A DNA stretch of 64,000 nt from Xestospongia bergquistia (taxonomy: Eukaryota; Porifera; Demospongiae; Haplosclerida; Petrosiidae), in the NCBI GenBank assembly GCA_963965975.1, contig OZ014415.1, positions 5,523,001 through 5,587,000 of the forward strand, given 5' to 3'. Of the stretch, positions 1 to 64,000 are shown in pieces. Position 1 is the first letter of the stretch. Each line of letters starts with the position of its first letter. The position numbers were made by a program, and so were the translations under genes. The notes beneath the pieces were generated by a model, which was not told the DNA's origin, made no database searches, and saw only the letters and a list, made by a program, of their open reading frames with translations.

Positions 1-2789
1 CATTTCCTGAACATTCATCCATTTAGATTGATATCATTCCTCCATTTACATTCATATCATTCATCCATTTAGATTCATATAATTCATCCATTTACTGGTC
101 ATTTGTCCTCTTAGATTCATGTCATTCATCCATTTACTGATGATTCGTCCATTTAGATTCAAATCATTCATCCATTTAGATTCATATCATTAATCCATTT
201 ACTTATGATTCGTCCATTTAGATTCATGTCCTTCATCCATTTACTGATCATTCGTCCGTTTACATTCATGTCATTCATCCATTTATCGATCATTCGTCCA
301 TTTACATTCATATCATTCGTCCATTTAGATTCATATTATTCATCCATTTAGATTCATATCATTCATCCATTTACTGATGATTCGTCCATTTAGATTCATG
401 TCATTCATCCATTTACTGATGATTCGTCCATTTAGATTCATGTCAATCATCCATTTACTGATCATTCGTCCATTTAGATTCATATCATTTCTCCAATAGA
501 ATCATATCATTCTTCCATTTACTGATGATTCGTCCATTTAGATTCATGTCATTCATCCATTTCCAGATCATTCGTCCATTTATATTCATGTCCTTTAATC
601 ATTTACCGATCATTCGTCCATTTAGATTGATGTTATTCATCCATTTACTGATCATTCATCCATTAACATTCATATCATTCATCCATTTAGATTCACATTA
701 TTCATCCATTTAGATTCATATCATTCATCCATTTAATGATCATTCATCCATTTAGATTTAAGCATTCATCCATTTCCTGATAATTCATCCATTTAGATTG
801 ATATCATTCCTCCATTTACATTCATATCATTCATCAATTTACTGATGATTCGTCCACTTAGATTCATGTCATTCATCCATTACTGATCATTCGTCCATTT
901 AGATTCATATCATTCGTGCATTTACATGATTCGTCCATTTAGAGTGATGTCATTCATCCATTTATTGATCATTCTTTCATTTAGATTCATATCATTTCTC
1001 TATTTAAAGATCATTTGTCCATTTAGATTCATGTCATTCATCCATTTACTGATAATTCTTTCATTTAGATTCATATCATTCATCCATTTACTGATCATTC
1101 ACCCATTTAAATTCATGTCATTAACCCTTTTACTGATCATTCGTCCATTTAGATTTATGTCATTCATCAATTTCCTGATCATTCGTCCATTTAGATTCAT
1201 ATCATTCCTCTATTTTGATTAATGGCATTCATCCATTTACTGATCATTCGTCCATTTAGATTCATGTCATTCATCAATTTCCTGATTATTCGTCCATTTA
1301 GATTCATATCATTCCTCCATTTAGATTCACATCATTCATCCATTTACAGATGATTCGTCCATTTAGATTCATATCATTCATCCAATTACTGATCATTTGT
1401 CCATTTAGATTCATATTATTCATCCATTTAGATTCATATCATTCATCCATTTACCGATCATTTGTCCATTTATATTCATGTCATTCATCCATTAACTGAT
1501 GATTCGTCCATTTAGATTCATGTCATTCATCCATTTAATGATTATTCGTCCATTTACATTCATATAATTCATCCATTTAGATTTATATAATTCATCCATT
1601 TACTGATGATTCGTCCATTTTGATTCAAATAATTCATCCATATAGATTCATATCATTCATCCATTTACTTACGATTCGTCCATTTAGAGTCATATCATTC
1701 ATCCATTTACTGATCATTCGTCCGTTTACATTCATGTCATTCATCCATTTACTGATCATTTGTCCATTTACATTCATACCATTCATCAAATTAGATTCAT
1801 GTCTTTCATCCATTTGGATTATTGTCATTCATCCATTTACTGATCATTCGTCCATTTATATTCATGTCATTCATCCATTTACTGATCATTCGTCCATTTA
1901 GATTAATATCATTCATCCATTTACTGATCATTCGTCAATTTATATTCATGTCATTCATCCATTTACTGATCATTCGTCCATTTAGATTCATGTCATTCAT
2001 CCATTTCCTGATCATTCGTCCATTTAGATTCATATTATTCCTCCATTTAGATTCATATCCTTCATCCATTTACTGATCATTCGTCCATTTAGATTCATGT
2101 CCTTCCTCCATTTACTGATCATTCGTCCATTTAGATTAATGTTATTCATGAATTTACTGATTATTCGTCCATTTACATTCATATCATTCGTCCATTTAGA
2201 TTCACATTATTCATCCATTTAGATTCATATCATTCATCCATTTACTGATCATTCGTCCATTTAGATTCATGTCATTCATCCATTTACTGATCATTCGTCC
2301 GTTTAGATTCATGTCATTCTTCCATTTCCTGATCATTCCTCCATTTAGATTCATATTATTCCTACATTTAGATTCATATCATTCATCCATTTACTGATCA
2401 TTCGTCCATTTAAATTTATGCATTCATCCATTTACTGATCATTCGTCCATTTACATTCATATCATTCCTCCATTTACATTCATATCACTCATCCATTTAC
2501 TGATGATTCATCCATTTACATTCATGTCATTCATCCATTTACTGAACATTCGTCTATTTAGATTCATATCATTCATCCATTTACTGATCATTCGTCCATT
2601 TAGATTTATGCATTCATCCATTTCCTGATCATTCGTCCATTTACATTCATATCATTCCTCCATTTACATTCATAACATTCATCCATTTACTGGTGAATCG
2701 TCCATTTAGATTCATGTCATTCATCCATTAACTGATGATTAGTCAATTTAGATTCAAATCATTCATCCATTTAGATTCATATCATTCAT

Positions 2790-5700
2790 CAATTTACTTA
2801 TGAATCATCCATTTAGATTCAAGTCATTCGTCCATTTACATTCATGTCATTCATCCATTTACTGATCATTCGTCCATTTACATTCATGTCATTCATCCAT
2901 TTACTGATGATTCGCCATTTATATTCATATTATTCATCCATTTAGATTCATATCATTCATTCATTTACTGATCATTCGTCCATTTAGATTCATGTCATTC
3001 ATCCATTAACTGATGATTCGTCCATTTCAATTCGTGTCATTCATCCCTTTATTGATGTTTTGTCCATTTAGATTCATGTCATTCATCCTTTTATTGATCA
3101 TTCATCCATTTACATTCATATCATTCATCCATTTAGATTCATATCATTAATCAATTTACTGATCATTCTTCCATTTTGATTCATGTCATTCCTCCATTTA
3201 CTGATGATTCGCCCATTTTTATTGATGTCATTCATCCATTTACTGATGATTCGTCCATTTAGATTCATGTCATTCATCCATTTACTGATGATTCGTCCAT
3301 TTAGATTCATGTTATTCATCCATTTACTGATGATTCCTCCATTTTGATTCATGTCATTCATGCATTTCCTGATCATTCGTCCATTTAGATTCATATAATT
3401 CCTCCATTTAGATTCATATCATTCATCCATTTACTGATAATTCGTCCATTTAGATTCATGTCATTCATCCATTTACTGATCATTCGTCAATTTAGATTCA
3501 TGTCATTCATCCACTTACTGATTATTCCTCTATTTCGATTCATGTCATTCATCCATTTACTGATCATTCGTCCATTTAGATTCATATCATTCCTCCATTT
3601 AGATTCATATCATTAATCCAGTAACTGATGATTCGTATATTTTGATTTATGTCATTCATCCATTTACTGATCATTCGTACATTTACATTTATATCATTCA
3701 ACCATTTTCTGATGATTCGTCCATTTAGATTCAGGTCATTCCTCCATTTAGTTTCATATCATTCATCCAGTAACTGATGATTCGTATATTTTGATTTATG
3801 TCATTCATCCATTTACTGATCATTCGTACATTTACATTTATATCATTCAACCATTTTCTGATGATTCGTCCATTTAGATTCAGGTCATTCATCCATTTAC
3901 TGATGATCCCTCCATTTCGATTCATATCATTCATCCATTTACATTCATATCATTAATCCATTTACTGATCATTCGTCCATTTAGATTCATGTCATTCATC
4001 CATTTACTGATCATTCGTCCATTTAGATTCATATCATTCATCCATTTACATTCATATCATTCATCCATTTACAGATCATTTGTCCATTTAGATTCATGTA
4101 ATTCATCCATTTACTGATGATTCGTCCATTAGTTTCATGTCATTCATCCATTTACTGATGATTCCTCTATTTAGATTCATGTCATTCATCCATTTCCTGA
4201 TCATTCGTCCATTTAAATTCATATCATTCCTCCATTTAGATTCATGTCATTCACCCATTTACTGATGATTCGTCCATTTATATTTATGTCATTCATCTAT
4301 TTTCTGATCATTCGTCCATTTAGATTGATATCATTCATCAATTTAGATTCATATGATTCATCAATTTACTGATGATTCGTCCATTTAGATTCATGTCATT
4401 CATCCATTTATTGATGATTCGTCCATATACATTCATGTCATTCATCCATTTACTGATGATTCGTCCATTTAGATTCATGTCATTCATCCATTTATTGATG
4501 ATTCGTCCATTTAGATTCATGTCATTCATCCATTTATTGATGATTCGTCCATATACATTCATGTCATTCATCCATTTACTGATGATTCGTCCATTTAGAT
4601 TCATGTCATTCATCCATTTATTGATGATTCGTCCATTTAGATTCATGTCATTCATCCATTTACTGATCTTTCGTCCATTTAGATTCATGTCATTCATCCA
4701 TTTACTGATCATTCGTCCATTTACATTCATGTCATTTGTCCATTTAGATTCACATTATTCATCCATTTAGATTCATATCATTCATCCATTTACTGATCAT
4801 TCGTCCATTTAGGTTCATGTCATTGTCCATTTACTGATCATTCGTCCATTTAGATTTATGAATTCATCCATTTCTTGATCATTCGTCCATTTAGATTCAT
4901 ATCATTCCTCCATTTACATTCATATCATTCATCCATTTACTGATTATTCGTCCGTTTAGATTCATGTCATTCATCCATTTACTGATCATACGTCCATTTA
5001 GATTCATGTCATTCACACATTTAATTATGATTCGTCCCTTTAGAGTCATATCATTCATCCATTTACTGATCATTAGTCCGTTTAGGTTCATGTCATTCAT
5101 CCATTTACTGATCATTCGTCCATTTAGATTCATGTCATTCATCCATTTACTGATCATTCGTCCATTTACATTCATATCATTTGTCCATTTAGATTCATGT
5201 CATTGTCCATTTACTGATCATTCGTCATTTAGATTTATGAATTCATCCATTTCTTGATCATTCGTCCATTTAGATTCATATCATTCCTCCATTTACATTC
5301 ATATCATTCATCCATTTACTGATTATTCGTCCGTTTAGATTCATGTCATTCATCCATTTACTGATCATACGTCTATTTAGATTCATGTCATTCATCCATT
5401 TAATTATGATTCGTCCATTTAGAGTCATATCATTCATCCATTTACTGATCATTTGTCCGTTTAGGTTCATGTCATTCATCCATTTACTGATCATTCGTCC
5501 ATTTAGATTCATGTCATTCATTCATTTACTGATCATTCAACCATTTAGATTCATACCATTCATCCATTTAGATTCATATCATTCATCCATTTATTAAGAT
5601 TCGTTCATTTAGATTCATGTCATTCATCCATTTACTGATCATTCGTCCATTTACATTCATGTCATTGATCCAATTACTGATCATTCCTCCATTTACAATC

Positions 5701-6400
5701 ATATCATTCATCCATTTAGATTCATATAATTCATGCATTTACTGGTCATTCGTCCATTTAGATTCAAATCATTCATGCATTTAGATTCATATCATTCATC
5801 CATTTACTTATGATTCGTCCATTTAGAGTCATGTCATTCATCCATTTACTGATCATTCGTCCGTTTACATTCATATCATTCATCCATTTACTGATCATTC
5901 GTCCATTTACATTCATATCATTCGTCCATTTAGATTCATATTATTCATTCATTTAAATTCATATCATTCATCCCTTTACTGATGATTCGTCCATTTATAT
6001 TCATGTCATTCATCCATTTACTGATCATTCGTCCATTTAGATTAATATCATTCATTCATTTACTGATCATTCGTCCGTTTAGATTCATGCCATTCATCCA
6101 TTTACTGATCATTCGTCCATTTAGATTCATGTCATTCGTCCATTTCCTTATCATTTGTCCATTTAGAGTCATATCATTCCTCCATTTAGGTTCATATCAT
6201 TCATCCATTTAGATTCATGTCATTCATCCATTTACTGATCATTCGTCCATTTAGATTAATATCCTTCATCCATTTACTGATCATTTGTGCATTTAGATTC
6301 ATATCATTCCTCCATTTAGATTCATATCATTCATCCATTTAGATTCATGTCATTCATCCATTTACTGATCATTCGTCCATTTAGATTCATGTTCTTCAAC
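2790..6400. repeat. Older higher-order repeat, left copy
   Basis: The order of private variants here recurs, diverged, at about 17,275-19,600. Examples: an ACTTATGAATCATCC variant near 2,800 and 17,284; a CCATTAGTTTCATG deletion variant near 4,127 and 18,019; an ATTTGTCCATTTAGATTCAC variant near 4,733 and 18,403. The offset falls from about 14.5 kb to 13.3 kb along the match, so the right copy has lost units. Removing the recent 5.9-kb duplication leaves an ancestral period of roughly 7.4-8.6 kb. Confidence 0.75.
3613..3900. repeat. 149-bp local duplication in the array
   Basis: A block with the variant GTAACTGATGATTCGTATAT occurs at 3621 and again at 3770, each time followed by the same series of unusual units. 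This is a small unequal-exchange product. Confidence 0.8.
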
Positions 6401-9400
6401 CATTTACTGATCATTCGTCCATTTAGATTCATATCATTCCTCCATTTAGATTCATGACATTCATCCATTTACTAATGTTTCGTCCATTTAGATTCATGTC
6501 ATTCATCCATTTACTGATCATTCGTCAATTTACATTCACGTTATTCATCCATTTACTGATCATTTGTCCATTTAGATTCATATTATTCCTCTAGTTAGAT
6601 TCATATTATTCATCCATTTACCGATTACTTGTCCATTTATATTCATGTCATTCATCCATTTAATGATGATTTGTCCATTTAGATTCATGTCATTCATCCA
6701 TTTACTAATCATTCGTCCATTTTGATTCATGTCATTCATCCATTTACTGTTGATTCGTCCATTTAGATTCATGTCATTCATCCATTTACAGATCATTTGT
6801 CCGTTTAGATTCATATTATTAATCCATTTAGATTCATATCATTCATCCATTTACCGATCATTCGTCCATTTTGATTCATGTCATTCATCCATTTACTGAT
6901 CATTCATCCATTTAGATTCATGTAATTCATTAATTTACTGATCATTTGTCTATTTATATTCATATTATTCATCCATTTAGATTAATATCATTCATTCATT
7001 TATTGATCATTCGTCCATTTACATTCATATCATTCATCCATTTACTGACCTTTCATCCATTTAGATTCATGTCATTCATTCATTTACTGATGATTCGTCC
7101 ATTTAGATTCATGTCATTCATCCATTTACTGTTGAATCGTCCATTTAGATTCATGTCATTAATCCATTTACAGATCATTCGTCCATTTAGATTCATATTA
7201 TTAATCCATTTAGATTCATATCATTCATCCATTTACCAATCATTCGTCCATTTAGATTCATGTCATTCATCCCTTTACAGATCATTCGTCTATTAAGATT
7301 CATATTATTAATCAATTTAGATTCATATCATTTATCCATTTACTGATCATTCGTCCATTTAGATTCATGTCATTAATCCATTTACTGGTAATTCGTCCAC
7401 TTAGATTCATGTCATTCATCCATTTACTGATGATTCCTCCTTTTAGATTCTTGTCATTCATCCATTTACTGATCATTCTTCCTTTTAAATTAAAGTCATT
7501 CATCCATTTACTGTTCATTCGTACATTTAGATTCATGTCATTACTCCATTTAAGGATCATTCGCCATTTATATTCATATTATTCATCCATTTAGATTCAT
7601 ATCATTCATCCATTACCGATCATTCGTCCATTTACATTTATGTCATTCATCCTTTTACTGAACATTCGTCCGTTTAGATTCATGTCAATCATCCATTTAC
7701 CGATGATTTGTCCATTTAGATTCATGTCATTCATCCATTTACTGTTTGATTAGTCCATTTAGATTCATGTCATTAATCGATTTACTGATCATTCGCCATT
7801 TATATTCATATCATTCCTCCATTTATATTCATATCATTCATCCATTTACCGATCATTCGTCCATTTACATTCATGTCATTCATCCATTTTCTGATCATTC
7901 GTCCATTTAGATTCATGTCATTCATCCATTTACTGACGATTTCTCCATTTAGGTTCATGTCATTTATCCATTTACTGTTGATTTGTCCATTTAGATTCAT
8001 GTCATTCATCCATTTACAGATCACTTGTCCATTTAGATTCATGGCATTCATCCATTTATTGACCATTCATCCATTTCGATTCATATCATTCATCCTTTTA
8101 CTGATCATTCGTCCATTTACATTCATGTCATACATCCACATATTGATTATTTGTCCATTTAGGTTGATTTCATTCAATCATTCACTGATCATTCGTCCAT
8201 TTACATTCACATCATTCATCCATTTACTGATCATTCATCCATTAAGATTCATGTAATTCATCCATTTAATGATGATTCGTACATTTAGATTCATGTCATT
8301 CATTCGTCCATTTACATTCTTGTCATTCATCCATTTACTGATCATTTGTCCATTCAGATTCATGTCATTCATCCAATTACTGATGATTCATCCATTAAAA
8401 TTCATGTCATTCATCCATTTACTGATCATTCGTCCATTTATATTCATAATATTCATCCATTTAGATTCATATCATTCATCCATTTACCGATCATTCGTCC
8501 ATTTACATTAATGTCATTCATCCATTTCCTGATCATTCGTCCATTTAGATTCATATAATTCATCCATTTACAGATAATTCGTCCATTTTGATTCATGTCA
8601 TTCATCCATTTACTGATCATTCGTCCATTTATATTCATATTATTCATTCATTTAGATTCATATCTTTCATCCATTTACTGATCATTCGTACATTTAGATT
8701 AATATGATTCATCCATTTACTGATGATTCGTCCATTTAGAGTCATGTCATTCATCCATTTATTGATGATTTGTCCATTTAGAGTCATGTCATTCATCCAT
8801 TTACTGATAATTCGTCCATTTAGATTCATATTATTCATCCATTTAGATTCATATCTTTCATCCATTTACTGATCATTCGTACATTTAGATTAATATGATT
8901 CATCCATTTACTGATGATTCGTCCATTTAGAGTCATGTCATTCATCCATTTATTGATGATTTGTCCATTTAGAGTCATGTCATTCATCCATTTACTGATA
9001 ATTCGTCCATTTAGATTCATATTATTCATCCATTTAGATTCATATCATTTATCTATTTAGATTCATTTTATTCACCCATTTACTGATCATTTGTCCATTT
9101 AGATTCAAATTATTCATCCATTTAGATTCATATCATTCATCCATTTACCGATGATTTGTCCATTTATATTCATGTCATTCATCCATTAACTGATGATTCC
9201 TCCATTTAGATTCATGTAATTCATCCATTTACAGATCTTTCATCCATTTAGATTCATATTATTAATCCATTTAGATTCATATCATTCATCAGTTTACAGA
9301 TCATTCGTCCACTTAGATTCATGTCATTCATCCATTTACTGATCATTCGTCCATTTAGATTCATGTCATTCATCCATTTAATGATCATTCGTCCATTTAC

Positions 9401-10605
9401 ATTCATATCATTCATCCATTTAGATTCATATAATTCATCCATTTACTGGTCATTCGTCCATTTAGATTCATGTCATTCATCCATTTATTGATGATTCGTC
9501 CATTTAGATTCAAATCATTCATCCATTTAGATTCATATCATTCATCCATTTGCTAACAATTCATCCATTTAGAGTCATGTCATTCATCCATTTTCTGATC
9601 ATTCGTCCGTTTACATTCATGTCATTCATCCATTTACTGATCATTCGTCCATTTACATTCATATCATTCGTCCATTTAGATTCATGTCATTCATCCATTT
9701 GGATTCTTGTCATTCATCCATTTACTGATCATTCGTCCATTAACATTCATGTCATTCATCTATTTACTGATCATTCGTCCATTTAGATTAATATCATTCA
9801 TCCATTTACTGATCATTCGTCCGTTTAGATTCATGTCTTTCATCCATTTACTGATCATTCGTCCATTTAGATTCATGTCATTCATTACTTTCCTGATCAT
9901 TCGTCCATTTAGATTCATATAATTCCTTCATTTAGATTCATATCATTCATCCATTTACTGATGATTCATCCTTTTAGATTCATGTCCTTCATCCATTTAC
10001 TGATCATTCGTCCATTTAGATTCATGTCTTTCTTCCATTTACTGATCATTCGTCCATTTAGTTTAATGTTATTCAATCATTTACTGATCATTCGTCCATT
10101 TACTATCACATTATTCGTCCATTTAGATTCACATTATTCATCAATTTAGATTGATACCTTTCATCCATTTACTGATGATTCGTCCATTTAGATTCATGTC
10201 ATTCATCCATTTACTGATCATTCGTCCATTTAGATTCATATCCTTCATCCATTTGCTCATCATTCGTCCGTTTAGATTCATGTCATTCATCTATTTCCTG
10301 ATCATTCTTCCATTTAAATTCATATCATTCGTCCATTTAGATTCATATTATTCATCCATTTAGATTCATATCATTCATTCATTTACTGATCATTCGTTCG
10401 TTTAGATTCATGTCATTCATCCATTTACTGATCATTCGTCCGTTTAGATTCATGTCATTCATCCATTTCCTGATCATTCGTCCATTTACATTCATGTCAT
10501 TCCTCCATTTGGATTCATATCATTCATCCATTTACTGATGATTCATCCATTTAGCTTCATGTCATTCATCCATTTCCTGATCATTCGTCCATTTAGATTC
10601 ATGTT
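4692..10605. repeat. 5.9-kb tandem duplication, copy 1
   Basis: This block recurs 5,914 bp downstream. All conceptual peptides I compared across the two copies are identical, including their private mutations. The left edge of identity is at 4692/10606 (4691 is C, 10605 is T). Identity carries on past the copy boundary to 10629/16543. The period is not a multiple of 42, as expected from accumulated indels and extra 23-bp half-units. Confidence 0.93.
8644..9030. repeat. 191-bp local duplication in the array
   Basis: Two consecutive 191-bp copies carry the same private variants (ATCTTTCATCC, CGTACATTTAGATTAATATG, and TTAGAGTCATG twice). The pair is present again at 14,558-14,944 inside the second 5.9-kb copy, so it predates that duplication. 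Confidence 0.85.
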
Positions 10606-13600
10606 ATTCATCCATTTACTGATCATTCGTCCATTTACATTCATGTCATTTGTCCATTTAGATTCACATTATTCATCCATTTAGATTCATATCATTCATC
10701 CATTTACTGATCATTCGTCCATTTAGGTTCATGTCATTGTCCATTTACTGATCATTCGTCCATTTAGATTTATGAATTCATCCATTTCTTGATCATTCGT
10801 CCATTTAGATTCATATCATTCCTCCATTTACATTCATATCATTCATCCATTTACTGATTATTCGTCCGTTTAGATTCATGTCATTCATCCATTTACTGAT
10901 CATACGTCCATTTAGATTCATGTCATTCACACATTTAATTATGATTCGTCCCTTTAGAGTCATATCATTCATCCATTTACTGATCATTAGTCCGTTTAGG
11001 TTCATGTCATTCATCCATTTACTGATCATTCGTCCATTTAGATTCATGTCATTCATCCATTTACTGATCATTCGTCCATTTACATTCATATCATTTGTCC
11101 ATTTAGATTCATGTCATTGTCCATTTACTGATCATTCGTCATTTAGATTTATGAATTCATCCATTTCTTGATCATTCGTCCATTTAGATTCATATCATTC
11201 CTCCATTTACATTCATATCATTCATCCATTTACTGATTATTCGTCCGTTTAGATTCATGTCATTCATCCATTTACTGATCATACGTCTATTTAGATTCAT
11301 GTCATTCATCCATTTAATTATGATTCGTCCATTTAGAGTCATATCATTCATCCATTTACTGATCATTTGTCCGTTTAGGTTCATGTCATTCATCCATTTA
11401 CTGATCATTCGTCCATTTAGATTCATGTCATTCATTCATTTACTGATCATTCAACCATTTAGATTCATACCATTCATCCATTTAGATTCATATCATTCAT
11501 CCATTTATTAAGATTCGTTCATTTAGATTCATGTCATTCATCCATTTACTGATCATTCGTCCATTTACATTCATGTCATTGATCCAATTACTGATCATTC
11601 CTCCATTTACAATCATATCATTCATCCATTTAGATTCATATAATTCATGCATTTACTGGTCATTCGTCCATTTAGATTCAAATCATTCATGCATTTAGAT
11701 TCATATCATTCATCCATTTACTTATGATTCGTCCATTTAGAGTCATGTCATTCATCCATTTACTGATCATTCGTCCGTTTACATTCATATCATTCATCCA
11801 TTTACTGATCATTCGTCCATTTACATTCATATCATTCGTCCATTTAGATTCATATTATTCATTCATTTAAATTCATATCATTCATCCCTTTACTGATGAT
11901 TCGTCCATTTATATTCATGTCATTCATCCATTTACTGATCATTCGTCCATTTAGATTAATATCATTCATTCATTTACTGATCATTCGTCCGTTTAGATTC
12001 ATGCCATTCATCCATTTACTGATCATTCGTCCATTTAGATTCATGTCATTCGTCCATTTCCTTATCATTTGTCCATTTAGAGTCATATCATTCCTCCATT
12101 TAGGTTCATATCATTCATCCATTTAGATTCATGTCATTCATCCATTTACTGATCATTCGTCCATTTAGATTAATATCCTTCATCCATTTACTGATCATTT
12201 GTGCATTTAGATTCATATCATTCCTCCATTTAGATTCATATCATTCATCCATTTAGATTCATGTCATTCATCCATTTACTGATCATTCGTCCATTTAGAT
12301 TCATGTTCTTCAACCATTTACTGATCATTCGTCCATTTAGATTCATATCATTCCTCCATTTAGATTCATGACATTCATCCATTTACTAATGTTTCGTCCA
12401 TTTAGATTCATGTCATTCATCCATTTACTGATCATTCGTCAATTTACATTCACGTTATTCATCCATTTACTGATCATTTGTCCATTTAGATTCATATTAT
12501 TCCTCTAGTTAGATTCATATTATTCATCCATTTACCGATTACTTGTCCATTTATATTCATGTCATTCATCCATTTAATGATGATTTGTCCATTTAGATTC
12601 ATGTCATTCATCCATTTACTAATCATTCGTCCATTTTGATTCATGTCATTCATCCATTTACTGTTGATTCGTCCATTTAGATTCATGTCATTCATCCATT
12701 TACAGATCATTTGTCCGTTTAGATTCATATTATTAATCCATTTAGATTCATATCATTCATCCATTTACCGATCATTCGTCCATTTTGATTCATGTCATTC
12801 ATCCATTTACTGATCATTCATCCATTTAGATTCATGTAATTCATTAATTTACTGATCATTTGTCTATTTATATTCATATTATTCATCCATTTAGATTAAT
12901 ATCATTCATTCATTTATTGATCATTCGTCCATTTACATTCATATCATTCATCCATTTACTGACCTTTCATCCATTTAGATTCATGTCATTCATTCATTTA
13001 CTGATGATTCGTCCATTTAGATTCATGTCATTCATCCATTTACTGTTGAATCGTCCATTTAGATTCATGTCATTAATCCATTTACAGATCATTCGTCCAT
13101 TTAGATTCATATTATTAATCCATTTAGATTCATATCATTCATCCATTTACCAATCATTCGTCCATTTAGATTCATGTCATTCATCCCTTTACAGATCATT
13201 CGTCTATTAAGATTCATATTATTAATCAATTTAGATTCATATCATTTATCCATTTACTGATCATTCGTCCATTTAGATTCATGTCATTAATCCATTTACT
13301 GGTAATTCGTCCACTTAGATTCATGTCATTCATCCATTTACTGATGATTCCTCCTTTTAGATTCTTGTCATTCATCCATTTACTGATCATTCTTCCTTTT
13401 AAATTAAAGTCATTCATCCATTTACTGTTCATTCGTACATTTAGATTCATGTCATTACTCCATTTAAGGATCATTCGCCATTTATATTCATATTATTCAT
13501 CCATTTAGATTCATATCATTCATCCATTACCGATCATTCGTCCATTTACATTTATGTCATTCATCCTTTTACTGAACATTCGTCCGTTTAGATTCATGTC

Positions 13601-16543
13601 AATCATCCATTTACCGATGATTTGTCCATTTAGATTCATGTCATTCATCCATTTACTGTTTGATTAGTCCATTTAGATTCATGTCATTAATCGATTTACT
13701 GATCATTCGCCATTTATATTCATATCATTCCTCCATTTATATTCATATCATTCATCCATTTACCGATCATTCGTCCATTTACATTCATGTCATTCATCCA
13801 TTTTCTGATCATTCGTCCATTTAGATTCATGTCATTCATCCATTTACTGACGATTTCTCCATTTAGGTTCATGTCATTTATCCATTTACTGTTGATTTGT
13901 CCATTTAGATTCATGTCATTCATCCATTTACAGATCACTTGTCCATTTAGATTCATGGCATTCATCCATTTATTGACCATTCATCCATTTCGATTCATAT
14001 CATTCATCCTTTTACTGATCATTCGTCCATTTACATTCATGTCATACATCCACATATTGATTATTTGTCCATTTAGGTTGATTTCATTCAATCATTCACT
14101 GATCATTCGTCCATTTACATTCACATCATTCATCCATTTACTGATCATTCATCCATTAAGATTCATGTAATTCATCCATTTAATGATGATTCGTACATTT
14201 AGATTCATGTCATTCATTCGTCCATTTACATTCTTGTCATTCATCCATTTACTGATCATTTGTCCATTCAGATTCATGTCATTCATCCAATTACTGATGA
14301 TTCATCCATTAAAATTCATGTCATTCATCCATTTACTGATCATTCGTCCATTTATATTCATAATATTCATCCATTTAGATTCATATCATTCATCCATTTA
14401 CCGATCATTCGTCCATTTACATTAATGTCATTCATCCATTTCCTGATCATTCGTCCATTTAGATTCATATAATTCATCCATTTACAGATAATTCGTCCAT
14501 TTTGATTCATGTCATTCATCCATTTACTGATCATTCGTCCATTTATATTCATATTATTCATTCATTTAGATTCATATCTTTCATCCATTTACTGATCATT
14601 CGTACATTTAGATTAATATGATTCATCCATTTACTGATGATTCGTCCATTTAGAGTCATGTCATTCATCCATTTATTGATGATTTGTCCATTTAGAGTCA
14701 TGTCATTCATCCATTTACTGATAATTCGTCCATTTAGATTCATATTATTCATCCATTTAGATTCATATCTTTCATCCATTTACTGATCATTCGTACATTT
14801 AGATTAATATGATTCATCCATTTACTGATGATTCGTCCATTTAGAGTCATGTCATTCATCCATTTATTGATGATTTGTCCATTTAGAGTCATGTCATTCA
14901 TCCATTTACTGATAATTCGTCCATTTAGATTCATATTATTCATCCATTTAGATTCATATCATTTATCTATTTAGATTCATTTTATTCACCCATTTACTGA
15001 TCATTTGTCCATTTAGATTCAAATTATTCATCCATTTAGATTCATATCATTCATCCATTTACCGATGATTTGTCCATTTATATTCATGTCATTCATCCAT
15101 TAACTGATGATTCCTCCATTTAGATTCATGTAATTCATCCATTTACAGATCTTTCATCCATTTAGATTCATATTATTAATCCATTTAGATTCATATCATT
15201 CATCAGTTTACAGATCATTCGTCCACTTAGATTCATGTCATTCATCCATTTACTGATCATTCGTCCATTTAGATTCATGTCATTCATCCATTTAATGATC
15301 ATTCGTCCATTTACATTCATATCATTCATCCATTTAGATTCATATAATTCATCCATTTACTGGTCATTCGTCCATTTAGATTCATGTCATTCATCCATTT
15401 ATTGATGATTCGTCCATTTAGATTCAAATCATTCATCCATTTAGATTCATATCATTCATCCATTTGCTAACAATTCATCCATTTAGAGTCATGTCATTCA
15501 TCCATTTTCTGATCATTCGTCCGTTTACATTCATGTCATTCATCCATTTACTGATCATTCGTCCATTTACATTCATATCATTCGTCCATTTAGATTCATG
15601 TCATTCATCCATTTGGATTCTTGTCATTCATCCATTTACTGATCATTCGTCCATTAACATTCATGTCATTCATCTATTTACTGATCATTCGTCCATTTAG
15701 ATTAATATCATTCATCCATTTACTGATCATTCGTCCGTTTAGATTCATGTCTTTCATCCATTTACTGATCATTCGTCCATTTAGATTCATGTCATTCATT
15801 ACTTTCCTGATCATTCGTCCATTTAGATTCATATAATTCCTTCATTTAGATTCATATCATTCATCCATTTACTGATGATTCATCCTTTTAGATTCATGTC
15901 CTTCATCCATTTACTGATCATTCGTCCATTTAGATTCATGTCTTTCTTCCATTTACTGATCATTCGTCCATTTAGTTTAATGTTATTCAATCATTTACTG
16001 ATCATTCGTCCATTTACTATCACATTATTCGTCCATTTAGATTCACATTATTCATCAATTTAGATTGATACCTTTCATCCATTTACTGATGATTCGTCCA
16101 TTTAGATTCATGTCATTCATCCATTTACTGATCATTCGTCCATTTAGATTCATATCCTTCATCCATTTGCTCATCATTCGTCCGTTTAGATTCATGTCAT
16201 TCATCTATTTCCTGATCATTCTTCCATTTAAATTCATATCATTCGTCCATTTAGATTCATATTATTCATCCATTTAGATTCATATCATTCATTCATTTAC
16301 TGATCATTCGTTCGTTTAGATTCATGTCATTCATCCATTTACTGATCATTCGTCCGTTTAGATTCATGTCATTCATCCATTTCCTGATCATTCGTCCATT
16401 TACATTCATGTCATTCCTCCATTTGGATTCATATCATTCATCCATTTACTGATGATTCATCCATTTAGCTTCATGTCATTCATCCATTTCCTGATCATTC
16501 GTCCATTTAGATTCATGTTATTCATCCATTTACTGATCATTCG
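10606..16543. repeat. 5.9-kb tandem duplication, copy 2
   Basis: Second copy of 4692-10629. Identity ends at 16544, where C replaces T of 10630 and the arrays diverge. I found no difference inside, which implies a very recent event, active homogenisation, or an assembly artefact. Confidence 0.93.
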
Positions 16544-17274
16544 CCCTTTTACATTCATGTCATTCATCCATTTAGATTCATATAATTCATCCATTTACTG
16601 ATCATTCGTCCATTTGCATTCATATCGTTCGTCCATTTAGATTTACATTATTCATCCATTTAGATTCATATGATTCATCCAGTTACTGATCATTCGTCCA
16701 TTTAGATTCAATCATTCATCCATTTACTGATCATTTGTCCATTTAGATTCATATAATTTCTCCATTTAGATTCATATCATTCATCCATTTACTTATGATT
16801 TGTCCATTTTGAGTAATGTCATTCATCCATTTACTGATTATTCGTTCATTTAGATTCATATCATTCATCCATTTGCTGATCATTTGTCCGATTACATTCA
16901 TGTCATTCATCCATTTCCTGATCATTCGTCCATTTACATTCACGTCATTCACCCATTTACAGATCACTCGTCCATTTAGATTCATATTATTACTCCATTT
17001 AGTTTCAAATAATTCTTCCATTTACCGATCATTCGTCCATTTAGATTCATGTCATTCATCCATTTACTGATCATTCGTCAATTTATATTAATATCATTCA
17101 TCCATTTAGATTCATGTCATTCATCCATTTACCTACCGATCATTCATCCATTTACATTCATGTCATTCATCTATTTACTGATGATTCGTCCATTTAGATT
17201 CATGTCATTCATCCATTTACTGATCATTCGTCCATTTAGATTCATATCATTCATCCATTTAGATTCATATCATT

Positions 17275-19600
17275 CATCAATTTACTTATGAATCATCCAT
17301 TTAGATTCAAGTCATTCGTCCATTTACATTCATATCATTCATCCATTTACTGATCATTCGTCCATTTACGTTCATGTCATTCATCCATTTATTGATGATT
17401 CGTCCATTTATATTCATATTATTCATCCATTAAGATTCATATCATTCATTCATTTACTGATCCTTCGTCCATTTAGATTCATGTCATTCATCCATTAACT
17501 GATGATTCGTCCATTTAAATTCATGTCATTCATCCCTTTATTGATGTTTTGTCCATTTAGATTCATGTCATTCATCCTTTTATTGATCATTAATCCATTT
17601 ATATTCATATCATTCATCCATTTAGATTCATATCATTTATCAATTTACTGATCATTCTTCCATTTAGATTCATGTCATTCCTCCATTTACTGATGATTCG
17701 CCCATTTATATTGATGTCATTCATCCATTTACTGATGATTCGTCCATTTAGATTCATGTCATTCATCCATTTACTGATGATTCCTCCATTTTCATTCATG
17801 TCATTCATCCATTTACTGATGATTCGCCCATTTATATTGATATCATTAATCCATTTACTGATCATTCGTCCATTTAGATTGATGTCATTCATCCATTTAC
17901 TGATCATTCGTCCATTTAGATTCATATCATTCATCCATTTACATTCATATCATTCATCCATTTACTGATCATTTGTCCATTTAGATTCATGTGATTCATC
18001 CATTTACTGATGATTCGTCCATTAGTTTCATGTCATTCATCAATTTAGTGATGATTCCTCTATTTAGATTAATGTCATTCATCCATTTCCTGATCATTCG
18101 TTCATTTAGATTCATATCATTCCTCCATTTAGATTCATATCATTCATCCATTTAGATTCATGTCATTCATCCATTTACTGATGATTCGTCCATTTATATT
18201 CATGTCATTCATCTATTTACTGATCATTCGTCCATTTAGATTGATATCATTCATCAATTTAGATTCACATGATTCATCCATTTACTGATGATTCGTCCAT
18301 TTAGATTCATGTCATTCATCCATTTACTGATGATTCGTCCATTTAGATTTATGTCATTCATCCATTTACTGATCATTCGTCCATATACATTCATGTCATT
18401 TGTCCATTTAGATTCACATTATTCATCCATTTAGATTCATATCATTCATCCATTTACTGATCATTCGTCCATTTAGATTCATGTCATTGTCCATTTACTG
18501 ATCATTTGTCCATTTAGATTTATGCATTCATCCATTTCTTGATCATTCGTCCATTTAGATTCATATCATTCCTCCATTTACATTCATATCATTGATCCAT
18601 TTACTGATGATTCGTCCGTTTAGATTCATGTCATTCATCCATTTACTGATCATTCGTCTATTTAGATTCATGTCATTCATCCATTTAATTATGATTCATC
18701 CATTTAGAGTCATATCAATCATCCATTTTCTGATCATTTGTCCGTTTAGGTTCATTTCATTCATCCATTTACTGATCATTCGTCCATTTAGATTCATGTC
18801 ATTCGTTCATTTACTGATCATTCAACCATTTAGATTCATACCATTCATCCATTTAGATTCATATCATTCATCCATTTACTTAAGATTCGTTCATTTAGAT
18901 TCATGTCATTCATCCATTTACTGATCATTCGTCCATTTACATTCATGTCATTGATCCAATTACTGATCATTCCTCCATTTACAATCATATCATTATCCAT
19001 TTAGATTCATATAATTCATGCATTTACTGGTCATTCGTCCATTTAGATTCAAATCATTCATGCATTTAGATTCATATCATTCATCCATTTACTTATGATT
19101 CGTCCATTTAGAGTCATGTCATTCATCCATTTACTGATCATTCGTCCGTTTACATTCATATCATTCATCCATTTACTGATCATTCGTCCATTTACATTCA
19201 TATCATTCGTCCATTTAGATTCATATTATTCATCCATTTAAATTCATATCATTCATCCCTTTACTGATGATTCGTCCATTTACATTCATGTCATTCATCC
19301 ATTTACTGATCATTCGTCCATTTAGATTAATATCATTCATTCATTTACTGATCATTCTTCCGTTTAGATTCATGCCATTCATCCATTTACTGATCATTCG
19401 TCCATTTAAATTCATGTCATTTGTCCATTTCCTTATCATTAGTCCATTTAGTGTCATATCATTCCTCCATTTAGATTCATATCATTCATCCATTTAGATT
19501 CATGTCATTCATCCATTTACTGATCATTCGTCCATTTAGATTCATGTCCTTCAACCATTTACTGATCATTCATCCATTTAGATTCATATCATTCCTCCAT
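17275..19600. repeat. Older higher-order repeat, right copy
   Basis: Diverged and shortened copy of the variant series at about 2,790-6,400. Single-base differences and missing units separate it from both recent 5.9-kb copies, so it is an older duplication layer. Confidence 0.75.
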
Positions 19601-22600
19601 TTAGATTCATGTCATTCATCCATTTACTAATGATTCCTCCATTTAGATTCATGTCATTCATCCATTTACTGATGATTCGTCCATTTAGATTCATGTCATT
19701 CATCCATTTACTGATCATTCGTCCATTTAGATTCATGTCCTTCATCCATTTGCTCATCATTCGTCCATTTAGATTCATGACATTCATCCATTTGCTGATC
19801 ATTCGTCCATTTACATTCATATCATTCGTCCATTTAGATTCATATTATTCATCCATTTAGATTGATATCATTCATTCATTTACTGATCATTTGTTCCTTT
19901 AGATTCATGTCATTCATCCATTTACTGATCATTCGTCCATTTAGATTCATGTCATTCATCCATTTCCTGATCATTCGTCCATTTAGATTCATATCATTCT
20001 TCCATTTACATTCATATCATTCATTCATTTACTGATCATTAGTCCATTTAGATTCATATCATTCATCCATTTAATTATGATTCGTCCTTTTAGAGTCATG
20101 TCATTCATCCATTTACTGATCATTTTTCAATTAAATTCATATCATTCATCCATTTAGTGATCATTTGTCCGTTTAGATTCATGTCATTCATCCATTTACT
20201 GATCATTCGTCCATTTAGATTCATGTCATTCATTCATTTACTGATCATTCGACCATTTAGATTCATACCATTCATCCATTTAGATTCATATCATTCATCC
20301 ATTTACTTATGATTCGTTCATTTAGATTCATGTCATTCATCCATTTACTGATCATTCACCATTTACGTTCATGTCATTCATCCATTTACTAATCATTCCT
20401 CCATTTACAATCATATCATTCATCCATTTAGATTCATATAATTCATCCATTTACTGGTCATTCGTTTATTTAGATTCATGTCATTCATCCATTATCTGAT
20501 GATTCGTCCATTTAGATTCAAATCATTCATCCATTTAGATTCATATAATTCATCCATTTACTTATGACTCGTCCTTTTATAGTCATGTCATTTATCCATT
20601 TACTGATCATTCATCCGTTTACATTCATGTCATTCATCCATTTACTGATCATTCGTCCATTTACATTCATATCATTTGTCCATTTAGATTCATATTATTC
20701 ATCCATTTAGATTCATTCATTCATCCATTTACTGATGATTTGTCCATTTAGATTCATGTTATTCATCCATTTACTGATCATTCGTCCATTTACATTCATG
20801 TCATTCATCCATTTACTGATCATTCGTCCATTTAGATTAATATCATTCATCTTTTTACTGATCATTCGTCCGTTTAGATTCATGTCATTGATCCGTTTAC
20901 TGATCATTTGTCCATTTAGATTCATGTCATTCATCCATTTCCTGATCATTCGTCTATTTAGATTCATATCATTCCTTTATTTAGATTTATATCATTCATC
21001 CATTTACAGATTATTCGTCCATTTAGATTCATGTCATTCATCCATTTACTGATCATTCGTCCATTTAGAATCATGTCCTTCATCCATTTACTGAAGATTC
21101 GTCCATTTAGATTCATGTCATTCATCCATTTACTGATCATTCGTCCATTTACATTCACGTTATTCATCCATTTACTGATCATTCGTCCATTTAGATTCAT
21201 ATTATTCCTCTATTTAGATTCATATTATTCATCCATTTACCTATCATTTGTTCATTTATATTCATGTCATTCATCCATTTAATGATGATTCGTCCATTTA
21301 GATTCATGTCATTCATCCATTTACTGATGATTCGTCCATTTAGATTTGTCATTCATCTATTTACTGATGATTCCTCCATTTAGATTCATGTCATTCATCC
21401 ATTTACTGATCATTCGTCCATTTAGATTCATATTATTCATCCATTTATATTCATATCATTCATCAATTTACTGATCATTCGTTAATTGAGATTCATGTCA
21501 TTCATCCATTTACTGATGATTCGTCCATTTAGATTCATGTCATTCTTCCATTTACAGTTGATTCGTCCATTTAGATCATGTCATTCATCCATTTGCTGAT
21601 CATTCGTCCATTTAAATTCATGTCATTCATCCATTTACTGTTCATTCGTCCATTTAGATTCATGTCATTAATCCATTTACTGATCATTCGCCATTTATAT
21701 TCATTTTTCCTCCTTTTAGATTCATATCATTAATCCATTTACCGATCATTCGTCGATTTACATTCATGTCATTCATCCATTTACTGATCATTCGTCCATC
21801 TAGATTCATGTCATTCATCCATTTACCGATGATTTGTCCATTTAGATTCATGTTATTCTTCCATTTACTGTTGATTCGTCCATTTAGATTCATGTGATTA
21901 ATCCATTTACTGATCATTCACCATTTATATTCATATTATTCATCCATTTAGATTCATATCATTCATCCATTTTCCGATCATTCGTCAATTTACATTCATG
22001 TCATTCATCCATTTTCTATTGATTCGTCCATTTAGATTCATGTCATTCATTCATTTATTGATGATTCGTCCATTTAGATTCATACCATTCATCCATTTAG
22101 ATTCATGTCATTCATCCATTTACTTATGATTCGTTCATTTAGATTCATGTCATTCATCCATTTACTGCTCATTCGTCCATTTACATTCATGTCATTCATC
22201 CATTTACTGATCATTCCTCCATTTACAATCATATCATTCATCCATTTAGATCATGTCATTCATCCATTTACTGATGATTCGTCCATTTAGATTCATGTCA
22301 TTCATCCATTTACTGATTTTTCGTCCATTTATATTCATAATATTCATCCATTTAGATCATATCATTCATCCATTTACCGATCATTCGTCGATTTACATTC
22401 ATGGCATTTATCCATTTCCTGATCATTCGGCCGTTTAGATTCATATCATTCATCCATTTACTGATGATTCGTCCATTTAGAGTCATGTCATTCATCCATT
22501 GACTGATCATTCGTCCATTTACATTAATGTCATTCATCCATTTACTGATTATTCGTCCATTTAGATTCATATCATTCTTCCATTTAGATTCACATCATTC

Positions 22601-24629
22601 ATCCATTTACTTATGATTTGTCCATTTAGAGTCATATCATTCATCCATTTACTGATCATTCGTCTATTTAGATTCATATCATTCAACCATTTAGATTCAC
22701 ATCATTCATCCATTTACTTATGATTCGTCCATTTAGAGTCATATCATTCATCCATTTACTGATCGTTTGTCCGTTTACATTCATGTCATTCATCTATTTA
22801 CTGATCATTCGTCCATTTAGATTCATATCTTTCGTCAATTTAGTGATCATTCGTCCATTTAGATTCATGTCATTCATCCATTTACTGATCATTCGTCCGT
22901 TTAGATTCATGTCATTCATCCATTTACTGATCATTCGTCCATTTTGATTCATGTCATTCAATTATTTACTGATCATTCGTCCATTTCGATTCATATCATT
23001 CATCCATTTACATATGATGCGTCCTTTCGATTCATGTCATTCATTTATTTACTGATCATTCGTCCATTTAGATTCATGTCATTCATCCATTTACTGATGA
23101 TTCTTCCATTTAGAGTCATGTCATTTATCCATTTACAGATTATTCGTCCATTTAGAGTCATGTCATTCATCCATTTACTGATCATTCGTCCATTTAGATT
23201 CAAGTTATTCATCCATTTCCTGATCATTCGTCCATTTAGATTCATGTCATTCATCCATTTACTGATCATTCGTCCATTTACATTAACGTCATTCATCCAT
23301 TTACTGATCATTCGTCTATTTACATTCACGTCATTCATCCATTTACTGATGATTCGTCTATTTAGAGTCATGTCATTCATCCATTTACTGATCATTCTTC
23401 TATTTAGAGTCATGTTATTCATTCATTTCCTGATCATTCGTCCATTTATATTCATGTCATTCATCCATTTACTGATCATTCGTCCATTTACATTCACGTC
23501 ATTCATCCATTTACTGATCATTCGTCCATTTAGATTCATGTTATTCCTCCATTTAGATTCATATAATTCATCCATTTACTGATGATTCGTCCATTTAGAT
23601 TCATATCATTTATCCATTTACTAATGATTTGTCCATTGAGATTCATATCATTCATCCATTTAGTGATCATTCGTCCATTTAGATTCATATCATTCATCCA
23701 TTTACTGATCATTCGTCCATTTAGATTCATATCATTCATCCATTTACTGATCATTCGTCCATTTAGATTCATATTATTTATCCATTTACTGATCATTCGT
23801 CCATTTAGATTTATATCTTTCATCCATTTACTGATCATTCGTCCATTTACGTTCATATAATTCATCCATTTATTCATCATTCGTCCATTCAGATTAATTT
23901 AATTCATCCATTTACTGATCATTCGTCAATTTAGATTCATATCATTTATCCATTTACTGATCATTTGTCTATTTAGATTCATATCATTCCTGCAGTTACT
24001 GATCATTCGTCCATTTAGATTCATATCATTCATCCATTTATTGATCATTCGTCCATTTAGATTCATATCATTCATCCATTTACCGATCATTCGTCCATTT
24101 AGATTCATATCATTTATCCATTTACTGATCGTTCGTCTATTTAGATTCATAACATTCATCCATTTACTAATCATTCGTCCATTTATGTTCTAATCATTTA
24201 TACATTTACTGATTATTCGTTTATTTAGATTCATATCATTCATACATTTACTGATTATTCGTTTATTTAGATTCATATCATTCATACATTTACTGATCAT
24301 TCGTCCATTTACAATCTAATCATTCATATATTTACTGATTGTTCATTCATTTAGATTCATATCATTCATCCATTTACTGATCATTCGTCCATTTAGATTC
24401 ATATCATTCATCCATTTACTGATTATTCGTCCATTTAGATTCATATCTTTCATCCATTTACTGATCATTCGTCCATTTACATTCATATAATTCATCCATT
24501 TATTCATCATTCGTCCATTCAGATTAATTTAATTCATCTATTTACTGATCATTCGTCAGTTTAGATTCATATCATTTATCCATTTACTGATCATTCGTCT
24601 ATTTAGATTCATATCATTCCATCAGTTAC

Positions 24630-25880
24630 TGATCATTCGTCCATTTAGATTAATATAATTCGTCTATTTACTTATCATTTGTCCATTTAGATTCATATAT
24701 CATTCCTACATTTACTGATCATTCGTCAATTTATATTCATGTCATTCCTGCAGTTACTGATCATTCATCCATTTACGTTCATATAATTCATCCATATATT
24801 CATCATTCGTCCATTCAGATTAATTTAATTCATCCATTTACTGATCATTCGTCAGTTTATTTTCATATCATTTATCCATTTACTGATCACTCGCCCATTT
24901 AGATTCGTATCATTCATAAATTTACTGATCATTTGACCATTTAAATTCTAATCATTCATACATTAACTGATTATTCATTTAGATTCATGTCATTCATACA
25001 TTTACTGATCATTCGTCCATTTACATTCTAATCATTCATATATTTACTGATTATTCATTCATTTAGATTCATGTCATTCATACATTTACTGATCATTCGT
25101 CCATTTACATTCTAATCATTCATATATTTACTGATTATTCATTCATTTAGATTCATATCATTCATCCATTTACTGATCATTCGTCCATTTACGTTCATAT
25201 AATTCATCCATTTATTCATCATTCGTCCATTCAGATTAATTTAATTCATCTATTTACTGATCATTCGTCAGTTTAGATTCATATCATTCCTGCAGTTACT
25301 GATCATTCGTCCATTTAGATTAATATAATTCGTCCATTTACTTATCATTTGTCCATTTAGATTCATATATCATTCCTACATTTACTGATCATTCGTCTAT
25401 TTATATTCATGTCATTCCTGCAGTTACTGATCATTCATCCATTTTCGTTCATATAATTCATCCATATATTCATCATTCGTCCATTCAGATTAATTTAATT
25501 CATCCATTTACTGATCATTCGTCAGTTTATTTTCATATCATTTATCCATTTACTGATCACTCGCCCATTTAGATTCGTATCATTCATAAATTTACTGATC
25601 ATTTGACCATTTAAATTCTAATCATTCATACATTAACTGATTATTCATTTAGATTCATGTCATTCATACATTTACTGATCATTCGTCCATTTACATTCTA
25701 ATCATTCATATATTTACTGATTATTCATTCATTTAGATTCATGTCATTCATACATTTACTGATCATTCGTCCATTTACATTCTAATCATTCATATATTTA
25801 CTGATTATTCATTCATTTAGATTCATATCATTCATCCATTTACTGATCATTCGTCCATTTACGTTCATATAATTCATCCA
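24630..25880. repeat. 670-bp higher-order repeat near the array edge
   Basis: About 580 bp is repeated at an offset of 670 bp (24,630-25,210 and 25,300-25,880). Markers include CATTCCTGCAGTTACTGATC at 24,744 and 25,414, and a TTCTAATCATTCATATATT series. The units here are more degenerate than the array centre, with ACATTCTAATC and TCAGATTAATTTAATTC variants, as is common at satellite edges. Confidence 0.8.
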
Positions 25881-26149
25881 TATATTCATCATTCGTCCAT
25901 TCAGATTAATTTAATTCATCCATTTACTGATCATTCGTCAGTTTAGATTCATATCATTTATCCATTTACTGATCATTCGTCTATTTAGATTCATATAATT
26001 CTTCCATTTACTCATCATTCGTCTGTTTAGATTCATATCATTCATCCATTTACTGATCGTTCGTCCATTTAGATTCATATCATTCATCCATTTACTGATC
26101 ATTCGTCCATTTAAATTGATATCATTCATCCATTTACTGATCATTCGTA

Positions 26150-27522
26150 CACTTCCTTCACATGATGAAGGAGTGGAGACAGAAGATGAACTCTGCAGAG
26201 CTCTAAATGAGGGATAGTTAATTCTTGATTGGTGCAACCTGGAGGGAAATACAACAAAGTTAGTAATAGATTGTGTTGGTGACTTGTGTGATAAACCTGC
26301 AATACCAGTTATATGTGTATTTTGGCTCAAGCGAGGAAGATTGAGTGTTCGAGCCAATTGATCAGATATGATAGAAGCAGACGAAGCACTGTCCAATATA
26401 GCTCTTGCTTCTGATGATGACCCATTGGGAGAAATAACCAAAATTCGACGAGTCATTAAAAGTGAACTTGATTTGAGACCTGCATTCATGGCAGTATGCG
26501 ATGTGACAGGGCTTGAAGAGCTGTCATCAGGGGGTGCTGAAGGAGTATCCTTAGGAGAATCCTCATGTGAAAGAGTGTGATGAGGTCTCTGACATTGTTT
26601 ACATTTGTGATTGGACTTGCATTCTCTAACAAAGTGATTTGTTTCAAGACAATTCATACAAAGATTATTTGATTTGATAATTGATACTCTGATTGTGATT
26701 CATCGATTTGAATCGTGAACAAATATATTGGATGCTTATCTTGTTTACAAATGATACAGTAATTAAAGTGACTATCAACTGTGTTAGCAACCATCAAAGT
26801 GATTTGTTTGTTAAGTCTCCTAATAGGTAATTGCTCGTCTTTGGACGTTTTTTAGAAGTGTCCGAGACTGAACTTTCAGATGCTTGGGCTCGAAGATCAA
26901 TAAATTTTAGGAGTTCTTGATAGTGTGGAACATCTACACAGTCTTGACTGTGTTTCTGCCACTCGAACATGGTGTTCGTGTCTAATTTTAATTCCAACAC
27001 AGAGGTAATGAAGGGACCAGAGGGTTCATAACCCATTGACCTGAGAGCACGCAAGTGCTGTTGAACAGTGTCATGAAGTCGTCTTAACTTCTTACCCCTA
27101 CCATCTTTGAGCGTGGGAATGTTGAGTATCACATGAACATGAGCTTGATGGGGAAGGCGAGGTCTATCATATCAAGTCTTGAGACAATCGATTGCTTCCA
27201 TATAATGTTCATCACATCGTGAGAGACCTTCTATGGCATGTTTCACCAATCCATCCTTGAGAGCATGGCAAAGATAGACTAATTTCTCTACCTCAGAGAG
27301 ATTAGGACGATCATGCACAGAAATACAAAATTGTTCCCAGAAACACTTCCAATTCAAAATGTTCCCATCAAACGTTGGCACATCTAATTTTTGGAGTTTT
27401 ACTCCCTTATTGTTTGAAGAATCAGATGATGGTGATGAAGTTGAAGTTCCTAATAGCAACTCCTTTATCTTTAGAGAGCAGTCGAAGAGCACATCTTGAA
27501 GTACAGAATGTTCGACAACTAA
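26150..27522 (-). pseudogene. BEL/Pao-type retrotransposon gag-pol fragment, decayed
   Basis: Minus-strand remnant read from right to left. 27,175-27,492 encodes a DUF1759-like Gag region (KLDVPTFDG, W-x-x-F-W-x-x-F). 26,797-27,171 continues in the same frame (RPRLPHQAHV, then a KDGRGKKLRRLHDT block). A zinc-knuckle region follows (CIICKQDKHP; CMNCLETNHFVREC; CKQCQRPHHTLSH), then a retroviral-type aspartic protease region (DUF1758-like) with ILDSASSASIISDQLA, where the usual D-S/T-G reads D-S-A. Breaks seen: an in-frame TGA at 27,172-27,174, a frameshift at about 26,796, and another between about 26,680 and 26,740. No reverse transcriptase or integrase is present, because the array begins at about 26,150 just after the protease region. 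No LTR was identified. It is a dead copy; the family assignment rests on motif recognition. Confidence 0.85.
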
Positions 27523-27968
27523 TTTGTAAGATGAAGATTAGGTAGGAAGTTTTAGACTGTTCCATTCTAGCTAACTTACTAGTAATCTTGCTATAGTTTC
27601 TGTAACCCAAATAGCACACAGCCATGATAGAATGTAATGAACAACATTGTCAGTATCCCCGAGAAAATACCTCCATTGAAGTAAGAGAAAGCCAGCATAA
27701 AGCACGAGGTTAACCATCAAAAAAAATCCAAAAAATATATTAACAGTTTCATGTCTGCAATCTTCCACTTGATTCGCTTCTTCTGATACCACTTAAGAAT
27801 CTCGGAAGGAGGTATATTATTACTTAGTCCATGACAAGGCAATAGGAATGAAGGGCTAATTATTATAACATATTTAAACCATTTTTAGTCACTGATTTTA
27901 CCTTTAAATTTGATATTTCATGCAAATAAAAAAATAATAATTGTCATAAATATTAAAGGTAGTGTGTA
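27523..27968. other. Intergenic sequence between retroelement and MFSD8-like gene
   Basis: There is no convincing gene here. A minus-strand 73-codon frame (27,571-27,792) contains two hydrophobic stretches, but has no recognisable family and no splice partner. A TGG-starting 12-mer (minus strand, 27,780-27,791) resembles a retroelement primer-binding site, yet no LTR ending in CA lies beside it. It may be the degraded 5' end of the BEL/Pao copy. Confidence 0.4.
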
Positions 27969-30900
27969 TTATAATGAACTATTCTCTATGTCATCCACCC
28001 TGTCATCATTAATGTAATTAATGGAGTTCTCTGATAACTGTAGAGAAGGTATAGTCTGTAAGGGCTTGTATGAACTATCAGTGATCATTCCCTGAAAGTA
28101 AAGACAAAATATTTAAAATATCTATATCAATTGTTGCAACATCAAAGGACAAGTGTACTTATAAATTGATTATTCTCCTCTCTGGCTGTACTGGTATTTC
28201 AACTCTTATAACATAAGTAAACTTTGTATTATAATATATAGCATCAAAAAATACTAAATATTTGACTATAATTATTATTGGGAAAATATCTTCATTATGA
28301 ATAATTATAACTATTGTCCTGAGGTATCAAATTGACACTACTACAATCAGGATTTTACAAAATAATATAATAACAATAGTACCTGCTTTCGTTTCATAGT
28401 TCGGTAGAGCAATATAAAGAAAATGATCACCATTAACTGAACACCAGACAATAATAACATTGGTAGCCATGTTCGTCTATTGGCAGCTAAATAACTTGGA
28501 ACACCTAAAAATTACAGATATTTTTAAATTAGATATTTCTATGGACTGAAATGACACTATCAATTTTAAATTATTTCCACAATTATACAATATTATGTAA
28601 GGCATCTTGACAAATTTTTAACTAATTAAAAATTACCCCAAAGTGGTCCAGTCCCTCTAGCAAGTGCTCCGCTTGCTATCATCAATCCCATGACAAGCCC
28701 CTGTAATTAGCAGACAAATTTAATATATTATATATTTTAGATCACTACCTGTGACGATTGTCCTAAACCATCAGAAGCAATGAGTGTTAGCGTAAATCGA
28801 ACTATAGGATATCCAAATGTGAATAGACACAATCCAACTAAAAATTGAACTAAATTTAAGGAGTAATGGCGACTCAAACAGACATGATTACAACGGTCAC
28901 AATATTGACCATTGACTCTAGAGATAGGATTCCAGAAACATTCATAATTTGGAAGTGACTTAAACAATCCACAAACACAGCTATCATTAAAATCCACACA
29001 ATCACTAACATCAATATTATACTCAGCAGCTAAACATATGGGAGAATTCTCTGTACAGTTATTTGAAATGGAACTGCACTGCTTGTTATTATTGTCATTG
29101 TCTTGAGCATTAGTGGTATCTATAGTAACAAAAGCCAACTGCCACAATTCAGAATCAAAATTATCATATAAGCTTTTATAGTGAAAGCATTTCATACTAC
29201 CGCTACCTACAGAGCTCAGTTTGTCGGTATTAGTATTAACATGATAGGTATATTCAGTATAACCTGTTGAATAGAGTGATACAAAGGAATTAATGTATGA
29301 CCAATAACAGTAAAATGATGGACTGAATGTAATTGTTGTATTGTTGGTGTTCCATAAAGTGGGCTGGCATAGAAGAGTAGAAGGTTGATAATGATCTGCT
29401 TGACTCAATACTTGTAATAATGTACATGTTGTGTTTCTATCAGCAGCAGTACAGTCATCTCTACAATATAATGTAGCATTCAAACTGATTTTATTGTGTT
29501 CAGTGTTGTTTGTAGTCCATTTAGTACATTTAACAGTACCAGAGCCATCTGAAGATAAGTAAAATAATCTTGTGTCTAATTCTATGCTTTTTTGTTGTAT
29601 CCAATCTATTGTTCCATCAGTCAACTGATTACAGGGGTCACCATTAATAGATTGAAAATCAGAAGCAATTAAGGAGCCAAATAACAACAGCAACATACCA
29701 AAAAGACAGATTATTCTATTATCAATGTGACATCTTTGCAGACAATAACTACAATTATAATGAAAAAAATTCAATAACTAGCCAGTCCCTTTGTACAAAC
29801 TACTACTTAAAATTATGAATCATAATATTCTATGGTTGACTATAGTATTATAAGTAAGATAGCAAGACCTCCAGTATACTCATTTACTATGCTTATTGGT
29901 GCCTATAAAGAGGTTATATCAAGTACTTCCAAAGCCAGGGTTCCTTAATTTCACCTCCAACATGACTGGACATGTGTATGATAACTAACAATTAACTACT
30001 TTAGCCACACAAGGATGTACGTGATTTACATTAAGCATAACAGGCATATTACATATACAACAAGTGACTTCTATTGTATAACTCATAGACTCAATAACAA
30101 CATTTGTCTCATTCTCATAGTACATGCAAGTCAGTCAAACTTAAGAGGCAGACATTTTGTTAGTTAAATATAATATTAGTGGGATACTATGTGTAGAGAA
30201 CTTACATGAACATGTTACCAAAAGCATACAACATCAGTGATCCTAAAATGATGTACGAGGTGTATTCAATGGTAACACCAAAATTATCTGACAGAATAGG
30301 ATTTTGAAGACTCTCAATAACAGCTAGATACCATGTGCTAAGAAAGAAGGCAATAACAATATATGCTATGGTCTATTACATTGTAAAGGAAAAGTATTAC
30401 TTTTAAGAATGAATAAGATACAATAGTTTAAATGGATACATAAGATGGAATCTTTGTCTCTGTACTGGTTGTAGTCAATCTACAACTCCAATGTCTTTTT
30501 TTAACACTAGTTTTTATAACTCTGTTTAAGTCTGTCCATTTCTCTCGGAAACATAATAAAACAAAACTGGCTATAACTGATGAATGTAGACATATATACC
30601 AGCCTGACCAACGAAACTGGTCTACAGGTAAATGAACCACTATAGCTGATAAACCTACAACATTATAGAGCATACATTGTACAAATAATTGTATGTGTAC
30701 CTGGTCCTCCAGCCAACGACAATGATCCAACAGTGAATGTAAAGAAAAAACTAGTATATTTGATTGTTGATTTCATCTGCTTCTCTGGTGGTAACATATC
30801 AATAGCTTTCTGACCAGTTTCACCAAGGTAAGCTCTTAAAATAACTTGCAGTCCCCCAAAAGTAAGGCCTTGGAAAAATCGACCTACATAACATAATATA

Positions 30901-33062
30901 GATGATCAGTGCTAAATATAACATGTACCTATTAGTAACATCCATCCTGACAAACCAATCCCATACAGTAGTCCACCAATGAAAGCATTTAAGTACATCA
31001 TCATCATAATGATTTTAACATAAGAGTATCTAATGGTCACACCCACAATGAGTGCACCTAGTAATTCACCAACACTGATTATACTGACAATCCATGTATA
31101 CCATGTTTCACTAAGACCAAGTCCTGGTTGATCCTAAATGAATTACAACAGTTGTATTTGAACTATAGCCAACCTAGGGAGTATGTATAGTTGTTACCTT
31201 GTATTATTAAAATATCTGTTACACACAATATAGGTATAGCATTTAAATGAACAGAATACGCAGATACAATTAAATTATCGATTTTGTGCTATAATCATAA
31301 ACTTGTTCACATAATACTATTCCAATAATGATATATGTAATACACAGCACTTAAGAAACTACTTTTATCTCAATATGAAAAGTACTAAAGTGCAGAATCC
31401 TCACTGCAGCTAGACTATGACACAGTATTGTTAGTTTACCTCATTTATCTAGCAAGGTTTCATGCAGTGACAGTGTTCACTGTAGCTGCATGAAACTTGC
31501 TGAATAAAATAGGCAACAGAGGTTGTTTCAAACTAACACTATTATAATAATTGAAAATACACAAGTTATGATGGCAGCTATACCATAGCTGACAATACTT
31601 TAACTTAATGATGTGGCATAAACAGTTTTCCTAGCCAGCAGTTCTTTAAGGCTCTGTTTAAGTCAGTGAGAGTTGCAACAAAAATTGCTCACAAGTCAAA
31701 CAACACAGAGCAAGCAAATGATAGTGTCATATGTTATTTGTCAAATAGATGTGGATACAAAGACCTTGTCGGAACAGGTAAGAATTAAATTGCCATAACT
31801 TCATAATGAAACATTTCTAATGAAAATTTCTATATCACATTTGTAGATAATTGTATTTTGTATACACATTAATTTTCTTGGAGCAATCAAGTCTACCTTA
31901 TTGCCTGTGCATTTTTAACAGACAAACAGACAAAGAAGTACTGTAACCCTCACTCGTGTGAAGAGCAATGTACTTACATTTGGATTACTTGGATGAGTAG
32001 TACTAGTTACAAACTGATGTAGAGATGGAATGGCAATAAAGTAAGCCATTCCAAATGTATTTCCAACTACAAAAACTGTCCAGTTGCAAAACAAACGTCT
32101 CATCTCAGCTTCTGAGGAAAAAAACAGCATCAACATTTAGTAATAGTCTCTTTATATAAAATAAACTAGTTAATACTAATGAAGCTATTAATATTTTGAC
32201 ACCTTGAAGTCCAATAGAAAGTTAATACCATCTAATTATGTATAACATGCAAACCTTCTCTAGATACTTCATTATACTAAAGTCTATTATGTTACCTTTG
32301 ACCTAACAAATCACTTTAGTAGATTAATCATGTTTTAATACAGAAATTTATATATGTCTTTAACTCCTTACTATAATACTTTTTTATGAATAATAGATCT
32401 ATCTTTGACACTATCAAGATTACAGGATTGCATGTAATACATTAACAAGAAGCACTTATAATTTTGAAAATTGAACTAACTTTAGTGTAGAAAACAAATG
32501 TCGAAAGTTAATATGATTAGATGTTATTAGCATTAAAAACTGTGTGGAGGTGGGAGGCAAAGGAGAACACTTATTTTGTGTAGTTATCCCTTCCTCCTAA
32601 ATAGTTTCATTGGTAGTTCCCAAGAGGGAAGAGGTTGGCTACAAAAGACTACAGAACGCTATCAAAATACATGCATGTGTGTCTGAAGAATGAGGATGCA
32701 TCAGCAATGACTTCCAATTTCCTAAGAGTCTGTCATTTTAATACATGCTCAGCTCACGAAAGGCTCAGTACTGAAATGAATTACTACTCTTCCTTATAGG
32801 TGTGGCTCAAGCCAGCTAATAACAAGAAGGATCCACACATTTTTCATTGCATTTAGTATGGCATGAGAGGTTACAGTAATATATCAATATGAACACTGAC
32901 AAAAATTCCTTTTTTCTATCTCTGTTAATTTTCTGTGTTAATCCTGTCCAGATATATAGTTACTAAAACAGGCTGACTTATTTCATTTAATTGTCAGAGA
33001 TAACAATAACCATACTGACTTTTCTTCTTGTCATGGTTTGTCTTGTTACAGCACAAATCCAT
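27969..33062 (-). CDS. MFSD8/CLN7-like major facilitator transporter
   Basis: Ten exons (right to left): 33062-33020, 32111-31978, 31133-30929, 30883-30701, 30654-30440, 30372-30206, 29748-28749, 28700-28637, 28504-28383, 28091-27969. All junctions are GT-AG and in phase, giving 751 aa. Seen: a short charged N-terminus (MDLCCNKTNHDKKK), then MFS helices with the family-typical GRFFQGLTFGGLQV loop-helix motif. Then comes a very large extramembrane loop (about residues 346-605) rich in Cys and N-glycosylation sequons, ending in YCDRCNHVC, and the last helices (GLMIASGALARGTGPLWG, LLLSGVQLMVIIFFILLY). Vertebrate MFSD8 is a lysosomal/endosomal membrane protein of about 520 residues, so this one is longer, mainly because of the loop. 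Subfamily assignment is by pattern and moderately sure; the MFS class is safe. The ATG lies 160 bp downstream of the stop of the preceding same-strand gene. Confidence 0.82.
31451..31502. repeat. Near-perfect inverted repeat (hairpin) in an MFSD8 intron
   Basis: About 25-base arms fold on each other: AGCAAGGTTTCATGCAG on the left and CTGCATGAAACTTGCT on the right, with a further partly paired inner stretch (TGACAGTG / TTCACTGTA). It lies in the second intron of the MFSD8-like gene. It could be a short MITE-like element or a small-RNA precursor; the sequence alone cannot separate these. Confidence 0.7.
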
Positions 33063-33222
33063 GTTTGACCTCAAGCTGCTGAGAGACCCGAATACTAATT
33101 GGACTTGTTCCGTATACTATGCATTTGGTTCAGTAATCAGTATACTCCCGTACACGTTTGATAGTACAGGTGCAACAAAAATTAATAATTAATAATATCT
33201 TTATTACCAAATATAGCATATT

Positions 33223-36200
33223 TTATAATAAATGGCAAACTCCTGACTCTTCTCTTCCTTTTGAAACAACATTCTCTAATCCATTATGAACCAATATTGC
33301 AACTTCTGAATGACTTGGTCCATCTGAAAATGGATTCAAAACTTAAAGTGGAACATTAGTACATACCTTTCAGTAACTTTATTATATCTTCATTTTCTTT
33401 GATGCCAAATTCCTTGGCAAGAAGAAGAGGGGTTTTATCCTCATGGTCTACAGGATTTGGATCAGCTCCATGATGTAATAACAGCTAAAGATCAAAAAAG
33501 TATTAGTGCTACTTAATACATAAGTAGTAACACACTTTTAACAATTCAATTTGATCATAGAGTGTGGCATAATGAACAGCAGTACGTCCATAATTATCCC
33601 TGACATTGAGATCTAGAGCATGTGTTTCTGAAAAAAAAGAAGATATTTGTAAAACAATACTTTTATAATCCTTATACTTTTGGAGTTATCACTGTTGAAA
33701 AAAAAAAGAAAGGAATATTGTATCATCCCTACATAGAGACAATTTATGTATGTAGCTTATGCTATTATACAATATATTCAATGCTGTTTACACTTTGTGC
33801 TCAATTCATCTTACAAAGACTTCACAAGTTATGAAGATAATTTTGAACCAAATAAATATTAAACCAAAGGAAGCATCAAGGAAATAATAATGGGTACCGT
33901 GAGATAATTAAGATTGGCCATTTTATTAATGATCTCATTATTATTCTAAACACCAGTTGTTGGAACTAAAGATAATAGGCTATTGTACACAATGTTAACT
34001 TACTAACTTTTTAGTGTATCAATAACAGCAACTATATAGTTAGAACAGTCACTTGCACTAGCATGATGCAATGGAGTCAGTCCATTCTTGTCAGGACAAC
34101 TAGCAAGTTTTGGAGAGATATTTAAAAGGCACTAGATAGAAAAACAAATTGAAAATTGATAGTGAATGAATGCTATAATTAACCTGTAAACATTGTAATG
34201 ACTTTCGCTCTATAGCATAATTGGCAAAAGTCTTTCCAGATGAATCCAGTTTCAGTAAATCGATACATCTAATAGGACCAATTAATATAAACACTTCATG
34301 TAATTTTCCATACCTTGGTAATAACAACTTCAAGTGTTCTAAATGGTTATAAAAGATTGCCCAGTGGACTGGAGTTAAGCCACATTTATCTTTTCCATTT
34401 TCCATAGCTGATTTAGGTGAATATCTGTTAAAAGAATTTAAACTGATATTCTAATATTATTGAAATGTCAAAACAAACCTTAAGAGCATTTTCAAACAGT
34501 CAGCACTAGATGGTACTGTACTCCAATGGAAAGCAGTATGTAACTACAAGATAACAACATTGACAGAGTTATAAGTATGTATAGTGATTTACCATTTTAT
34601 CTTTAATACCTATGTTGGCTCCTTTCTTAAGTAATACAGTCAAAGTATCTTTATGGCCATTATAACATGCAATGTGAACTGACGTCAAACCATTTATGTC
34701 TCTTTGATCAATAATAGCTCCACGTTCAATTAGTGCATTACAGGATTTGGCCTATTAGTATAATTTTTTTAATACATAATCAAATAAGATGTGTTAATAT
34801 TATTTGCAGAGCAAACAACAGATTAATCATTGACCTTATTTCCTAGGGCTGAAAACATTAGAGGTGTACGATTTCTTTCGTCTCTCTTATCCACACCATA
34901 CCAATTAATGAGATGTGTGATAACTCCTGGTTCATTCTTTGTAGCTGCAGCATAATGGAGTGGATGAGGGTAATCACTACACCTGAAAAATAACATTATT
35001 TATTTAATTGTTATATTGTTCATGTCATTGTCATATTCACAATGTTTAAACTAACTTTTCCAATGTCTCCAGGTGAGGAACTTCAAATATAACCTTCAAA
35101 TTTGGAGTACCCTCAACTCCATTTCCCTGAAAATGACAGTTTATTAAATTTTATGTAAAGAGTAATGGTTTTTACTTCCTCTTCCTCATCCTCTTCCTCC
35201 TTTGCTTCCTCACTCTGTCCTTGTGCTATTATTAATAATGTAATTACTTTATTATATTTAATGTTGAATACTTACATTCAATAGACAGCCCATCTATCTC
35301 TTCTGTATTTCCTTCCAAGCAGATAAGAGCTGAAATTGATCTTCCATTATTAGAGAGTAGTGAGATATCAGTTTTTTCACTAGTAGATCTTGAAAGTGGA
35401 AGAGTGTTGGGCCGTTGTGGAACATCTTTCTCATTGTTCACACTTTCATAGGTAGGAGCACTACACTCAATACTTTTCTCTTGTACATTTGGACTAGTGC
35501 TGGATTTTGTTAAATCATCTGTTTCATTTGTCTGCAAGTTAGTGTCTTCTATTGTAAACACTTGAGTGTTCCCTTTTAAGTCTGTCTCAGTAGACATTGG
35601 ATGTGATACTTCTTCCACTTGTATAACTTGTATGGAAGATCTAATAGGTGTTGTTGATTCTTTGTCATCACGTAGCAAGGCTTGTATTTCCTCTGCCGAT
35701 ATTGGCTTAGTTCCAGGACGAGGGTCGCGAGCATAGTAGAATAGATTTACAGAATTAGCAAAGACACTGTAGGGTCAAAATATAGTAATGTATTACAATT
35801 TAATGTATTAAAATTATATGTGTCACCTTGAGCCTTCAGAGTGGAAAATAGCTCCTTTGTCAAGCATAATCTGACCAATTCGTTCAGCATCTTCTTCTGA
35901 CGTAACACCTGCTATATTTTTGACTAGCCACTTCACAATCTCATAACCAGAAAATACCGATCCTTTTCCTAAAAATAAATCCACTTCATAAAATAAAGTA
36001 TTGAATGCGTACTAAGGACGGCCAATAACTTGATTATTATGAAAAATTCCATAACAATCATAATGTGATATTTGCACAAACAACATTAATTTAGATTTCA
36101 ATATTACATTGTTTCTTTAATTGTGGTTACCTCTGTGGATTTTCACATGTTCCAATGATCCAGTACAAGCTCTTGGGACACCTTTATCTGGATCCTGGAT

Positions 36201-37719
36201 TACAACTATTAAAGCATCCATAGTCAAATCTTCTGATGACTGATCAGCAGAAATAGAGGAGTGTGATTTTGATGTAAAAGTATAGCATCCTGAAGCAGAC
36301 CTCCTGGGACTAGGCAAAGGGCTATGTTTAGAGAGATGCTCAGGTAAACCTAAGGTAATAAATGTAACCACAGCTATAAATATTTCTTTTACAGTGATTG
36401 TAAAACTATGATATCACTAACAATAATAATTCAGAATATTTAGTTTTACCTGTTTTGATACTGTGTGATTCATCATCACTCTCGTCACTATCCTCACTGT
36501 CACTCCCTCCTTTGTCACTGCCTCTTATAGCTGATACCAATGCTTTGGCTGCCAATTCAGCATCTTTGCTGTCATTTGATTCTTCAGCATTCTGCTGAGA
36601 TTCCTCATCAGATGTTCCTCCATATAGTTTTTGTAATTCCCTCATGTAGGCATTCATTAATGCTTCCTTTGCTAACTTAGTTTTATCTGGTTTGTTCTCA
36701 ATATTTCTTGCTTTAGATGCAAGTTGTAATATACCTGTACAGGCTTCATAGTGACTTGAATGCACTTTATTTGAGACGCAAGAAATAAGAAGAGTCTTAC
36801 AATTTCCTCCTAACGATTCTTTGATAATTTGCATAAGGATAGAATCTCCAGTCTTGTTAGGAATATTAGGCAAAACCTCCAGTGTCAATGTATGGACAAC
36901 TTGTACAAAGTCACTAACACTTTTGAGAGTTAGTGTAGTCGATGAATTGGCTGTTATGAGGTCTTGAAGATTAAGGTCATTTGGAATGTTGATAGTGACA
37001 AATGACAATGTACCACTGATGGGAGCAAACATTGAGCCAAATTTAGCAAATTGAACACCAATAGTAAATATAGTTTGGTAGACAGATTGTGATGATGTGG
37101 TCATTAACTTGACCTTGTCCCCATGTTGAAGTATCTTGATGACATCAGATGATTTCTTTGCTTCAGAAGTAGTTAGATCAACCAATTTGCTATCAGTAAT
37201 TTGTAATTGATCATCACCATTATGAACTTGGTTATCATCACTTTTAAAACTATGGAGCAGATCATGTGCTACTTCATTTTGCAAGAGAACATAAGAACAC
37301 GGTACAACTAAATTAGCAGATAAACCTGACTTATTGAGCTCCTTTAGACATCGAAATATTTGCTTTGCAGCCCTCATAACAATACCTGATGGTGTACAAA
37401 GAATGAGTTTATTGTGTCCAGCGTGAGAATCTCCAAGAGATATGACAGTTCCATGAAATCCTTCTAGAACACTATTGACTAATGGAGCGACGCTATGCGA
37501 ATAGATATCCCGTTCTGGTGACTGAGATGGAGGGAAAACGAAATCAAAATGAAATGCGAGTGAGGATGCTATGTGAGGGTGTGGCTCATCTTTGCAGACA
37601 GTCACTGATCCTGCATCATTTCTTCGTACAATAGAAACGTTGGAATCATCCGTCGTGGAACATCTACTGTCTTCGGATTCCATCAACTGCAGAATAGAGA
37701 CAAAGTATTTGTCTGCCAT
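33223..37719 (-). CDS. Kinesin-like (ATPase-dead) + DEP + ankyrin repeat protein
   Basis: Fifteen exons, all in phase, 1,081 aa: 37719-36450, 36349-36131, 35968-35827, 35766-35276, 35225-35176, 35126-35056, 34982-34835, 34751-34593, 34543-34479, 34424-34314, 34268-34184, 34131-34008, 33627-33536, 33484-33367, 33323-33223. Residues 1-345 follow the kinesin motor fold (FHFDFVFPPSQSPERDIY, PLVNSVLEGFHGT, ESLGGNCKTLLISCVS, LASKARNIENKP). The nucleotide-binding motifs are gone: the P-loop slot reads SLGDSHAGHNK, switch I reads TSSQSVYQTIF instead of SSRSH, and switch II reads INIPND instead of DLAGSE. An acidic Ser/Asp/Glu linker follows. Then comes a DEP domain of R7-RGS type (about 465-570: IQDPDKGVP, VFSGYEIVKWLVKN), a Ser/Thr-rich linker, a Glu-rich exon, and about nine ankyrin repeats (750-1060: PLHYAAA, NGLTPLHHA, YGRTAVHYA). 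The start is the ATG in AAGATGG. AATAAA lies 18 bp after the stop. Likely a microtubule or scaffold protein rather than a motor (inference). Confidence 0.82.
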
Positions 37720-37769
37720 CTTGCATAGCACCAACGCCCATTTGAGGTAATTTAAAATAAATATTAATT

Positions 37770-40040
37770 TTATTCATTTTTGAAAGCACATAGTGCAAAG
37801 CAACGTGGTGACAATACGGGAGAGAAAACTTGATACAACCACGCAGTTTGTAAACCAGAGCTAACCTACAAATTTGGATCAAACCAAATAAAACAATTAC
37901 ATGAGTAACTTTACTTGGTGTTCAAGGAGAAACAATAATCTGTCCAACAAAAGTATAGATTCAATAACAGGTGCTAAAATAGCTCTTATCTATACAAAAG
38001 TAACACAATAGTTATTATAATATACAACTAAACCTGTACGAAACATTGCATTTCAGTTAGTCTTGGCAAAAAATGGTGATAATACATATCCAGTACTTCA
38101 TCTGAGGGTTGTTGTTCAGGAGACAAGTTGAGACGTGAAAATGCTTTTTTAGCATAATCAATGAAGTCTTTGTATTTCTTGATACGTCCAACACGAAAGT
38201 CTTTGGAACTAAGACAAAATGATTAGAGAAATAAATTCAGGGGCTCACTTTTCTCTATTCTTGATAAGCTTCATTTCTTGCTGAAATATGACCTAATAAT
38301 CCAACTAAACCAGATTATGATATCTATTGTCATCTTTATCACCTGAAGAATTGCCCTGTAAAATACTGATTTAAGAGCATTTCCTGATGTAATATCACAA
38401 AACAAAGCTTCATTTTGACCAGCCAACATACGAATATTACGACCAAGAGTGGAACTTTTTTCTAATAAAAACTCACTCATTGGAAAACCAGGAACATCAT
38501 CTAAATGTACAAAATCATAACATGTTCAGAAAACAACCAATTAACTGCAGTACCTCCAGGTATGTCATCTTTTTCAGTCACATGATGATAACAACAACCA
38601 ACTAAACACAATACCTTCAATGTATTACATTTGACAAACTCCCTCATAATAATACTAGCTAGATCACCACATGTATGTAGACCAACTAGTGCAGTAGACT
38701 CATGAACATTGAACCACCTAATCCCATTATCTTTTATTAAATCCAAAATACTGTCACTCTGGGAGTCCAGGCAACATGTTAAAGGAGTGTAAGACTGGTT
38801 ATCTTTAACTTGTAGGCCAGTGGTAAATCCCTTATCATCTCTATCCAAGTCATCATTAGTTTCAGTTACTATTTGATCATGTTCAATGAAAGACATCTCT
38901 TCAGTTGGTTGGTCTTTTTGCATAGCTGTTAAGTCCTGACTATAATCACATCCAACTTCCATAGACAAGATATTTTCATAACCTATGGATGTATTGTTTG
39001 CTGTCACAGTTAATGGTAATGGTAACTGTAGTGTCTCTTGAAATATTGTTTCCTCATGTGGATAAGAATTGAATGAATTACTCTCTGGATACGATTGTGT
39101 TTGTTTTTTATCTCCAAAATACTTCTCAACTTTTCGACAACGCTCTAATGCACTCTGAGTATTAACTGGTTGAGAGTCAATACCAATAACTTTCAATTTA
39201 TGCTGAAATGATAGAGACTCACTCAAATATCCTTTACCACTTCCTATATCAATGACCTATAGATACAGATGGACAATAAGCATTTAATTAGTATCACACA
39301 ATTCAGGGAGCATGGAGAAAGGGTTACAGAATGCGTGGGTACCAATAGCATATTCACGTCTAATCATGTGTATAGTCAAAGATTACCATATATTATACAA
39401 AGCCTACTAACAGTAGCTTGGACCACCAGTAAATGTATCCTTACATAACATTTTACTATATTATTACATGTGACTTTGAAAGTTAACTTTTAGTTGTTTT
39501 AATTTTTTATTTAGATTGTTTCTTTGTTATTTCAATTACAATAGTAGATGTATAATGAAATATTAGATATATACCTGTTGAATTCCAAGTGGAGAAATAA
39601 TCCTCTTAACTAAGTCTGCCATTTTCTCTACTTCGTGCACTTTCTTCTTACACATACCAAACTGATCTAAGCAAGATGGATTGTAATTGTTATGGGAGGG
39701 CGGGGTTTCCAGCATATATTCATGCGAAAGTAGTTTTAGGTGATGAATTGTCAATAAAAATTCTTTTAAAGGTCCTACAGAAATATAACTAATGTTTTAT
39801 AATGAATATTACTTGCAAACCCTATTTACCTTGTGTAAGCTTTTCTGGATAAAGAAACTCTTTAGGTTCTTGCAAAGAAAGTAAGTCTACTTTCCATTCT
39901 TCAGGAATTATTCGTTGCCAGTGGTTCTCTGTGAAGTAATCCACTGTATGGGAGTTAGCAATTGATCTGTATTGAAATATAAAATCGTAGAGCTGTTCCA
40001 GTCTTTCTGTAGCTTGTTCTCTGTTAAGCTTCCATTCCAT
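37770..40040 (-). CDS. METTL25-like SAM-dependent methyltransferase
   Basis: Eight exons, in phase, 549 aa: 40040-39830, 39774-39575, 39256-38554, 38500-38343, 38280-38249, 38208-38034, 37989-37915, 37865-37770. The SAM-binding motif I is VIDIGSGKGYLSESLSF at residue 138. A long low-complexity insertion separates it from the second conserved block (STALVGLHTCGDLASIIM, LVGCCYHHVTE), as in METTL25/RRNAD1-type proteins. The family C-terminus follows: GFPMSEFL, LGRNIRMLA, ALKSVFYRAILQ, and finally VFSPVLSPRCFALCAFK. Human METTL25 is about 600 aa. One splice choice (GGAG|GT at 38554) gives the slightly odd IPGDDVPGFPM join. The substrate cannot be told from sequence. It is divergent from the ANKIB1-like gene (81 bp between ATGs). 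Its stop codon lies inside an AATAAA (37769-37774), 50 bp before the next gene's ATG. Confidence 0.88.
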
Positions 40041-40121
40041 CTGAGAGGAGTGGTAGTTGGTAAATCAGTAAAATCACGCCCCTAATCATTGGTAATGAAA
40101 TTTCTCTGACAAAGAAAGAAG
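40041..40121. promoter_or_regulatory. Presumed bidirectional promoter METTL25 / ANKIB1
   Basis: Only 81 bp separate the two divergent start codons, so both 5' UTRs and the core promoters must lie here or overlap into coding sequence. No TATA box is evident. Confidence 0.55.
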
Positions 40122-42473
40122 ATGGGAGGTGCACAGTCGAAGCAATTCTTTCGAGCTTTGAAGGAAGGAGACGAACAAAAAGCCCTTGATCTTTACGATT
40201 CGACTAAAGAATTAAAAGAGATTAATCCTAACCAAAGTTATGGAAGATTTTATAGAAGCGTAACTCCTCTCCACTTGGCAGCAAAGCGAGGCTTCTCGAA
40301 ACTATTCAAAACCTTTATGATTAATGGAGGTCTTGCCAACCAAAGAGACAGTCGTAAACAATCAGTAGTTCATCACATATGCTGTGCATCTAATGGTAGT
40401 AATGTTAATGTTGATGATATTCGAGCAGATATGCTTTTGTTTTTAATCAATTTCTGCACGGCTCCTGAAACTGTTTGCCCTGACAAGCATTTAAGTTGTC
40501 AGATTCTTGACCTTAATGGACAAGACAAAGCCCTAAATACACCACTCCATTTGGCAGCTTCTTCAGGGTTAACGTTGTGTTGTAAAATCCTACTCAATCA
40601 TGGTGCTGCTGTGCATCTTCTCAATATTGCTGGTCAAACAGCATTTACTGCAGCTGAAATTTCAGGCCATACAGAAATTGTGAAACTTTTAGAACCTAAA
40701 ATGGTTTTTATGGTGACATCAGAGGCTGCGCTGGTTGTCGAGAAACCATCTCCATTACGAATGGAATCATATCAAGGTGTTCAAAAGCAAGACATTATGG
40801 AGATCAAAACAGAAATAGTTGAACACACAGCGTCAATTTTAGATATACCTCTGCCCGCAGCTGAACAATTGCTATACCATTACAGTTGGTCGCAACAACT
40901 TATCATTGATGCATGGCTAGATGATCCAGTCAAGGTGTGTGATACAGCTAAAGTCAAACTACCAGCAGTCCGTCAGACAAGTTTAGCTGTTGAAGTAGCT
41001 CAAATGAGACAATTGTCAAAGGAAGAACATATATGTGAAATTTGTGGCGATATATGTTTAGAAGTAGTACCTAACCCAGGATGTAATCATGCCTTCTGTA
41101 AAGATTGTTGGCAGGAATATTTACGTTGTAAGATCACGGAAGGGAAAGTAGTCAATATACCATGTCCAGGATTTGGTTGTAATGATTATATTGTTCATGA
41201 AATGGTTATGAAGTTGATGCCAACTAATCTCGATAGTAAATTTGCAGATTTTGATATTGGGGCTTTTATTGAAGCTAATCCAAACACTCGATGGTGTCCA
41301 TATCCTGGTTGTGAGCGAGTAGTACATTTGAAACTCGAACAGCAACACAGTTTAGAAGGTCCTGATGGGAGTGGCAATGGAGCTCAGTCTAATCCAACTC
41401 CAAGAAATGTTGATTGTGGTATTGGGCACTTCTTTTGCTGGGCATGTTCTGAAGAAGCACACGATCCATGTAGCTGTGAGACGTGGAAACTATGGAAAGC
41501 AAGAATTGAGAGCATTGAAGGAACAGATCCTAGTTCTAAACTAGTTGATAAAGTAACCAGTGAAGCTTGGATAGCAAAAAATAGCAAACCCTGTCCAAAA
41601 TGTAAAATGTCCATTGAAAAGAATGATGGTTGTAACCACATGACTTGTTCTAAGTGTGGACATGATTTCTGTTGGGTATGTTTAGGTCGTTGGGCTATTC
41701 ATGGGAGTCGTACAGGAGGGTATTATCAATGTAATCGTTTCCGAGCAGCTAAAAGAGCTAAAGATCATCTTGATGCATTGAAACAGAAAGCAGAAGCAGA
41801 ATCTAAAAAGAAGAATACTCGCTACTTCAAACATGTCTATAGCAGATACACAAATCATATTCATAGTCTTAAATTAGAAGAAGAACTTCAGACAAAAATG
41901 CCAGAGAAGATGGCAGCTGTTATAGCCAGTGCTTTAGCAAACACTCAAAATGTTGCATCTGCTAATGAAGGAAAATTTGCAAAGGATGCAATTCGTGAGC
42001 TAGTGAAAGCACGTGTAGTTTTGCGTTCATCATATGCTCTGAGTTATTATGTGGAATCTGATGGAAATAGAGATGGTCTAATGAAAATAGTTGCTCCATT
42101 AGAGAAGGCAGCCGAAAGTCTAGCTGAAATGATAGCTCGTCCTCACCTTTGCACTCCAAAAGATAAGATTATCTTAGCCACTATAAAATGCCGTGAAGTT
42201 CGGCGACATTTAATACCCAAGGCAAGAGAATATAATGTACATCATGTAGAATTGCCTCCATTGGAAGACCCAGAAGATGATTCAAGATCACAATTGTCAA
42301 TATCATCTAATTCTGATATTGAATCTGACTATTCTGATCCACCATCTCCACCCTCACCATTATCACCCAATGAAGACGTATATCTTCCAAGAAATGAATT
42401 AGAAGTTTATTTAGAAGAAAATAGTGAAGATTCAGACGTGGACTCATATGATTCCTATGACTCATACTATTGA
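40122..42473 (+). CDS. ANKIB1-like RBR E3 ubiquitin ligase (intronless)
   Basis: A single open frame of 783 aa. The N-terminus MGGAQSKQ fits N-myristoylation (Gly2, Ser6). Ankyrin repeats at about 46-80 and 138-195 (TPLHLAA twice) are followed by a UBA-like helical segment (about 227-275). The RING1-IBR-RING2 unit follows: RING1 from Cys305 (CEICGDIC), IBR with RWCPYPGCERVV and FFCWACSEEAHDPC, and RING2 from Cys491 (CPKCKMSIEKNDGCNHMTC). By alignment with the Ariadne family, Cys509 in HMTC is the candidate catalytic cysteine that takes the ubiquitin thioester. An Ariadne-like helical region (about 530-690) and an acidic Ser/Asp tail complete it. Vertebrate ANKIB1 is about 1,090 aa and multi-exonic, so absence of any intron is unusual beside its intron-rich neighbours. 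It is convergent with the MNK gene (294 bp between stops). Confidence 0.93.
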   Translation: MGGAQSKQFFRALKEGDEQKALDLYDSTKELKEINPNQSYGRFYRSVTPLHLAAKRGFSKLFKTFMINGGLANQRDSRKQSVVHHICCASNGSNVNVDDIRADMLLFLINFCTAPETVCPDKHLSCQILDLNGQDKALNTPLHLAASSGLTLCCKILLNHGAAVHLLNIAGQTAFTAAEISGHTEIVKLLEPKMVFMVTSEAALVVEKPSPLRMESYQGVQKQDIMEIKTEIVEHTASILDIPLPAAEQLLYHYSWSQQLIIDAWLDDPVKVCDTAKVKLPAVRQTSLAVEVAQMRQLSKEEHICEICGDICLEVVPNPGCNHAFCKDCWQEYLRCKITEGKVVNIPCPGFGCNDYIVHEMVMKLMPTNLDSKFADFDIGAFIEANPNTRWCPYPGCERVVHLKLEQQHSLEGPDGSGNGAQSNPTPRNVDCGIGHFFCWACSEEAHDPCSCETWKLWKARIESIEGTDPSSKLVDKVTSEAWIAKNSKPCPKCKMSIEKNDGCNHMTCSKCGHDFCWVCLGRWAIHGSRTGGYYQCNRFRAAKRAKDHLDALKQKAEAESKKKNTRYFKHVYSRYTNHIHSLKLEEELQTKMPEKMAAVIASALANTQNVASANEGKFAKDAIRELVKARVVLRSSYALSYYVESDGNRDGLMKIVAPLEKAAESLAEMIARPHLCTPKDKIILATIKCREVRRHLIPKAREYNVHHVELPPLEDPEDDSRSQLSISSNSDIESDYSDPPSPPSPLSPNEDVYLPRNELEVYLEENSEDSDVDSYDSYDSYY

Positions 42474-42767
42474 AATAATACTAATTATTTGGTTGAGTTT
42501 GAATTAAATTTTATATGACAGGTTTTCAATTCTATTAACATGTTTTTATATATAATGTAGTCGTGTGTTATCATCAATGAACAGAAGTGAATTTATCATA
42601 TTCTCACAATGAATTAATGGAATATGTATAATATAAATAATCAAGTAGAGGTTTATATTTTCAAGTAACTATATTATGCATCATCAGGAGAACAAACACA
42701 AAAATAGAGCAAAAATAAGTTATTGCAAAAATAATTTATTAGAGGTACGACAACATATTGTAACTAG

Positions 42768-47778
<5,011 letters not shown>

Positions 47779-47889
47779 AATATTTGCTACTCCTAATCGC
47801 AATGAGGCAATCCCTATATGCAAAGTATTGATTAACTTAGCCTGGAGGCGTTGCTGGCAATTCAGTAAATGTCTCGATACTTGTCGAGT
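47779..47889. promoter_or_regulatory. Presumed bidirectional promoter MNK / DEP-PH-GPx
   Basis: 111 bp lie between the divergent start codons. The stretch contains no other exon that joins in frame on either strand. Confidence 0.5.
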
Positions 47890-50800
47890 ATGTCACAAGG
47901 TTGTGCTTGTGGAATTTCTACTAAGATCACAGAAGAGAGATCTAGAGATATCAGAAAAGTGAGTTAAGAGATAGACAAACGGCTGATAGCTTCTACTATG
48001 AGTCAAGCAATGTGCTAGTAGTTATTGTGTATAATTGCTTGAACGTTATTATCATAGTAAGTTCATTATATCATTATATCCCTGATTACAGGCTGCTGCA
48101 CTAACTGATAAGATAAGATCTATTGGAGGTCTTACCATACAAGATCGTACTTATCGTTTGAGGACCTATAATACTTGTTTTGTAGGTAGGTTGCAATGTG
48201 TGACTGTCATTATTTGCTACTTAGGGTACAAAGTGATTGATTAAAAGAAATACATTCCCCTCATCACAAAAGATTTGTGTACACTTTGATGCTAATGCTG
48301 GGTGTCAAACAGCTTGTTGGAAGCCAGAAGTAGCATATTAGTCCCATTTACTACAGGACATTTAGCTGTGTTATATAGTGTGCCAGTAACAAAGAAATGC
48401 TTTCATTACTTCAAGTCATGGAGGCAAAAAAATTTTTGTGATATTACTTGTTATGAGATATCTTCAGACAAAATGCCCTTGTACATGATCATGCTTCCTC
48501 TATTTGTCTGGTGTCCTATGATTGTCTGATGACTGATGATTTTCTGGAAGCCTTATTTCCTCTCATCTTATTAGTGATACCTGACATTCTAAGTCATCAG
48601 TAATTTTCTGTAAACTACTATATATTGTAAGATCTATGCTTTAATGAAAGGATTAGAATTTAGTTTTTGCTTCAAATTGAAAGTTTAACTCTAGTATATA
48701 ATAATGTTGTGCTGCCAAAAATACATAAAAGAGAAAAAACACCCAGTATTCTATCAAAAAATCAAACCAATCTTCTCCAGACAAATCTTCACTTTCATCC
48801 TGTAGACATGGAGTGCTTGTGAGACATATGCTAGATCTGATTCTGCCCTCACAAATTTCTAAGCATTGATGTTATTAAACATCAAGATTGGCACGCTATA
48901 GACAAGTTTGTGGGTTTGCAATGATATCATCTTGTTTGTTTATTCATTCCTTGTACACATATAACAAAATAATGTTTTAAAAATAGGTTCGTAAAAAAAC
49001 AGGGAGATTTTCTAAAATTATTTGCATTTTTGATTCGCTTGCATACTTCAGAACTTTATATTGTTTTAATACATAGCTCTCTCTCTGGTCCTCTTACCAG
49101 CTGTATGTTGATGCCTAGGCAGGTTACCTAAAATGATCTTTTAGAATTATTTTTGCTGGCACAAGTTTTTGTGAATAGCTTTCAATGAACAGAAAAGTAT
49201 ATTTTGGTACAACTTTTAATTGAATTTGATTTTATGTTGTTATGACTTGTTGTTTTATATCTGACATTAATTGTATCTGTTAGTTTAATCACAGCTGTTT
49301 TATTCCTACCACAATTGTGTTGTATATTTGTAACAGCTGTTTCATTATTGCATATAAGTAATAGAGTTATTTTATTACTGTGAAATAGTTGAGTCTCCAA
49401 GATAGACAACATATATACCTCTTATTTGATAAGCAAAATAGTTGTTAATGACTCATAAAATCTATTTTTCTTTTCTAGCTTCAGAGTTAGTAGATTGGCT
49501 GATCTCCTTGGGAGAAGCTGAAGACAGAAAACAGGCAGTTGCTTTGGGCCAGCTATTAGTTGACACAGATTTTATACATCATGTTGTAGATGAGCATAAC
49601 TTTGAAGATTCCTATCTCTTCTTCAGGTTCAGACAAGATGGTAAGTGTGCGAGAATAGATCACTTTTTACTGTTGAGACCTACACAACTTGTTGTAGAGT
49701 GAGTTTTCATTTAATTTGTTAAGAATACACAGTAACATTTATTATAGTATAGTGTGAGAACAGCTACTTATATATGGCGTTTGGCAGGTTACAAATTTGA
49801 TGATATCAATATTAAGCAATAATTGTAGGTATGGTGACAAAATTTTGTGAATCTGTCAAACTTTGCCAAAAAAATCAAATCAAACTTTATAGTAGTACTG
49901 TAATTATTCTCTTTTCCAGAACCACCTCATGAAGCCATGTCTGGTCCCTCAGTTGCTTATATGAAAGGTGAACAGGGAGCTCTAATAAGTTTATTGGCTA
50001 AGAGGAGACCATTAGCACTTGGCTGGAGTTATTACGTGTTTGCTCTCTCCTCAGCTAATAAGAAGATATATCAATTTAGATCTGAATTAGTATGTTTACA
50101 ATTACTGCATGATAATGTGCTAATTATTACACTTAACTTCCAGTAAGTTAAGGCCTTTCACTTCACACTTAGCTAATCCAGTTTGAACTGGATCAATGCA
50201 ATTTATATTGAGCAAATCCAGATTTAAACTAGATTGAGTTCTGATACATTGTCCAACAAAATTATTGTTAATAATTGATAATTGTACTGTATAATAATGG
50301 TTACATAATATATAATAATATAATATATAATAGTTATATATAGTTATATAATAATTAATAGTTGCTGATAATTGTTTATTGTATAAACAATTACCTAATT
50401 AATGCTAAAGGCCTTAAGCAGTTTATACATCATTCTTCAGAACTGGGGCAGCATGGTTTAGTGTGGCTCAGATTGCTTGTAATATGTTGCCTAAATGACC
50501 ATTGAGTCATACTAAACCAAGTCAATCTGAATAATGTATAGGACTATCTACTTTGACCTTGTTTGGCTTAGCTCTGAATTGTAAATGCAATACAAATACA
50601 CCTAAAAACCAGTGAATTGTAGCACCTTCCACCTAATGTGTATATAAATAAGTTATAAGGAAGTAAATCAGTAATGGCTCTTTTTAAAGTTGGTAGACCA
50701 GCTGTAGTGTGAATGCTTAAGTACCTCTTTAACTACTAAAATGGGAATATCATTTGTGGCAACAATGGACTTTATTACCCTAAGCCATAAGTGGGAGACT

Positions 50801-52569
50801 AGTACACTTGCTATATATGAACAGTAATGTTAACTTTAGTAGAACATAAAATACTTATAATTTTATTTATTGACTGAGTCTTGACAATGTATTTTATTTA
50901 GGACTCATCACCTATTAATTGTTTTTCATTGGAAGATGTATGTGTTCAACCAAATGTTATCAAAAGCAATGATCGGTATATCCTTCAATTTTTTGTAAAC
51001 CATTCTCAAGGTCGAGAAAAAAGTGAGCAGATTAATAATAATTGTCTCCTTTGCTTCACTGATCTTATTAGAATATAATAACTACATTTGGTTTGACTTT
51101 TAGCCATAACTTTGCTATAATCAGAATTAATTTTGATACCAATGGATTCCTTCCATTGTTGTATTTCTTATGAAAATATTCATAAAGTGAGAAACATTTT
51201 CCAAGAATTATTTTTGATAACTCTTGGAAAATGTATGTACGCAATCTCCCCTAAGGAATCACTTCCGTCTGCAAAGTCAAAACAAACAGAGTTTAGTACA
51301 ATTATTGACATAAGAATTACTGAGAAAGTATATGTACTTATTCAGATCAAATAATTAATGTATTACATATATATGTGAGTTTTATTATTTTAAACATTTC
51401 CCAAGAGAGTGATTTGATTTATAATTATGCACTGTAATTAATAGTGTGTGTCACTGTGGGTAAATTTTTGATATAACAATGCGGAAATTGCAACTTGTTT
51501 TAACAACAACAATGTATATCACTATGTGTATATCACTAAATAATAATGTAGTACAAATACTTTATTTTTTCTATAGCAATCTGCCTGGCTGCTGATAGCT
51601 ACGAAACTCAGTTCACTTGGATAAGATCATTAGGTTCTTGTGGAGTAGAGATTTTAGCTTCAACAGATGAGGAAGATGATCTAGTGAGAAATGCCACTTC
51701 TATTTTTGATTTTGAAGCACTTGATATTGAGGGAAAAACTGTTTCTCTTGACAAATACCGGTATGACATGTGACATGCTTCATTTAACTATCCATATATA
51801 GCCTGGTTACTGTTAATTCATTAATTATGTCATAGTAAAAAATTGCCTACTTTTAGTTCTGTAGTAATACATGCTTTGATCAATTCTTTCTCTAGAGGTC
51901 ATATTACTTTAATAGTAAATGTAGCAAGTGAATGAGGTTTGGCGGAGAAGAACTACTCTCAACTGGTGTATCTACATACAAAGTATGCACATAGTAATGG
52001 GTTTCGAATTCTGGCTTTTCCTTGTAACCAGTTTGGAAAACAGGTTAGTAATAATAATCATAATGTAGAACAAAGCTAATGGGAACGCTGTCTTGTAGTG
52101 TATTCATTCTTCTCAGAATTATTTGCATGGACGTACCCTTCCTTTCAATGGATTTACAATTCCATAAGAGTATTGATTATAAGCATTGGGGTGTGGTTAA
52201 TACAATAAGATTACCTGTAGTCTAATGTATTTATTGTCGTTATTGTAGGAGCCAGGTACACTAGCAAATGTTATTGAATATGCTGCCAAACACAGGGCAG
52301 AGTTTGATATATTTTCCAAAATTGAAGTGAATGGACCTAATGCACATCCTCTATTCAAATATCTGAAGTCAAAATTAAAAGGAAATTTAGGAAAGTAAGT
52401 CATTATTTTTAGTGTTATATTCATAATATTTTGTCTGATATTGTCCCAAAAGACATAGGAGGTAACTTTGTAAAATGCTATATTAGACATCTATTAGTTT
52501 ATTACTAACCAGAAGAGTGAATGAAAGATTACATAATATGTGTGTATATATATTTGTGTGTCTCTGGTG

Positions 52570-52607
<38 letters not shown>

Positions 52608-53017
52608 CAATGAGAGAGGAGAAAGAGTCAAGCAATAACTAAGCCTTTCTAGGCAAAATGGCTGTTCTAGGAAAGTAAACATTAACCTGTATATTATAAT
52701 ATGTGTATAATTTGAGTTGAATTTTCCTTTCTTTTCTAATAGTTTTATCAAGTGGAACTATGCTAAGGTATATAGTACATGTTATAGTTAAATCATCATC
52801 TTTGTTATTATAGTTTCTATGTGATAGTAATGGCGTGCCAGTGAAACGTTATTCCCCAACAACACAACCACTCGTAAGTGTAACTAGCAATAGTTATAAA
52901 TTGGATATGTATTTTGTGTTTACCATTATATTTTTATTATATAATACAATTTTTATATTTATTATTTCCAATCAGGATATAGTTCCAGACATGGAAAGCC
53001 TATGGTCTTCTTCATAA
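47890..53017 (+). CDS. DEP-PH-glutathione peroxidase fusion selenoprotein
   Basis: Eleven exons, all in phase, 406 aa: 47890-47958, 48092-48185, 49479-49640, 49920-50089, 50902-51022, 51577-51760, 51896-52043, 52249-52394, 52743-52767, 52814-52873, 52976-53017. DEP, about residues 33-108 (TIQDRTYRLRTYNTCFV, SELVDWLI, LVDTDFIHHV). PH, about 124-232 (QGALISLL, GWSYYVF, LAADSYETQFTWIRSL). GPx, 246-406 (IFDFEALDIEGKTVSLDKYR, NVASE-Sec-G, LAFPCNQFGKQEPG, IKWN). The TGA at 51933-51935 is residue 280, the Sec site of GPx; Gln316, Trp369 and Asn370 complete the catalytic tetrad. The GPx part resembles the monomeric GPX4 type (phospholipid hydroperoxide reduction). The PH-GPx join lies inside exon 6 (51577-51760). 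DEP plus PH recalls pleckstrin, without its first PH. Membrane targeting of the peroxidase is an inference. A conventional gene finder would end it at the TGA or split it. Confidence 0.9.
51933..51935 (+). other. Selenocysteine TGA codon (Sec280)
   Basis: In-frame TGA in GTA-GCA-AGT-GAA-TGA-GGT, reading VASE-U-G. This is exactly the active-site position of glutathione peroxidases. Coding similarity and open frame continue through six further splice junctions to a TAA at 53015-53017. Confidence 0.93.
52571..52604. repeat. (TG)n microsatellite
   Basis: An uninterrupted TG dinucleotide run of about 17 copies, in the intron between exons 8 and 9 of the selenoprotein gene. Confidence 0.9.
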
Positions 53018-53097
53018 TCATCATTCTAATTTTATTTTGTGACTTCATTGTTAACTATATACAATCATTCTTATATAGTTAGTCATACATTGGAAAC

Positions 53098-53156
53098 ATT
53101 AATATGATGGCTTGCCACTAAACCATATACTATGGAATGGAGAGCCTGATTTTACA
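53098..53156 (+). promoter_or_regulatory. SECIS element (type II) in 3' UTR
   Basis: Starts 87 nt after the stop. The 5' quartet ATGA (53104-53107) faces TGAT (53147-53150). Helix II pairs 53109-53117 (GGCTTGCCA) with 53138-53146 (TGGAGAGCC), with one mismatch. The apical bulge holds the conserved AA (53120-53122), 12 nt after the quartet. An extra mini-stem CCAT/ATGG (53123-53126 with 53132-53135) makes it type II. This supports Sec decoding of the upstream TGA. Confidence 0.88.
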
Positions 53157-54158
53157 CAATGCTATCCTTTCGTGTGACGTATAAGAATGTATTTTCTTAT
53201 GTCTGTACTATAATCTATGTAATATTGATCTACCCATACAAATTTTAACTCCATAGATATTGTCATTTTAATATTATATGAGTTCAATATGTAGTTAGAT
53301 GAAGCAACCCTACCAGTGCATTTCACTTTACATTAGATCATTAGAAGTCAGTAGACAAAGATACAATGTCATGTTGAAAGTATACAACTTTGTCACGGTA
53401 TTTGGTTATTAATCTAACTTACTGTGACTTATTGGGCATATTATAAGGTATCTTACTGACAAACACCACTATCAAGCTCAAAAGGAGCCATTCATTCATA
53501 TAATTATGTTCTAAATACTATGCATGTAATAGGAACTGAAAGCAATACTCATTTGTGCACCGCTGTTAATGTGCTAATATTGATTTTGTGGCTTTTTAAA
53601 CATAATTGAAGTTTACTATACACTTCCTGCTTATCTTCCTGACATAATTACTCACGTACATCAACAGGAAATAGTAATTGTAGTAACTATGACCTCTGTT
53701 ATGTACTAAGGGAATTAGTTGTCTGATATTCATTTCTTGTATTGTCAAATGAATAATATTATAAGTGAGTGTCAAAATAAAAAAAAATAGTTTAAAAAAT
53801 AAAATAGATTTATAATAAACAAAGCAGATATATAATAAAGATGAAATAATTTAGTGAAAAGGTAGAGAAGAGTTCAACTCGTGATCAAATGAAGAAGATG
53901 GTAATTTAATTTTCTACATATATAAAGTAAAGGAAAAAGATTTAAATAAGGAGACCACAAAATGGACGAGATAACATACATTCTTCACTTAGTTTGTAAC
54001 AATGAAAAACTGAATGAACAATGCACACAATATCACTATAGTAGCTACAATTCTAGTATAGGGTATACATGTGATACTATAAAGGTATGACTCAATTCTT
54101 AGGATTAAAATCACATAATTAATTAGCTAGTTTTACAAGTTAGTACACAATGTCTTAC
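53157..54158. other. Intergenic / 3' UTR sequence
   Basis: AT-rich sequence between the selenoprotein gene and the minus-strand Mpv17 gene. A possible polyadenylation signal AATAAA followed by an A-run is at 53776-53781. No further gene or RNA was recognised. Confidence 0.5.
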
Positions 54159-55216
54159 TTTATGTTTCATGTATGAGAGGTATACTGTCCATAAAAAGGT
54201 GACAGCTGCAACATAAGTGACTCTGAACTGAGGTGGGATAAAGAAGAAGTTGACTATTTGAGCAGCTGGCCAAATCTTCCAGTCCATCTACGAAAGACAT
54301 GTCATTCGTTAATAACAACAAACACACTATACTGCACAACACTAGACATCACTAACAATGACTGTATGGAACTATGTGGTTTTACATAATTACATAAGAC
54401 CTAAAACAACTATTTATGAGGAAATTGTCATTATAATTATTATTTCCTTTTATGTTAAAATTCTTTAAATTGGTGATATATGCCTTTGTGAAAAGATCCA
54501 CAGAGAGACTAAGTTTACACACTACAGGTGTAACAGTACCTTGTAAGTAGGCCAAAACTTTGTCTTGAGTTCATCTACACATTCTTGTTTATTGTGTCCT
54601 TCCAATGTGGACATACCTAGAGAACAGTGACAATAATTAGTGGTTTACATGAACTCTGATTAACAGATATCAATTACTGAAGGAACATGTATGCTTAGGG
54701 CTGTCTCTGTATGCACTACTTCACAGGATTATATCGTCAACAGATCTCAATTTACATTCTCTACTTTAAAAATCCATTATATATATATATGTATATCCTT
54801 TCTAGTTGCATGATGTGTTTCTACCTAACCTGTTACACAAAGAAACAATACAACTTACCGAGAAAAAACAGAGTACAACAGATGGGAGCCATTATTATTT
54901 GATCTAGCATTACTTTTCGAAACACTGTAGCTGTAGTTACTGCAGGTAACAACCTGTCCAATGCCGTGTACCAGAAATGATCTAAAGGGCCCAAACAACA
55001 GCCCAAAAATCCCATTCGACCAGTTCGAGACCAGTTCAATTCTTTTCCATCTATCTTTTGTCTGCAGAAGTCACCCGCTGAATACAAGACACAGCAAGTG
55101 CCTGTGTTGATTAGAAGGAGTCTAACAGAAGATTTGCGAATCAATATCTTCCCTTGAAGTTGCTGCCATCTCTGTATACTTGACCTAATAACTGAATGAG
55201 TTAATACTGCTTGCAT
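54159..55216 (-). CDS. Mpv17/PMP22-family protein, copy a (MPV17L2-like)
   Basis: Exons 55216-54859, 54616-54540 and 54287-54159 are in phase and give about 188 residues. A last exon of a few codons is unresolved; the best guess is 54097-54092, an acceptor CCTAAG followed by Asn-stop. The family core is evident: [26 protein letters not shown], here cited in parts [16 protein letters not shown] and VFRKVMLDQ, then [29 protein letters not shown] and a final VYLSYMKHK. Mpv17 proteins are small four-helix membrane proteins of the mitochondrial inner membrane or peroxisome; MPV17L2 is linked to mitochondrial ribosomes in vertebrates. The gene is divergent from its paralogue, with 107 bp between ATGs. 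Confidence 0.88.
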
Positions 55217-55323
55217 ATTGCTCGACTTGATATTCGAAGTTGGAGGCTCCTATCATATGCGTACTGTTACTTTATGTATGTCGATAGATACTACTACAGA
55301 TACAGAATGTCTTTATAATAGTG
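55217..55323. promoter_or_regulatory. Presumed bidirectional promoter of the Mpv17 pair
   Basis: 107 bp separate the divergent ATGs at 55216 (-) and 55324 (+). If the pair arose by inverted duplication, this spacer is the symmetry centre. Confidence 0.5.
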
Positions 55324-56723
55324 ATGAGTGATGGTGCTCCACCTACTGTTACGTCTGTTACGTCATCAGGTGCAATGGCATGGAGGAAGGTGTACGATAA
55401 TTTGTTTTCTCGTTATCTCTTATTAACTAACACTGTAGTTAGTGGTGTACTAGAAGGTTTAGGTGATTTTCTTCAACAGAAATTAGAAGGAAAACAAAAT
55501 AATGATTGGCAACGTACAAAGAGAATGACAATAATGGGTCTCATACTTGGACCTCCAGAACACTACTGGTTTAGGCTCCTGGATAAACGATTTCCAGGCA
55601 GATCTCCGACAATTGTAGCTAAGAAAGTCTTTTTAGATGAAACTGTGAACGGAGTCTTTTTTTTAGCTGTGTTTTTTATTGGTACATTATATGTATTAAT
55701 TTTACAATCCATAGAATATGAATATTATTATAAAAATTATAATGTGACTGATGAGATCAATAACCATTGCTGTCTTTGTAGGAATGAGTAAACTCAATGG
55801 ACATAGTTGGAAAGAATCTTTTGGTAATTTTAAAGAAAAGTTTTGGCAAACGTACAAGGTATTGACAATGCAATATTACTACTTTATCCTTCAATACATT
55901 ATAAGATGGAACTACTAGTCTGGCCTGCTGCTCAAGTAAGTATATTTTATTAACATGATCACTAATATGTGATTATGAGTTTCAGAATCCATTGTAGGTC
56001 ATTGTGATATAGTTTAAACAACAAATTTTTTCGTATAGGCAATCAACTTTTACTTGATCCCACCATCATTTCGAGTTATTTATACTAATCTAGTATACCT
56101 TGGTTGGTGTATGTTCTTGTCTCATGTACAACACAAAGTAAGTGAAGACTATGTAAATAATCTAATAGATCTAATGTTGTGTTGTATTTCCATTTATTCA
56201 TTCATACATCATTTTTCAACAGTAGGTATTCAAGTTGTTTACTTTAAAAATACATTGTGTAAACTAAATTTATTTAAAGTTTTAAATATAATAGATCAAA
56301 TATATATGATGCTAGTTAAGCTGTCGTTTTATGAATGTTTTCTGAATATCCCATCAACAGAAAGTGAATCATGCATAAAATGGTACAGAGAATTAATGTC
56401 AATGTTTACTGATCAGTTTTGTATGTTCTACTGTGTAAATGAAGGTGTAGTAAACATTTCTGTTGTATCTAGTATGCTAATGTCAGTTAATAAGACCCTC
56501 AGTATTGTTGAAAAATACACCTTGTTAAACTTTTGTGCTAAATTCATAATACACAAGACTGTTATTCATTCCAATCCTTCTTGTATCTATGTAAAGTTTA
56601 TACATCCATGAGTTTTGAGTGACTATTTCACTTTATACCTTTTAACAATTTATCTTGACTTCTTCATTGTCATTTAATTAGGACATTCACCACAAAGAGA
56701 AAGGCAGAAGTGAAAATACCTGA
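55324..56723 (+). CDS. Mpv17/PMP22-family protein, copy b (MPV17L2-like)
   Basis: Exons 55324-55681, 55782-55858, 55906-55935, 56039-56137 and 56682-56723 are in phase, 201 aa. I start at the ATG of 55324 (ATGAGTGATGG). Core motifs: RMTIMGLILGPPEHYWFRLL, VAKKVFLDETVNG, GMSKLNGHSWKE, KEKFWQTYK, LVWPAAQ, INFYLIPPSFRVIYTNLVYL. Exons 1 and 2 have exactly the same lengths as in copy a (358 and 77 nt). Exons 3 and 4 here (30+99) equal the single 129-nt exon of copy a, so one intron was gained or lost after duplication. The final exon (DIHHKEKGRSENT) is less certain. Reading on through the 56,138 donor gives a 185-codon frame that I take as intron. Confidence 0.86.
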
Positions 56724-57121
56724 TTAACTCAATGCAACTTAATATATTTCAATTTTCTATACATTTCACTTCAACTTTTTTTGAACAAGTGATTCCAAAT
56801 TGCATCATCACCATGTAGTACATGTAGAATATTTAAAATCACTGAATGATTTAACAATGACTATTGTCAGCAGTTACTAGAAAATGCATTTGTGAAATAG
56901 AAGATTAATTATTGCATATCACATACAGAAAGAGACAATAATATAATAATATTAGTTGTACAACAGCAATCATGTTTATTACTAATATCAACCACATTCA
57001 TGCACACAAACGTACAGACAGACTTGAGAAGAGATAATAAATCAAAAATCAACATAATATTAGTACCATTAGAGATTTAATGAACACGCATCTACACAGT
57101 TTTAGAACTAAAATTAGTATA
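56724..57121. other. Intergenic sequence between convergent genes
   Basis: About 400 bp of AT-rich DNA between the 3' ends of Mpv17 copy b and the PKA gene. It presumably holds both 3' UTRs; nothing else was recognised. Confidence 0.6.
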
Positions 57122-63424
<6,303 letters not shown>

Positions 63425-63541
63425 CTTTCTCTGCCCTAGCGATGTTGAATTATCAAACGGGAGTGCCTATTGACAGTTCTCGTGTTGAGGACTGACCGTA
63501 AGTTTCTTTCTCTAATTATAGGAAGCCACTTATTTTCTAAT
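63425..63541. promoter_or_regulatory. Presumed bidirectional promoter PKA / Ldh_2
   Basis: 117 bp separate the divergent start codons at 63424 (-) and 63542 (+). No TATA box is evident. Confidence 0.5.
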
Positions 63542-64000
63542 ATGGCCAACCAGTGTGCTGGAAAGTTAGTGAGCGTTACTGAAGTGTCTGCTTTTATTGT
63601 AAGATGTATGACATCTGTCGGAACACCAGAAGAACATGCAGCTTCTCTAGCTGATATTCTAGTAACTGCAGATTACAGAGGACATTTCAGCCATGGATTA
63701 AATCGACTTGGTACGACAAATAATAATTATGTATGTCGCCATACCATAATACTAATACAGAAACTGTAATGATTATTATTGTAACGTAAGTTACAATAGT
63801 AGATAGAGAATTTAAATTATTGTACACTTTTGAGAGTTGATATTATACATAATCCTCATTTTGCTGCAGAAATGTATGTTAATGAGGTATCAAAAGGGTT
63901 ATGCGATCCTCAAGCCAAACCTACGATTATCAAAGAAACTCCTAGTACTGCTTATGTTGATGGTCATAATGGAATAGGATCAGTAAGGATGACAAACCAG
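63542..64000 (+). CDS. Malate/L-lactate dehydrogenase family 2 (Ldh_2), 5' part
   Basis: Exons 63542-63710 and 63870-64000 (running off the right edge) join in phase. The start is the ATG of MANQCAGKLVSV. The family signature DYRGHFSHGLNRLE (usually D-x-R-G-H-x-S-H-G) is followed by MYVNEVSKG, PTIIKETPSTAYVDG and HNGIGSVRM. This is the N-terminal half of the NAD(P)-dependent Ldh_2 fold (malate, sulfolactate, ureidoglycolate and similar dehydrogenases), unrelated to classical LDH/MDH. The His of GHxSHG is the likely catalytic residue. The substrate cannot be inferred from this part. Confidence 0.9.

What the first reader, a model, noticed from the sequence alone, without database searches (positions are those of the whole stretch)
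47890..53017. Selenocysteine glutathione peroxidase fused to DEP and PH domains
All eleven exons join in phase. The PH C-terminal helix (AADSYETQFTWIRSL) and the GPx N-terminus (IFDFEALDIEGKTVSLDKYR) lie about 25 residues apart in the same uninterrupted exon (51577-51760), so this is not two genes merged by mis-splicing. GPx proteins are normally single-domain. A DEP-PH module should target phosphoinositides or membranes, which would place a GPX4-type lipid-peroxide reductase on chosen membranes and could couple it to signalling. I know of no described protein with this layout.
Basis: partly seen in the sequence, partly recalled or inferred. Interest (0 to 1): 0.92.

Follow-up and report, generated by a model that had tools for sequence, protein, structure and literature searches.

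The report
DEP–PH–selenium peroxidase fusion gene
In this animal genome, probably a sponge's, the only GPX4-type selenium enzyme gene found, the kind that protects membranes from lipid peroxides, is joined in one reading frame to two signalling domains (DEP and PH) instead of standing alone.

Summary
An 11-exon model (47890-53017; 10 of 10 introns GT-AG, in phase) encodes 406 residues: DEP (1e-24), PH (2.5e-4, just under Pfam's cut-off) and a GPX4-type peroxidase (1e-36) with TGA at the catalytic position. Exon 6 holds PH end and GPx start. Only the exon 1-2 and 3-4 (DEP-PH) joins rest on splice signals alone.

New here: a probable SECIS at 53096-53162, right motifs but sub-threshold score; a tRNA-Sec gene; only two GPx genes found in the assembly, this and a Cys-GPX7-like one; no methionine between residues 123 and 399, so no bare GPx can start inside the modelled exons, though a PH-GPx form could start at Met115.

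'Should target phosphoinositides' is weak: the usual PH motif is absent and DEP is acidic. Conservation elsewhere is untested; the protein database was unavailable. Seven PMC searches (capped lists) showed no such protein.

The parts
47890..47958 (+). coding exon 1 (residues 1-23, MSQGCACG...; alternative in-frame start at 47869)
   Evidence: donor 8/9, no domain support; in-frame TAA at 47866
48092..48185 (+). coding exon 2: start of DEP
49479..49640 (+). coding exon 3: rest of DEP
   Evidence: best match DEPTOR DEP
49920..50089 (+). coding exon 4: linker (Met115, Met123) and first half of PH
50902..51022 (+). coding exon 5: middle of PH
51577..51760 (+). coding exon 6: PH C-terminal strand and helix, acidic linker, GPx N-terminus, all in one open exon
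51896..52043 (+). coding exon 7: GPx active site with TGA = Sec280 and Gln312
51933..51935 (+). TGA codon read as selenocysteine 280
   Evidence: GPx homology continues on both sides
52249..52394 (+). coding exon 8: GPx
52743..52767 (+). coding exon 9 (25 nt, NFIKWNYAK): catalytic Trp369 and Asn370
52814..52873 (+). coding exon 10: GPx
52976..53017 (+). coding exon 11 with TAA stop
53096..53162 (+). probable SECIS element (AUGA ... UAAACC ... UGAU)
   Evidence: RF00031, 16.1 bits, E 9.3, gathering score 35; pattern-and-fold scans of my own; fold z -1.82
53776..53781 (+). first AATAAA after the stop codon
   Evidence: no AATAAA in any of the 10 introns

Best explanation
The locus encodes one polypeptide, DEP-PH-GPx, whose C-terminal half is a monomeric, selenocysteine GPX4-type peroxidase and whose N-terminal half is a DEP-PH module that places or regulates it. 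Shown by sequence: the gene structure, domain identities (PH borderline), the Sec codon in an intact catalytic tetrad (Sec280, Gln312, Trp369, Asn370), a tRNA-Sec gene in the genome, and no second GPX4-type gene found. Inferred: that all exons are joined in the mRNA; SECIS-directed Sec insertion at the UGA; reduction of lipid hydroperoxides with glutathione (from GPX4 homology); and recruitment of the enzyme, by DEP and PH, to a membrane-associated protein partner or lipid, so that this animal's main GPX4 activity is anchored or switched by signalling rather than free in the cytosol. Because the PH lacks the usual phosphoinositide motif, docking to a protein partner, or binding another acidic lipid, is favoured over phosphoinositide binding.
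For: In-phase 11-exon model, 10 of 10 GT-AG introns, no AATAAA in any intron and the ATTAAA variant only in intron 2. PH spans exons 4-6 and GPx exons 6-11, bridged in exon 6. GPX4 structures match at about 2e-55 (190 bits) against 119 bits for GPX7 and 94 for GPX1. DEP matches DEPTOR best (best single stretch 74.7 bits). Probable SECIS starting 79 nt after the stop. tRNA-Sec: 78 bits against a cut-off of 47, the only one of 13 listed matches above it, and anticodon TCA by ARAGORN. Two GPx genes found in 146.5 Mb. Methionines only at 1, 115, 123 and 399.
Against: No transcript or proteomic evidence. The exon 3 to 4 join is bridged by no domain, and Met115 follows GCC (a fair start context), so a PH-GPx form without DEP is possible. 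PH is at, not above, Pfam's cut-off and its best PDB match is only E 0.19. The SECIS score is well under Rfam's threshold and its fold is only modestly stable (z -1.82); a strict SECIS pattern occurs in 35 of 1000 shuffled 3' UTRs. No phosphoinositide motif was found in PH and DEP is acidic. No orthologue could be examined.
Confidence: 0.8

Rival explanations
1. The gene makes mainly a bare or shorter GPx from an internal promoter, and the DEP-PH-GPx chain is a minor isoform. Either a PH-GPx form starts at Met115 in exon 4, or an unseen first exon in intron 5 or 6 is spliced to exon 6 or 7. (Not exclusive of the best explanation.)
For: Vertebrate GPX4 uses alternative first exons (recalled). 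Met115 has a fair start context (gaagccATGt). With donors of 7 or more of 9 consensus positions, introns 5-6 hold 1 ATG-to-donor stretch in phase with exon 6 and 2 five-residue ones in phase with exon 7; whether this exceeds chance was not tested.
Against: No in-frame Met between 123 and 399, and none in the open frames that extend exons 6 and 7 upstream. The introns hold no AATAAA. I ran no promoter search.
Confidence: 0.25
2. Two adjacent genes, DEP alone (exons 1-3) and PH-GPx (exons 4-11), are joined wrongly in the model.
For: No domain bridges exon 3 to exon 4; Met115 lies early in exon 4.
Against: Strong donor (8/9), strong acceptor (11 of 12 pyrimidines), matching phase 1, and neither AATAAA nor ATTAAA in the 279-nt intron 3. 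A PH-GPx fusion would remain in any case, because exon 6 bridges it.
Confidence: 0.1
3. DEP-PH and GPx are joined in the gene but the join is functionally neutral: a recent accident in one species, with the enzyme working like ordinary GPX4. (Not exclusive of the gene structure in the best explanation.)
For: Conservation could not be tested; there is no phosphoinositide motif in PH.
Against: DEP is well preserved (E 1e-24) and the coding frame scores best in 10 of 11 exons. No second DEP-PH copy was seen in the genome (best candidates only), which argues against a very recent capture by duplication.
Confidence: 0.25
4. The TGA is a true stop and the gene is a DEP-PH gene with a decayed GPx tail.
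For: The SECIS candidate is below Rfam's gathering score.
Against: GPx homology continues without another stop through exons 7-11 with the catalytic residues and splice sites intact; the TGA sits exactly at the catalytic Sec; SECIS motifs and tRNA-Sec are present.
Confidence: 0.03

Closest known systems
GPX4 (phospholipid hydroperoxide glutathione peroxidase)
   Same: Catalytic domain collinear with GPX4 structures, Sec-Gln-Trp-Asn tetrad, Sec codon, probable SECIS. From memory, the splice junctions after LDKY(R), FGKQ, LG, the 25-nt mini-exon and QPL match human GPX4.
   Different: Carries about 245 extra N-terminal residues with DEP and PH; no methionine in the GPx part before residue 399; the Lys after the catalytic residue and Gly of GPX4 is Leu here. 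GPX enzymes are described as a single GSHPx domain (PMC9925728, passage seen).
DEPTOR, Epac and P-Rex (DEP domains)
   Same: Best single DEP stretches: DEPTOR DEP1 74.7 bits, Epac2 61.3, P-Rex2 second DEP 59.7. The DEPTOR DEP tandem binds phosphatidic acid (PMC8439649, passages seen).
   Different: One DEP, not a tandem; no PDZ, GEF or cyclic-nucleotide domain; followed by PH and a peroxidase.
Pleckstrin (PH-DEP-PH)
   Same: Order DEP then PH (pleckstrin layout recalled).
   Different: DEP match is weak: pleckstrin 2 E 4.7e-5, pleckstrin 0.099; no first PH was found; the 2 structures matched by the PH stretch at E 10 include no pleckstrin.
Glutaredoxin-DEP-DUF547 at G000:C6:2734001-2742000 (L027)
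   Same: In the same genome a DEP lies beside another thioredoxin-fold, glutathione-linked domain.
   Different: Different redox enzyme; the exons were not assembled into a model, so it is not shown to be one gene.

Membership tests
GPX4 subfamily | Catalytic tetrad Sec/Cys, Gln, Trp, Asn | tested here: met
   Sec280, Gln312, Trp369, Asn370
GPX4 subfamily | Closest to GPX4 rather than GPX7/8 or classical GPX | tested here: met
   190 bits against 119 (GPX7), 111 (GPX8) and 94 (GPX1); no tree was built
GPX4 subfamily | No oligomerisation insertion of classical GPX | tested here: met
   The 3 alignments shown have only gaps of one or two residues
GPX4 subfamily | Single GSHPx domain | tested here: not met
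   DEP and PH precede it; hence filed as a multidomain variant
GPX4 subfamily | Reduces phospholipid hydroperoxides with glutathione | not testable with these tools
   needs enzyme assay
Eukaryotic selenoprotein | In-frame TGA with homology on both sides | tested here: met
Eukaryotic selenoprotein | SECIS in the 3' UTR | tested here: inconclusive
   53096-53162 has AUGA, AAACC, UGAU in canonical order; Rfam 16.1 bits (gathering 35). A strict pattern scan hit 35 of 1000 shuffled UTRs; 0 of 1000 at -12.9 kcal/mol or lower, but under that scan the element itself scored -11.8
Eukaryotic selenoprotein | tRNA-Sec in the genome | tested here: met
   C5:120201-120286, 78 bits, cut-off 47; anticodon TCA
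PH domain | Match to the Pfam PH model | tested here: inconclusive
   21.9 bits in the whole protein, 25.0 alone, cut-off 25.1; alone it covers 11-102 of 105 positions
Phosphoinositide-binding PH | KX7-13(K/R)X(K/R) motif (recalled) | tested here: not met
   0 matches in residues 127-230
DEP domain | Match to the Pfam DEP model | tested here: met
   86.7 bits, cut-off 32.7, 1-72 of 72 positions
DEPTOR/P-Rex class of DEP | Clearly closer to these than to other DEPs | tested here: inconclusive
   DEPTOR DEP1 is best by single stretch (74.7 bits), but Epac2 (61.3) scores as high as P-Rex2 (59.7); no tree was built
Pleckstrin | PH-DEP-PH with pleckstrin-like DEP | tested here: not met

The most novel reading that the evidence does not exclude
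The fusion is a selenium-gated signalling enzyme. As the only GPX4 found in this animal, all its phospholipid-peroxide repair by GPX4 is tied to a DEP-PH localisation module, and the UGA lies after a complete DEP-PH, so low selenium would yield a 279-residue DEP-PH protein (where the message escapes nonsense-mediated decay) that occupies the enzyme's docking site, making the module itself a selenium and redox sensor.
Probability: 0.1. Interest if true: 0.9.

Novelty: new variant of a known kind. Interest (0 to 1): 0.62.

Why it matters
GPX4 is the central enzyme that stops iron-dependent lipid-peroxidation death (ferroptosis) in vertebrates, where it is a small free protein (general knowledge). 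An animal whose only GPX4-type gene is fused to signalling domains would show that this activity can be targeted or switched by a built-in module, and gives a natural system in which to ask whether placing the enzyme matters. It also warns that surveys which demand a single-domain GPX, or treat TGA as stop, can miss or truncate such genes.

Tried and rejected
Scans of prokaryote contigs (51 pattern matches, 0 relatives) and viral contigs (8 pattern matches, 0 relatives), both with residues 1-266 only, found nothing, as expected for an animal gene. Structure prediction was not attempted, because the rule admits only proteins read letter for letter from the DNA and this one is spliced.

SECIS. 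Rfam at gathering threshold found nothing in the window, and at E 10 in 51500-56500 two matches, neither a SECIS; only the shorter stretch 53000-54300 gave the sub-threshold match, one of 3 listed and the weakest of them by E-value. In my loose scan of 53018-54900 the element was third of 3 hits by energy; the other two start with CTGA at 54223 and 54228, beyond the AATAAA cluster. In the strict scan of the whole window it is one of 5 hits on the plus strand; the minus strand gave a very long list, of which four lie outside the tandem array (49345, 46361, 45334, 37217), and the one at 49345 folds more stably (-13.3 against -11.8). So pattern hits alone are weak evidence; position, motifs and the Rfam alignment carry the claim. 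The genome-wide SECIS search scored 133 of 3264 candidates and returned 2 hits, neither at this gene; by eye I recognised no selenoprotein gene in the open frames around them, so they are not used. PMC3473315 (passages seen) reports GUGA_AA in 12 of 21 Amphimedon SECIS elements including Aq.Gpx; the element here is AUGA, so it is not of that type.

The idea that DEP-PH is half of pleckstrin was rejected on the DEP comparison. A search for papers on a GPX4 cationic membrane patch listed none, so I make no claim from it.

Full report
Observation. I rebuilt the gene from the DNA. Eleven exons join in phase into 406 residues with one in-frame TGA at residue 280 (window 51933-51935) and a TAA stop at 53015-53017. 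10 of 10 introns are GT..AG. Donors match 7 or more of 9 consensus positions in 8 of 10 introns; intron 4 (5 of 9) and intron 6 (6 of 9) are weaker. The coding frame has the best codon log-odds in 10 of 11 exons, trained on two long open frames of the window; the exception is the 25-nt exon 9.

Domains. Pfam finds DEP at 36-105 (E 1e-24), PH at 140-226 (E 2.5e-4, 21.9 bits, cut-off 25.1) and GSHPx at 248-356 (E 1.1e-36). The PH stretch alone scores 25.0 bits (E 2.7e-5), just at the cut-off; its best solved structure is KIAA0053 (1v89) at only E 0.19. I accept it as a divergent PH, with some doubt. DEP spans exons 2-3, PH exons 4-6, GPx exons 6-11. Thus the PH-GPx join lies inside one open exon and each domain ties its exons together; only exon 1 to 2 and exon 3 to 4 rest on splice signals alone. 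Intron 3, the DEP-PH join, has a strong donor and acceptor, matching phase and no AATAAA or ATTAAA.

Enzyme. The catalytic domain is GPX4-type: 190 bits to GPX4 structures, 119 to GPX7, 94 to GPX1, with Sec280, Gln312, Trp369 and Asn370. Homology continues on both sides of the TGA, so it is best read as a Sec codon rather than a stop.

Selenocysteine insertion. A probable SECIS lies at 53096-53162, starting 79 nt after the stop and before the first AATAAA (53776). Rfam RF00031 matches it at 16.1 bits, E 9.3, gathering score 35, with AUGA, UAAACC and UGAU in the canonical places; my own pattern-and-fold scan had listed it before (third of 3 hits by energy, the other two with CTGA and past the AATAAA cluster). 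Against it: the Rfam score is weak, two wider Rfam searches missed it, the genome-wide search did not list it, though it scored only 133 of 3264 candidates, and the fold is only modestly better than shuffles (z -1.82, 8 of 200 as good). In 1000 shuffles of the 3' UTR a strict version of the pattern occurred in 35; with energy -12.9 or lower it occurred in 0, but under that strict version the element itself scores -11.8, so 35 of 1000 is the honest figure. The genome carries a tRNA-Sec: 78 bits, the only one of 13 listed matches over the cut-off of 47, anticodon TCA.

The only GPX4 found. The assembly (146,460,797 bases, 21 contigs) was searched with the GSHPx model (3 matches) and with this GPx domain (5 matches). 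All 8 matches fall in two genes: this one, and a Cys-type GPX7-like gene at C5:184672 with a hydrophobic N-terminus and a C-terminal HKEL. The second was found at 36% identity, so an ordinary GPX4 should have been seen if present. The search is exon by exon and the assembly may be incomplete. Sponges such as Amphimedon are reported to hold only monomeric GPX4 and GPX7 (PMC8614756, passages); PMC9925728 finds GPX4 in Demospongiae only and a partial, putative GPX1/2 in Homoscleromorpha. The pair found here fits a demosponge, but the species was not identified, and 'sponge' is an inference.

No start for a bare GPx. Methionines lie at 1, 115, 123 and 399 only. The open frames that extend exons 6 and 7 upstream hold none. 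A bare GPx would need an unseen first exon; a PH-GPx form could start at Met115. So, as modelled, every GPx molecule carries at least the PH.

Mechanism. The likeliest reading is that DEP-PH places or regulates a GPX4-type peroxidase. The DEP is closest to DEPTOR's first DEP (74.7 bits), then Epac2 (61.3) and P-Rex2 (59.7) by single stretch. DEPTOR's DEP tandem binds phosphatidic acid and associates with mTOR (PMC8439649, passages), so both lipid and protein partners remain open. The UGA lies 108 nt before the end of exon 7, with four more exons after it, so failure of Sec insertion should expose the message to nonsense-mediated decay, as is known for other selenoprotein messages (general knowledge); what escapes would be a 279-residue DEP-PH protein.

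Origin. No second DEP-PH copy was seen in the genome; the other DEP matches are 28-54% identical (best candidates only). By recollection, the splice junctions of exons 7-11, the 25-nt mini-exon included, are those of human GPX4, which suggests that an old GPX4 gene lost its own start and was joined to a DEP-PH gene. In the same genome a glutaredoxin, a DEP and a DUF547 lie in adjacent frames (L027), a parallel link of DEP with a thioredoxin-fold redox domain, not yet shown to be one gene.

Literature. Eight PMC full-text searches bore on the layout or on sponge GPX: 20 of 30 papers listed; 20 of 65; 15 of 10,944; 15 of 37; 8 of 8; 15 of 1,103; 3 of 3; 0. I saw no listed row that describes GPx joined to DEP or PH; I judged by titles, abstract starts and term counts. 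I read sections 11 and 15 and passages of PMC9925728, and passages of PMC8614756 and PMC3473315. [quoted passage not shown] In six species, four of them sponges, it dropped 4 of 19 GSHPx-bearing sequences by domain structure; which ones was not visible, so such a fusion could have been seen and set aside. Supplements could not be read and protein databases could not be searched, so the layout may exist unannounced in public sponge annotations.

Verdict. A real and unusual domain architecture of a known enzyme: new variant of a known kind. Interest 0.62, held down by the lack of transcript and comparative evidence and by the unresolved role of DEP-PH.

Noticed in passing
window about 200-26200, minus strand: A very large tandem array with a unit of roughly 42 nt (ATCTAAATGGACGAATGATCAGTAAATGGATGAATGA-like), seen as repeated pattern hits; the unit length is by eye.
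   Followed up: no
window 34100-37773, minus strand: A kinesin-motor-like open frame (Pfam Kinesin E 2.6e-27) followed by a DEP exon at 35823-36011 (5.2e-9) and, by eye, ankyrin-like frames; the P-loop looks degenerate by eye. Possibly another DEP fusion in the same window.
   Followed up: partly
L027 (G000:C6:2734001-2742000), minus strand: Glutaredoxin (7.7e-22), DEP (two pieces, 2.1e-6 and 6.2e-10) and DUF547 (5.9e-10) in adjacent frames, possibly one gene.
   Followed up: partly
window 40110-42473, plus strand: A 787-residue uninterrupted open frame in an intron-rich region, by eye ankyrin repeats plus an RBR-type ubiquitin ligase.
   Followed up: no
window 54123-55249 minus and 55288-56200 plus: By eye two Mpv17-like genes in opposite directions; but Pfam found no family for the one frame tested, 55288-55791, so the label is doubtful.
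   Followed up: partly
window 46051-46506, minus strand: Protein kinase frame (Pfam Pkinase 3e-8), MNK-like by eye, upstream of and divergent from the fusion gene.
   Followed up: no
window 47704-47892, minus strand: An open minus-strand frame, by eye coding-like, abuts exon 1 of the fusion head to head, so exon 1 and a neighbouring gene's start may share a short promoter region.
   Followed up: no
L001 (G000:C5:184672-185043): The other GPx gene: Cys-type, hydrophobic N-terminus, C-terminal HKEL, GPX7-like by eye.
   Followed up: partly
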